From Brachypterus glaber (taxonomy: Eukaryota > Arthropoda > Insecta > Coleoptera > Kateretidae), in the NCBI GenBank assembly GCA_958510825.1, contig OY294049.1:7068001-7132000 (forward strand): a stretch of 64,000 nt of DNA, in the 5' to 3' direction. A program made the translations under genes and the position numbers. The first letter of the stretch is position 1. Every line of letters starts with the position of its first letter. Below, one piece after another: positions 1 through 64,000 of the stretch. The notes beneath the pieces were generated by a model, which had not been told where the DNA came from, ran no database searches, and saw only the letters and a program-made list of their open reading frames with translations.

Positions 1-480
1 AAGGAAGGCTAGTAGGACGTTCCCTAGGGGTGCCAACACACAAAACGGGAATTTCCCTAATTTGTACTAATGGCCAACTAATTTGGGCTCTTAATCAGGG
101 TCTCTGTTGCTCTATATTAATTCATTGTTTAACAAGGACTGAAGCGAATATTTATTACAAGAATATCTGCACAAATAATGAATTCCATTTGTAGCTAGTA
201 TTAATTAGGACTATTACTTGGGATCTGTAATTTATAACTTCTTCTTAGAGCGTATTATACATAGTGATACATAAAAAATGTTTTTTATTCGATCGTATCT
301 AAAAGCGTCACTTTTTGTATGATAAACCTGTACGAAAAGTTTAATTTTTTTGCCATGGCCGCATTCTTGGGTTACCATACAGAGCTTCATGTCGGAATTT
401 ATTTAAAACAAATAAACTGCTGACAGTTGTAGGCCTGTACATTCAGGAAATTATTTTTTTTTTTGTGAAACACCAACATT
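1..480. other. AT-rich stretch without a recognisable gene
   Basis: I see no open frame of interest, splice-bounded exon or clear repeat boundary here. It leads into the LINE remnant that follows, so part may be older, unrecognisable retrotransposon sequence. Confidence 0.5.
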
Positions 481-499
481 TATTTAGGGACTTGGAACC

Positions 500-921
500 C
501 AAGTCCGAAAGAGTTTTAAATTATTGTGTTCCCAAACATAGATTGTTTATATGAAAAAGGCACAAAGTACTCATCAGTACATTTTTTTAATTTACTGCCT
601 AAAAGAATTAAAATTTTAAAAAGTTTAAAATCGCGCTCTTCGATTTTATATGTGACATTGAACCATACTCATTAACTGAATTCGAAATGTCGTGTAATGT
701 GCTTAATACTTTATACTAAATTATTTTTTGTGTAATTCTTATTTATTTATTTATATTTTTTTTAAGTGTGTATGTTAACTTTTTTTAGTACTTACATGAA
801 CTATTTTATTTTATATTTTAAATTATCTTTCTTTGACACAATTTCATTAAGTGTATTTATATACTTGTACTTAAAACATTTTATTGGAATAAAGAACTAT
901 TATTATTATTATTGTTATTAT
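500..921 (+). mobile_element. LINE (non-LTR retrotransposon) 3' end, degenerate
   Basis: A frame at 550-719 reads like the extreme C-terminus of an insect jockey/I-type reverse transcriptase ORF: a Y-E-K-G-T-K-Y start, then F-F-N-L-L-P-K and a lysine-rich helix, ending with an L-T-E-F-like tail. The downstream part is in a different frame from the upstream part, so at least one indel is present. The 3' UTR carries an AATAAAG-like signal near 888 and ends in an (ATT)n tract at about 899-921, typical of insect LINE tails. The 5' portion is missing. This is a dead, 5'-truncated copy. Confidence 0.6.
550..719 (+). pseudogene. reverse transcriptase ORF, C-terminal remnant
   Basis: About 55 codons resemble the tail that follows the RT domain in jockey-like LINEs, with the recurrent F-N-x-L-P-K core. 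No RT catalytic motif is present and the frame is interrupted. It was identified only from the pattern of the tail and from the LINE-type (ATT)n 3' end just downstream. Confidence 0.45.
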
Positions 922-1389
922 TAAGTAAAATAGTCGACATTGATTGGTTGATTGATGTTGAAACTGCATTTGGTTTTAATTTTTTATATTGATCTCTTTC
1001 ACTTTAATATCTGGTTTATTCTTATAATTCATTTAAAGCTTAATGTATTGATATATGATGCTTCTGACATAATATAAATAAATAAATAAATCAGGACCAT
1101 GTTTGCTTGCTTGTTTAGTTATTTAAACATAATACTTTAAGCGTTTTTATTTTTTTTGTCTGAAAAAATAAATAACGAGTTGGATACTATTTATTGCTTT
1201 TGCAAGATAAATAAAGTACAGGACATGTTGAACATATCGTTCTGTTTTGAAAATAAAAGCGGAACATAATACTTATTAATTGCAGTAAAATTGTAGTAAA
1301 AGTTAACAAAGTAGAATTTTATAGCCCTGATAAACCATCATACACCACCACGCTCCAGCGCTCATAAAAATTCAGTATATTTAAATAGT

Positions 1390-1932
1390 ACCTATATTAA
1401 AGTACTAGTTTCATAACATACGTTTTTAGCGCACGAGTACAAGTTTAGAAAACGAGCCGCTTGCAGTGAGTTTTCTAAAGTACTAGTGCGCTAAAAACGT
1501 GTTATGAAACGAGTGCTTTATACAATTTTTTCTATTTTGCTCTAAAATTTTAAAAAACTTACATTTAAATTGATGACTGATTCAGGGATTTTTGTTTCGA
1601 ATTGGCATCACAATTTTCGCCATGTTTAAAATTCTAAGAACGAATATTCTTTTGATATATTTCATATATTTGATATATAGTCATTTCATCTCTTTTTTAC
1701 TGCAAGTAACCAAGCCACAATATTAAATGGTAAAACATAACCTAAACACAAAATTTTGTAGAAAATTAAACTTTAAACCGACGTTCACAATTTCACGGCA
1801 AACGTCAAGAGATAGACTTTTGTCTGTTGTCAAACCAAAAGAAAAAAAAGTAGAGACCTCTTATGGGCCAATAAGAACACGCAAAATGCGTGTAATTATG
1901 AGCTTATAAGAGTCGCAAAATAGAAAAAATTG
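1390..1932 (+). mobile_element. dispersed TIR element, copy 1 (inverted copy at about 4600-5095)
   Basis: The left part carries an imperfect hairpin (about 1413-1507) whose arms read CGTTTTTAGCGCAC and GTGCGCTAAAAACG. An 18-bp repeat, CAATTTTTTCTATTTTGC, opens the inner part near 1512 and recurs inverted at about 1914-1932. Most of 1390-1872 is found again in opposite orientation at 4600-5095, and a fragment of the hairpin occurs at 20160-20235. The 60-codon open frame at 1727-1909 lies inside and resembles nothing I know. Probably a non-autonomous DNA transposon; family not assigned. Confidence 0.5.
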
Positions 1933-1942
1933 AATTATTTAA

Positions 1943-2040
1943 ACCTGGCCGGCCTCAGTGGAGTAGGACGCAGCACGTTCTCTTTGTAACACCGAGGTCG
2001 CGGGTTCGAATCCCGCCTGGGGCATGGATATGTAGTGGTG
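1943..2040 (+). mobile_element. tRNA-derived SINE head
   Basis: An A-box-like stretch (GGCCTCAGTGGAGTAGGACG, about 1951-1970) is followed by a perfect B box (GGTTCGAATCC) near 2004-2014, the spacing of a pol III type 2 promoter. The ends do not pair as a tRNA acceptor stem, so this is a SINE rather than a working tRNA gene. The tail is not clear, because the following LINE fragment starts within about 50 bp. Confidence 0.55.
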
Positions 2041-2084
2041 TCTTTAAAATTGCTAATATTTACTGCTTTATAAAAACTACATAA

Positions 2085-2570
2085 CTATATCTAAAGAAAA
2101 GTCTTTCAGAATCTCTTGTACTTTCCCATTTCAATTATTGCGATTTTATTTATGGTCCTTGTCTTGATGAAAACAGTAAATTTAAAATTCAAAAAGTGCA
2201 AAATAGTTGTTGTAGGTTTATCAAGGGGGTCAACAGGTACAACCGTATGTCCCCTATAATAACACAGTTAAAATGGCTAAAAATGGAACAGAGGCGTAAG
2301 TTACATCTTTTAGTATTTACTCACAAATCCTTACAAACGAACCCAGTACAAATTATTGCTAATAAATATGTTACTAGAAATCAAATTCATTCCATTAATA
2401 CAAGAAATAATGTAAAACTTAATATGCCTACTTTCAGTAAAAGTTTTTTTAAACGATCTTTCAGTTATAATTCTATAAATGAATATAATAAGTTGCCTGA
2501 GTCATTCAAGTTGTTTAAAATTAACCCATTTAAAACAAAAGTTCAGCAAATTCTTTTTGAAAATCAATAA
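2085..2570 (+). pseudogene. LINE reverse transcriptase ORF, C-terminal fragment
   Basis: About 161 codons are open from just after a TAA at 2082 to the stop at 2568-2570. The sequence has the hallmarks of the region after the RT domain in insect LINEs: L-S-H-F-N-Y-C-D-F-I-Y-G-P, then K-I-Q-K-V-Q-N-S-C-C-R-F-I, then L-K-W-L-K-M-E-Q-R-R-K-L-H, and a terminal N-K-L-P-E-S-F-K. The RT palm motifs and the endonuclease are absent, so it cannot encode a working enzyme. It has no proper start codon. Confidence 0.75.
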
Positions 2571-2866
2571 GGTATTTTGTATTTTTAAATTTCTACAATC
2601 AATAGTCTTTTAAGTGTGTTGCAGGAGTGTGTGTATTTGTGGTTAATAATTATAATTATCATTTAATTTTATTTTAAGTTAAAGTATTTTTGCGCCATGC
2701 TTAGGTGTAAGTTAGTATTAGTTTCAAATCAAAAAAATCAATCCTATATTTAAAATGTAGTAAAACATATCTTGTGGTTGAGTAAGAGTAGCCTAGCTAG
2801 ACTTCGCCGCTGGTTATGTATTTTTTATAAATAAAGTCTTTTTATTATTATTATTATTATTATATA
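2085..2866 (+). mobile_element. 5'-truncated LINE (jockey/CR1-like) with (ATT)n tail
   Basis: The unit consists of an RT C-terminal frame (2085-2570), a 3' UTR of about 270 bp, and an AATAAAGTC signal followed by an (ATT)n tract ending near 2866. The copy begins abruptly beside the SINE, as expected for target-primed reverse transcription that stopped early. The C-terminal frame has no stop, so the copy is younger than the one at 500-921. Confidence 0.7.
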
Positions 2867-2869
2867 AAT

Positions 2870-3410
2870 AGGCTATCACCGATACGGTAGAATTCTTGAA
2901 TTTTTCCTTTGGCATAAATATTCTTGGATAAAAATTATTATTAGAAAATATTTTTATTGGTACACAAGAATATTTGGATGAAAAATTAATTTGGCTTTAT
3001 CGTTGGAAAATATATGATCGTAAAAATAAAGCTTTGGCAAAAATTATTATTGAAAAATCTAAAAATTGGAAAATTGACGTCGTCCCCACGATTATCCTTA
3101 AAGTTTTAATGTGTATACTTTGCATATGTAACTTGCTAGACTTTAAATTTTTGATCAGATCTAAAAAACTGTTTTGTTCAAAGTTTAAAGTTGTTGAGTA
3201 AGAGTTTTGAGTGGCTCATACATTATGCAGAGCAGCAGAACAGCCAGTTCTTCTTAAAATCTACGCTTTGATGAATTAATAAGTCAACTTTTGGTCCAGA
3301 CTTGTCAGCTATTATTAAACTTGTGCAGATTTTGTTTATTTTCATTATTAATACCCACTCTTCGCAGTTTTCTAGCTAAAAGCGTAATGTGTGAAGGTAG
3401 AATGAAGAGA
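2870..3410. other. AT-rich stretch without a recognisable gene
   Basis: Two short open frames (2974-3201 and 3291-3533) have no recognisable domain and low-complexity composition. I see no exon borders or repeat ends before the element that begins at 3413. Confidence 0.5.
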
Positions 3411-3412
3411 TA

Positions 3413-4020
3413 CGGGGTGAGTGAGAATAATTTTTTTGCACTTCCAATTAATCTTTTTTTTTTAATAAGACTCCCTGTATATTTTTGTCATGTTTGGATC
3501 CAAAAAACAAATTTACATACAAAAAAAAATTAAAAACTTTTATTTTTTTACTACTTTTTTTATTTATTTTTTTTATTAACATACAAGATTTATATTTTCA
3601 TAAACAAAATCTAATTTATTTGCTTAATGTGCACATGTGGAAAAATACAAATTTTATGTAAAAACCAAATTTCGGTAATTTTTTTGTACATTCAATTTTT
3701 TTAAACGGTTTTTCCTTCATGACTTACTTTTTTGGTGCGCTATTGTGCGCTTTTGCTGAAAATTAAGTTAATTAGGTTTTTTTTTTAATAAATAAAAAAT
3801 TAATTAATGATATTTTTTAGATGTAAAATTGTTTTCTGAATTTAAAAATGCAAAAATTAAAAAAATAGAATTGGTTTAGTTTCCGGCGAAATCGAAAGTG
3901 TAAAAATATATTTTGTAAGCCATTTTGTAGCCCTTACTAATAAAGCTACAAAAAAATTGTTTTGATCGGATTGAATACAATTCCATTTTAGGGAGTGTAC
4001 ATGAACTGAAACTCACCCGG
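3413..4020. mobile_element. TA-flanked TIR element (non-autonomous, mariner-type)
   Basis: The ends read CGGGGTGAGTGAG and AACTCACCCGG and are flanked by TA at 3411-3412 and 4021-4022, the target duplication of Tc1/mariner-type elements. The interior has no transposase frame. Blocks of this element recur, in both orientations, around the chimeric USP ORF: a right-end block with TTGATCGGATT near 3960 matches 43540-43570 (inverted) and 47225-47240 (direct), and an internal block around 3580-3740 matches 44880-45130 (inverted). Confidence 0.65.
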
Positions 4021-4599
4021 TATACCAAGCATAAAACCGGTTCAAAATGACTTTTATTACTTTCTTTTTGTTTTCCTAACCTTTTTTTTATAATTAGAGA
4101 AGAAATATATAAAAAATGAAATTTTACCTATCTTTCGCACAGTGGGGAATTTTTCAAATTAAGCAAGACAAAAATAGCAAATTGCATTACTTAAATAAAC
4201 GGATTAAAGTATTACTACCTAAATATAAACTGTGTAAATTTATAAAATGACTGAGAAAAACCTGTGTATGTATGTTCAGAGGGCCGTAGCTATCGGGGGA
4301 TGGGGGGGCGTCCCCCCACCCATCTTGAAAACTTGTATATTTCATTGATCCACAACAAAAGTTTAATATTTTATCATCTTGAAAAGTTGTATATTTCATT
4401 GATCCAAAAAAAAGTTGTATATTTCTCAGACGAAAGTCGTATTTTGCAGGGATTCAAAACAAAAGAAGTAGTAGTAGTAATTATTAATCATTAACATTTT
4501 TCTCGAGGAAATTTTTTTTATTTTTAGGATAAAAAACTTATATTTTTGACTTTCTCCCCCCCCCACAAAATCTTCTTCGCTACGACCCTGCATGTTTTT

Positions 4600-5095
4600 A
4601 CAGGGCTTAAAGTTGCATATGTATTATATTGGGGTTACTACGGGGATATTTTGGGGTTAATGGCCCATAAGGTGTCTCTACTTTTTTCTTTTCTTTTGGG
4701 TTGGCAACAGACAAAAGCCTATCGCTTGACGTTTTTCGTGTAAATATCAAGGTCGCTTTAAAGTTTAATTTTCTACAAAGTTTTGTGTTAAGATTATTTT
4801 TTACCGTGTTAAAATTGTGTCTTGGTGACTAGCAGTGAAAAAGAGAAGACATGACTATAAAATATATCAAAATAATATTTTAAACCCGAAACAAAAATCC
4901 CTAAATCATTCATCAATTGAAATGTAAGTTTTTTTAAATTGTAGAGCAAAATAGAAAAATTGTATAAAGCCCTCGTTTCATAACACGTTTTTATCGAATT
5001 AGTACTTTAGAAAACTCGCCGCAAGCGACTCGTTTTCTAAACTTGTATTCATGAGCTAAAAACATATGAAACTAGTACTTTAATATACTATAAAA
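4600..5095 (-). mobile_element. dispersed TIR element, copy 2 (inverted relative to 1390-1932)
   Basis: Read on the - strand, this repeats most of 1390-1872 with moderate divergence, including the hairpin with the CGTTTTT/AAAAACG arms and the segment around the small open frame. The open frame itself is not conserved between the copies, which argues against it being a gene. Confidence 0.5.
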
Positions 5096-5332
5096 AGCGT
5101 GTTTAACTATTGATCTGGATTTCCCAACTAGATCTTTTTTTTTTCAGTGTAGTATATTAAAAACACACCAATAACTAAACAGTAAAGTTGTAAACATTAA
5201 TATATTTCACCACTTGTTTGTTTAACACGAGATATATCTTGTAACATTGTTTCGTGTAGCTTATTTGTCTGCAGACACCTAAGCTTAGCTAAGCTTTAAT
5301 AACATTACTTAATTAATAATTTCTGCTGAATA

Positions 5333-5584
5333 CACTGATAAAAAAGATTTTTTAGATTTATTTGGATATGGCCAATTAAATAATTTGGTTGTGAGTAATA
5401 AATTTTAATTGAGTCAAATAATTATTTAGTTCATGTAAATAAATATTTTAATTTCAAATTCATTTATTAATGGGAACAGAATAGTTTATTTGACAGAGAT
5501 ACAATTTGTTTGTTACAACCAAATAATCTAATTGGCCATATCCAACAAAATATTTTGTACACACAAATATACTGTTTATCAGTA
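5333..5584. mobile_element. small TA-flanked MITE
   Basis: Ends CACTGATAAA and TTTATCAGTA are flanked by TA on both sides (5331-5332 and 5585-5586). The arms also share GGATATGGCCAATTA near 5363 with its inverse TAATTGGCCATATCC near 5529. It has no coding capacity. Confidence 0.6.
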
Positions 5585-5589
5585 TACTA

Positions 5590-7330
5590 ATTAATTTAAA
5601 ATAAACATTTTTATCACATTTAAATAAAAAAAAATCCTTCTTAAATTCAAAATAAATATGAAATTTTTAAGACTTTTTTGCGACAAGTTCAAATTCTTTA
5701 AAAAAAAAAACTTAAAAAAGACGTTTATTCTAATTTTGAAGATTTTGTATAATAAAACTCAAAAAACTAAAGTTAAAATTCTATATACAAGTATATACTG
5801 ATTTTGAAGTCCGCACATAATAATATAAAGCAATGTCTCATTATTACACCTCGCCCATATCAAAACCTTTTACAGTGGGCATGTGACCGCCAATATACTG
5901 CAAAACAAACAGGTCAAAAAAAAAAACAACTACGACTACAAAAACAACAACAGCAACAAATTATTTAGTCGCAGACTTAGATCCTACATATCTGAAAGTA
6001 TCCCAAGTTTCGCGAGGTATACTCATTAGTTTTTCTCCTAAAAATACCTCAAGTACCGTAAAACCATCCAAAAATAATAACGATGCTTGAAAGAAAACTA
6101 TAAGTGATAAACCTAAATAAAAATAAGAATATTGTGAGTCGCCAATTGGCGTGCTTAATTTTAAAAATAGACCAATAGTTTCTCTACAAAAAAAACTAAA
6201 AGACGGTGTTGCAAGTTAGGATAAGGGTACTCCAACATGCAACACAAGTTAATTTATGAAGAATTACAAACAGTATCTCCATTTATACATCTTGGAAAAG
6301 TATACGTAAGTATACTTATATGCATTTATGAATTTTTAAATGTATAGGTATTTTAATTTTTTTTAATCTATTTGTAAAAGTTGTGTAACATTTTTAGTTT
6401 GTCTTGTACACATCAGGTTTACCAGCTAAAAATTTAACCTAATTTCTGTGTTATAATAATAATATTTATAATTATTTATTATAATAAACTTCGGACTTAT
6501 ATTGTAGAAAATAAAGTTTTTTTAAATTTTTTCAACATCGCTTGTTATTGACCTTCAGTGAAAAAAAAAATGGTAAAAAATTAGCCACTTATCTGAAAAA
6601 AGTGGTGCTTTAAAGGGTTATTAAAAGTAACAAATTTTTACTTACTGGTTGGACCAGTACTACTACTACAACAATAAACACACTGTGACTTTTCAAACAA
6701 AGTCCAAACAAAACAGGAAACAGGCCTCGCTCGCTTACCGATTGGGCGGTACAGGGCTGAATTTAGATGATTGGATTTTTTTGCAAGTATCGTAAAAAGC
6801 TTAACAGCTTAAAATAGCCAAATTTTACACGAGTAATAAATAGAAACTAAATTAGTTCATTGATTCTTTTTAGGACTGGTTAAACCCCTAAATTAAATGA
6901 ACCACCTCATGATTTATAGTTAATTTATCAGCTGGCGTATAAAGTAAAAGAGACAGGCAACGTAAACTGTTTAAAATATGCTAACGGGTCATTCCATGGC
7001 AAATTATAGTCATATTTCAATTAGTAACGCCATTTATATCATAGTCAGGTGCTGGTGAACATTTTAAACTAGTTATTTTCTTCCGGATGAAATTTACATA
7101 ATATTTTAATAATATTTTAAGACATATTATATCTTAAAATATACACAGCATGTCAAAAGTCCTGCCACCCACTTTAACGTTTGGATGGTTTAAGATATCA
7201 ACTTGAAATTTAAAACACGTAATATACATAAGCCAAATATTTTTTTGGTATATATTTGGTATGCTTAGAGGGCACGATGGAGACAGTTGGCAAGGGGGAT
7301 TTTCATTTCGGTTTTAACAGTATTCTGACT
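5590..7330. other. gene-poor AT-rich stretch
   Basis: I see no supportable gene. There is a short CAA-rich run near 5920-5960. The text around 6900-6990 and 8840-8890 shares a short phrase (GTATAAAGTA, AGACAGGCAACGTAAA), suggesting fragments of an unnamed dispersed repeat. Confidence 0.45.
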
Positions 7331-7340
7331 AACTGATGAC

Positions 7341-8199
7341 CAGTGATCGGACTTTGGATTTTTTAACAGGTCCGCATTAAGGAAAACAGAATAATTTCAT
7401 AAAACGCAAGATCATTTAAATTGTATTTAAAGTAACAAAAATACATTGTTATTGTTATGTAATTCTTGGTTTGTTTAATTTTAATTTCATTTAATTTTGC
7501 TCTTTTGTCTACTGTATTATTTTAAATATTCCTGTGAAATCTAACTTATTTAAATACCTACAGTCAAGTAAATAAATAAAATAAAAAGTAAAACAAAAAA
7601 AGTGTGTACATAAATATATTTTTTCCTTTTTTTAAGATAAGCGAACAGATTTTAATATTCGTTGTTAAATATAAAATAGAAATTAAGGGAACGTTCAAGT
7701 ATTACGTAACGCAAATTTTGATCATTTTGGACCCCCCTCCCCTGTAACCCTATTTTCCTATACCATTAACATGGGCGTACCACTCGAAAATGACGTTTAC
7801 TAATTTTCTGACAGTAGATATGTAAAATCAGCTGATTGTCACTTTCCAACCGTTATCATAGACAACGAGTGGAAAATAGGCACTAACTACTAACTAGGTC
7901 GTAGGAAAATACGTTTTTCTTTGCACCACTTACATCGGTAGACGTGGAAAGGTCATTTTGTTTACATAAATGGGTTTTAATACAAAAAGAAATGCATTAC
8001 TTCAAAAAAATTTAGAAAAGATTTTAATAATTTACTTTGAAAATAAAATACTTAAATAATTTCTTACATAATGCTTTTATTTACTATAGTTATGCCAAAA
8101 ACAATATCTGTATACAATACAAGTAATACTGTTATTAAATACTATAAATCACCTTTTCCTTAATGCAGACCTGTTAAAAAATCCAAAGTCCGATCACTG
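7341..8199. mobile_element. hAT-type MITE with 8-bp target duplication
   Basis: The left end CAGTGATCGGACTTTGG and its exact inverse at the right end bound an 859-bp unit. The flanks carry the same 8 bp, CTGATGAC, at 7333-7340 and 8200-8207, the signature of hAT superfamily transposition. The terminal repeats extend about 45 bp, to AAGGAAAA. The interior holds no transposase frame. It contains a second dispersed repeat at about 7790-7915, also found at 16265-16400 and inverted at 41845-41960. The element interrupts a repeat whose uninterrupted, inverted copy is seen at about 35640-35790. Confidence 0.85.
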
Positions 8200-8207
8200 C
8201 TGATGAC

Positions 8208-9960
8208 TGGACATTGTACTGTTTGAAACTGAATCGCATATTTTAACCCTATCTTATACCCGGACATTGCTAGTTTAGATTCGACGTTTATAACGTTGCA
8301 TAGAGCGGAAAAAACTGATTTGAATACCATCTCTAACTAAATTCGAGAAAAATGTTGACTTTCCACCATTTGATTCTATAAATTAACTCGGTGTAGAAAG
8401 AGGTAAAGCGATAGCACCAACGTAAAGCACTTTTGATACCCTTTTATATCTGACATAAAAGTAAGGGAGTTGCTGTTTAAGATTTTATTAAAATTAAAAA
8501 GTCAGGGTAGTTAGGGGTAAACTGTAAAAAAAATATGTAATAACACATGATTCTGCACTTAAATGTGATTTAATGCAAATTGTATGTACCTATTTAACAT
8601 ATTTAGTATTTTTGGTAACAATTTTATGTAGACCTCGGTCAATGGCGTTTTTGGACTTTTTGTCTTATTAAATATTTTTTTATAATAATAATAATAATAA
8701 TAAATATTTTACCAATTCAAAAAATCACTAGGTATAGTATTGACTTTAAAAAGTCGCCCTTTTTCCGCTGAAACACATTTTTGGAACATACATTATTTTT
8801 ATTACTTATTTTTTTACTTCTCATGGAATCACCCAACTGACGTATAAAGTAGGCGAGACAGGCAACGTAAATCGTTTAAAATATGCTAAAGCTATTCCCC
8901 GTTTAGAATGGGAATTCGTGTTTTCCTCTATCTACGTTATTTATTATAAATTAGCAACACTTAATCGTGAAATTTTGGCTTGCATGAAATAATGCTTAAC
9001 AAAGCAAGAAAACCTTAAAAATTAATTAATTTGTAACTATTACATTTCTCACAAATGCAAGGAAAAATATTAAATATCAAGGTGGGTGAGCCAATTATTG
9101 CCATGTTCCTAATACTGCCATCCCCTCTTAAACTTGATAGTTCGTCTTCTGCATCATAGATAGCACTGCCAATATATATGATATATCAAAAAGATGCCTG
9201 TAAATATGATGTATTTATATCAGTTCATAATAGCGTACACGAAAACGCAGTTCGTATTTCGTGCTCTTCCGCTATAAAAAATATAAAACTATAAAATTGT
9301 GTCGCAAAATTGTAAATTTAGATTATTTTATCTATTTGCTTTTCATAATTACGTTTTTGTAGTTTTTATTTACGTGTTACAATAAGCTTTATTGTAAAAC
9401 AGTTTTGGGATTATAAGTTCGTAACAAAAACAGATGAAAATTGACATATTTCTTGAAATTTTGGTTTTCTGTATTCACAGTATCTAAAGATCTAAAAACA
9501 GGTTAAATTCCTATAAAATAATAAGTATGTATACATACTTATTATTTATACTATGTATGTCTACATACTTATTATTTATACTATAGGCAAGGAGAAGAGA
9601 AAAGGTAAAATATAGCATGTAAAGTATAGGTGAACTTGCATTTTTCACATTCCACAGAGGTGCCAATTCATTAAATGTACACAGGATGTTTTGTGTTGTT
9701 TTGTGTATGATTTTGGGCTGTGTTTGGTTTTGTGTCAGTTCTGTTCAAGTTATTTTCAGGTAAGTCCCAAATAGTAGAACTGGAGGTGCTCGACAGGCAG
9801 GATGATTTCAGACACCTTTGTACACTGGAGTACGTGTTAACTCTTCCTCATCCATTTTAACGTTAATATGTTTAAGACGAGGGGGTAGAGGGCTGAAACC
9901 GTTAAGAAAAAACTGTTAAGAAAAAAACCGTTACGAACAAAACCGTTACGAAAAAGTGTC
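8208..9960. other. gene-poor stretch
   Basis: 8208-8370 is the remainder of the repeat split by the hAT MITE. A (TAA)n microsatellite lies at about 8683-8703. A direct repeat of TACATACTTATTATTTATAC occurs near 9533-9585. I see no gene. Confidence 0.45.
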
Positions 9961-9974
9961 CCAAAATATGTGAC

Positions 9975-10177
9975 GCTCGCATTGAGTTCTCAGCTGGGAT
10001 CATTGTGCTTTTGGATGGGATCATTGACTTCTCGGCTGGGACCAATGAGTTCTCGGATGGGATCATTAAGTTCTCGGGTGGGATCATTGAGTTCTCGGCT
10101 GGGATTATTGAGTACTCGGCTGAGATCGTTGAGTTCTTGGCTGGGATCTTTGAGTTCTCGGATGGTATCGTTGACTT
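9975..10177. repeat. 21-bp minisatellite
   Basis: About ten units of roughly 21 bp have the consensus TTCTCGGCTGGGATCATTGAG, with substitutions between units. It is markedly richer in G than its surroundings. Because 21 is a multiple of three, several frames on both strands stay open and give heptapeptide repeats (such as L-G-S-L-S-S-R on + and I-P-A-E-N-S-M on -). These frames lack any other coding feature. Confidence 0.85.
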
Positions 10178-10199
10178 CGGGTCGGGTCGGGTCGGGTCA
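10178..10199 (+). repeat. (GGGTC)n microsatellite
   Basis: About four copies of GGGTC directly follow the 21-bp minisatellite. Confidence 0.7.
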
Positions 10200-10479
10200 A
10201 GTCTAATAACCCATTAATATGTTTAACTGGAGGCTTAAAACATATTAATGTTTCTTTGCTTTACTTGTACAGTAGAACATTTTACTCCTTTGTTAAAAAC
10301 TCCAATATACATTTTTATTTATTCGAAATAACTATAAAAATATACTAAAAACTTTGTAACTATTATGAGTTTTTAATAAACAAAAAAACAAATGAAATAT
10401 TTTAAATTGTCAATGTTATTGTTACAAATAAAAATACATTGAATTCCCTAAATCAGTTATATTGAAATTATTCAAAATA

Positions 10480-11894
10480 GGGTAAAACCCCCAATCGTTG
10501 GCACTCCGCTAATTATTGGCACTGGAGTGATATTTTCTTTTATATAAATAAAATCTCCATTGGTACCTTAATCTAATTATATTTTTTACGAAGTGGCAAT
10601 ATTTCTAAATATTATACTTCAAATGCGATTAACATATTTTTCCCCCCTGGGCACTAGAGTCTTAGCAGTTTCGTGTGAACTACGTAAGTGTGAATTTTTA
10701 AGGTTTGTGCTAAGGAAGTGCTTTAAATAGAAGGTTAGTAAAAGACGTTTATTGATGGACTTACTATTATTTCTCGATAATTTTAGTAAGTATATGCATT
10801 CTACTTATTAATTAGCCTTAAAAACTTTATTTTTCTTTACATTTTTATTTAATTTCGACGGTGCCAACAATTGGTATACAAAATTAAACTAAATTCTAAT
10901 TATTGGCACAGGTGCCAATAATTAGTTTCTTTAGTAAAAATCCTATTCCAATTATTGGCAACCAGTTAAAATGCTAAATTAATAGAATAAATTAAATTAA
11001 ATTGAATAGATTTATTACTTGTACGGTTAAATATACATACGTATTGCCACATTTTAAATAAGATAAAACCAAATCCATATTTTAAAGCGGGTGGGCTATT
11101 ATACAAAAGATACAGTTTTTGCCAAAAACCTATTTCAAATAAATTCTAAACAGCGTTTAATGAAAAACTTACAGTTTTTCCTCAATAAATATATGCGTAT
11201 ATACATTTTACACTTAATTTTGTCTATAAACTTAATTTTTCTTTAGAATTTTATTTTTTATCACGGTGGCCATAATAGGCGTCCAAATTATATTAAATTC
11301 CTATTATTGGCACAGGTTTATTGTATGCAAAAGTTGCGCATCAAAATTAGTCTTGAAACCTAATACTTCTTTTAGATAAGTGTACCTAGGTAACTAGGCA
11401 TTATTTTATGGATACAAATTAGTATTAGGTAACTAATATTTTAATTTTAATATAGTGATATTTAAAATTTTGTAATTCTAAAATAAATTTGAGTTTTTGT
11501 TTACAGCCTTTAGTTAATATGTATAAAACTGCAATATTCTAATTTAAATATTTTATTTTGATACTAAAATGTTTATTATTCAACAAAAAGTAGGTACTCA
11601 GTAATTCTTTTCCGTTGCTTCAAAGCAAAAATTAGGTGCCAATAATAGGAAAATCTGGATGCCAATTATTAGCAAAAAGGTGCCAATAATACGAAATTGT
11701 GTATTCTTGTAATTAATTAAAAAAATTCTTTAATATTATAAAGATCTCAGTTTAAATTTTATATAATATATAAAATAGAATAACTACTAAATGATGTAAA
11801 ATATTTTATTCTTGATAACATGAAATATTTAATAAGTTATAATGAAATATATGTGGAAAATTTCTTAAATTGCCAATAATTGGGGGTTTTACCC
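10480..11894. mobile_element. TA-flanked TIR element with many subterminal GCCAATAAT words
   Basis: Terminal repeats GGGTAAAACCCCCAAT and ATTGGGGGTTTTACCC are flanked by TA at 10478-10479 and 11895-11896. The word TGCCAATAAT or its inverse ATTATTGGCA occurs about ten times in both orientations, concentrated towards the two ends (for example near 10508, 10862, 10900-10920, 10948, 11300, 11635-11690, 11872). In DNA transposons such arrays usually serve as transposase binding sites; here that is inference. No transposase frame is visible. Confidence 0.7.
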
Positions 11895-11896
11895 TA

Positions 11897-12876
11897 CTTT
11901 GTAAGCAAAATAAAACGCAAAAATGATAAAATAGCATAAAGAACTCTTTCCATAAGACATTTGGTACACTCGACCATTGGAAAACTCTCCTCTTCGCGAC
12001 TCGTTGTCAAAACATGGACGCGTGCGACAAAATAGTTTCTTATGTAACTTATTCTTTTAATAAACTATTGTAAAATTTATATCAGCAAAAAAATAATACG
12101 AATGTCAAAATTACTTATACAAATTTTAACACTTAAAAATATTTGTTTGCTGAATTTGAATTTTCCGTAAAATCATGTTAGATTTTTAAGATAAATACCG
12201 GGTGTTTTTTCTAACCTGAAACTTTCAAATATCTCGAATACATTTTAGAAAAAACAATAGGCTGATTATCCAAAGTTCTAGGCTGGGATTGTTTTTGGTA
12301 AAAATCGGATTGGGGTAAGAGGGTAAAATGGGGAAAACCCTAGGTAAAAACATTTTTTTTATTCATTTTTCTTTTTACGAAAAGAGAAACTTAAAAAAAA
12401 AATTAGAATTATTTGTTTTTATTTATTTTTTTTTTCGTTTTTAATTTTGATGAACCTAGGCCTATATGGGAAAGTGTTGTTTTGTTGGCAGCAGTATTTT
12501 GCCATCTGTTATTTTATGACTTTTTTTGTTTGTGTGGCAGACTGTCCCCTTTCATCGCGATATGCCCGATTTGGATCAAAGCCAAACTGGCACCACCACA
12601 CCAATAAACAAATAAAGTGCGGCGCCAATGCTTTATCACTCAAATGTAAAAAATGGTTTTTATTAAAGCTTTTTATCTTTTTTTTATGTTTCCAAACTAT
12701 TTTTATCATTTTTCACAGAAGCACATTAAATATTAAATAAAATAAATTCTATAAAAAATCCTTTTTGTATAATATACATATTATACATATTATGATAATT
12801 AGAAAAATACTTAATTTCGTTCGTTTTTCTTTTTATTATTTATGTAAAGGTATCATACATGTATATCCGTATTATA
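11897..12876. other. stretch with a truncated TIR element and no gene
   Basis: From about 12196 the text repeats the left end of the element at 19234 (CCGGGTGTTTTTTCTAACCTG) and then changes into GGGATTGTTTTTGGT sequence related to the 17-kb minisatellite region. Overlapping open frames at 12413-12740 on both strands show no recognisable protein. Confidence 0.45.
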
Positions 12877-13603
12877 CAGAGCGGTCCAAAAGTCACCCCC
12901 CCCCTCTTAACTTTTGAACGAGTATAGATATCGACTTCAAATTTAGAACTCTTAAATAAGACAACTTAAACTATATTTAAGCTTATATTTGATACTTTTA
13001 GCTCTTAAAATGTGGGCAGGGGGGCATGGGGCAACATTTTTTTAAATAGAAAGGTGGGTCGTGTGATACATCATTTTAAAGCTTATAAAATTCTCCATTT
13101 AACTGTAAATTTTTTATTTTTTTAAACATTTTTTTTGGGTTTAAAATAGGGTTGAAAATGGGTATTTTTGTCAAAATTTGTCTAAAAAATCCAAACAATT
13201 TTTTAAAATGCCTAATTTTATAATGAAAAAAAAAAGTAAATTATACTTTTAAACTAATTTTAGTTGACATAAATAAAAATTAACAAAAAAAAACTTAAAA
13301 ATTTATTTTTTTAGCACAAAAAACTGAAAAATCAAAACCTTAAAAAACAGGTTTAAAAATTTTAAAAATGTATGGTTATATAGAGAATTTTAAAGGCTTT
13401 AAAATCATGTATCACACGACCCCCCTTTCCATTTAAAAACATTTCTCCCCATGCCCCCCTGCTCACATTTTAAGAGATAAAAGTATCAAATATATGCTTA
13501 AAGATAGTTGAAGTTGTCTTATTTAAGAGTTCTAAATTTGAAATCGATATCTCAACTCGTTCAAAAGTTAAGAGGGGTGGGGGGTGACTTTTGGACCGCA
13601 CTG
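12877..13603. mobile_element. palindromic mariner-type MITE, family P, copy 1
   Basis: Ends CAGAGCGGTCCAAAAGTCAC and its inverse, ending GGACCGCACTG, are flanked by TA on each side (12875-12876, 13604-13605). The two halves are nearly inverse copies of each other over their length, with C-runs near the left tip and G-runs near the right tip. Other copies are at 22694-23365 and 42646-43208. No transposase frame is present. Confidence 0.8.
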
Positions 13604-13729
13604 TATGTATACGCTAAGTTCTGTAGCACTATACTATAGTTCTCCGCATGAAAGAAAGTCTCCGACGAAACATATTTCCCGTAGCCACAGATCCGTGAGT
13701 CAAAGTATACCAAAGTATTCATTTCTTTT

Positions 13730-14153
13730 AACATTGTTTTAAAAAAGTCTTGAAAATGAGAATATTTAACAAAATTTCTTTAAAAAAAAATAAAAAAAGT
13801 AGAATGATTAAATCCATGAAGCAAACACGTAAATTATACTTTTAAACTAACTCTAAATGATATAAATAAAATTTTCAAAAAAAAAATCCAAGAAAATTAA
13901 ATATTTTAGCAAAAAAATTTAAAGTTCAACACTTAAAAATTAAAAATTATAAGGTTAAGAAGAGAATTTATTTAGCTTTAAATGATGTATCACTTGACCA
14001 CCCTTTTAATTTATAAACTGTTCCTCCTTGCCCCCTACCTCCGTTGTGACCCCTTAAAATGTAAAATATACAACAAAAAATAATTTAGTTTTGGGTTATA
14101 TTATTTAAGTGTTTTAAATCTCCTCACAAAAGCCGACTTTAGACACTCCCTGT
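13730..14153. mobile_element. diverged relative of MITE family P
   Basis: The order of short phrases (a run of A-rich text, TAAATTATACTTTTAAACTAA, GATGTATCAC, CCCTTAAAATGTAAAATATA) follows family P. The right tip ends CTCCCTG followed by TA. The left half is missing or unrecognisable. Confidence 0.45.
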
Positions 14154-14470
14154 ATAAATACCTACATGTACATATATTTATTATATAATTTATCTATAGT
14201 TGCATAGTTTTTCTCTTAGTTAGGAAAGTGAAAAGCTTCAGTAATCCTAATATGCGTTTGGTTTATTTTTCACATATTTGAACACCTCGGAGCAGAAAAT
14301 ACGATTGCCAGGGCTTTTACTTTTTAAAGTCTTTCTATGTCCATTTCGTATTTTTTTAAACTTTATTTCACACAGGGATTGTGTTCATCGAATCAAATAA
14401 TATTATTTATATTGAAGTTTTAGTTATACTTTGAAATAAATATATAGACAAATTATAACTCTTTTTTTTT

Positions 14471-14523
14471 ATTTTAAAAAATCAAACTTTTAGTCATCAT
14501 TCAAAAGTTTGATTTTTTAAAAT
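14471..14523. repeat. hairpin with 20-bp arms
   Basis: ATTTTAAAAAATCAAACTTT and its inverse AAAGTTTGATTTTTTAAAAT are separated by about 12 bp. No further element structure was recognised around it. Confidence 0.7.
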
Positions 14524-15088
14524 AATATCTCTTCACTATAAGTATACGTACGTTAAATTATGGATCTCAATATTTTTGATTTTCGCAATTGGGTAATTAT
14601 AACTCTTTTAGCCGTAAAGTGACAAAAGTTTGATTATTTTATGGGGGGTAAATTAATAAGATATACAGGGTGTCCCAAAACTCACGTTAAAAAAATTACA
14701 TATGCACTTAGCAATAAAAAAAATGAGCAAAATTTGAGTGGGGGGGGGGTGTATGTATGAAATTTTAAGAAAAGAACGGTTTGTTTCCACCAATCCCACA
14801 AGCTGTTACAGCTTGGTAAATCGCCCAATTGGTTTCTATGGAAACATACCAGTAGCTAAAGGTATGCATTTTGAAAGTTGAATGACAATGTGAAATTGAA
14901 ACTTCTCATAGACAATTTGTCAAAAATAATTTTTAAGATGTAAACTACTATATTATATTACTGGAAGACTGAAGAGTCTAAATAATTTTAAGAAACAATC
15001 TAAAAGATAATTTTTTTTTTCAAATCCTTCTTCAGGATCTGTCAAAAATCTTTTTAAGCTCCCTTTCAAATAAAAAAAATAATATATA

Positions 15089-15824
15089 CAGGGTGATCAG
15101 TAACTGCCATGCCAAATTGTAAGAGGTGATTCTACATTCAAAAATATGAAAAAAAGTTTTTTTTTAAGGTTGGACCGGAAATGAGCCCTAAGGGAGCTAC
15201 GGTCCTTCGAAGATGACATATTGTATGGGAAACAAATTAAAAAAACATCAATAAAATGTAAATGCTGCAGGGTGATTCTTCATTTAAAACTGAGCAAAAA
15301 AAGTATTCTTCACCAAAACACCTAAATTTAATATTAAAGGAGTAATAGCCTTTTAAAAAGCAACGTTTTTGGTGGCACAAAATGTTACTTCCTCTTAATT
15401 ACATTTTTTTTAAACGGTTGCTCCTACAGTGTTAAACTATATGACATTTTTTATGTATTTTTACTCAAAGAATCCATATTTTTTACAAAAAATCAAAAAA
15501 AAAGTACACATAAAAATGTTTGGGGCAAAAATATGTTAAGCCTAATACATTTTTCCGTCTAGGGACGTCTCTGGATAAATTTAAAAAAATTAATTAACCT
15601 AAACTTATTATCCTTATTAATACTAGTATACATGCAAAAGCTCGTCGCTCTAGCTTAAAGGGTACCAGAGTTAATAATTAAAAACCTTATTTTTATTACA
15701 ATTTTAAAGGGCCGTAGCTCACTTAGGGCTCATTTTTGGACCAACCTTTATAGGAACTTTTTTTGTTATTTTTTGATGCAGAATCACCTCTTAAATTTTG
15801 GCATGGCAGTTATTGATCACCCTG
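15089..15824. mobile_element. TA-flanked MITE with long terminal inverted repeats
   Basis: The left end CAGGGTGATCAGTAACTGCC and the right end, ending GATCACCCTG, are inverse repeats of about 50 bp, with TA at 15087-15088 and 15825-15826. The second half largely mirrors the first (GTCCAACCTT/AAGGTTGGAC pair around 15170 and 15740). A decayed half copy is at about 63690-63817. Confidence 0.75.
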
Positions 15825-16264
15825 TATATGTTATATTATGAGACAATTTTTGCCGTTGCAGACCAAATTTTGATCCAATAATTCTATTATTAAAGATATT
15901 CAGATGTTTTTTTTATTGTACAGTTAATAACGTGCTAAGTGGCTAAAGTCGTGCTTTTTTAGTTTTTGCTTTAAGGAGTTTTTTATGATTAAAATTAAGT
16001 AAAATTTACTAATTTTTAATCGAAAAAGGGCGACCTTAGCCACTTATGCTACTCTTTAATTAAGCAATGGTGAAAACCACATTTTTATTTTTATTAATAA
16101 CCCAGAATTTTCGGACTAAAAAAAATCACAAATGTAAAAAAGCACTCAAAGTGCACTAACATAGGTTTGCGTCGAGGTGCGTATGCTATTTTTCCTACGA
16201 GCTAACAACTAAAAACCCAAAAAAAGGAAAAATTGTCTAAAAATTAATTTTTCAATTTTAATTT

Positions 16265-16400
16265 TCAAGTTTGTGTATGACGTTTACCCATTCTCTGACA
16301 GAAGATATGTAAAATCAGCTGATTATCACTTTCCGACCGCTGTCATGGCACCGGGTGAAAAATAAGCACTAACTACTAACTATGTCGTAGAAAAAGTGCT
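16265..16400 (+). repeat. short dispersed repeat (also at 7790-7915 and inverted at 41845-41960)
   Basis: Shared phrases include AGATATGTAAAATCAGCTGA, CACTTTCC and GCACTAACTACTAACTA. One of the three copies is nested in the hAT MITE at 7341-8199. Its ends and class are not clear. Confidence 0.55.
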
Positions 16401-17039
16401 ATATTTTGTCCTTTAAAAAAAAAATCTTATAGCCAAGTGGTATTTTGACGATATAATAAAAATAAAACTTAATTTGACTATTTCATTATGAAATTTAAAA
16501 TATCTTCGAGGATACAAGTCAAACGATTTTAAAGCGATAGGGCGTAAGTACGAAACGAAAAGCTTTTGGTGAATTAGAGCCAAAACGAATTCTACCCTCT
16601 GGTGAGCGCGAAGGTATATTTTTACGTTATGTTTCAAATTATAATTATTGACAAATTCTAGAAAAAAATTAAGTGAATATTTGGTACATCTATCTATCTA
16701 CTTTCCATTCAACTAAAAATTAAGTTTATAGTAAGTCACCTAACTGCTTTTAACGTTTCTTTTAAAGACTTTATTTCCGCACAACTAAGTCGCTTATCAC
16801 CCCCCTTTTCCCTGGATAATGTGGTTGTGACTAGGGTATTCAAATCCCGGGACCACAGATAATGACGTGGTCCCGGTACTGAAAATATAAATCTCGGGAC
16901 AGAGGTCGCTTTAAGCTAGAGACTTAAAATTTGGTATACAGGTATGTTACCAAAAGTTCTCGCTCGGGATTGTTTTTGGTGAACATTGGGCTGCGGAAAA
17001 TAGGGAAAAATTAATTTTTTTACAAAAGATTGAAATCTG

Positions 17040-17575
17040 ATCTGATCTGATCGTGAAAATTCGTATGTTGGGGTTTTTAAAGTTGTTGAAAGAGAATCTG
17101 GTAGTAAAAAAAATCCAACTCCACCCCGGAGGGGCGGGGGTAGTTTTCATAAAATTTGGTATATTTGGGTTTTTGAGGTTGCTGAAAGTGAATCTAAAAA
17201 TTAAAAAATTCTAAAAAAATTGATATATTGAGGTTTTTGAGGCTGCTAAAACTGAATCTTAAAATACATTTTTTTTCTAAATCTACCCCCTGATGGGCGA
17301 CAGGTAGTTTTCGTAAAAATTGGTTATATTGCGCTTTTTGAGGTTGCTGAAAGTGAATCTAAAAATTAAAAAATTCTAAACCAACCCCCTGGGGGGCGGG
17401 GGATAGTCTTTTTGAAAATTAATATATTGAGGTTTTTGAGGCTGCTAAAACTGAATCTTAAAAATACATTTTTTCTAAATCCACCCTCTGAGGGGCGACG
17501 AGTAGTTTTCGTAAAAATTGGTATATTGGGGTTTTTAAGGTTTCTGAAAGTGAATCTGATAATCAAAAATCCATT
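17040..17575. repeat. minisatellite with alternating (dimeric) units
   Basis: Six units start with a phrase like AAATTGGTATATTGGGGTTT followed by TTGAGGTTGCTGAAAGTGAA (near 17057, 17152, 17217, 17317, 17413, 17514). Units 2 and 4 resemble each other (GTTGCTGAAAGTGAATCT), as do 3 and 5 (GCTGCTAAAACTGAATCT), giving a higher-order period of about 195 bp. Short C-rich/G-rich blocks (ACCCCCTG, GGGGCG) separate the units. A related two-unit array occurs at about 40740-40980. The open frames on the - strand here are repeat artefacts. Confidence 0.75.
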
Positions 17576-17984
17576 TCACGCGCAGAGGTGAAAAATGAGA
17601 AAGCTTTTTTACTGGGCAGTGTATTTTTTACTTTGACTTTTTTGTTCCTTCGAAAGCGTCACAGTTTATACAAAGACTAAAGTTAATGTCTGACAGCTCG
17701 CGTCCACAGGAGGGTTAAATCGAAGCGCAATTATCTATTGAAATAACACAAGGATCGCAATGTGTATCCCAAGGATTAGTTTGGGTTTCGGCTTTATCGT
17801 CTGGGAATGGATTCAATGGATTCCTTTAATGAACATTTAAAAAGCCGTAGAGTCCTAATGAGAGAAAGAGGCAAAAAATAGAAAACTACGTAAAAAAATT
17901 ATTTTAAAAATAAAAAAATCTTGAAGATTATAATGCTTCGTCGTCTAAGTTGCACTATTTCTCCTTTAAATTAATAGTAATTAT

Positions 17985-18990
17985 CATGGCCCGGAATTGA
18001 TGGGAGCGATGACGTCACGTTTTAGAAATTTTAGGGTTCCGGCCGACGGACACAGGTATTTTGTTTTTTTTTTTGGTTTTTTGCATAATTAATATTCATT
18101 CAAAAATGCAAAAAAGACCCGGAAACGTCGGGAGCTAGGACATCACGTTTTAGGGTTCCGTCAAAAATCTCATAATTTTTCAGGTTTGCTATTGTTTAAA
18201 ATATACATTTATTTAAGCAAATATAAAAGAAACGAAAAAATATAAAACGATTTTTTATTCAATTTTTCTTATTAAAAAGTAAATTATCAAAATTGGTTCC
18301 ATATGTTCCGGAGTTAAAGATCGTCGATTTTCACTATAAATCCATTTATAGTTTGAAAACGATCTTTGCACATCTACGGTAAAAATGTAACATTTTTAAA
18401 TTGCCCATCTATACATTGTTCCATGAAAACTCTAAAATTTGGATTTTCCAGCTGAGTCCATGGAATGTTGCAGCTTATCATAAACTTTGTCAAAGCAAAA
18501 TTAAAGTTTTCTTGGGAATCTTCACTCATTTTAAAATCTTGACCAGTTTCACAGGAATGTAATTTAGAGTGAACATGCCTCATAAAGTTACTCGTTTTGA
18601 GGCAGGATAAAGATATATTGCACTTTGTACAATATAGTACCATCCCATCAATTAAGATTTCAGGGTGATCTTCTATCCAAGATTGAACAGTTAAATATGT
18701 TGGTTTTACACTTTCTATATTTACTAGAACTTTCTTCACTAAAAATCACTTTATAAATGAGCAAATTTTGAAATTGCGTCAATTTAAAACCCTTTTAGGT
18801 AAAAAACCGACAAAAGCAGGTAATTGTTTTCCATTAAGCCTGTATTACCGCTAGTTAGATAATTATAAACAATCCAAAAAAAATAAAATTAGGTTTTTTT
18901 TTAATCCGCAACTTTTTACCTATGTCTGACCGCCGGAACCCTAAAATTTCTAAAACGTGACGTCATAGCTCCCATCAATTCCGGGCCTTG
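17985..18990. mobile_element. hAT superfamily element, about 1 kb
   Basis: The terminal inverted repeats are 59 bp long (17985-18043 and 18932-18990), start CA(T/A)GGCCCGGAATTGATGG and differ at only two or three positions. The flanks carry the same 8 bp, GTAATTAT, at 17977-17984 and 18991-18998, diagnostic of hAT-type insertion. A partial third copy of the TIR (GGGAGCTAGGACATCACG) lies internally near 18130. The unit contains one - strand frame for a BED-like zinc-finger protein but no hAT catalytic domain, so it would need a transposase supplied from elsewhere. Confidence 0.9.
18374..18739 (-). CDS. BED-like zinc-finger protein within a hAT element
   Basis: The frame is open for 121 residues. 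Around residues 17-60 it has the pattern of the BED-like N-terminal domain found in hAT transposases and related CGGBP1-like proteins: T-V-Q-S-W-I near residue 17, a C-x2-C pair (Y-C-T-K-C), and an H near residue 55 followed by a second H in H-S-K-L-H. Near residues 90-105 there is C-N-I-P-W-x-x-L-E-N-P-x-F-R, the segment that normally leads from the zinc finger into the transposase core. The catalytic core is absent. The upstream in-frame stop leaves only GTG or TTA near the beginning, with no ATG before the finger, so the true start is either lost or in another exon. Probably a DNA-binding fragment of the element's own transposase; function untested. Confidence 0.6.
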   Translation of the reverse strand: MKKVLVNIESVKPTYLTVQSWIEDHPEILIDGMVLYCTKCNISLSCLKTSNFMRHVHSKLHSCETGQDFKMSEDSQENFNFALTKFMISCNIPWTQLENPNFRVFMEQCIDGQFKNVTFLP

Positions 18991-19233
18991 GTAATTATAT
19001 ACTAAGGTGCACATTTTTTATAGCCGAGCTTATTATCGCCGAGCGTATTATTTTACGAGAATAACATTGAGGGATATAAAAAAAAGTCCCCTACGAAAGG
19101 GGAGGAATCAATCACGCTCTCTTCTTTCCGTCAAAAGCGTTATAAGGCGTGCGTGCCTACAACGGGCCTCTCACTTGCATACACATTCCTAACATTTTTC
19201 CTGTAGCCACAGATCCTTGCGTCAAAGTATATA

Positions 19234-20068
19234 CCGGGTGTTTTTTTTAACCTGAAACTTTCAAATATATCGAATACTATGCATTTTAGAAAAAAAGATG
19301 TCGGATAAAAGTTGTTTATTTTAATGGGAGAAACAAAATGGAGTATTTATTTTTTAAGGATATTTATGTTTTCAAAATCAACTTTGTTTTTTAAATAGAA
19401 ACATATATTTTTTTACTCTTATTTAATTTTCCTCAAAATAATAAAACTCTTTTATAAAAAACTTTTTTTTATCGGACTCTTAGTTGCAGAGATAACACAG
19501 CCACACAAAATAAAAAAGTTGGATCTCTGACTAACTCAAATAGTGAATTCCTTTGTATTTTGAGCCGCTTAATCCGAATCTGAAGTCAGAATTTGAAAGT
19601 TACCTCCAGTTTTTACCATAACCTCATAAAATATATCATATCATTGCGAAAAGTATGTTTTTTGAGGTTATTTTGTAAATGTTAGCTAACTTTTAAAATA
19701 CGACCTCCGATTCAGATTCAACGGCTTAAAATACATAGGAATTGACCAGGCGAGTCCGTCGGAGATCCAATTTTTTTTATTTTATGAGGCTGTGTTATCT
19801 CTGCAACTAAAAGTCCTATCAAAAAAAGTTTTTGCAAAAGATTTTTATTTTTTTGAGTAGAATTAAATAACCTTAAAAAATATATGTTTCTATTTAAAAA
19901 AATAAAGTTGACTTTGAAATGACCTTGAAAACGTAAATATGCGTTAAAAAGAAATACCCTATTTTGTTTCCCCTATTAAAATAAACAACTTTTGTCCGAC
20001 ATCTTTTTTTCTAATATGTATAGTATTTAAGATATTTGAAAGTTTTAGGCTAAAAAAAAAATACCCGG
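19234..20068. mobile_element. TA-flanked palindromic MITE (truncated copy at 12196)
   Basis: Left end CCGGGTGTTTTTTTTAACCT and right end AAAAAATACCCGG are flanked by TA (19232-19233, 20069-20070). Inner pairs such as GATGTCGGATAAAAGTTG near 19299 and CTTTTGTCCGACATC near 19988 show that the two halves mirror each other. No protein-coding content. Confidence 0.7.
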
Positions 20069-20069
20069 T

Positions 20070-22690
20070 ATAAGAAGAGTGCGAGGCTTTAACAGTTAAT
20101 ATATAATTTTTCACTGTGCGATTTTTAATTTACTACCTTGCTTGATGAAATAGACCATAGAACTTTAGAAAACTCGCCGCAAGCGGCTCGTTTTCTAAAC
20201 TTGCACTCCTGAGCTAAAAACAGGTGTTATGAAACTAGTAATATATCATTATTAATAAGTTATAATTTTATTTTATCAGTAAATAGTATATTAAGCATCT
20301 GGTATGCGAACTAAGTCTTTAGTGTTTGAGACTAAAGTTTTTTTTTTGCTGAGACGTAGTTGAATATATAATAGTTATTTATGGTACTAGTGGGTAAAAT
20401 TAACCTGCTTGGCTGACGCCTCGCAGGTTAATTTTCTCATGGGCAATATCGGTTTACTCATGAGTGCCATACAAGGTTGTATCCAATAAATAGCTTAGGA
20501 ATTCATATTTTTATTAAAAATTTTAATGACATATACAAGAAAATAATTTGACAAGTGACAGTTGAGTGGGTAAAATAAATAATTATCTACCCAATAAAGT
20601 AAAAGCCACGCGGGGGTTTTTATTGAGTTTATCTATTTAAAATAAAGCTGGTAATTGTCTTATTATCTGTATTATGAATATTCTTATATTAACCCTCTTT
20701 AGTCTTCGATTAAAACTGAGAATATTAAAAATAATCTTTTCTAATATTTATCAAGCTGTAAACTGCGAAGAGTATAAAATATATATAAAGAATATAGTCC
20801 ATTTCAGTTTTAATCAAAACTTATTCGTTTGAAATGTATCTTTTTTCCCTCGAGTTCTCGACTTGAATTTATTAAAAAGAAAAACTGTTTTGCTGCGATA
20901 CCTAACTCACTTTTTCTTCGTCGCACTATAAAATTGTGGTATACAAAACTAGCTTATTAAATTATCTAGGGTGAATACGGGTAAATGCAATGCAATGAAT
21001 AGTGTCTGAGGGAATAATACAAGGTAATCTTTTGAAAACGATTCACCCATAATATCTTGCGCAATAAGCATAATATGAAAACTCTAAAAAGTGGTCAATT
21101 GGCTTTTCGAGGGGGAAATTTAAGTATATATTGTATATATTATTGGGGTACCCTCCAACCTTCTGATTATATTTCAAAATAATTCGCAACATATAACATA
21201 AAATGGAATATTGTTAAGATTCTTTAAAATATGTTGCTTGAGAATATGATGTATCTTATAGTATGTCTAAGCGATTTAAATATTTTTATTTCTAATTTCG
21301 CATTTTTTTTACTCCAAGGAAGAGACAAGCAAATGAATTACCAAATATACTCCTAAACACTGATGACATTTTAATACAACTGTTTTGTCAAAAAAAAATA
21401 TTTTTTTAAATATTACTGTCGAAGAAAAATAGTGTATGTTTTTAGTGCGATTACTGTTGCGAGGTTGGCACAAGCAGTATAGATGGTGAAAAGGAAGACG
21501 AATCGTCCCCTTTTTAAACTTTCAAGAATACCCTTCTGCGGTAGGATATTCTTAGAAGTAGGCCACTATTCTGCCTTAATTAGGTTTTTTTTACGTTTAA
21601 TTGACGTAGATTTTACCAAAGTGGAGCGCTTTTTCTAAGTAAATTCTATGTAAAAAATGGTAATACTAGACGATTTTACTTCAAGACAATTATTCTTTAT
21701 GGTAAAATAGTACAATTATTACTACATTTTTACGCAGAATATGGTGGGTGAGCCAATTACAGAAAAAAGTTTTTATTATACTGTTCTAGAATAATAGTCA
21801 TTTGAGTTTAATTTATACCTACCACATGTTGCCTACTAATATTTTCTAATTCACTGTCGGGTATATTTACTTCTAAATTACGTCCTAAAGATTTATACCA
21901 AAAAGTCTTTTTACTACCAAGGTGACAATTTAACTTAAAATTTGACCCTAAGCTAATCCTAAAAAAACATTTACTTGATTATAAAAGAGACTTTTTGACC
22001 AATTTGGTTGTTTTTTTTTTACAAATTTACCTGAAAGACTTTGAAGACAAAAATTGTTATAATATTTTGCAAAAATCTTACCAACGTATTTACCCTTTTT
22101 TATAGAAAAGTATTTAATTACATAAAATTAGTATATTCGTTGGTTTATTTTTCCAATGTTGAAACCTTCAGGTAAATTTATTTTTAAAGGTTAAAATTCC
22201 ACTTTTTTCACAATATTAGTAAAAATATCTTGTAGTATGTATAAACCAATAAGGTCTTATTTTGCTGGTTGGGTTTCTGAACTCGGCTAGCAACCTCTTT
22301 AATCACCTTAGAAACAGTACATTTCGTCCTTGTATAAATAACTATTTTATAGCTGTGTTTTATTATTTGTTAAAAATTGATTTTTAAATTATTTCAAAGC
22401 ATTAAAAGTCTGTGACCAAATTTAGCCACTATGTCATCCTCTTATCATAGCCCACTTGAATGTGCTTTTCCTCTTTTTCACGCTGCCTTGATTTATATAC
22501 TCTGCTCTTTTATAAAAAGGGGAACACAAGTGTCAAAGACGAATATCAAGTGCTAATATCCTTAACGGTGTCCCAAAAATAACTTTTAGATTTTCGAATT
22601 TGTTTTACATAACTTGACAAAAACTGTCTTTCTTGGATTCGAGACGTTTACGCGCTGCATTGCGCGACTCGTGCTAAACATTTCCGCGTT
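20070..22690. other. gene-poor stretch with hairpin fragments
   Basis: 20160-20235 is a fragment of the hairpin element of 1390-1932. A small inverted pair, AAAATTAACCTG and CAGGTTAATTTT, brackets GCTTGGCTGACGCCTCG at about 20396-20432. I see no gene or exon in the remainder. Confidence 0.45.
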
Positions 22691-22693
22691 ATA

Positions 22694-23365
22694 CAGTGCG
22701 GTCCAAAAGTAACCCCCCCCCTCTTAACTTTTGAACGAGTTGAGATATCGATTTCAAATTTAGAACTCTTAAATAAGACAACTTAAACTATCTTTAAGCA
22801 TATATTTGATACTTTTATCTCTTAAAATGTGAGCTGGGGGGCATGGGGGGAATTTTTTTTAAATGGGAAAGGGGGTCGTGTGATACATCATTTTAAAGCC
22901 TTTAACCATACATTTTTAAAATTTTTAAACATGTTTTTTAAGGTTTTGATTTTTCAGTTTTTTGTGCTAAAAAAATAAATTTTTAAGTTTTTTTTTGTTA
23001 ATTTTTATTTATGTCAACTTAAATTAGTTTAAAAGTATAATTTACTTTTTTTACATTATGAAATTAGACATTTTTAAAAAATTGTTTGGATTTTATAGAG
23101 AAATTTTGACAAAATTACCCATTTTAAACCCAAAAAAAAAATGTTTAAAAAAAATAACAAATTTACAGTTAAATGGAGAATTTTATAAGCTTTAAAATGA
23201 TATATCACAAAACCCACCTTTCCATTTAAAAAAATGTCGCCCAATGCCCCCCTGCCCACATTTTAAGAGCTAAAAGTATCAAATATATGCTTAAAGATAG
23301 TTTAAGTTGTCTTATTTAAGAGTTCTAAATTTGAAATCGATATCTCAACTCGTTTAAAAGTTAAT
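22694..23365. mobile_element. palindromic mariner-type MITE, family P, copy 2 (right tip lost)
   Basis: The left tip CAGTGCGGTCCAAAAGTAAC is preceded by TA at 22692-22693. The body matches 12877-13603 closely. The right arm stops after CTCGTTTAAAAGTTAA; the final G-rich tip expected there is missing. Confidence 0.75.
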
Positions 23366-23530
23366 ACACGTGCTATAATACTGATTTTAATAAATTTTTC
23401 TTTTTGTTACAGAATAGTTTTCAAATATGGTTTTTTGCTGCCAAGGTAATTATTAAATTATAATAACTTTTTTGTATTTTTTATATTATAACTTAAACCA
23501 TATCTGTATTCTATGCATACTATGCATTGC

Positions 23531-24025
23531 AGGCCCGTGCGCAGGATTTACTCGTGTATTAAATTCTACAATCTTAAATAAAATAACGTAAGAAAGCCTT
23601 GGCGCTGCAGCCTGCTGTGCGGAGGCGAATTTTTTTTACAAATTTAATGGTCTATTTTAATTTTAAATTAGTCTTTCAAATTTAAATTAATTAAACTTAA
23701 AAGTTTACAAAAAAGTAGGAAACTTTAGCGCCGCAGGCGAAACTTTTTTTAATTTCACGCATGAGTTCTACAATCCTAAATAGAGAAAAACGTAAGAAAA
23801 CCATAGTGCCACAGGCATTTTTTTTTACTTTATGGTCTATTTTAATTTTTAAACAGTTTTATTATTCTAAATTTTACAAAAAATGCAAGAAATTTTCAGC
23901 GCAGCAGGCGAAAATTTTTCCGAATTTCATGCTTAAATTCTAAAATCTTAGATAAAAAACGAAGTAATGCCCTAGTGCCACATGCGAAAATTTTTACCGA
24001 CCAACCGCCCTCTTGCGCACGAGCC
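23531..24025. mobile_element. TIR element with internal tandem units, copy 1
   Basis: Ends CAGGCCCGTGCGCAGGA and TTGCGCACGAGCCTG are inverse repeats. Inside, a unit of about 180-200 bp occurs roughly three times, each with TTCTACAATC..TAAATA and a GCGCCGCAGGCGAAA-like block. A related copy is at about 32145-32740. Confidence 0.55.
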
Positions 24026-24102
24026 TGATTGCATAGACAATAATGCACAATAAAATATTAAAATTTAACTTTTATACAATAAAATATATACAATTACATA
24101 TA

Positions 24103-24812
24103 GTCCAGTCTAGTAACGAGAAATTATTGTGTTAAATTGCAATAAATGTACACGGGCTGATATTTTAAAGGGTAGTAGTGGATAGTAACAGAATAATCCT
24201 ATTAGTTTTTCACCGGGTGATTTGCGTAAGGGGTGTCGACAATCGAGTTATGAATATTCAAGAATGGCCATGTTGGGGGTGAAATTGTTTTTTTCGATTT
24301 TTCAGCCAAATTATTCATCGGAGAATAAAAGTGGTTATAAGCAAACTTGTACCCTTGAAATTATAAGTTTTATATATTATGTATTTTCTTAAGTATTTTG
24401 TTACGGTAACAGTGGGCACTGAAAATCTAGTTGCGCCCTCTGTAACCATACCAAAGCTTCTATGAAACATAGTATATGAAACTTATAGAGAATTTGAATA
24501 GCTACAAATTTGCTCATAAGCACTTTTATTGTCCGATGTATAATTTGGCTGAAAAATGGAAAAAAAAGAATTTTACCTCCAACATGGCTATTTTTAAAAT
24601 AACTCGATTGTTATTACTACATTAAAAAATGATCCAAACAAAAATTATTGAAAATTTCCTCCTTAACAAAATTTGTTATATGCATTTTTATCGTTAGATG
24701 CATATTAAGCAACTTACCCCTAACAGGGGTGTTCTGTTACCATCCCCTACTATCCTCTAAAATATCAGCCTGTATACATTTATTGCAATTTACATTTATT
24801 ATTTGACTGGAC
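24103..24812. mobile_element. TA-flanked element with long TIRs, family Q, copy 1
   Basis: Ends GTCCAGTC and GACTGGAC are flanked by TA (24101-24102, 24813-24814). Inverse repeats of about 90 bp include TTGCAATAAATGTACACGGG, GCTGATATTTTAAAGGGTAG and GTAACAGAA. Further copies are at 25162 onward and around 49420-49935. No transposase frame. Confidence 0.7.
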
Positions 24813-25161
24813 TAACAATAATAACAGTAATATAATAGTAATATAAAGTGGAGGATAAATAAGAATCTGGAATATAACTTTTTTATTATTAATGGTTTCA
24901 TATGGCCCTTGTTACTAGGCAATAGTATACTATCATATAAAAAGTATTACCCATTGTTTTTAAGCCCAGTAGTCATCATAAAAATGACTGCTTTCTATCA
25001 TTTTAATGAACGATATTTTTTATACGGATTTTCGCTTTCACATAGAACCGGGAAATAGGCGGAACGGATTAACCAATAAGAAATCATCCACGGTTCAGTT
25101 GAAAAATAAAATATAAAGAAACGTTCTCCAGAATTTTCTAATTCATACTAAAACCACACTA

Positions 25162-25450
25162 GTCCAGTCAAATAACGAAAAATTCCCGTGTTAAATTGCA
25201 ATAAATTCAAACGGGCTGATAATTTAAAGGGTAGTAGTGGATAGTAACAGAACAAAATTATTCTATAGACATTTTTCATTTTTCAATACCTTAACTAGGT
25301 TTTGTGCATAAACCAATTTTTGTTATTTTTTTTTAACTGTAATATGTACATAAGGATAAAATAAATTCTATTCTATTCTATTCCATTCTATAACACTCCT
25401 GTTAGATTTTTACCGGGTGATTTGCGTAAGGGATGTCAGCTATCTTAAAT
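25162..25450. mobile_element. family Q element, copy 2, interrupted
   Basis: It starts after TA with GTCCAGTCAAATAACG and follows copy 1 up to GATAGTAACAGAACA. The match then resumes after an insertion with CACTCCTGTTAG and ACCGGGTGATTTGCGTAAGG. The right half is diverged and its end was not found. Confidence 0.55.
25254..25392 (+). mobile_element. short retroposon tail, (TTCTA)n, nested in family Q copy 2
   Basis: The inserted piece ends in ATAAATTCTATTCTATTCTA and variants. It looks like the 3' end of a 5'-truncated LINE or a SINE. Comparison with family Q copy 1 places both borders. Confidence 0.5.
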
Positions 25451-27540
25451 TTTAGGGGTGAATGCGGTTATCTCGCTAAATATGCATCTTACGATAAAAA
25501 TGTATATAACCAATTTTGTTTGGGAAACAATTTTATCAAGTTTTGTTTGTATTATTTTTTTATTATATTAATAACAATCAATAAGGCGCACAAGTCTACA
25601 TCAATCTAATGGCTATATTATATTATCGGTAAAAATGCATCTTACGATAAAAATGCGTAGTACCATTTTTGTTAAGGAGGAATTTTGTTGTATAATTTTT
25701 TTATTAAAATAATAAGACTTGAGTTTTATGCAAAAATAGCCATGTTTGGAGGTGAAATTTTTTTTTCACTGCATTTTAGGTAGGGTTAAGATAAATGTTG
25801 TACACGGCAACTTTTAAAATTAATCCATTTTCAGCGGAGCTACACCATTAACAATAATTTTTTAATATGTACCGCGGATAAACAATTGCATTTTCTATAC
25901 TATACTATTCTATACTATAACCTTAAAAAGTTACGACGTAAAAGATGGATAAGTTGTTCGGTAAATTTAAATTAAACTAAAAATAGTTTATAATAATTTA
26001 CACATTTATTTAAATAAAAATAAACTTTTTACCTGTGTCATTTTAATAAATAAAGTTCTACGTCGTAGAGTCTACGAGTATCCTGTGAAAAATTCCGATT
26101 AAAATTCATCAATTATTTATGAGAAAATGCAATTGTTTTTCCGCGGTGCCTTTTGCAAAATTATTTTTAACGGTGTAACTCCGCAGAAAATGGATTAATT
26201 TTAAAAGTTTCTGTATAAAATATTTATTTTAACTCTACTTAAAATCTTGCAATGAAAAAAAAAATTTTAACCCTCGAAGTATGAAATTTTACGTTTTTAA
26301 AAAATTCATATATCGGAACTTATAAAAAATTCAGAAGTGATAAAGTTTTTTTTTATTCATGTAAATTTGCAATGAAGGGTATGTCTAAGAAATCCGATTG
26401 TGTTTTTTTGCGAAAGTCATTGCATGTTGCAAATAACCATATTTAAACAATTTCATGCGCGCTATAAATTAACAAAGCGCTAGCGCGACACGGTTAAGAT
26501 TTCGGAATATTTTTTGTACAGAATTTTATGCTTAAGAAATTTTATAATAAGTTCTTTTTGCATAACTGCAAATCTGTAGAAGATATTGGCGAAAAACCAC
26601 ATACGTGCCGACTAATTGCAAAATAAAAAATTAAGCTCGCGTTTATAATGACAAAGCGAAGGCGTACACAAAAATTTAGACAGATGGGAATTTTTCCGTA
26701 ACTAAATCCTAATATTACTTGACTACATATGATCATATAATCTGTAGTTTAAATTTCTTGTTGGTCAAATCAGTCCATGTCCGTAAAATAAAACTGCAAA
26801 TGGAATTTTATACACCTGTGAAATAAAAAAAGCCCATCTGAATCAGTAGAAAATAAAGACTTGTCTGTTTTATAAATATGAATAACAAAAAAAGAGTAAA
26901 AGGAGTACAAAGTAATAAGCGATATAACTTTATTATTTTGCCATTATTCTTATTTAAATGAAAATACTTTAGCGTTCCTTATCTATCTACTTATAAAGTC
27001 CAAATAATTGTTAATAAATATAAATGTGAAAGGGGAATGTAAAACTCCTTTTTATATTACCTAACAGTAGAGAAAAAAAGTGTTTTATAAAAATAATAAA
27101 AATTAACATGTCAAAAGTAATGCTCCTGCTTTTAAAATTATTTTTTTTTACTTTCGTCCTACATCATTGGGACGAAAGTAACACATGAAGTGCTTACAGA
27201 AAACTGCTATTTCTTTAATTAATTATCATGTGAAATATAAACTAAGGTGTAATGATAAACAAATATAGGTGCTTTCTGAAGGTGTCATTTGTTTTGCTAT
27301 CTCTTTAAAATCAAATTGACAATTGAGCTAAATTTAAAAATTGTTAATTATTGTTTCCTGTCTCCCCTAATATAAGTATAAAATTTTCTCTCAATAAGAT
27401 TAACCTTTAGAATTTTGTGTGATTGCTTTTTACGTCGAAAGTCAGTTTTCTCACAAAACTCATAAAAGCTTTCATCGCCTTTAAAGTATGATTTATTGTC
27501 AAGTAAATTCAATTAATTTGATTTTTTTTGTTTTATTTCA
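25450..27540. other. stretch upstream of the CaaX gene; no gene identified
   Basis: It contains two pieces with TGCATCTTACGATAAAAATG (about 25483 and 25629) and a 13-bp-arm hairpin at about 27149-27182 (TTACTTTCGTCC/GGACGAAAGTAA). A 5' non-coding exon and promoter of the gene starting at 27544 may lie here or further left, but I could not place them. Confidence 0.4.
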
Positions 27541-27543
27541 GCA

Positions 27544-27615
27544 ATGAAAGGAGAAATATTAAATTGCTCAACAAACAAAGATATTTATTTTTTGGAGACC
27601 AACACAAAAACAGAG
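27544..27615 (+). CDS. CaaX gene, coding exon 1
   Basis: A strong acceptor (long T-run, TTTCAG) ends at 27541, two bases before the ATG. The 24 codons end at a GAG/GTGAGT donor. If an upstream exon is coding, the protein could be longer than predicted. Confidence 0.6.
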
Positions 27616-28818
27616 GTGAGTTAGGTATCAAAAATCATAACTTTTAATAAAGGTATTTAAATTTTACCGAAAAAGGTTATTAAACCAAAAAAAAAAGATA
27701 CTTTTTTACAAATACCAATAGTTTTTTTTACTAAAATTTGCATTTTAATTTCGCATGTGTGCGTAAATATTGTTTGTAGGATATGTAGTGTATATTAATC
27801 GAGATGAAATGTTCTTTCCCCTCTCCTAATATAATTTAGTCAATGTATAGTACTGTATTTGTAAATAAGTTCTCCACATATAAAATGACAACGTTGCATC
27901 TCTCTGCACCCTCTGTCTAACACAAACTGGGGCTCAATTGGTGAGGTATTTAGTTGGTGCTAAACCACAGAATACTTCCCACTAAATTTATACTCTCACT
28001 CGACCGCTACAGCGCGCTGTATCCGTATTTATAGCTCTCGTGCACATTACAATATGGAGTCTCATGTACGTTAGGGTGACCCACCAAAATTTCAAATTAA
28101 CAAATTTGAAGGTCTTACCCCTTAAATTTGTTTATTGGGGTAAGAGTATCATCCCTGAATTTTTTCAGAATTTTTGAAAAAAATATACAGCCATTTTTTA
28201 AAAATAAATGTTTCTTTATTTTTTTTTTATTTTTTTTTAAGTCCGAAGGTTTTTTACTTAAATCTTTTTAACACGGCACGGTATGAAGGGTAAATGGATA
28301 ACCTCGAAAAAAATCAGAATGTTTTCTTTCAAAATGGCGAAGCTGTGCCCTTTTAAGTTCGAAAATGCACTACATTGCTTCATTTTGGGCGTAATGACAG
28401 GCACAATTTTTTTTTTCATTGTCTTAAAATATTGTGAGTGTAGCCCAATAGGTCCCCACATAAAAGCCACTATAATTTTAATTATTGTAAATACGGAATA
28501 TCCAGAAAAAAATAATATATATTTTTTTTAGTGTTTTTGAAAGAATTCGGTTTTTAGCAGTTTAATTTAATTTTTTTAAGTTTTTTTTTGTCTCTAGACA
28601 AATTCTGATATATACAAACATAAAATTTGTAGTAATTTTTTTATTGGATGTATATATTTTAATACTTTTTTCTGGACATGTGGTATATTACCAAAAAAAA
28701 AATACCAGAGATTTTATGTATTTATATTTTGGAATTTATCTAAAGACAAAAAACCTTGAAAATTAAAACTAAATTGCCTAAAAACCTAATTTATCTCTCA
28801 AAAATGTTAAAAAAAAAA

Positions 28819-28850
<32 letters not shown>

Positions 28851-31800
28851 TTATTTTTTTCTGGATACCCCGTATATCCAATTAAAAAAAATATATTGAC
28901 CTGGGTTAAAATAGTAAGGTTGTAACTATAGTTTTTATTTTTGACATGAAAAACAAAAATATTTGGATTGAAAAACATAAAAAACATAAAAAAAGTCTGT
29001 AATGAAAGGTGAAAAATGGCATATAAAACGAGGTGAGTAAAATTCGTAGAATTTACAGCGTAAATATCTAAACAAAATTAGGCAAACCTACATACATATA
29101 TATCAAACTAGGGTGATATGAAAATATCAAACAAGGGTGATATAAGGCGTTTTCTAAAGAACAAGAGAGTGTGGTAAATGTCATTTTCATAGGGGATCGT
29201 TGGAAAATAATCATCATCATTTTTCTTTTGCAGACCACAGATTTGACCAATTTGTTCGTTTCGCCAGCAGGTAGAGAAATGTTCAAATACAAAGCAAGGC
29301 CGAAACATAAACATAAACTTAACCCGGCATTAGACGTAAGTATGTTTTAATAGTTATTCACAGTTACTGTAGAGAAAGTTTTGGGTTTATGTTTAATTTA
29401 ATTTTAACTAAATTCATTACTTGAAATACTTTAATTTATTAATTCTTACACAAAAAATGTATAAGTTGTAAGCCAGAAATAGCTAAGACTACTCTTGTCA
29501 AAAAAACTCCCAAATCTTGAGTTTTTACACTTAAGTTCAGTGTCCAAAGAAACACTCAATTGAGTATAATTTCGTACGCTCAATTTGAGAGTACTCCCAA
29601 CTTAATTACTCTTAACTTATGAGCACTCCCAACTTGAGAGTAACTCTCACTTTGGGTGTTACACTCTATTTAGGTGTAATACTTAATTTGAGTGTAACAC
29701 TCAAATAAATCTAAACTCTCAAAATTAAAGCCACACCCAAATTATATTATGCTCAAGTGTTTAGATTTATTTGAGGGTAAAACTCTAATAACCTGAAAGT
29801 GTTATTTATTAATGAATATCGTTATTTTAAGACGAAAATCACGTTAATTTTCACTCTTTTTTTGGAATGAAAGAAAAACACAATAAATCTTTAAAACGGC
29901 TCCTTATAATAATTATTTCAGTTGAATAATTTTTACTTGCTCACGTGAGCTGAATTTTTACATTTGTTGGTTAGCATTATTTTTAAAGTTGATTGCAATT
30001 TTTGTATTGACTTCTCTTCTTTAAAATATTTCGTTCCATGATCTATAAAACAAAGTATCAATATTAATTGACAAATTACAATGTTTGTAATCACTTACTT
30101 ATAATGGCTTTTTACGAATAAGTGTATTCTTGTACAGGAAGGCGATAAAAACTTGTATGCTATCAAGTTAGTTAATAAATGCGAAACTGATTGATTTTCA
30201 TTACATATGTATGTACAATATATCAGAAGTTCCCTACCTTTAAACAATTAATGGGAGATTTTCTGTGAAAGAAACTATAGTTTTGTGAAAGAAAGAAAAT
30301 ATCAAAGTATACTTATATACTAGATATATCTAGTATATGTATAAGTATACTTTGATATTTTCTTTCTTTCACAAATAGACTCAGAAACTCTCCCATTATA
30401 ATAAAAATAGAGTATACACTGAACCGTTGCACCCTGCATGCTTAAGTTTCAGAGCACACTAAATAGTTGAGTGTGCACACTTAATTAAACTTAAGTTTAC
30501 ACTGAATAATTGAGCATAAACACTCAAGTTTCAGAGTACACCTTGAATAGTTGAGTATAAACACTCAAGTTTTAGTATAAACCCTCAAGTTTCAGAATAT
30601 ACCCTGAAAAGTTGAGTATAAACACCCAAGTTTGAGAGTTAACACTGGATCGTTAAATGTATACACTCAAATAGTTGAGTATAACACTCAATTCGAGAGT
30701 TAACACTGGATTGTTGAGTGTATGTACTCAAATTTAGGTTTAAACACTCAAATTTGGGAGTAAACACTGAAATTTAGGTGTAAACACCCAAAATTTGAGA
30801 GTTTTTTTGACAAGGGTATATTGCTTTCCGCCATCGTCTTAATTAATCGCATTAACTTAATAAAATTGAAACCTATACAAATAGAGAAAAAATAGTATAA
30901 AGTATATCACAAATTTTGTGGGATACTTTTTTCAAGTATTTAACTAATTTAAAAAAATAATAAAAATTTGTTACGAGTACGAAAAATAGTATTAGTTTCT
31001 AGCAATTTTCATTATTTTTACTATTTTAAATACTTTATAAAATCTACTGTACATCTTCTATTTGAGTTTCTTTAAGACTCAATACAAGAAATTTAATATT
31101 TAAACCAAATACTTTCACTTTATTTAAGTTTTAAGCTCTTGATCTAAGTAAGATACGTATTCAACTTTAATTAAGGAAAACATTTAATTTAGTTACTCAA
31201 CATTCTGATATAGAAACTTTTGAGTAACTTCATCTAAATATTAAGTATTTGTTTTTAGTAATTATTTCTGTGTGTAAGTACTTTCACATAAAAATCTGGG
31301 TTATTTTTTGACTTCCCGTTCATTATTCTTATAAAACCAAATCAAATGGGAGGCATAGCGTAGTGGCTAGCGCGTATGCATAGCAAGTCTACTATCGTGG
31401 GTTCGATTCTCACTGGCGCCAATTTGCCTTTTTCAGTTAATTAATAATTGAAATTTGTCGAAGGCGATAAGTGAAACGGACACTCCCTAGAAACTGGTTC
31501 GAAAGTCAGTATAAGCCGGTGGTTCCCTCTACTACTAGCCCACACAAGTCCTGGACTTAGGGGATGCTTAAGTAGAATAGTACGAGGTTAAACAAACATG
31601 TAATGTAATGTAAACACATACCTACACATAATACGTTATATTTAAATTAATTTATTATCATTAGCTAGTATTATAATGTTAAGCATTTTTTTAAAGAGGC
31701 TTATGTTATGACCTCTTTAAAATTCAATAAAATACAGTTTTTAATACCCTTTAAAAGAGCTTTAGGTTTTTATGAAAAATAGAAGTTAAATAAAGTTTTA

Positions 31801-34800
31801 ATGTACCTACTGAAGCTAATTTAAGATATAAAGTTTTTATGGTAATAATAAAAATGTATCGTATATCAATAAAATTTGCCCAAAGAAAGTAATTGTTTTT
31901 AAATTTTATTTTCAATTAGGTTATATCGAGGGGCAAGCCGCAGAGGAATTTAGTTGTACAAATTGGGTAATCTGAAGGAAATCTTTAGATTTCCTCCTTT
32001 TCGGAGGAAATTAGAAATTGGAGGTAATTTTTGGAGGTAATCTGGAGGAAATCTTTGAAGTTTTTCTCCCAAAGGTGTACAAAATTTTGTCAGCGGTTTA
32101 CCCCTCGAGTTATATTATACCCTTTTCCCTTGAATATGGTCAAACAGGGCCGTGCGCAGGATTTGATCTTGGGGGGGGGGGGTATTAAATTCTACAATGT
32201 TAAATAAAAGAACGCAAGCAAGCCTTAGCGCCGCAGGCGACATCTTTTACAAATTGAATGGTCTATTTTAATTTTAAATTATTCTTTTAAATTTAAATTA
32301 ATTAAATTTAAAAGTGTACGAAAATACAGGAAACTTTAGCGCCGCAGGCGAAACTTTTTCTAATTCACGCGTAAGTTTTACAATCCTAAATAGAGAAAAA
32401 CGTTAGAAAGCCCTAGTGCCACAGGCAATTTTTTTTGAAAACTTTAATTTTTAAACAGTTTTATTATTCTAAATTTCACAAATATGCAAGAAAGCTCCAG
32501 TACCTCAAGCGAAAATTTTTCCGAATTTCACGCTTCGGAAGTTTCTTTAAGTTTAAAATAAACAGTTTATTTATTTATACTCCCCTAGAATGATAAGGGC
32601 GTCAAAACGAGCAAATGCGCAGATACTTTTCCCTCAAATTCGTAAAAATTTTCGCCTGTGGCGCTGGGGTTCTTTTATTTAAGATTGTAAAACTTAAACG
32701 TAAACATTGTCAAAATTTTCGCAGGCGGAGCTTAAGCCTTCTTGCATTTTTGTAAAATTTATATTGTATTGCACTTGCATTAATATGAAACTTAAAATTA
32801 TAACACTGCAGTGTTACAGATTTGATACCTAGTCTATTCTAATTTTAGTAGAGTACACTAAAAAATGGGGGCCCGAATAAAAAGTTTCTCCGGGCCCAGA
32901 CTGGCTCTGTCCGGCCCTGACTGTGTAGTATACAGTACATACTGTTATATACTATATTACTAACTTCAGATTTTTCGTTTTAGTTCTTCATTCAGACCAA
33001 CTCAAAGCCTCCAAAATCAGGAGAAACGAGTCTCAAAACAGATAGTTGCCAGGAAGATGTTGAAAAATGTATAGCGACCACTAGTACCACCACAAGTAGT
33101 TCAAATGTGAGCATTTCCGAAGAGGAACCCCTAGGAAGTAGAAGTAGGAGACGAAGTATAGACTTGTACGAGGAAGCCGCATCGATATTAGGGTTAACGT
33201 GCTCACAAACCGATGATTGTAAATGCTTAGAATGTCAGGTGAGGCTGGCGAAACTTTTTTAAAAAAGTCCAAACTCAAACTAATAAAAAAATATTGGATT
33301 GTAAAATAGTCTACATTGATTGGTTGATTGATATTGAAACTGTTGACATTTGAATTCTAACCTCAATTTTTTTGTCAAAAATACAAATGTATTTATTAAT
33401 ATTTTACAATCGAATAAAAAATAGTGTATGATCACGGACAAAAACTGTTTTTAGGGCTATTACGGTTAGTCCAGGGATATAATCAAAAAAATACCCTGTT
33501 GGGGACTGTGGCTGAACCTGAGGTCTGTCAAGTTTTTCAGGTAATACAGTTGTATAGAAGCAAAACCTATGTATTTGCTGCCCTGGATTTGGTGTGGTTT
33601 TTTATCAATAATTATTGATTATAATCAAAGGAAATTAAAAAAACTTCAAATGGCGTTTTTAAATGTCGATATGATGATTTGTTGCTTAGAAGAGGAAGAG
33701 TTGTTTTATCAAAAGAAATTATTAATTAAAAAATAACGATTTTTAGCATTGCGAAATCTCGTTACAAAACACTGTCATTTTTACCTTATAAACAATTTGA
33801 ATAACTTTGTTGCAATTACTTTTAGGAGAATAATTTTTTCAAATTCGAAAAGCTGTCATTTTTAAATTTCATTATTAGTAACTAAAAAAGTTCATAGGTT
33901 TAGTTTAGCTTTGTATGTAGATCTTCTGGTGGAAAACGGCATTTTGTGTAAATTTAAAGTTACGTATAAACATGTCTTGAAAAAATAGGTTATATTTTTA
34001 TGTCATATCATTTGGAAAGAATATATACTTTTGCATTTTTTTATAATTATTAATAAAAATATAATAAAATGTATGTTCTGAGGCTTTGCCCAAATGTAAC
34101 GAAGAAAGTGGCAAAAATTTTACAACAGTAAATATCCACCACTATTTATAATCACTTATTTATTATACACTTATTTATTTTATCACTTAATTATATCACT
34201 TTGTTTGCTTATATAAAATTTATGGAGGCATTTTCAAAAAAATAAATACGAAATTTTATTTCTGACAGTGACAAGAGAAAAATCATTTTGAAAAACTTCA
34301 AAATTGATACCATTGCAACCTTAGTCAAACAACTAATATTAGGCACCAATCATAGAAATCAAAAGTACGAAATAGTTACTAATAATGAAATGAAATAGAG
34401 TATAATATCAAAGAACAATCGACAAAACCAAAATGTCCGACCTGTTGCCAACATTTCCCAGGTTCGTTACGTAATACTTGTATAAAATAGATTTATTATT
34501 CCCTTTTTAAAAATCAAAAGGGTAGATCCATTAACTAATAAAACTCTCTAAAGTAAAAAAGTTTTGAAACACCTATCTACATTTTTATATGTTATTCGTG
34601 AATCTTAAGAACCTTATAATTAATGCCACCGGTGACAGAAAAATAAGGAAAATAAATCGACTGAGGATTTATTCTTGAGTAAATTGCGCGTCAAGAATAC
34701 TTGTGAGTTGTTCTTATTTTATATGCGAGAATATTTTTTAAAAGGCAAGCTTTGAATTACCCTTTCTGACAAAAAATACTTATTTTTTTTAACAAATATT

Positions 34801-37800
34801 GTTTTTTTTTTAATTTTCTTTGTATGTCTTGAGAATTATATTTTTTATATTTTATGAGCAAAGAATTAAAGGATTTACTAAAAAACGCTTTAGGTTTAAT
34901 CAAATTTAAATGAAAAATAAAATAAAAGCAACTCTTTAAAAATGTTATATATTACATTTTTAAATTAAGTGTAATAAAAGAAACTCGTGGTATATGATAC
35001 GTACTTTCAAAGAAAATTACGTCGAAATTACTTATTTTTATAATAAAATTTTCTCTAATACAGTTACGTCTTCTTTATATTATATTTTTATAAATTAAAA
35101 ATAAAGAATATTAAATTACTTTTTCGCAGAAAATTACTCGTCAGATATAATACCGTTGTAATATCAGTTAGAAGGCTAACAAATGGATTGTACACACAAA
35201 AAAAAATCTTATATATTTTAGTGGATGGAACGTTGTACTACCTTAAAAACTAATGTTTGCCAAATGAGACCATGCTTCATATTGAATAAAAGTAAAAAGG
35301 CCCCTTGGTAAAGTTATCTCAGCAACTAAAAAGAAACCGCACAGTTTTTATATGGTGTTGAATTTGGAAATATTTGGTTAATTTTTTTTGACATTATGTT
35401 AAATAATTAACTAATCAAAATTGCTGTTTTTTTATTCGTATGGCTAGTTTTTGAGTAATGAGCATTTAAATATTAATAACTGACGCCTGATTTTACGCAA
35501 ACACTATACATTAGAAAGTGTTTAAGAACGTTATTTATGATAAATTACACACACTTCATATGAGGGGTATAGAATCAAATAGTGCAATGTCCACATTTTT
35601 GTCCAATTGAATTAGAGATGGCATTCAAATCAGTTTTTTCCTCTCTATCCAACGTTATAAACTTCGGAGGATGCAATGTCCGGGTATAAGATAGGGTTAA
35701 AATATGCCATTCAGTTTCAAAGAGTACAATGTCCAGTCATCAGTTAGTCAGAATACTGTTAAAACCGAAAAAAACTGGATGCTTATGCATTACTTGTTTG
35801 TCATTATGGACAGCAGTGGCGAACCGACTAAGATTTAATCTTCTAACGCGGAATCCGAAGAAGCCGTTGAGGATCCAAACATAAATGAAAATGATGTTTG
35901 ACTTCAACAAAAGACAAAACACCCCTGAGTTCAGAAGGCGTATATAAAATACCCTGCTCCTGTGGTACGGTTTACATAGGTGAAACTAAGAGAAAAATTT
36001 CTACAAGACTTCAAGAGCATGAGCGCAATATAAGAAAGAAACAAATTTCCTTATCGGCAGTAGCCGAACATGTACATGAAACAGGTCATAAAATCAATTT
36101 GTCTGAAACAAAACAAATATTAACAGAAAACAGAAAAATGCCAAGGAAGATGGGAATCGATAGAAATCATCAAGCATCCTAACAATATCAATCGGGACAC
36201 TGGTTACCACTTACCTGCAATATGGAAGTCTTTGATAGGAAAAACCTCGTCACGGGTGAATAACCACAACTCGTCATAAATAGTGACACAAGTTGATTCG
36301 AAACTTAGTTTCAGATTAATCCCTGAAGATGTCTCTAGTAGTAAGAGACGAAACGTCGGAAAGTGAAAATTCATTAACACGGTCTAAACCCGAAAGTGAA
36401 AGTTCTTTAGAAAATGATGTACTTTGTGAATTGATGGGAGAGTTTCCGGACAAGCTCGTTTAATAGTTATTTCTTCTTAATAAAGTTTCCAATACTGTAA
36501 TTTGTTTTTGTTTTGAATTCTACACATAAATAGGACTTTTCTTGATAGATGTCAATTTCAAACAGTACTATGTCCAACCTAGTAAGTTTCAATAGGTGCA
36601 ATGTCCATTTATTTATTAACCATAATTAAAAAACTGTTACGTACTTAATCAAAATCAAAATTAAAATTCAGAAATATTACGTCAAAGAAAATCACATTAT
36701 ATAAAACAATACAAATTTACGTACCGAGTGTGTTTTAATTCATTTTTTTCTTCTGGCCCAGAAAACCAAAATAGCTCGCAACTAGTGCACTAATTGAAAG
36801 CTATTTTGATGGTCTAGAAACATCCTTAAAATGTCCCCAAATGCACACAACTAGCCCTAATAATATAGCTCGCATTTTTATTCCTATTTTTTGATCCATT
36901 TAGAAACCTAAAATAGCATGCTATTTTCGACACATAATAGATCCAAAATATCAACCTAAAATAGTACCTGAATATGATATTTTTAATCCAAATGAGGTTA
37001 AAAATAGCATTTATGACCTAAATTAGCTCGAAAATATCATGCTATTTTCTACTTAGTTTAGCAGTATATTTTTGAGCTACATTTTTGACAGAAATAAAAC
37101 AGGTGATATACGTAAAAAAAGTAATTATTTTTAAAAAGAAAGATCAGAATAGGTACAATATATTTGTTTGTGGTTCAGACTTGTATAACAAAAAAAAAGT
37201 AATTATTTTTAAAAAGAAAGATCAGAATAGGTACAATATATTTGTTTGTGGTTCAGACTTGTATAACATAACACGTTAGATAATTTTTGTTGAAAATTTA
37301 AATTTTCACATTCATGTTCTTCCTCACTGCCATTACTTTCGCCTTCACTCTTATTTACACAAATTTTTAATATAATTTTAACTATCTTCTCACTATTTCA
37401 CTACTTCTGCTTTTACCACAACAGCTCTCTTCTACCACTCCTATATTCTTCTAAAACTGAACTGCATTCACTAAGGGTACTTTTACTTTTGTTCTGTAAT
37501 TTACTTCTTTAAGAAGCTAAATAATCAAATTTTCTTTTTTTTTCGAGGATTTTTGAAAGACCTGAGAAGAATTTAAAATTCGTAAATTTTTAAAGCGGCG
37601 CTACGTGCATCTATTCTGAAGACTTTAGTAATGCTATACGTGTTAAAAAAAAGAAACAAAATAAATACTATTTTAAAATATTTGTTTGCATTTAGTGCGA
37701 AAAATAGAAGCATTATTAGCGAGCTAAATTCAGACGATATAAGCAGCATATTTTGGAAAATAGTTCATTTATAGCATGTTCTCACATAAACCAATATAAA

Positions 37801-39861
37801 CTATATATTTTCTACATAAAGTTGGTCATTATTAGGTGGTCCTAAATTTTATCAAATAAAGGTGTATATTATCGACCTAAAATAGTTTATTAAAAAGTCT
37901 AAAACTAGGGAGCATTTAATATTAAAAATGGAACCTATAATAATAAGACCTTAAATTAACATAAAATAGCATACATAATTCGATATAATTATGAGTGCTT
38001 TTAGACGTACAATTATAGCATCCATTTTTCAATCAACTTTTGAGAAATATTTTGAACGTCTCAATACATGCTATACACTAGACTCTCAAGCTGGTTTTCT
38101 GGGAGGTGTAAAATTCACATTGCATTCCTAATTATTAGAGTCTATGGTGACAGAAGTTTCAGATAATAAAGGATCTCTAGGAACACAAACGGGATTTTAA
38201 TATTATTCTTAGGTCACCCAATAATATTCTTAATCTTTTAAGAATTTAAATTCATTTAACTTTTGGATTTATTTCGATTTACAGATAAATAAAAAAACAT
38301 TTTGGATGATTGAAGTTACAAAATTAATGACAGTGGTCAAATCACAAACCATCAGGTCAAATTTAATAAGTTTTGCGGCAGCTGTTGCTCATAACTCCAA
38401 AACTAGCCATCAATTAAAAGTCAAAAACAAAAGTTTTAATAAGCTTAAAATGTTTAACAATATATTAAATAAATAGCTAAATTCACTAAAAGCCAAAATC
38501 ATATGAAGCAAGTTGGTTATTTCCAAAATAATTTAATTTTGCACCCTTTGCCCAAACCCAATGTTAACCATAGTTTACGGTAATAAAATAATTTTATAAA
38601 TCGTATATTCTGTTCAAAAGTTCAAAAGTTAGTATTCGCTCTCCCGGCAACTACGCTTTCGTCCGAAAAATCGTACTTTTCGTCCTTGTATCATAAATAA
38701 GTATTTTAGTCGATTTCACACCCTGCTGAAAATGACGGGTCTGGGCGGGTATAAATGGTGCACAAATCGTACTTGAGCGGATGAGATTCACCCGCTCAAG
38801 TACGGGTTGTGCACCATTTATACCCGCCCAGATCCGTCATTTTCAACAGAGCACTTATAGATTATTCGACGAATAATAGTGATTATTTTTTAACGTTTTA
38901 TCAACCAAGCATTTAACAATATTTCTGACCACGTGTTTTTTTTTGTCCAATCATATTACAGTTATATCGGGAATTTGCTACTGTAGAAAATTCTAGTGAG
39001 AATCGCTGTAGTATTTTGTTTTTCAGTATTTTTCTTTTACAACAAAATTTCTTACTAAAACTAATTAATAATTAACAAATAGTTTTAATTATAATTAAAT
39101 TAATTTGTTATTACTTTATTATTTACCAAAACCTAGCACAAGATATTTTTTTTATAAAATGTAATGACAGTTTTTCTAGATTGACTTTTAAATATAAACG
39201 AGCCTAGCGCGCATGATGTGTGAAGTTATCTTGCTAGCGCGGTACCGCACAAGTCACTGAACTATTAACAGAACCGCAATTAGCATGGACAAAAAAAGTT
39301 TAAGTTTAGAAATTTATAATGGAATTAAATTAACCAAATTAAAGAATACGACTGTAAAAATATTAAGATAAGTAATAAAATAATTTATATCATTTTGCGA
39401 TGAAAAAAACATAAAACTTGTTTCGACATACATATTAAAAATCGTTAAAAAATAATCTTCCGAATTATGTACACAGGATTCTTCGAATTATCGGGAAAAA
39501 ATCACAGTTTTTATTCAAATTTGCTGTCAAAGGAAATAATTACTCCAGGTTATTACCTCGGTCGTAACTATTTCCAGACAGAAAATTTTCATGACAACAG
39601 TGAATTTTTACCGCATAATTCTAAGCCCCTTGTGAAATGAAATTACCACTAGTGCCTACCTTTAGTTGGTCCACTGCAGTGCGGTCAAATATTCGATGAA
39701 TAATCTAATAGTGTGGAGGCTGTTTAACAAGTGTAACCGGAAGTTAAATGTTAATATTTTTTTATATTATTTTTCAGTGTCATTACTTCGACTTTGATGA
39801 CGACATAGAGTTTTCATCGGACTGCGTCATGGATCATAGTTCATCTTGTTGTATACAATAA
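27544..39861 (+). CDS. cysteine-rich CaaX protein, four coding exons
   Basis: Predicted exons 27544-27615, 29234-29335, 32996-33238 and 39778-39861 join in phase 0 throughout and give 166 residues. Each border has a GT donor and a pyrimidine-rich AG acceptor. Exon 2 ends in a basic stretch (K-A-R-P-K-H-K-H-K), exon 3 has a Ser/Thr-rich acidic section and R-S-R-R-R-S. Residues 126-144 carry T-C-x3-D-x-C-[KR]-C-x-[DE]-C-Q-x-H-Y-F-D. The last four residues are C-C-I-Q, a CaaX box whose X=Q would favour farnesylation, so membrane attachment is inferred. There is no signal peptide or membrane segment. A paralogue exon with the same motif and its own CaaX end lies at 61815-62096. The AATAAA at 39857-39862 overlaps the stop codon. 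The family and function are unknown to me. The acceptor directly before the ATG suggests an upstream exon. Confidence 0.7.
28494..28872. mobile_element. TA-flanked MITE in intron 1
   Basis: Ends CGGAATATCCAGAAAAAAAT and its near inverse, ending CTGGATACCCCG, are flanked by TA (28492-28493, 28873-28874). The interior is AT-rich with a TA microsatellite near 28825-28852. No coding content. Confidence 0.6.
29234..29335 (+). CDS. CaaX gene, coding exon 2
   Basis: The acceptor TTTTCTTTTGCAG and donor GAC/GTAAGT bound 34 codons in phase 0. The C-terminal half is rich in Lys, Arg and His (M-F-K-Y-K-A-R-P-K-H-K-H-K-L). Confidence 0.65.
29492..30816. mobile_element. TA-flanked element packed with ACACTCAA words, in intron 2
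   Basis: Terminal repeats CTCTTGTCAAAAAAACTC and GAGTTTTTTTGACAAGGG are flanked by TA (29490-29491, 30817-30818). Both ends carry dense, imperfect arrays of the words ACACTCAA, TTGAGTGT and GAGAGT: about 29510-29810 on the left and 30420-30800 on the right. Spacing on the right side is about 25-30 bp. The middle contains a hairpin (30245-30400). No transposase frame was found. The structure resembles an element whose ends are built of many transposase-binding repeats. Confidence 0.7.
30245..30400. repeat. hairpin within the intron 2 element
   Basis: GAAAGAAAGAAAATATCAAA and GTATACTTATA pair with TATAAGTATAC and TTTGATATTTTCTTTCTTTC around TATCTAGTATA. Outer pieces (ATGGGAGA and TCTCCCAT) also pair. 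Confidence 0.7.
31347..31617 (+). mobile_element. tRNA-derived SINE with (TGTAA)n tail, in intron 2
   Basis: An A box (TAGCGTAGTGGCTAGCGCG, near 31355) and a B box (GGTTCGATTC, near 31401) lie at tRNA-like spacing, followed by a body of about 190 bp and a tail of TGTAA repeats at about 31599-31615. The 5' end does not pair with GGCGCC, so it is not a functional tRNA gene. Related heads occur at 54770-54860 (shared CAAGTCTACTA and TTCGATTCTCACT). Confidence 0.75.
31620..32140. other. intron 2 sequence without recognised elements
   Basis: AT-rich. A local cluster at 31960-32060 repeats GGAGGAAAT and GGAGGTAAT several times. No gene. Confidence 0.4.
32145..32740. mobile_element. TIR element with internal tandem units, copy 2
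   Basis: It begins CAGGGCCGTGCGCAGGATTT and repeats the internal unit of the element at 23531-24025, including GCGCCGCAGGCGA blocks near 32230 and 32340. The later part is inverted (TTCGCCTGTGGCGC near 32650). A G-run near 32170-32180 interrupts the start. Confidence 0.5.
32996..33238 (+). CDS. CaaX gene, coding exon 3
   Basis: There are two in-phase acceptors, at 32983 (GTTTTAG) and 32995 (TTCATTCAG). I chose the second because the paralogue exon starts T-Q-L-K where this one would start T-N-S-K; the first would add four residues. The 81 codons end at CAG/GTGAGG within the conserved cysteine motif. Confidence 0.7.
33290..33415. repeat. short inverted-repeat element, also seen at about 928-985
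   Basis: GGATTGTAAAATAG at the left and ATTTTACAATCG at the right are inverse. The phrase ACATTGATTGGTTGATTGAT is shared with 938-957. Confidence 0.45.
33420..35890. other. intron 3, gene-free part
   Basis: Mostly AT-rich text with no recognised protein. 35640-35790 is the uninterrupted, inverted copy of the repeat that hosts the hAT MITE at 7341-8199. A related phrase (TTTCAAACAGTACTATGTCC) is found again at about 36552. Confidence 0.4.
35898..36279 (+). pseudogene. Penelope-like element GIY-YIG endonuclease fragment
   Basis: The frame encodes the typical endonuclease of Penelope-like retroelements: G-V-Y-K-I-P-C-S-C-G, then V-Y-I-G-E-T-K-R-K, then T-R-L-Q-E-H-E, and A-E-H-V-H-E-T-G-H. This corresponds to the GIY-YIG signature and its Arg. 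The RT part is missing upstream. An extra A in the A-run at 36134-36138 shifts the frame; after it, the next frame continues the usual C-terminal tail (R-W-E-S-I-E-I-I-K-H, then N-N-I-N-R) to a TAA at 36277-36279. It therefore cannot make an active protein. It lies in intron 3 of the CaaX gene, in the same orientation. Confidence 0.8.
36323..36354 (+). other. hammerhead-like stem motif of the Penelope-like element
   Basis: CTGAAGA is followed by a stem GTCTC/GAGAC with a 9-base loop and then GAAAC. CTGANGA..GAAA is the conserved core of hammerhead ribozymes, which are known in Penelope-like elements. An extra T between the core and the stem is unusual. A similar arrangement is at 57983-58016. 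Catalytic activity is not shown. Confidence 0.35.
36757..38103. mobile_element. TIR element with repeated AAAATAGC words, in intron 3
   Basis: Ends CCCAGAAAACC and GGTTTTCTGGG bound about 1.35 kb. The words AAAATAGC, its inverse GCTATTTT, and near variants occur many times towards both ends (36768-37080 and 37740-38020). I could not see a clear target duplication. Inside is an exact 78-bp tandem duplication (37114-37269). Confidence 0.5.
37114..37269. repeat. exact 78-bp tandem duplication
   Basis: Two head-to-tail copies with period 78 appear identical by eye, so the event is recent. The frame at 37085-37279 is open through both only because 78 is a multiple of three. Confidence 0.85.
38721..38851. 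mobile_element. 131-bp hairpin MITE, copy 1
   Basis: Nearly the whole unit is one hairpin. The arms start CCCTGCTGAAAATGACGGGT and include GGGCGGGTATAAATGGTGCA, and the inner arms are CCGCTCAAGTACGG and partner. A second copy of the same length is at 62471-62601. It is much more GC-rich than its surroundings. Confidence 0.8.
38881..39457. mobile_element. TIR element, copy 1 (inverted copy at 55746-56315)
   Basis: The terminal repeats are GATTATTTTTTAACG and CGTTAAAAAATAATC. The interior shares long blocks with 55746-56315 in opposite orientation, including AATATTTC, ATTACAGTTATAT and GCGCGGTACCGC-like text. No coding content. Confidence 0.65.
39778..39861 (+). CDS. CaaX gene, terminal exon
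   Basis: The acceptor ATTTTTCAG is followed by C-H-Y-F-D-F-D-D-D, completing the cysteine motif started in exon 3. The exon then has two more cysteines and the C-terminal C-C-I-Q before TAA. The junction is confirmed by the paralogue, which has Q-S-H-Y-F-D uninterrupted. Confidence 0.75.
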   Translation, partial: CHYFDFDDDIEFSSDCVMDHSSSCCIQ

Positions 39862-39984
39862 AAAACATGTATAGTGAACACAGCTTTTCCTTTTAATACT
39901 GGTACTGGAAAGCAAAAGGCTGATTTCGATTTTAAATATTAGTCAACTAATTTTATTTATTTATTTGTGTATAAATTATGTCTA

Positions 39985-41493
39985 GGGGCACAGTGAGTCA
40001 TTGGGCACAATGAATCGTTGACTATAACTCTACCAATATTAGTTTTAGAAACGCCGCTTTCTAATGGAGCGCTAAGAAGACGTTTCTCTAGATAAAGGGT
40101 CAGTTGCCGGCAAACCTGCGTGGCGTGTGTTGAAGCGAAGAGGTGGCTGCATAAAATAAACAATGAAAGTATTTTTTTTGTTAATGTGTTAATTAGGTAT
40201 ATTTGTACTACTTTTACGTAAATTCCAGTGTAATTTGGCATTTTTATATTCTTTATTAACTCTTAAATAAGTGTGTTTACACAAATTTATCAGATATTTG
40301 GTATGTTTTTTTATGTCCACTTTGAACTGGTCTGGTTACTGGGGGGACACAGTGAGTCAAAGACCGATTGGACACAGTGGCTCATGATCCACTGTGCCTC
40401 AACTATGGTTAAATGTTCCTGTATATTTATAATTAAAATTATTGTAGTAATTTTGCTTTCCCATTTTTAAAATTTTCAAAATTTAGGAAAGCCCTGTATT
40501 CGTGAAAAAATTTTAAATATTTTTTTGCGTATTTTTGCGTTTTATGACGTTTTATGTCGATATAAATCAATTTCAAGAAAAAAAAATTGTTGGTCGATTG
40601 GTCGGTCTGTCCGGGAAATCTTGTGAGTACGATAACTTAAGAACGCTTTAAGCTAGAGACTTTGGCATACAGGTATGTTACCAAAAGTTCTCGCTCGGGA
40701 TTGTTCACCAAAAACTATCCCGAGCGAGAACAATATTTAAAAAATTTGAAAATTTCATTATAGGGGTTTTTAATATTGCTGAAATCGAATCTGATAATAA
40801 AAAAATTCTAACTTCATCTCCGCAGGGGTGAGAAGGTAAATATTTTAAAATATTTTTAATATTTTCGTGAAAATTTGAATATGGGGGTTTTTGAGGTTGC
40901 TAAAACTATATCTTGAAATTATTTTTTTCAAAATCCACCCCCTTAGGGGTGATGATTTTTTTGAAAATTGGTTTATCAATATACAATCAATGTATACATT
41001 TAACATTGTTTTTCAGGGTCTTGATTTACGTTAGTTTATTTTGACTTTTGTTTTTTTTTTCTTACTTAAGAGTTTCATTTTCAAGGTTTTCATTTACCTA
41101 CGTTGATTAATTTTAAGTTTTGATTTTTGTTACCAAAGAGTTTTATTTAAATTTATTTAACTATGTACGTATCAAAAATAAACATTATTTTTAATTAATA
41201 AATTGACTTAATTTATTTAAATATGACGATTTAACTGTAACTCATACTGACTCACTGTACCCCTTGCAGTGATTCACTGTACCCCGTACTGGGGGCTCAG
41301 TGAATCAAATGACATACTGTCAAAAAAGTACTTGTAAAAAATCATGGTCTATTCATTTTTAATTTAAACCTGCAAATTATGTTAGCTTAAAGATCAATGA
41401 AACGTAGTATGAAAAAAAATCTGAGTTATTGTCAAAACTTTTAAAAATATGCGCTCTGAAAAAGTAAGTGACTCACTGTGCCCCCTGTTCCCC
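39985..41493. mobile_element. TA-flanked element with CACAGTGAGTCA words
   Basis: Ends GGGGCACAGTGAGTC and GACTCACTGTGCCCCC..TTCCCC are flanked by TA (39983-39984 and 41494-41495). Variants of the word CACAGTGAGTCA and its inverse recur near both ends (about 39990, 40003, 40351, 40376, 40393, 41244, 41270, 41298, 41469). The middle has a hairpin (40687-40730, GTTCTCGCTCGGGAT) and two units related to the 17-kb minisatellite. Open frames here show no known domain. Confidence 0.65.
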
Positions 41494-41605
41494 TATGTAT
41501 TACCTAAAAACGTTGAGATTCTAGTAAAAGTTGGAGTTACGTTACTGCAGTAAACAAGGGTCATGTGTTACCATCGATAAAATTTACTGTTTACTATAGT
41601 TTGAT

Positions 41606-41725
41606 TTTAAAATCATTGAGAGTGACTCACCATTGCAACGGTGGATAAACTGCTTGTGCGGAGATAAGCGGGGATGGTGATCACCATCCCCAATGGTGAG
41701 TCAATCTTAATGATTTTGACATAAT
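41606..41725. repeat. inverted repeat centred on an exact palindrome
   Basis: AAAATCATTGAGAGTGACTC and ACCATTG pair with CAATGGT and GAGTCAATCTTAATGATTTT. Within it, the 22 bp at 41670-41691 form a perfect palindrome around GGTGATCACC. Probably a small MITE. Confidence 0.6.
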
Positions 41726-41959
41726 TTTAAAAAATTATGCTCTGCGTTTGCTGAATTTTACCGATAATAAGTATTTTTTTTTCACAATTTCATTATCAAA
41801 TTTTAATTTATCTTACATTAAAAAAGCAGTTTTTAGATTTTTCCTACTACCTAATTAGTAGATAGTGCATATTTCCCACCCGTTGCCTATGACAACGGTT
41901 GGGAAGTGACGATCAGCTGATTTTACATATCTGCTGTCAGATAATTAGTAAGCGTCAAA

Positions 41960-42640
41960 CGCAATACCTCAAATCTCACAGTGCACTAAAAATTAGGTTC
42001 GCGTACTCGGTGCGTAATATACTAATAAATAACAAGTTACATATAGTTCAACCAAGATCCCAGAGCCCCAGACCTACGTCATTTTACTGTGGCTGGTTTT
42101 CATATATGTTTTACACAATGCTATGAAAAACCAACATTCATTATTCCCAGACACCCTCCGTGGGCCCTTACTTCCTCCAGACGCTCTAAATCGGAAAAAA
42201 AAGTAGGCAACCTACGTTATTTTACTGCCCCTGAAATTTATATATATTATTTGGGTGACTATTTTAAGACCTTCTATAAGCTGCCAGACCAATCCGAAAG
42301 GCCAAACATCACGCCAGACACGATAAAAGGTACATCTGAAAAGTAGTTTTATTAAATATCTTTGGAACCCTTTGAACCACAGTAAAGATTTTTTGCACAT
42401 GTCTTAAGCTGGATAAAGGCTATCCTTTTATTTAATTTTTATTTGGTAATTTTATCCAGGGGTGTGCAAAATAGGGGGGCGATATTATATCGATGTCAGG
42501 CACCCGGTAGGTATCTAAAAATCTGTACACGGTTACTTTAATATAATATATTAATATACATATTATGTATTATTACTTCTTTTCGAAACGTATGTATACT
42601 AGATGTAAAATTAGTATTATACTAACAGTGTTATACAGCG
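41960..42640. other. stretch without a supported gene
   Basis: Two overlapping open frames (41899-42126 and 42089-42346) have no recognisable domain and no splice context that I can defend. The DNA here is somewhat less AT-rich than usual, so an old gene fragment cannot be excluded. Confidence 0.35.
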
Positions 42641-42645
42641 CATTC

Positions 42646-43208
42646 CAAAAGTCACCACCCTCTTAACTTTTAAAAGAGTTGAGATTATCGATTTCAAACT
42701 AAAGCCCAAAAAATGTATAAAAAATTAAAAATATATATAGTCTAATATATTTTATAAGCTTTAAAATGATGTATCACACGATCCCAATTCCATAAAAAAA
42801 ATCCCCCCACGCGCCTCTGCCCACATATAGGTACCTACATTTGTATATATTTGATATTTTTAGCTCTTAAAATGTGGGCAGGGAGGAATGGAGGAATTTT
42901 TCTGTCAATATTTCTGTCAAAAAATCTTAAAAAAATCGATTTTTTTTAGCAAAAAAATTAAAAAACAAAATCTTAAAAAAATATACAGTTAAATAGAGAA
43001 TTTTACAGGCTTTAAAATGTTGTTTCACGACCCCTTGTTCCAATAAAAAAATGCCTTCTATGCCCCCTGCCAACATTTTAAGAGTTAAAAATATCAGATA
43101 CATGTGAAAAGATATATTAGTTTCTATTTTTTAAGAGTAGCAAATTTTAAGTCAATACCTCAACTCGTTCAAAAGTTAAGGGGGGGCGGTGGCTTTTGCA
43201 CCGCAGTG
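42646..43208. mobile_element. palindromic mariner-type MITE, family P, copy 3
   Basis: The left tip CAGCGCATTCCAAAAGTCAC follows TA (42644-42645). The right tip ends CACCGCAGTG followed by TA. It has the same order of phrases as 12877-13603 but is more diverged and shorter. Confidence 0.65.
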
Positions 43209-43819
43209 TATAATAATGATATTCATTCCACCATATATGTTTTTACAATGGTGGCAGCGATTTTTTCCACACGACTTAAGTGTTATTTAAAAAACTTTAG
43301 TCATTTTTGTGGCGCCAATAATCAAAGAATTTGTAAAACTTCAAACGGTGTATCACACTTTAAACTTAATTCACTGGTCTAAGAAATTTAAAATCAATTC
43401 CCTGTATTTTGTTTGACGTTTTCTAACAGAAAATCATCAAATAAAAAAGCAGGGACCCTAGGAAAGACAAAAATTATTCAGTGACTGTATACTTCCATAC
43501 AGCGTAAGTTTTAGTCCATGGGCACCTCCCTAAAATGAATTTGTTTTCAATCCGATCAAAGCATTTGTTTAGCTTATATTTCTTAAAAAGGGCTACAAAA
43601 TGGCTTACATTTTTTTGCACTTCCGGTTTCGCCGGAAACTAAGGCAATTTAATTTTTTTGCACTTTTTCAGAATCAGAATCAGAATCAGAAAACAATTAT
43701 ATCTAAAAAAAACATTTAATTGATTTTTTATTTATTAAAAAGACCCAACTTTCGTTTGCAGGAAATCTGATATCGTTACAAATCACTTACCATCTAACTA
43801 AATTGACCCTCCTGAGTTC

Positions 43820-44815
43820 AAAAATTATAATCATTTTATGCGAAAATGTCCCATTTTTTTTCTATGGCGATTTTTGATAGTTCTATTGTTTTTGCAAAAA
43901 CACGTTATGGAAATTTGATATAATTAGAAACGATATATATTCTAATTATTTTAGCTCCCCTGAATCCGAAAATATTAATCATTCCTTGCGGAAACGCACC
44001 GTTTTTTATCTATGGTGATTTTTTCTATATTTTTTGTTTTGGCAAAAAAACGTTATGGAAATCTGTTATCGTTAAAAAAGAACATACTCTCGTTATTTGG
44101 GCCCCACTGAATCCGAAAATAATAAAAATAAAAAACTCATGACTACTGAAAAAAATGGGGCATTTTCGCAAAAAACGATTACCATTTTCGGATTCAGGGG
44201 GGCTAAAATAACTAAAATATACTTTATTCCAAAGGATAACAGATTTCCATAACGTTTTTTTGCCAAATGAAAAAATATTTAAAAAATCTCCATAGAAAAA
44301 AAAATGGTGCATTTCCACAAAGAACGGTTACCATTTTCGGATCCAGGAGGGTCAAAATAACTAGAATTTACTTCATTTCTAAGGGTAACAGATTTCCGTA
44401 ACGTTTTTTTTTTTGTCAAAACAAAAAATATATAAAAAATCGCCATAAAAAAATGGTGCATTTCCGCAAAAACGATTACCTTTTTCAGATTCAGGAGGGG
44501 GGGGGGCAAAATAACTGTAATATGCTTCATTTTTAACAACAACAGATTTCCATACCATTTTTTTGTCAGTACAAAAAATATATAAAAAATCGCCATAGAA
44601 AAAACATGGTACATTTCCGCAAAGAACGATTACCATTTTCGGATTCAGGGAGGTTCATATAACTAGAATATACTTTATTTCCAACGAAAACAGATTTCCA
44701 TAACGTTTTTTTTTTTGCCAAAACTAAAAATATATAAAAAATCGCCATAGAAAAAAAAACGGTGCATTTCCGCAAAGAACGATTACCATTTTCGTATTCA
44801 GAGGGCTCCATAAAG
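43820..44815. repeat. about 150-bp tandem array with an orientation switch
   Basis: From about 43820 to 44115, roughly two units run in one orientation (CTGAATCCGAAAAT..CTATGGCGATTTTT..AACGTTATGGAAATCTG). From about 44135 to 44815, five units run inverted, with CGATTACCATTTTCGGATTC or a variant at about 44176, 44325, 44473, 44627 and 44780 (spacing 148-154 bp). The DNA can therefore fold across the switch at about 44120. Long overlapping frames on the - strand (44025-44811) are produced by the repetition and are not genes. Confidence 0.8.
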
Positions 44816-45145
44816 GCAAAAAAAAAATGAAATTGAAATTGACCTAATTTTCGGAAATAAACGGAAGTGAAAGAAAAAAAGGTACGTCATGTTGTAGCCC
44901 TTGTAATTGCGCACCAAAAAGCGTCCAAGGGGGGTGCCGTTTCAAAAAATTAAGTTATAAAGGAAAAAATGGTTTAAAAAATTTTAAGGTACAAAAATAT
45001 TACCAAATTTTGGTTTTTACATAAAATTTGTATTCTTCCCTCATTTAGCAAATCAATTAGATTTTATTTCTAAAAAAATAAATCTTTAATGTTAATAAAA
45101 AAAAAATTAAAATACGTACTAGAAAAATAAAAAGGTTTTAAATGA

Positions 45146-45170
45146 TTTTTTTTTTATTTAATTTTTATTG
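45146..45170 (-). terminator. poly(A) signal and A-tract of the USP retrocopy
   Basis: On the - strand, about 140 bp after the stop codon, AATAAA is followed within about 12 bp by a run of ten A. Directly beyond lies a block of the 3413-4020 repeat family. This is where an mRNA-derived insertion would end. The A-run could be chance in such AT-rich DNA. Confidence 0.5.
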
Positions 45171-45305
45171 AATAGTAATAAGAAAAGAACAGATTTATTT
45201 TACAATAAAATTAATAGAAATATACATATTAATTAAAAAAAAATAATTAACGATCAAGTAACAAATAAAAGTAACAAATAAGTAAAAAAAAAGAAATAAA
45301 TAAAC

Positions 45306-47048
45306 TCAAGTATATGATTTTTGACTTTCTTGTTCGTACAATAATATGTAAGCATTCCCTGATACGATGGATGTTGGTGAAATTGAAGATACCCTAGAGT
45401 CGTTGTATTCGTGCCACGTATGATTATAGGGATGTTTACAATAGGCGGTGTAGTGTCCGCTATACGTGGTACCACTGTGATTTGAAATGGCGTATAAGTT
45501 GTATTTGGAGGGTGCAACGGACTCTGCTGCATAATTGCTCATATCTAATTCTTCTAGGGGGAAGTCTACGGTGACTTTGAGCTTACTTTGAAACTGTGTC
45601 ATCGGGGAGAAGCGTTTAAGGTGAATTACTAATATTTTTGGGAATTTTTGAATTCTAAAGAATTTTGTGCCTTTTCTGCGCTTTTTGCATTTTGAACATG
45701 TAGGTTTTTCATCACCGTCCAACGATTCTTCCCGTGTGAAGGATTCCAAACAATGTGATAAACTTAATTGACCGGTGTGTTGTGGAAGAGAGAGAGAAAG
45801 GTCCCAGAATGGTTCGAATGTGACGGAACAATGGCTGCAATAGGTGCATTTGAGGGTGGATTTCAGTTGTCCGACGAAGAGGTCCAAAATGCGAGAGTCG
45901 TCCATCCGGAGGTATCTGGACCATGATTCGGCAGATTTTTCATTATCAGTTAATTTTTCATCTATTTTGGTAAAAATAGGTTTAGGTTTTTCCGTTACCC
46001 TGTTAACGTCCTCGTGAAGTCCCTCTAAAAGGTACCGCAGAAATTCTTGTGCGTCCTGTTGTTTGTAGTCTGTAAATTGGGGGGCGAAAATCTGGATTTG
46101 GCTCTTGAAAGAAACCGTGTTTACTACCCGTTCAGATGAATCTTCTGACCACAAATGTTTTATCACATCGGCAAATGTCTTAATTAAAGCTCCATGCATA
46201 CTTGATATATTGGTGTTGATGTCCTGCATATAGCTGTCCTTCTTTAAGTATTCCAACAAAAGTTTCGTGTTCGAAAGGCATGTAATGACCGAGTTCATGA
46301 AACAGGTATTCCCGATATTTTTTAACCCTTTAAGACCCAGAGTTTTGACTGGACTTCCGACCTCTGGCTTATTGTTTGTGATATAGTTTTTCTCGCTGTT
46401 ATCATCAATATCACTGTAATTTAAACTGTTGTTGGTGTTGTATAATTTATCATCGTTCATTTCAGAATCATTATCAAATGTTCCCAAGACACTTATAGCA
46501 TTACCTCTTTGGATGGCCATACTTATGCGTTGTAGAAAGTAAAGACCTTCCAAAGGGTTGCCGGTGGAATCTACCAAGCGTCTACAAATATCTTTAAGAA
46601 AGGCCTTAGTGATTGGACCATATGAACCATAAGTTTCAATAGCTATGGGAACAAATTCATAGTCTGTTGATAAAAATTTGTATCTCTTGATCTTAATGTT
46701 TTCTGCTCGTTCTGCAGCAGAGCCAGCCTTTTCAGAGTTAATATGAAGATAAGAGGGAGCCACAGTATCCACACAGGTAAAGTCCCACACCAAGCATTTC
46801 CCTCTTTTAAATGGAACCAAAGTCATTCCGTCTGGTCTTTTGCCATCGATTCGTGCCATTAAACCTGGAGGTTCTAAAACAGGTTGTAGATCAATAATAG
46901 CTAAGGCTCTCTTTATTAGGTTGTTTACTTCTTTGTGTCTAGATAATCTGCCTTTGCTATATCTACAAGAGAGGCCATGTGTTCCAGATGTATCAACATT
47001 TTCACCACAAATACACAAATGGTGGACAACAGTTTTGGTAGATCCCAT
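45306..47048 (-). CDS. chimeric ORF: retrotransposon zinc finger/RLE domain fused to a USP deubiquitinase domain
   Basis: The first ATG is at 47048 and the frame (580 residues) has no intron or stop. Numbering from an in-frame TTG two codons earlier, residues 14-44 hold a C-x-C..H-x3-C finger followed by R-H-x3-N, and residues 72-91 hold K-R-P-D..W-D with 15 residues between D and D. This is the layout of the restriction-like endonuclease in R2-type LINE polyproteins, without the reverse transcriptase. Residues 239-575 are a complete USP domain: Cys box G-N-T-C-F-M-N (C251), D-A-Q-E-F, zinc pairs C403/C406 and C453/C456, His box S-G-H-Y-T-A-Y (H534) and Y-N-D-S (N551). It most resembles the USP2/USP21 group, which cleaves ubiquitin from proteins. 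The lack of introns, a poly(A) signal and an A-tract downstream indicate a retrocopy. All triad and zinc residues are kept, so activity is plausible; whether it is expressed is unknown. Confidence 0.85.
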   Translation of the reverse strand: MGSTKTVVHHLCICGENVDTSGTHGLSCRYSKGRLSRHKEVNNLIKRALAIIDLQPVLEPPGLMARIDGKRPDGMTLVPFKRGKCLVWDFTCVDTVAPSYLHINSEKAGSAAERAENIKIKRYKFLSTDYEFVPIAIETYGSYGPITKAFLKDICRRLVDSTGNPLEGLYFLQRISMAIQRGNAISVLGTFDNDSEMNDDKLYNTNNSLNYSDIDDNSEKNYITNNKPEVGSPVKTLGLKGLKNIGNTCFMNSVITCLSNTKLLLEYLKKDSYMQDINTNISSMHGALIKTFADVIKHLWSEDSSERVVNTVSFKSQIQIFAPQFTDYKQQDAQEFLRYLLEGLHEDVNRVTEKPKPIFTKIDEKLTDNEKSAESWSRYLRMDDSRILDLFVGQLKSTLKCTYCSHCSVTFEPFWDLSLSLPQHTGQLSLSHCLESFTREESLDGDEKPTCSKCKKRRKGTKFFRIQKFPKILVIHLKRFSPMTQFQSKLKVTVDFPLEELDMSNYAAESVAPSKYNLYAISNHSGTTYSGHYTAYCKHPYNHTWHEYNDSRVSSISPTSIVSGNAYILLYEQESQKSYT

Positions 47049-47511
47049 TCTCAAATTAATAGCTATTGTAAGTAAGTTTCTATTTTATTTAATTTAGTTT
47101 TCTGGATCCAAAAAATTTAAAAAAAAATATTTAACTTAGTTTCCGACAAAACCGGAAGCGCAAAAAAATAATTTTTTATGTCATTTTGTAGCCATTGTTG
47201 AGAAATATAAGCTGTTAAAAAATTGCTTTGATCGGATTAAAAACAACCATGGACACGGGCTGAAACTCACTGCTGAATTTTAAATCTAATTTTCTCAGTA
47301 GAGTTTCACAAAATTGACTTTGGTTTCCATTACCTATATCTTAAATAAAATATATATATATTCTTAAATCGAACGAATGTTTTTTGTAAATATATTTATT
47401 ATAGGTATACTTATAAGTATAGATAATTATACATAATTATCTATACTCAAATTGTTAGTTAAAGTCCAAAACAAGACATTAGACTTCAATCAAAATAGAA
47501 GTTTTCTTACG

Positions 47512-48338
47512 ACCTAGTGTACACGAAATATAGAAAAATGCATGTTCATTATATATCCTTCTATATATTTTTCTATCGCACGAGTACATAGTGCATATTT
47601 GAATGAAATGACAACTATGCACACTCATTTATCCAAACGAGTACACATAGCTTTCATTTTGACAAAAGTCATTTGACGTTTATAAAATTTTGAAATGTCA
47701 AAATTAAACACAGGTAATTCTTTAAAAAATACATTTTTAAAGAGTCCAGACTGTAGATCGAAAGAAAAATGTTGTTCGCAACTCGTTTGCGACAAGTCTT
47801 TAGTACACGAGAATGAAGTTTTTTTTGACATTTCAAGTCCAAACGAGTTACGAACAACATTTTCCGTTCGATCTACAGTCTGGACTCTTTAAAAATATAT
47901 TTTTTAAAGAATTACCTGTGTTTAATTTTGACATTTCAAAATTTTATAAACGTCAAATGACTTTTGGCAAAATGAAAGCTATGTGTAATTGTTTGGATAA
48001 ATGAGTGTGCATAACCGAAGCGGTCAAAAAATCATTCGATTGCACTAAGGACTTGTCCCAAACGAGTTGCGAACAACATTTTTCGTTCGATCTAGAGTCC
48101 AGACTCTTTAAAAATGTATATTTTAAAAATTTACCTGTGTTTAATTTTGACATTTCAAAATTTTATGAACGTCAAATGAGTTTTGTTAAAATGAATGCTA
48201 TGTGTAATCGTTTGGATAAATAAGTGTGCATAGTTGTCATTTCATTCAAATATACGCTATGTACTCGTGCGATAGAAAAATATCCTAACGAGGATATATA
48301 GTGAACATGCATTTTTCTTTATTTCGTGTACACTAGGT
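47512..48338. mobile_element. foldback element with three related arms
   Basis: Ends ACCTAGTGTACACGAAATA and its inverse TATTTCGTGTACACTAGGT-like right end bound 827 bp. The left arm (about 47512-47810) is inverse to the right arm, and an extra copy of the inner arm is inserted in the middle. The block with TTTGACATTTCAAAATTTTA and AGAGTCCAGACT occurs three times: inverted at 47690-47800, direct at 47860-47960, direct at 48090-48180. Short frames of 60-70 codons on both strands are translations of the same arm. Confidence 0.75.
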
Positions 48339-48339
48339 T

Positions 48340-49418
48340 GTACGAAAATTAAATATAAGGCTTAGGGCTGATTTTTCAATAAAATTAAAATCTATTGTAT
48401 GGAACTGACGATTCGATATTCTAAATAATACTTATCTTGTTTTGCGTTTTAACTGTCAAAATTTTAAATTGACTGTTTAAGTATTAGGCACATGTGAATC
48501 AGTTATTTTAAAAACAGTACAAGTCACAATCAGTAAATTTTATGGGAAAAAAAACTGTTTTTATGAAATACGTATCATATTAAAAAATAGATATCTACTT
48601 TCATAGACTTTTTGCTTTTATAATGAACCAAAAATAATTGTGTTTTTAGGATAAATACAAGAAAAAATTAAAAACCTAGTATTTTTTTTTTTTAGTAATG
48701 TCATAAAAACATAAATCAAACTAAAGGATCAACTATGATATTTTAAACAAAGTCCTGTAAAAAGGTAATTTTTCGTTTGGACGTTGTTTTCAAAATAAGG
48801 GATTCATATATTAAGTTGTAAAATTCGATATTTCGTCATAGAATTATATTCCCGGGAATGCAAATTTTGAAAAAATTATATATGTATTTAATTTTGTTAC
48901 AAAATTTTTGTATCAATATAATTCTGTGAATCTTAGTTTTAAGATAAATGTACAGCACTTTTACGAAGCTTTAATCACGTTATATAAAAACAAGTTCGTG
49001 AAAAAAGTATTAATAAATAAATAATATTTATAATCTTGTATATAAAGTTTTTATGTATGATATGAAAAAATTCTAAATAAATTATGCCAAATAAAGTAAA
49101 TTATGTAATAAAGCTTATTTTCAGTGTTTTAAAGGTGTTTTATTTTGTATATTTTTATAAAGCGTTTTATGCTTTTCTTTTTGACGCAAATTTCTTAAAA
49201 ATTAATTCAATAATTATATTATTATAGAAGCTATAATTTAAATTAAATTTAAAAAGTTTCGGGATCTAATCTGATCCCATTTTCAAAAAAAAAATATTAG
49301 TTTTTGAAAGAATTTGTGCAATATTTGGCTTTATCAATCAAAATATAATATATTATATTATATATAATATAATAATATAATATATTATATTATTATTATG
49401 TTATAGAAACTGAGAGCA
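48340..49418. other. AT-rich stretch without a gene
   Basis: A long AT-only tract lies at about 49346-49398 (TATTATATTATATATAATAT and similar). Nothing else recognised. Confidence 0.5.
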
Positions 49419-49419
49419 T

Positions 49420-49935
49420 AGTCCGGTCAAATAGTAAATGTAAATGGAGTTCTCCCGTTAGATTAGACAGGGACAAAAGTTCTACCCAAAAAGGATAGAA
49501 GACATACACATACACTCCCACTTCCACCCAACCAAACAAATTCTGTATTTGTTCTTTGTTGAACAAATACAATATTTACTTGGCCGGGCGAAAATATTAT
49601 TTTTATTAAAGAAATTACTGGCGCCATCTAAATTTTAGTAGAATTATCTTATTCTACAGATTCACATTAGCTATGTTCGTTCGTGCGGCTCACTGCTACA
49701 CTTTCCGGCCAACCAAATAAATACTGTATTTGTTGTATGAAAAAAAATACAGTATTTATTTGGTTGGCTGGAAAGTGTAGCACAAATGAGATAGAGATAG
49801 GGTAGACGTCTTTTGTTTCATAATTCTAGTTGTAGAGAGCTCCATTGCAATAAAGGCACATGGGCTGATATTTTAAAGGGTAGCAGTGGATTAAAACAGT
49901 TTGTTACCATCATTACCAGGAGTGTTCTGTTGTAA
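49420..49935. mobile_element. family Q element, copy 3, split by a second element
   Basis: GTCCGGTCAAATAGTAAATG at the left and TTGCAATAAAGGCACATGGG, GCTGATATTTTAAAGGGTAG at the right follow family Q copy 1. Between them sits the 398-bp element at 49446-49843. The right end is truncated or diverged. Confidence 0.55.
49446..49843. mobile_element. 398-bp element with internal hairpins, copy 1
   Basis: It begins GGAGTTCTCCCG and ends GAGCTCC, and is repeated in opposite orientation at 55119-55512 at high identity. Inside are at least two hairpins, for example CCAACCAAATAAATACTGTA with its inverse TACAGTATTTATTTGGTTGG. The flanks share only AT, so the target duplication is very short or absent. 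Its insertion point is defined by comparison with intact family Q. Confidence 0.75.
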
Positions 49936-50111
49936 TTTAAAAAAATACTCTTATTATATCCTTATGAGGATCAATCCTACAAATATTGAAAAATATACAT
50001 TTAAAAATGAAAATGTTATAGGGGGCGTAACTTTTCCAAAAATTATAAAAAATAAAAGAAAAAGTCTGAAAAACTAATTTGAAAAAATACATTAATACAA
50101 TTTTAATATAG

Positions 50112-50650
50112 TAGGGGTGACCGGGACTAATTGTCGCACTTTTCATTCAAAGTCAGTTTTTTTTTTCTTTATTTTTGTTTTTGTTTTTTTTTTTTAATTG
50201 ACCAAATTGCAATTTTAGCTGTAGCTGTAGTAATATTGTTTAAAGAAAAAACATGGAAAAAATTATAGGGTATTAGAGTTATGATGTTTTTTGTGGCATC
50301 TCGAAAAGCACTTAGTCGCGGCACTTAAAGTATATTTTTTTGAAAAAATATAAAGGCATTGATAAAACTTATAAATAACTGATAAGACATGTGCCTTCCC
50401 AAAAGCCGATTGTTATCTAAATTTTTACTATTGTGCCAAAATCGTCAACTGAATATAATTGAATATTTTTTCGATTCTTTTGAATTTAATTTATTTTAAT
50501 AAACGATTTTATTTGCTGTCCTACAGTTTCAATTTTTAACACAGTTTTGAATAAAAAAATGAGAAAAAGGAAAAATTATACCATGAACATATCTCCAGAT
50601 CATGCGACAACCAGCCCGAAACTAAATGCGAGTACTAGCCCCAGTGGTCA
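50112..50650. other. possible TIR element, ends uncertain
   Basis: GGGGTGACCGGGACTAATTG near 50113 and the inverse-like text TACTAGCCCCAGTGGTCAATT near 50632 suggest an old TIR element. The match is imperfect and no target duplication is visible. Confidence 0.25.
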
Positions 50651-51558
50651 ATTTTACGTTATGTATCAAGTACTTTCTAGTTAACGAATAAACACTGCTA
50701 AATGACAATATCAAGAAATAATATAGGTATAACAAATAAAATACGCGCACGAAAAAAAAGCAATTATATTTGAGGCGTATAGTCCAAGAGTGGCCCATCT
50801 CACTTTATGGAAATATCGAGATAATGGCTATTTAAATATCTCCGATTTTTTAATCTTTGATCTAGGACGCATTTTATTTAAAACTTTTCTGTTAGGGTTT
50901 TTAGACTCAACCAACATTAAGGTAATGTATGACAAACAAATTTATTTTACTTTCTTTACTTTCTTAGAGAAAAAAATTGGTGGGCCACTATTGTACTATA
51001 CATTGTGTTCATTTTGGGCTACTATTGCATTACGAACGAGATCTGACCTTCAATAACACGTTTTTTTGAGTAGATCTAACCTCACATTTTACTTTGAAAT
51101 TTTAATTATTTTTACATGTGAAAGAAATGTTCGTTATTTAATAACAGAATAGTCAAAATACCAATAATTATGCTCTGGAATAGTTAAATAAACGTTTTCT
51201 TACTGTTCTTGGAGTTTTTTTTTTTTAATGAAGAATAACTAATGCGTAAACATTGTTTAGGTACCTAAATGGATTTCAGTTCCTATAATCTCAAAGTTTA
51301 AGGTAAGTTGTAATTATTTTTTATTAATAAAGCAAAATGTACAAAATTGGTAACATAACGCTCTTGCATTTGTGCAGAAAATTATTTGTTTTGGGGCGAA
51401 AAAGTCCAAATAACTTTCTCGATAAAACAAATTTTGGCTTTTTTAAGAATCTTTCTAAAAATATCTTTATAAATCGATAAAACTTGCCTTATTAGCTTTT
51501 TTAATAATAAAATTGACATTTTTAATGATGCAGTTGGTTTTTTCAACATCCCCAATAA

Positions 51559-52263
51559 TATAAAAAGCTTGTTTTAAATAAATCGAAAACCGTAGCCATA
51601 AACTTCTTTAATAGGAAAAGATTGGATATTGACTTTAAAGTTTTGGATATATCACTATCTTCGTCCATTAAATTTCTTGGTACCTTTTTCAACAGCGACC
51701 TCTCTTGGTGTGATCATATAGAGCATGTTTGTAAAAAGCTTAATAATGCCTTTTTCGCTATTTTAAAGCTAAGGAGAGATTTTGATGAGGCTGGAATTTT
51801 AGGCATATACTACTCACTAGCTTACCCTCACATGGCATATAACATTATTTGTTGGGGATGTGTGAGTGGTATAGACAGAGTTTTGGTAGCACAAAAAAGA
51901 CTCATTTGTCTTATATTTAACTTGGACTATAGAGCCAGTTGTCAAAAGATTTTTAAAGATAAAAATATTTTAACTGTGCCGTGTATTTATATATTTAAAT
52001 GTGTTATGTTTGTAAGGAATAATCCTGAAAATTTTTCCACAAAAAGCCATACAAGGCTTGGCGAAATTTTGCAACTTCCTAAACATAAAACAAGCCTTTA
52101 TGAAAATTCGCCTTACTATAGTTGTATGTATCTGTATAATAAACTACCAAGAAATATAAGAAGCATTTCCAACAATAACGCCTTCAAAAGATCTGTTAAA
52201 AAATATTTGATAGAAAGAGCTTTTTATACTGTAAAGGCCTATAAAACCCAAGCCATATGTTAG
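51559..52263 (+). pseudogene. LINE reverse transcriptase ORF, C-terminal fragment
   Basis: The frame is open for about 234 codons after a TAA at 51556. It opens with L-N-x-S-K-T-x-x-I-N-F-F, then V-x-F/I-K-F-L-G-T-F-F-N-S-D-L-S-W-C-D-H-I, the part that follows the RT palm in insect LINEs. It then has H-M-A-Y-N-I-I-C-W-G, Q-K-R-L-I-C-L-I-F, and a C-terminal Y-N-K-L-P-R-N-I-R. The palm catalytic motif, endonuclease and ORF1 are absent, so the copy is 5'-truncated. It is a different lineage from the fragment at 2085-2570. Confidence 0.8.
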
Positions 52264-52419
52264 GATTATTTAGACGTATTTGTTTAGCTTTTAAAATATA
52301 CTTCTAATTTTAAGCAAGTTTTTAATTTAGGTTAATGTATCACTGACATACCATTATGTACTAAATGTATCACTTGTGGTCAATAAATATTACTATTACT
52401 ATTACTATTACTACTATAA
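52264..52419 (+). mobile_element. LINE 3' UTR and (ATTACT)n tail
   Basis: About 120 bp of 3' UTR end in CAATAAATATT and a tract of ACT/ATT trinucleotides, closing the LINE insertion that starts at about 51559. Confidence 0.65.
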
Positions 52420-52434
52420 CCCAGCGAACACCAC

Positions 52435-52540
52435 TAGGGAACATTCAAGTATCACGTAACGCTCTAGGGGGGGAGGGCGAATTTGTTTAAAACGTTTCGC
52501 TGCGTTTGGACGTTTTTATGACTGTCAAGATATGTTTGAC
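52435..52540. repeat. TIR-like tip, G-rich (shared with 7690 and 63280-63320)
   Basis: AGGGAACATTCAAGTATCAC followed by GTAACGCTCTAGGGGGGGAG. The same tip, AGGGAACGTTCAAGTATTAC, is at about 7687 and inverted at about 63295-63318. It marks the end of a dispersed TIR family; the other end was not located here. Confidence 0.45.
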
Positions 52541-52749
52541 TGGTAGCCTATACCTGTGGGCCACTCTTGCACTAATAAAAGCGATAAATAATGTAATAGT
52601 GCTTTAAATGCTTGTATAGTGCCAAAAAGAAAACCCTCTGTTATGAGGGTGGTATGTAATGAAAGATATAGATGTCCTTATTACATTTATAAAAAAAACG
52701 CATATCTCAAAAAACACATATGGGCCACTTTTGCACTATACGCCTCATT

Positions 52750-54760
52750 TTAGGAAGTATATCGATAGTAAACGAAATATACCGTGAGGAGTATATTATG
52801 AAATGCATTACTGGTTTAAAAAATTATTTTAGAAAAAATTAGAAGTATAAAAGTTATGTTACTTACCAAATTCAATCACAAAATATGTTGATCATATTAT
52901 GTGACTTTTAGTCCGACATTTTCAACCCAGATTCCCATACCCTTTATTATAAAGGTCACAAAAAGGATTCTTAAATAAAACAAAATAAAAGTCCTAGATG
53001 TAATTTGTTCTATATCAAAGATTAAGCCAAAGATCCTTAGGTCCTGGCTTTGAAGACATACACTGGGATTTATAATATGTGACGTCCCACACGAAAGGGA
53101 ACTAAGGTAAAAAGGGTTGGTAATGAGATTTGATCATAAATTGATACATATAATATAATATTACGAATATTTTAATGAAACATATAAGGATCCTTATATC
53201 GATATAAACTTTTGAAACTGGAACCATAAATGTGAGAAAAACTGGCTTTAAAGTTTTATTTAAAGCACAATTTCTCAATCTTGACATAAAAATCTACTAT
53301 TTTTCTCTTGTTACCTTAGGTATCCTTTTCGCCTGGATTATCTTGTGTAAAGAAAAATATCAATCTACACATACTTAAAACTATTTTTTAAAGGTTATTA
53401 CAAAATATGGGTGCCTCATTGTTTAAATATAGTTGGTGCCTTTTCTTATATCTAAAACATTACACAAACTATTTTCTATACATAGTGATTTAAAAAATTT
53501 TACCACTTAAAACTATAAAAAAAGTAGGCCCTTACTTACTTGTAAAAAAAAATAGTCGTAGAAAAAATATCTTTTATGATTTTAAAACATTACTCTTCAG
53601 TTCGTTCGGTAAAAATTATATTAAAGATTGTACAATTGTGCTAACATTTTAATACGTACAGCATATTTCAGAACTCGCTTAAGATAATACCTATATCGAA
53701 ATTTACCCCAGTACTTATGTAAATCTAGACCTATACCCAAATATTAAACCTCTCACCAATTGCTTAATTTTACGTTTTTTTTTGGTCCATCTAAAAAAAC
53801 CGCTAAAGAAATTTAATAGTTCATTTCTATACAATTCAAAATCCAAGATGCTTAAATTTATACTCGACGTGCTTAACTTTTACCATTATTTTCAAACCTC
53901 TTGGTATATTCTCGTCGGTAAAAGGTAGGGATTAAATAGAAACCTTTTACATAGTAAAGTTAAATTTTATCTGGCTCTTTTTATTTGAAGTTTTTAAGGA
54001 AAATATGTTCAGGACAATGTAGTTTGCAAGTTCTGGTACAGGCTGTTTTAAGAATAAAACAATGCAAAGATATGCACAACATACATAAATATGTATATTA
54101 TGCATATTCTAACACATTTTAAGATCTTATATCTAAATTTATTACATTCTAATAAATGCAATAGTACGATTTATAATTAGGACTTTATATTTACATTTAA
54201 AGAAAACTTCTTAAACTTGAACAAATCCAAAAAAAAATCTACTAATTTAACTTTAAAATTTAATAAAGAAAAATATACGTACATACTAAAAAGATTAAGA
54301 TCGTATCTTTTATCTATCTTTTATCTTGTTTTTAGTGCTTTCAGAAAAAAAAATAATATTCAGACATAAATTTGTTTAAAGCTTAAACTTTCTTGAGTGT
54401 AAAATGCCCGTTTGTTTAAAAATGTATAAAAATGTGAAAATAATTAATTATAAAAATAAATAAATTGGAAAATATGCCAGTTTAAATATTTTCAGTTCAC
54501 TTTTATTGAAATAACAAATTCAATTCTCCATGTTTATTTCGTGTGCCTATTAAATTATAATTTTTATAAGGACAGACATTTTTAATTTTAAACAAAATTA
54601 TAAAAATATTAATTTATTATTTCATCAATCTACTGACAGTCTCGGGCTGCTGGCCCTCAAGGGTCTCTTTGGTACCAAGAGTCATCTCTTATCGCTGATT
54701 AAGAAAACAGTGTTTGACTTTATTCGCAAAAGAAGTAAAGCCATTAGATTGATGTACACT
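52750..54760. other. gene-free AT-rich stretch
   Basis: No open frame with recognisable content and no clear element ends. Confidence 0.45.
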
Positions 54761-54769
54761 TGTGCGCAT

Positions 54770-54862
54770 GGGAGGATTGGTGTAGTGGTTTACCAAGTCT
54801 ATATATGACAAGTCTACTAGCCAACTAGGGTGAGTTCGATTCTCACTTGCCTAGCAATTTTG
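54770..54862 (+). mobile_element. tRNA-derived SINE head
   Basis: An A-box-like GATTGGTGTAGTGGTTTACC near 54776 and a B-box-like GAGTTCGATTCTCAC near 54832 lie at a spacing slightly longer than in a tRNA. The sequence is related to the SINE at 31347-31617 (shared CAAGTCTACTA). The SINE body and tail are not clear. Confidence 0.55.
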
Positions 54863-55118
54863 TCAGATTTATTTCACAATTTATTGTTTAAGTTTTAATT
54901 AATTATAATAGTTATTAAGCTACGGAACAATTTATTTTTCAAAAACATAATGTAATTGTTTTATTCTGATTATTTATTCTTATGCCTAATGCTTTGTAGA
55001 AAAAAACAACAACTAATTTATAGGAAACTATAATGTTTTGGGCTAAATCTTGCAGCGTGGGAGCACCAGATAAACGTTCAAACAATTGCTATAAGCGCGC
55101 GCTCTAGTTAAACCTAAT

Positions 55119-55512
55119 GGAGCTCTCTACAACTAGAATTATGAAACAAAAGACGTCTACCCTATCTCATTTGTGCTACACTTTCCAGCCAACCAAATAA
55201 ATAGTGTATTTGTTTTTCATACAACAAATACAGTATTTTGTTTGGTTGGACGGAAAGTGTAGCAGTGAGCGGCACGAACGAACATAGCTAATGTGAATCT
55301 GTAGAATAAGATAATTCTACTAAAATTTAGATGGCGCCAGTAATTTCTTTAATAAAAATACACTTTTCGCCCGGCCAAGCAAATATTGTATTTGTTCAAC
55401 AAAGAACAAATACAGAATTTGTTTGGTTGGGTGGAAGTGGGAGTGTATGTATGTCTTCTATCCTTTTTGGGTAGAACTTTTGTCCCTGTCTAATCTAACG
55501 GGAGAAATCTCC
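55119..55512. mobile_element. 394-bp element with internal hairpins, copy 2 (inverted)
   Basis: It is an inverse copy of 49446-49843, starting GGAGCTCTCTACAACTAG and ending AGAAATCTCC, with few substitutions and the same internal hairpins. The two copies are about 5.3 kb apart. Confidence 0.75.
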
Positions 55513-55745
55513 ATTATATGCAATAAACATTTGAATTAAATATAGCTAAATACACTACTCGAGGTGGTGTAATTTTCAGAAAATTTTATTATGGCCTTAT
55601 AAAATAATTTTGCTCTAAAGTAATTTGTTTGTTTATTTTTAGCTTTTAATAACGAAAAATATACTCAAAAAATTACTGAGCCAAATTTTTTTTTGGGACA
55701 TAGTAAAATCATCGAAAATTTCACTACCTCTTGTCGATTACTGTC

Positions 55746-56315
55746 GATTATTTTTTAACGATTTATAATAAGTCAAACCTACTTTTATATATTTTTTTTT
55801 CATCGCAAAATGATATAAATTGTTGTTACTTATCTTAATATTTTTACAGGCATATTCTTTGATTTGGTTAATTTAATTCCATTCTCAATTGCTAAACTAA
55901 ACCCTTTTTTGTCTATTTCTAAATTGCAAGTTTTGGTTCTGTCAATAGTTTAGTCACTTACTACAGTAGTGACTATCGCGGTACTGCGCTAGGCTTGCAA
56001 GCATGTTCATAAAAGTCAACCTAGTAAAAACTGTCATTACATTTAATAAAAAGAATATTTTGAGGTATTTTTTGTTAAATAATAAAGTAATAAAAATAAT
56101 TATAAATAGTAATATATTCATATTTAATTATTAATTAGTTTTAGGTATGATATCTTGTTCTAAAAGAGAAATATTGAAAAACAAAATAGCGATTCTCACT
56201 AGAATTTTCTGCAGTAGAAAATTCCCAATATAACTGTAATATGATTGGACAGAAATAAATACGTGGTCCGAAATATTGTTAAAAGATTGGTTGATAAAAA
56301 CGTTAAAAAATAATC
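55746..56315. mobile_element. TIR element, copy 2 (inverted relative to 38881-39457)
   Basis: The tips are GATTATTTTTTAACG and CGTTAAAAAATAATC. The body is the inverse of 38881-39457 with moderate divergence. The block GACTATCGCGGTACTGCGC corresponds to the inverse of GCTAGCGCGGTACCGC there. Confidence 0.65.
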
Positions 56316-56721
56316 AATATATAATATAATATAATATAACGATTATACATATTGTAACTAAAACTTGCTGTTGAACCTACGAAAGCGTTAATTATGACTT
56401 TTATTAGATACAAGAACTATTTTCTTTTGAAAAAGGTCATACAAATTTAAGGAATTTTTTAAGACACAAAAAGCGAAAAACATCAATCAACTATGCTTAA
56501 AATTTTAACAGAATACTTTGAAAATAAAAGATCTTTTTTTGTTGAACGAAAAAATTTAGAACCCGGCACGGATTCATCGTTTCCTGGCTCATTAAAGAAT
56601 TTTTCCAAAATTTTATATGTTGTTCGGAATATAAATATATGCTTAAACAATGAATTTAGGCTTGTGCATAAGCTTCGTTCATCGACAGATTGAACAATTT
56701 TTGACTAAACATATATTTATG

Positions 56722-58091
56722 TAAACCATAGAAAAAATTGTTATCTCTCCAAAATATAAATTTATTGTCTATTAAACAAACATTACAGCGACAATTGTTT
56801 CGACTTTTTTAACATAAAGTCATTTTCAAGCTACAAATAATAAAAAAAAATAGGTTGAAAATGGTACAATTCCTTTTAGAAAAACTTACTTTTTTAAATT
56901 TATAAACAAATTAACTTGAGTACACATTATTAGAAATGTCATACTGACCTTAACAATATTATTTTTATAAAATCTTCAAAAATTAAACAAAAAGAAAACT
57001 ACAATAAGTTAAAATAAAATAAATTAATGAAATCTAAAATTTAAAATTGAATAAAAATCTGGGACATCTATCATAAAGTAATCCAAACTATATTTGAAAC
57101 ATTCTAAAGGAATTATCTTTAAACTGCAAAAAAGTAGTTGAACATAAAAAAAAAAAAAAGGAAAGAGATTAATTTATATTCAACTTGGTAATTGGAATAA
57201 AATTGGAGAGGTGGCAGCAAATTCATACCTAAAACTCAAAAACAAACCAAAAAGGGACAAAATTTTTGGAAAAATTATTAAACAAAAATATTTATTCCAA
57301 AGATTAATGCTCTGTAAGGGGACAAGCAACAATCTCCGGTCTAACATTTAAAACATTATTGTAAACATAAATATTCAAAAAATCTATTTGTTCATTAACT
57401 AACCTATCCCTATAATGAACAAATAGATTTTTTGAATATTTATGTTTACAATAATGTTTTAAATGTTAGACCGGAGATTGTTGCCTGTCCCCTTACAGAG
57501 CATTAATCTTTGGAATAAATATTTTTGTTTAATAATTTTTCCAAAAATTTTGTCCCTTTTTGGTTTGTTTTTGAGTTTTAGGTATGAATTTGCTGCCACC
57601 TCTCCAATTTTATTCCAATTACCAAGTTGAATATAAATTAATCTCTTTCCTTTTTTTTTTTTTTTTATGTTCAACTACTTTTTTGCAGTTTAAAGATAAT
57701 TCCTTTAGAATGTTTCAAATATAGTTTGGATTACTTTATGATAGATGTCCCAGATTTTTATTCAATTTTAAATTTTAGATTTCATTAATTTATTTTATTT
57801 TAACTTATTGTAATTTTCTTTTTGTTTAATTTTTGAAGATTTTATAAAAATAATATTGTTAAGGTCAGTATGACATTTCTAATAATGTGTACTCAAGTTA
57901 ATTTGTTTATAAATTTAAAAAAGTAAGTTTTTCTAAAAGGAATTGTACCATTTTCAACCTAATTTTTTTTTATTATTTGTAGCTTGAAAATGACTTTATG
58001 TTAAAAAAGTCGAAACAATTGTCGCTGTAATGTTTGTTTAATAGACAATAAATTTATATTTTGGAGAGATAACAATTTTTTCTATGGTTTA
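56722..58091. repeat. nearly perfect 1.37-kb palindrome
   Basis: The arms 56722-57396 and 57414-58091 are inverse copies around a 17-bp spacer. I found only isolated differences, such as ACAAGC versus ACAGGC near the middle and a different length of the A-run near 57147 versus the T-run near 57655. Weaker inverse similarity may continue outward (GTTGTTCGGAATATAAATAT near 56619). The 71-codon frame at 57459-57674 on the - strand also exists, mirrored, in the left arm but is interrupted there by A-run length. Either a recent inverted duplication, a foldback retroelement copy, or an assembly artefact. Confidence 0.85.
57983..58016 (+). other. TGAAAATG-stem-GAAAC motif (mirrored at about 56798-56831)
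   Basis: CTTGAAAATG precedes a stem GACTTT/AAAGTC and then GAAAC, the same arrangement as at 36323-36354 but with a different stem sequence. The core differs from a strict hammerhead (no CTGANGA), so if it derives from one it is probably inactive. It hints that the palindrome is built from a Penelope-like element. Confidence 0.3.
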
Positions 58092-58094
58092 TTT

Positions 58095-60300
58095 AAATCA
58101 ACTCCAATATGAGTAAGGATCAAGAATTTCTTAATATATTTATGTTTCGAACAACAAGTAATTTTTACTGAAAAAGTTACGTTAATCGGAATTTTCTTTG
58201 AGCTTTTTTGGATTTTTTTAAAAGTTTAACCCACCATAACTTTTTTGTTTTGAAGGGATTACTTATTAAAACAATAGGGATTTTCCCCTCGTAGAACTTG
58301 ATTTTTCCTGAAAATTTTAAGTTGATCGGATTGTTCGTTCTTGAGTAATAGTGACATCGGATAGACGGACCGACATTTCAAACAAAAAGTTGCTTATTTT
58401 TTCATGAAACAAATTTATACCCAAGAATTTTTTTGTCTAGGTCGATTTTTGAAATTTTTTGAAATTTCGAAACGACCGTATAATACTATTCTAGCGCGAT
58501 AGTATAATAACTGAGGTATAATTCTCCTACATTAAACAAATTTCATGATGTGCAGGAAAATATCACCGAATAGAATATTTCAAAATTAAATTTAAAAGAT
58601 TATATTGGTTGGTTTCTTCTTGCATATCATTAAACTTGTATGCCTAATATTAGAACAGCTTAAAAAAATTATAGCAGGTTTAAATTTTATGGAATAACGG
58701 CCATTTTTTTACAACCGCTACCGAGTACCAAAAAAAAAAAGTGAAATGAAACAAAAAAAAGATCCTATATCGTATTAAGATAAAGACTTACTATTTTTAA
58801 AAGTTCCGATAATATTATTTAGATTTTTTCTGTTTTTTGTAGGTTTTATAATGGTTTTTAGTTTTTTTAAATTTTATAGGGTTTTTTAATATGGGCATAA
58901 CTTGGAAAACGAGCGGGTGGGACTTGAATTCAGTAGATTTAGCCCAATTATTTTAGATTTTGTCATGAAAAAAAAAAATAAAAGTTAAAACTTTTGACTC
59001 AGTCTTAATAATGAAATAAAGTTTTGGCTAACCAAGTACATCATGTGTCGACATCGTATGATACGATTCGTATCTACCCAATTTGTATGAAAATTTTTAA
59101 CTCTGTAGTCTTATACAATTAACAGAGTTTTAAACAAACCTGAACAAGTGTCGAATGATGTTTTTTTTTGTCACGTCAGATACACTCATTTAAGTTGCTG
59201 TAGCAAGAAAACTATTATTAGCTTTAAAATGATACTTGACATAAGGAGTGTAGTTTCTATTGCAAGTAATATACATAAAAAAAAAAAACATTAAAATATA
59301 GTTTTAGATTGAGAGATATTTGTGTTTCAAATGTCAAAATGTAACGTCAGTTACAAAAAGAATGGCTGATAAGTTTTCTTAAAAAATGCCTTAAACCAAA
59401 TATTTGGACCTTTTTTAAAGAAATAACATTGAGATCTTGAGAAAGCACCTATTTTTTTTTGTATAATACATTACATAAAATTTTATTGCTAATTAGCATT
59501 AAAATAAATATAATAATTTAAATTATTTACATAAATATTCAGACTTACTTGGCCGAAAAAGTCACACAAATATAAAGGGTGTTTTAAAATAAAAAATTTA
59601 TAAAATCACTTTGTTTTATCCCCAACAAGTCGGTTTATGGTTTATAATTAGTTGATAATTATGAATGTCGTTTATATACCGTATCAATTTCGTATATATA
59701 ACGAACAAAATAACGCTTTTACCAAAAATATAATTTTGAAGGTATTTCTATAATATATCTCGCTGGGGGGGGCATGGCCCCCATGCCACCCCTCCTAAAT
59801 CCGCCCATGACAAACACCCTGTATATTTTATAATATTACGTAATTACTTAAAGACTAAATTCAATCTGTATCTGAAGTTTTCGTATAAAACTGTTTTGGA
59901 CCATGACAATATTAGGTTTGTAATTTTTTTTACACATCTTAATTTAGGTTTTTAGACTAGAAAAATAAATGTGCTTTTTTCCTACTTTAAATATAAATTT
60001 CACCACCACAGTAAATTTTCGTGGCATATATGCCATACACTCAGTATATTGCACTGAATAGTTCTAGACTCTAGTAACTTAGTAAATTATTGATAAAATC
60101 GATAACATTTTAAAACTATCAATAATGTTTCCAAATTAATCAATATTGCATGAAAAAGTGGCTATGTCAAATCGTTGTGATGAAAAGGAAAAGAAGATTT
60201 TTTTTTTGCTTTTCTGCCGCAGTCAGGTTGGAAGTAATAAGTCGTTGGTGTGGTGTAGTTGAACAAAATTTACCTAAAATTTCTAAGTTACCAGAATTCT
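58095..60300. other. gene-free stretch
   Basis: The phrase TTGATCGGATTGTTCG near 58323 and GGATAGACGGACCGACATTT near 58360 recall the text before the minisatellite-like unit at 40600. C-rich text near 59765-59800 (GGGGGGGGCATGGCCCCCAT) looks like an element tip. No gene. Confidence 0.4.
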
Positions 60301-60303
60301 TTA

Positions 60304-60906
60304 GGTCGATTCAGGCATAATTATCACTAACTTCATTAAACTGAATTAAGAAATTAAGAAATTAATAAAATTAAGAAACATAACCTCAAATTTTCCGGGG
60401 TATGCAATAATAAGGTAACTACCAAATAGATAATAAGTATGTGTAAATACGACTGAATTAGTAAAACAAAAACAAATATCTATTGCGTAGGACGATTATT
60501 ACTATATTTTCCGTTGTTGGGTCTAAAAATCGTGTTTTAAAACCAACTATCTCCAAAAGTACCTTTTATTTTCTTATGTAACTACTGTGTTTTTCCTTAA
60601 CACTTAAAATGTACGAATTTTAAAATACAAATGTGTCGCCATCTTAATTTTTATTTTAATACTTGGATAACATTTGTTTATAACATTTTGCACAAAAGTT
60701 AGTGTAGTTCAGAAATTCTTCTTTTTCTATGGTTTATTTTAAGATTGTATCATTATTTTATGGTATATTTTATCTTTTATCTTAATTGTTGCATACCACG
60801 AAAAATTTATTATAGAATTTGAGGTTATGTTCCTTAATCTTCTTAATTTCTAACTTTCTTAATTCAGTTTAGTGAAGTTAGTGATAATTATGCCTGAATC
60901 GACCTT
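60304..60906. mobile_element. element with about 110-bp terminal inverted repeats
   Basis: AGGTCGATTCAGGCATAATT..AACATAACCTCAAATT at the left is mirrored by AATTTGAGGTTATGTTC..AATTATGCCTGAATCGACCT at the right. The interior has no coding content and no clear target duplication was seen. Confidence 0.65.
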
Positions 60907-61149
60907 TTATCACCTTAACTAGATCCATAATTGAACGAATAATATTGGCATAAGTACTTACCATCCCGGCCAATAAACTTCGCTATACCAAAAAAATATA
61001 CATATGTTCCTACCTATTAAAACCAACTTAAAATTTTTACAGACGTTGCTAATACGAGCATTTTAAATAATTTTAACAATAATTATCAAATTGACAAATA
61101 ATCTTTACATAAATACATTTCCGTAGGAACCACCTTAAATCGGTTTATT

Positions 61150-61430
61150 AATTAACAGATTTAAGATTTTTCATACGGAATCGTATATTCTATAACTAGT
61201 ATGGAATAGACAATATTCCGCGCGAGCGGAAAGTTTGTCATACGAGCCGGCAGGCGACTATGACGGTCCCGCGAGCGCGGAGCACTATTCCATACGTGTT
61301 GTAGACTATACTTTTTCTTCGACTGCAAATATGAAACACTGTACGGCTTTAAACTGCCGACAAGGTTAAAAACAATATTTTTTTGTGACTCAACATTGTA
61401 AATGCAACAAAACACATATTTTTAAAAGTC
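61150..61430. other. GC-rich inverted segment
   Basis: ATTCCGCGCGAGCGG near 61213 and GAGCGCGGAGCACTATTCC near 61273 are partly inverse, with ATGGAATAG and CTATTCCAT further out (61201 and 61286). Probably a MITE fragment; the open frame across it has no recognisable domain. Confidence 0.35.
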
Positions 61431-61555
61431 CAACCCTATTTTATAAAAAACTGATACGACACGATTTACGTAACTATAACTATTTGGTATTCCGCAAGGA
61501 TGTTTGCTGTAGCGAAATTTAATGACCGCGATCAATAATATTTAATTATAATATA

Positions 61556-61774
61556 AGGGAAAGCGGGGAAATAGCAAATTTAATCAATACATGTGTATTT
61601 AAATAGATAATACTATAACCATATTATACCATATTATAATAAAAAAAAAACAAAAAGACATAAGCTTATGGGATGGGATGTTTAGCTTAACATCAAAAAA
61701 TATTTAAATGGTTTGAATAACCAAATTCTTATTGCGCTGTTTCATTAGGTGCTTAAAATTTCCCCACTTTCCCT
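61556..61774. mobile_element. 219-bp TA-flanked MITE
   Basis: AGGGAAAGCGGGGAAAT at the left and ATTTCCCCACTTTCCCT at the right are flanked by TA (61554-61555, 61775-61776). It lies about 40 bp beyond the stop codon of the paralogue on the - strand, so it may be within that gene's 3' UTR or directly after it. Confidence 0.7.
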
Positions 61775-61814
61775 TAGTAATACGAATATAGTGAAAATAA
61801 TACTAACATTTTTT

Positions 61815-62096
61815 CTACAGGATATTACATGCAGTCCCATGCATAACTTCAGAAATAAACATAGGAGTCCCAGCTCCTAGTCCGCCATCTGTTTTATCAT
61901 GCTCAGTTTTTTCGTATTCGCAGTCAAAATAGTGGCTTTGGCAATCAAAACATCTGCATTGATCCGACATTTTGCATGTAATTCCAAATTGCTTGGCTAC
62001 GGCCTTGTACAGTTCTTTGCTTGATTTGTGCATGATTTCAGGGCCTTTTGCTGGATTCGTAGGGGACATTGTGTCTTGTTGGGTTTTAAGCTGAGT
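61815..62096 (-). CDS. terminal exon of a second cysteine-rich CaaX gene (partial)
   Basis: On the - strand, the acceptor TTTTCTTGCAG ends at 62097 and the exon has 93 codons to a TAG at 61815-61817. Residues 40-58 of the exon read T-C-x3-D-Q-C-R-C-F-D-C-Q-S-H-Y-F-D, the same motif as in the + strand gene. The preceding E-L-Y matches its D-L-Y. The C-terminus is C-N-I-L, a CaaX box whose X=L favours geranylgeranylation. Here the motif is in one exon, whereas the + strand gene has an intron after the Gln. The acceptor phase (0) and the first residues T-Q-L-K match exon 3 of the other gene. Upstream exons were not found to the right and are probably outside the window. A start within this exon (M at residue 10) is possible but less likely. 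Function unknown; paralogy is well supported. Confidence 0.65.
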   Translation of the reverse strand, partial: TQLKTQQDTMSPTNPAKGPEIMHKSSKELYKAVAKQFGITCKMSDQCRCFDCQSHYFDCEYEKTEHDKTDGGLGAGTPMFISEVMHGTACNIL

Positions 62097-62470
62097 CTGC
62101 AAGAAAATTACAGTAAAAAAATAGTTTATCAGTTTCAAAAAATTTATCTACAGGATGTTCCAGAATTTCCTCCTTCTTCATTTTTCTCAGAAATGGTAAG
62201 GGATATTGAAAAAATTCAAGAACCATGTTTTGTAGTTTCACCTATACTACAACATAAATACCATATGATGTTTCAAAATAATACTCGTTAGCCCTGTGAC
62301 GACCTTTATTCTTTTTTCTCCATTGTAAACTATTTTTTATTCACAAAATTAAAAGATCTTGAAATTAGAATAGTTCAGGTTCGTGTCTTTTTTATTCTGC
62401 GCTCATTTGTTTTCTAGTTATCTGCTGTCAAAATTTACTTAATTAATTGTTCCTAATTTTTTAACCATTG

Positions 62471-62601
62471 CCCTATTGAAAATGACGGGTCTGCGCGGGT
62501 ATAAATGTTGCATAGACCGGACTTGAGTGGGTGAATTTCATCCGCTCAAGTCCGGTTTATGCACCATTTATACCCGCCCAGGCCCGTCATTTTCAGCAGG
62601 G
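62471..62601. mobile_element. 131-bp hairpin MITE, copy 2
   Basis: Same length and structure as 38721-38851: CCCTATTGAAAATGACGGGT at the left, ACCCGCCCAGGCCCGTCATT and TTCAGCAGGG at the right, with CCGCTCAAGTCCGG in the inner arm. It is in the same GC-rich style and nearly identical in the arms. It lies upstream of the visible paralogue exon, in its presumed intron. Confidence 0.8.
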
Positions 62602-63122
62602 TGCAGATAAAAAAAGTTTCAAATATGTTACTTTTAGATTTATAAATACTAATTAATATTAATAGGCATACCATTTAAAAAAGGTCCTAAGCGCCATCAC
62701 AACTCTCATTATGCATTATTTAAAAAACTGAATAACTATATTTAGGGTTTGTGAGATGCTGTCAAGCATTTTATTAATTCTTGATTTGTTCTGGGCTTAT
62801 CTCCCTCTCCTCTAAATAAAAGTAAATTTTTATATGCCTAATTTTATTGCTTAACCCTGGCATAGTATCAGAAATATTAACCAAGAATTTGACATGACAT
62901 TTAAATAATTACTTTGTAGCAATCAAAAGTATATTAAGACAATATAGATTTTAGTGTTTTTAAGGGCAACTTTAGCGGATTTACAATCTTTTGATCATTT
63001 TGAAATTCGGCCCATAGTTTTGTATGCTTTAAAAGAAAAAAATAAGATTTCAAGGCCTTTAAGTTTTTCTTTAAAAAAATTACAAACAATTATGAAAGAT
63101 TTCTTACAATTTATAGTAATTT

Positions 63123-63271
63123 TACACTTCATACCCCGGTTCTCGCGTTATTATAGATTATAGGGATTTCATATATTGACTACCCCCCTAATAGTGGGTG
63201 TTAGGGGGGGGTAACCAAAATATAAAATCTCTACAGCCTGGAATAACGCGAGAACCGAGGTATGAAGTGTA
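63123..63271. repeat. 149-bp inverted repeat
   Basis: TACACTTCATACCCCGGTTC and TCGCGTTATT pair with AATAACGCGA and GAACCGAGGTATGAAGTGTA. The loop has C-run and G-run halves (CCCCCCTAATAGTGGGTGTT, AGGGGGGGG). It adjoins the AGGGAACGTTCAAG-type tip at about 63295-63318. Confidence 0.7.
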
Positions 63272-63319
63272 TGAATTTTGGTACATTTTGCGTTACGTAA
63301 TACTTGAACGTTCCCTTAG

Positions 63320-63420
63320 GGGCTGTTCAAGAATGACGTCACCTTCATAGGGGGGAGGGGGGGTTGGTCAAAAGGTGACGAAAAGTGACGAAGGGGGGAG
63401 GGTGGTCCGGCTAAAAGTGA
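63320..63420. repeat. TIR-like tip with GGTGACG repeats
   Basis: AGGGGCTGTTCAAGAATGAC and GTCACCTTCATAGGGGGGAG, then AAAAGGTGACGAAAAGTGAC. It abuts the end of the previous element. Such tips mark a TIR family, but the partner end is not in view. Confidence 0.4.
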
Positions 63421-63689
63421 CGTCACCTTTTAAAAAAAGGTATATTAAAAAAAAAAAAATTGTGCAAATAAGTCCAAACCAAAAAAAAAATACAAAAAAT
63501 TTACACAGAAGAAAGTTTGGGACAAAAAACTGATAAGGCCACTCCGTTTCATACACCTCCGTTTAAAATAAGAACATGAAGATAACATACAAAGATGGGC
63601 CTTATTACGATTAGTTTACATTCAAAACCTCGTTGCTGTACATCAAAGTTCCTGAGTTATTAAATAAAAACCGATTTTTTAGCCACTTT

Positions 63690-63817
63690 CAAAGGGGCTT
63701 AGCTCCCTTATGACGCATTTTTTGACATATGTTTATAGTAACTTTTTTCATATTTTCCTATGTAGAATCACCCCTTAAAATTAATTTAACCCTATTGCTG
63801 AATAACCCTGTATATTC
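63690..63817. mobile_element. decayed half copy of the 15089-15824 MITE family
   Basis: GGGGCTTAGCTCCCTTATGA and TAGAATCACCCCTTAAAATT follow the order of the right half of 15089-15824, ending ACCCTG followed by TA near 63818. Confidence 0.4.
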
Positions 63818-64000
63818 AAATTTAATTGTTTTTATATTTAAGTAGGTTTACCTATTCTACCCTACTAAGCTAGAAAGCAGTAACTCCATTTGTCAATAAC
63901 AGCTTTTCCAAAATATTACATCAGAGTCGTTATGCGACAAATGGATCTTTCTAGCTTGGTAGGGCAGTATATAGGCATATAAATAAATGAGTAAACATTA

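Follow-up and report, generated by a model that had tools for sequence, protein, structure and literature searches.

Several non-LTR retrotransposons with a restriction-like endonuclease (RLE), i.e., R2, R4, NeSL, CRE, and HERO, have in common with the Brachypterus glaber LINE described here an R2-like reverse transcriptase (RT), a CCHC motif followed by an R2-like RLE, and an N-terminal zinc finger, all within one open reading frame (ORF). When compared with R2 and related RLE elements, the beetle LINE, which we place among the RLE elements as a group and not in a particular clade, differs in the addition of a ubiquitin-specific protease (USP) after the RLE and in showing no common target site, by eye, in the flanks of 14 copies. 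In the available part of PMC4640811, NeSL and the nematode Utopia are likewise RLE LINEs that captured a cysteine protease acting in the ubiquitin/SUMO system; however, that protease is N-terminal and Ulp1-like, whereas the beetle LINE has a C-terminal USP (peptidase C19), of several host-derived types. Pfam detected no Ulp1 domain at E<=0.1 in two full-length beetle copies (L009 and L014), where the protease is the C-terminal UCH domain.

Proteases of this kind have also been found in DNA transposons. The sections of PMC2836005 at hand describe Ginger1, Mutator, and Helitron elements with OTU or Ulp1, and a Trichomonas transposase with peptidase C19; for DNA transposons bearing OTU, Ulp1, or C19, its authors proposed that the ubiquitin pathway takes part in transposition. 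These elements carry a deubiquitinase or deSUMOylase like the beetle LINE, but they are DNA transposons, and those sections do not mention a LINE, an exchange of USP types, or a USP2 whose host gene of origin was traced. An icefish Helitron is, by the title of its report, another transposon with a ubiquitin-system protease. The recurrent capture of cytosine methyltransferases by retrotransposons, as far as the excerpt of PMC5890265 goes, is likewise an independent uptake of host enzymes into coding regions, although both the enzyme and the element classes differ from those of the LINE-USP fusion. Among the matches listed in a search of the titles and abstract starts of the open-licence PMC literature, there was no description of a LINE with a USP. 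Ubiquitin-system proteases in transposons are already known, and the surprising parts are the recurrent deubiquitinase capture and the exchange of the cassette.

The open frame and its element

The window, i.e., the whole 64,000-nucleotide stretch analyzed here (C12:7068001-7132000), contains a single open frame of 592 codons on the minus strand, read from stop to stop at 47084-45306; from the ATG at 47048 it encodes 580 amino acids, and the plus strand across the same stretch has stops throughout. This confirmed the uninterrupted frame of about 580 codons claimed in the earlier note, which named no strand. By ORF, Pfam, and structure matches, its order is an R2-type CCHC motif and RLE, a linker, and a complete USP2-like deubiquitinase. 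Residues 5-202 (46479-47072, minus strand), with the motif RPDG...WDFT, matched the profile of the R2-type CCHC-RLE, and this half gave no Pfam match. A model of the RLE half built from 19 aligned sequences had a pLDDT of 87 and a pTM of 0.83, and all seven of its PDB matches at E<=0.001 were R2 retrotransposon proteins. The R2-like CCHC and RLE domain proposed earlier was therefore borne out by profile, model, and R2-only matches, and the N-terminal half is predicted to adopt the CCHC plus PD-(D/E)XK RLE fold.

The linker (46341-46478, minus strand) consists, by alignment and by comparison with the host linker exon, of the LINE C-terminus and then a host USP2-derived segment (SEKNYITNNK...). 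It is followed by the catalytic domain (45309-46340, minus strand), intronless where the host gene has introns. Pfam UCH matched residues 253-583 (E=1e-68), and in a sequence search the top solved-structure matches of residues 248-588 were USP2 (E ~1e-114); the USP type is assigned from such solved-structure sequence matches only. From motifs and codons, the catalytic Cys (NIGNTCFMN) is residue 261 at 46302-46304, the His (SGHYTAY) is residue 544 at 45453-45455, and the Asn (WHEYNDS) is residue 561 at 45402-45404, all on the minus strand; the last was assigned as third catalytic residue by a spacing of His+17, which we take to be that of USPs. Both CxxC pairs are kept. Sequence motifs and sequence matches to USP2 structures hence point to a USP2-type peptidase C19, with a Cys-His-Asn/Asp triad and two CxxC zinc pairs, and agree with the earlier description of a full USP domain. 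The predicted structure of the 580-residue ORF had a mean pLDDT of 58.6 and was unusable for the USP half. Among named USP2 proteins, the nearest to the window USP were beetle proteins, in line with the insect source assumed in the earlier note, and the nearest of all was P0001; a search of viral contigs with A1 found no relative.

The frame lies in a 5'-truncated LINE copy (45214-47085, minus strand), 99.4% identical by blastn to positions 5421-7292 of L009, a member of what we call family A. Its 5' break coincides with the thumb/RLE boundary of the element, and it is by truncation that the copy lacks an RT. Where a nuclease-like module targeting a deubiquitinase had been envisaged, the fusion proved to be the end of a full RT-RLE-USP polyprotein. 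A 3' UTR and A-rich tail follow at 45152-45305 (minus strand), common to other copies as far as about 45214. Comparison of the flanks gave a candidate target-site duplication of 13 bp (47083-47095 on the 5' side of the minus-strand copy, partner 45152-45164), AT-rich, weak, and possibly due to chance. Another copy, L006 (C16:5028093-5029868), is cut at the same element base as the window copy (47085; L009 5421) and has different flanks, which may reflect a hotspot of truncation or chance.

The neighborhood of the copy has its own features. Long nested inverted repeats, foldback- or MITE-like, lie just upstream of it at 47502-48348, with arms of 258 nt at 91%, 174 nt at 96%, and 58 nt at 93% identity, and just downstream, at 44149-44805, there is a tandem array of 4.4 copies whose repeat unit is about 149 bp long. 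A 110-residue ORF with DUF4802 (PF16060, 2e-35) at 61818-62147 (minus strand) is perhaps a host gene exon. By eye, two plus-strand ORFs, at 51559-52263 and 2085-2570, resembled the ends of other LINE RTs, with no Pfam match.

Copies and families in the beetle genome

The assembly (648 Mb, 842 contigs) was searched for the same fusion; 100 matches were listed and 74 of 1299 first-look candidates were scored, so that the copy counts are lower bounds. The junction, which had been proposed as something to look for elsewhere, recurs at many further loci in this assembly, which rules out both an artefact of contig joining and a frame open by pure chance. Fifteen of the listed matches span residues 1-592; 14 of these, the window included, are 98-100% identical, and 12 of the 14 are free of stops. 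Partial copies among the listed matches often hold stops. The family A copy L009 has an open ORF of 1377 residues with a PHD match that falls short of the curated cut-off, RVT_1 (4e-14), the RLE, and UCH (2e-68). Family B is a sister family, with 16 rows listed at 74-76% identity over residues ~215-585, 15 of them without a stop. Six listed rows have an open frame of 1495 residues, and the family B copies fetched were six chosen for this frame plus the shorter L027 (1126 residues) and L028 (1262 residues). The 1495-residue ORF encodes a C2H2-like finger (by eye), RVT_1, the RLE, and UCH.

In both L009 and L014 (family B; RVT_1 at 6e-18), the RT with its FLDD motif is upstream of the RLE in one ORF, as in an R2-like non-LTR retrotransposon, and the RT of related database LINE proteins (profile A2) was most like that of R2 in the PDB (9nl3, 9dou). 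Three family B copies (L016, L017, and L018) are identical over the 4485-nt ORF and have different flanks, indicating recent transposition. Intact full-length ORFs were found in families A and B only; the fetched copies of family C (L020 and L021) and family E (L024-L026) have frame breaks. We relied only on frames confirmed as ORFs, because the search table may carry a frame across stops; for family C (C593), it gives 1442 where there are two ORFs. The element is multicopy, with 5'-truncated copies and a common 3' end; the start of the 3' UTR is common to the copies, which then diverge, several with A-rich tails. Inspected by eye, the flanks of 15 rows (14 distinct copies) showed no common target, and the candidate target-site duplications were weak and AT-rich. 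Collectively, we are fairly confident that the window ORF belongs to a high-copy, recently active R2-type RLE LINE, of which it is a 5'-truncated copy that is still open, and that the full ORF of this LINE runs zinc finger - RT - CCHC - RLE - USP, with the USP derived from host USP2 and selectively maintained as what should be a working deubiquitinase.

Two other arrangements were observed. At C5:307570-312861, three LINE-USP fragments are evenly spaced, about 1761 bp apart, like a tandem array. In L023 (C10:17371500-17379200), with ORFs at 1349-2404 and 2408-6265 and one stop between them, a USP cassette 92% identical in amino acids to that of family A is joined in frame to the end of an ORF with ankyrin repeats (Pfam) and hydrophobic segments. 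By eye only, we take this ORF to be TRPA-channel-like. From its sequence, the L023 fusion may represent exon shuffling by a USP-bearing LINE.

A search with the RLE only (150 of 692 candidates scored, ten stretches fetched) uncovered a second USP type and LINEs with no USP. Three of the ten (L029, L030, and L036) form family F; L029 encodes a CAP-Gly domain, matched in Pfam at 2e-6 and by the CYLD CAP-Gly structure at 3e-13, together with a USP closest to USP35 (6e-60), and L030 has a frame break. To our knowledge, no host gene has this order of a CYLD-like CAP-Gly and a USP35-like protease. In the other seven (L031-L035, L037, and L038), a stop comes soon after the RLE, and no frame with USP motifs was found in the ~1.2-1.4 kb downstream; the presence of such LINEs in the same genome indicates that the USP is not essential. 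In the RLE tree, family F clusters with C and E, which bear USP2 (90/83), families G and H, which lack a USP, are on a separate branch (97/93), family I is elsewhere, and all USP bearers of this genome are grouped weakly (82/39).

Origin, exchange, and conservation of the protease

The intron-containing parental USP gene, whose existence had been anticipated, was located on C18 from 24998366 on (plus strand), using the N-terminus of P0011 as query; the N-terminus of P0001 gave no match in this genome. The linker and catalytic domain of this host USP2 are split by introns, with exon borders that by eye are GT/AG-like; five catalytic exon stretches were read, and the fetched stretches stop short of the last coding exon. 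The LINE USPs have the same catalytic residues as host USP2 but are intronless, mobile, fused to RT-RLE, and faster evolving, and over the compared exons they share 86% amino acid identity with it. The host linker exon, near L043:2262-2350, encodes TNNHLNYSDDEDNVSEKNYITNSKRVVG; the short linker is common to the LINE families, and family B retains a long stretch of the host linker (LINE NNFTSNIPTNDYKNDEN versus host NNFASYIPTRDYKNDEN). SEKNYITNNK was considered as a mark of the LINE only and dropped, because the host linker exon has nearly the same sequence. The intronless USPs and the host-derived linker indicate that the cassette came from a spliced USP2 mRNA of this lineage, as the earlier note had supposed in naming a spliced host transcript as a source.

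The pS values were 0.47-0.55 between host and LINE and 0.10-0.42 between LINEs (near-identical copies aside), and, in a USP tree without the host gene of this genome, its LINE USPs form one clade (100/99); both the pS pattern and the single clade fit one USP2 capture in this genome. In the USP tree, these sequences stand beside Brassicogethes and Aethina (96/86), both Nitidulidae, and the leaf and longhorn beetles form a clade (100/98) that does not include the window USP. Both placements led us to drop a leaf beetle as the source of the window.

Fusions of the same order, LINE then USP, which the earlier note had suggested seeking in related genomes, are present in other species. Among 120 proteins listed (335 passed the threshold, from a capped set of candidates), RVT_1 and UCH occur together in 15, with P0121 and P0142 as named barnacle proteins in this set. 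The barnacle Amphibalanus amphitrite has LINE fusions of the USP2 type (P0121), USP8 type (P0135), and USP35 type (P0142), and Phaedon cochleariae has two LINE USP2 proteins (P0113 and P0079); a simple scan for motifs did not find the Cys motif in either gene model. The same scan found both Cys and His motifs in 10 of 36 database rows, one of them a host gene and many of the rows being fragments. In the USP tree, the barnacle LINE USPs group with the barnacle host gene (100/100), and the Phaedon LINE USPs with the Phaedon host gene in two trees (96/92 and 97/95); a joint clade of the window and Phaedon sequences was not rejected by the AU test (p=0.058). These trees support at least two captures of USP2, in barnacle and beetle, and make a separate Phaedon capture likely; separate capture of other USP types by related LINEs is supported as well. 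We counted 23 changes, 11 of them forced by starred branches, and this may be too many, as the rows with 'no USP' may include cut contigs.

Some proteins in this set stand apart. P0128 had its best match in USP8 yet groups apart from P0129, P0126, and P0135, and P0148 belongs to a divergent USP group. A DPELARYL-like motif follows the RLE, with no Pfam USP, in P0154, P0159, P0163, P0164, P0167, P0171, P0184, P0201, P0206, and others, as does a PWGELFGARPK-like motif in P0198, P0208, P0216, and P0231; these tails are perhaps other C-terminal cassettes.

When families A and B, A and C, and A and E were aligned in 40-codon windows, pS was ~0.5-0.9 in RT/RLE and fell to 0.1-0.45 from the end of the RLE onward. 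Between families, the values were 0.73-0.90 for the RLE versus 0.20-0.40 for the USP (for family E, the RLE values are from L026 and the USP values from L024, another copy). This fall at the RLE end indicates that the USPs share a more recent common ancestor than do the LINE families carrying them. The opposite pattern was found between L014 and the decayed L022, with pS of 0.13 in the RLE and 0.37 in the USP. The cassette of USP and 3' UTR thus moved among LINE families, probably by template jumping of the RT, with ordinary recombination as the alternative.

Pairwise NG86 estimates, made without a tree, placed dN/dS of the USP well below 1, the comparison that had been proposed for this frame. 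The values were 0.22-0.31 in seven full-frame pairs among L009 (A), L014 (B), L021 (C), L024 (E), and L023, with bootstrap 95% upper limits of 0.30-0.53. Other pairs gave 0.39 (L009-L026 and WIN-L009), 0.31 (L014-L022), and 0.48 (L026-L024, 207 codons), and the pairs in this range of 0.31-0.48 include partial or near-identical copies. Between host and LINE, dN/dS was 0.08-0.18, lower than between LINEs, suggesting that constraint on the USP is looser in the LINEs than in the host gene. The linker appeared unconstrained, with 1.23 between A and B (46 codons) and 0.30-0.69 in other pairs. For the RT, the value between A and B was 0.18, and the estimates for the LINE half are rough because synonymous sites are near saturation. 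The catalytic Cys, His, and Asn/Asp and the zinc pairs are kept in all six full USP frames examined (WIN, L009, L014, L021, L024, and L023), family B having Asp in place of the catalytic Asn. These codon comparisons indicate that the USP is kept under purifying selection, with dN/dS of 0.22-0.39 between LINE families.

Alternative explanations and a proposed role

A single reverse transcription of a LINE transcript that continued into a USP mRNA, as the earlier note had it, would also leave a LINE end fused to a spliced, intronless USP2, and such an event may describe the ancestral capture. As an account of the present locus, a single chimeric retrocopy is hardly credible, since the junction recurs in many copies, with full-length open ORFs, several diverged families, and purifying selection; the fusion instead forms the native C-terminus of a LINE that is multicopy and transposed recently. 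Host domestication, in which a gene family uses LINE parts for host benefit, could appeal to the cassette copy fused to the host-like ankyrin-repeat ORF of L023, but the copies, like those of an element, are scattered, frequently cut at the 5' end, A-tailed, and near-identical, and we regard this reading as very improbable.

LINEs can carry 3' transductions, and the USP might be such a passenger, tolerated and copied with no benefit to the element. The USP-less families in the same genome, the higher dN/dS between LINEs than between host and LINE, and the 0.48 of one within-family pair are in keeping with this. It nevertheless seems unlikely given the upper limits of dN/dS in the seven pairs, the catalytic Cys, His, and Asn/Asp retained in all six full frames, the retention of the USP while synonymous sites of RT/RLE reached saturation, and the separate capture of USP2, USP8, and USP35 types, each after the RLE. 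The USP could otherwise act as a non-catalytic module, binding ubiquitin or tethering to chromatin and choosing insertion sites; in family A it occurs together with a PHD-like finger (matches below the cut-off), and ubiquitinated histones would be plausible tethers. Retention of catalytic residues together with zinc pairs in the six full frames of this genome speaks against such a module, which we hold to be quite unlikely.

The best reading is that LINEs repeatedly captured deubiquitinases that would aid retrotransposition. The deubiquitinase came from spliced host USP2 mRNA and joined just after the RLE, and the LINE protein, seen as an open frame only, would be translated with the USP in cis. 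During target-primed reverse transcription, the USP might remove ubiquitin from the LINE protein or RNP and reduce its turnover; alternatively, it might act on host proteins of DNA repair or chromatin at the target site, so that ubiquitin-dependent restriction would be blunted. Either way, deubiquitination would lead to more retrotransposition. In the accessible portion of PMC10584689, restraint of human LINE-1 requires mono-ubiquitination of FANCD2, and the K561R form fails; by analogy with this human parallel, the USP may act on host factors at the insertion site. As a tentative proposal, to which we give rather less than an even chance, the USPs (USP2, USP8, and USP35/38 types) could be swappable counter-restriction cassettes at the ORF end, template-jumped between families and deubiquitinating host factors of repair or chromatin that would otherwise block insertion.

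The finding bears on the open question of which host ubiquitin signals restrain LINEs: those with repeated deubiquitinase uptake are a natural experiment, and the target of the USP should name the restriction. The finding also shows that LINEs can acquire a complete host enzyme domain in frame, with selection preserving it and exchange carrying it from one family to another, an exon shuffling for the element's own use. If the counter-restriction proposal is true, these cassettes would be the genomic-parasite analogue of viral deubiquitinases.
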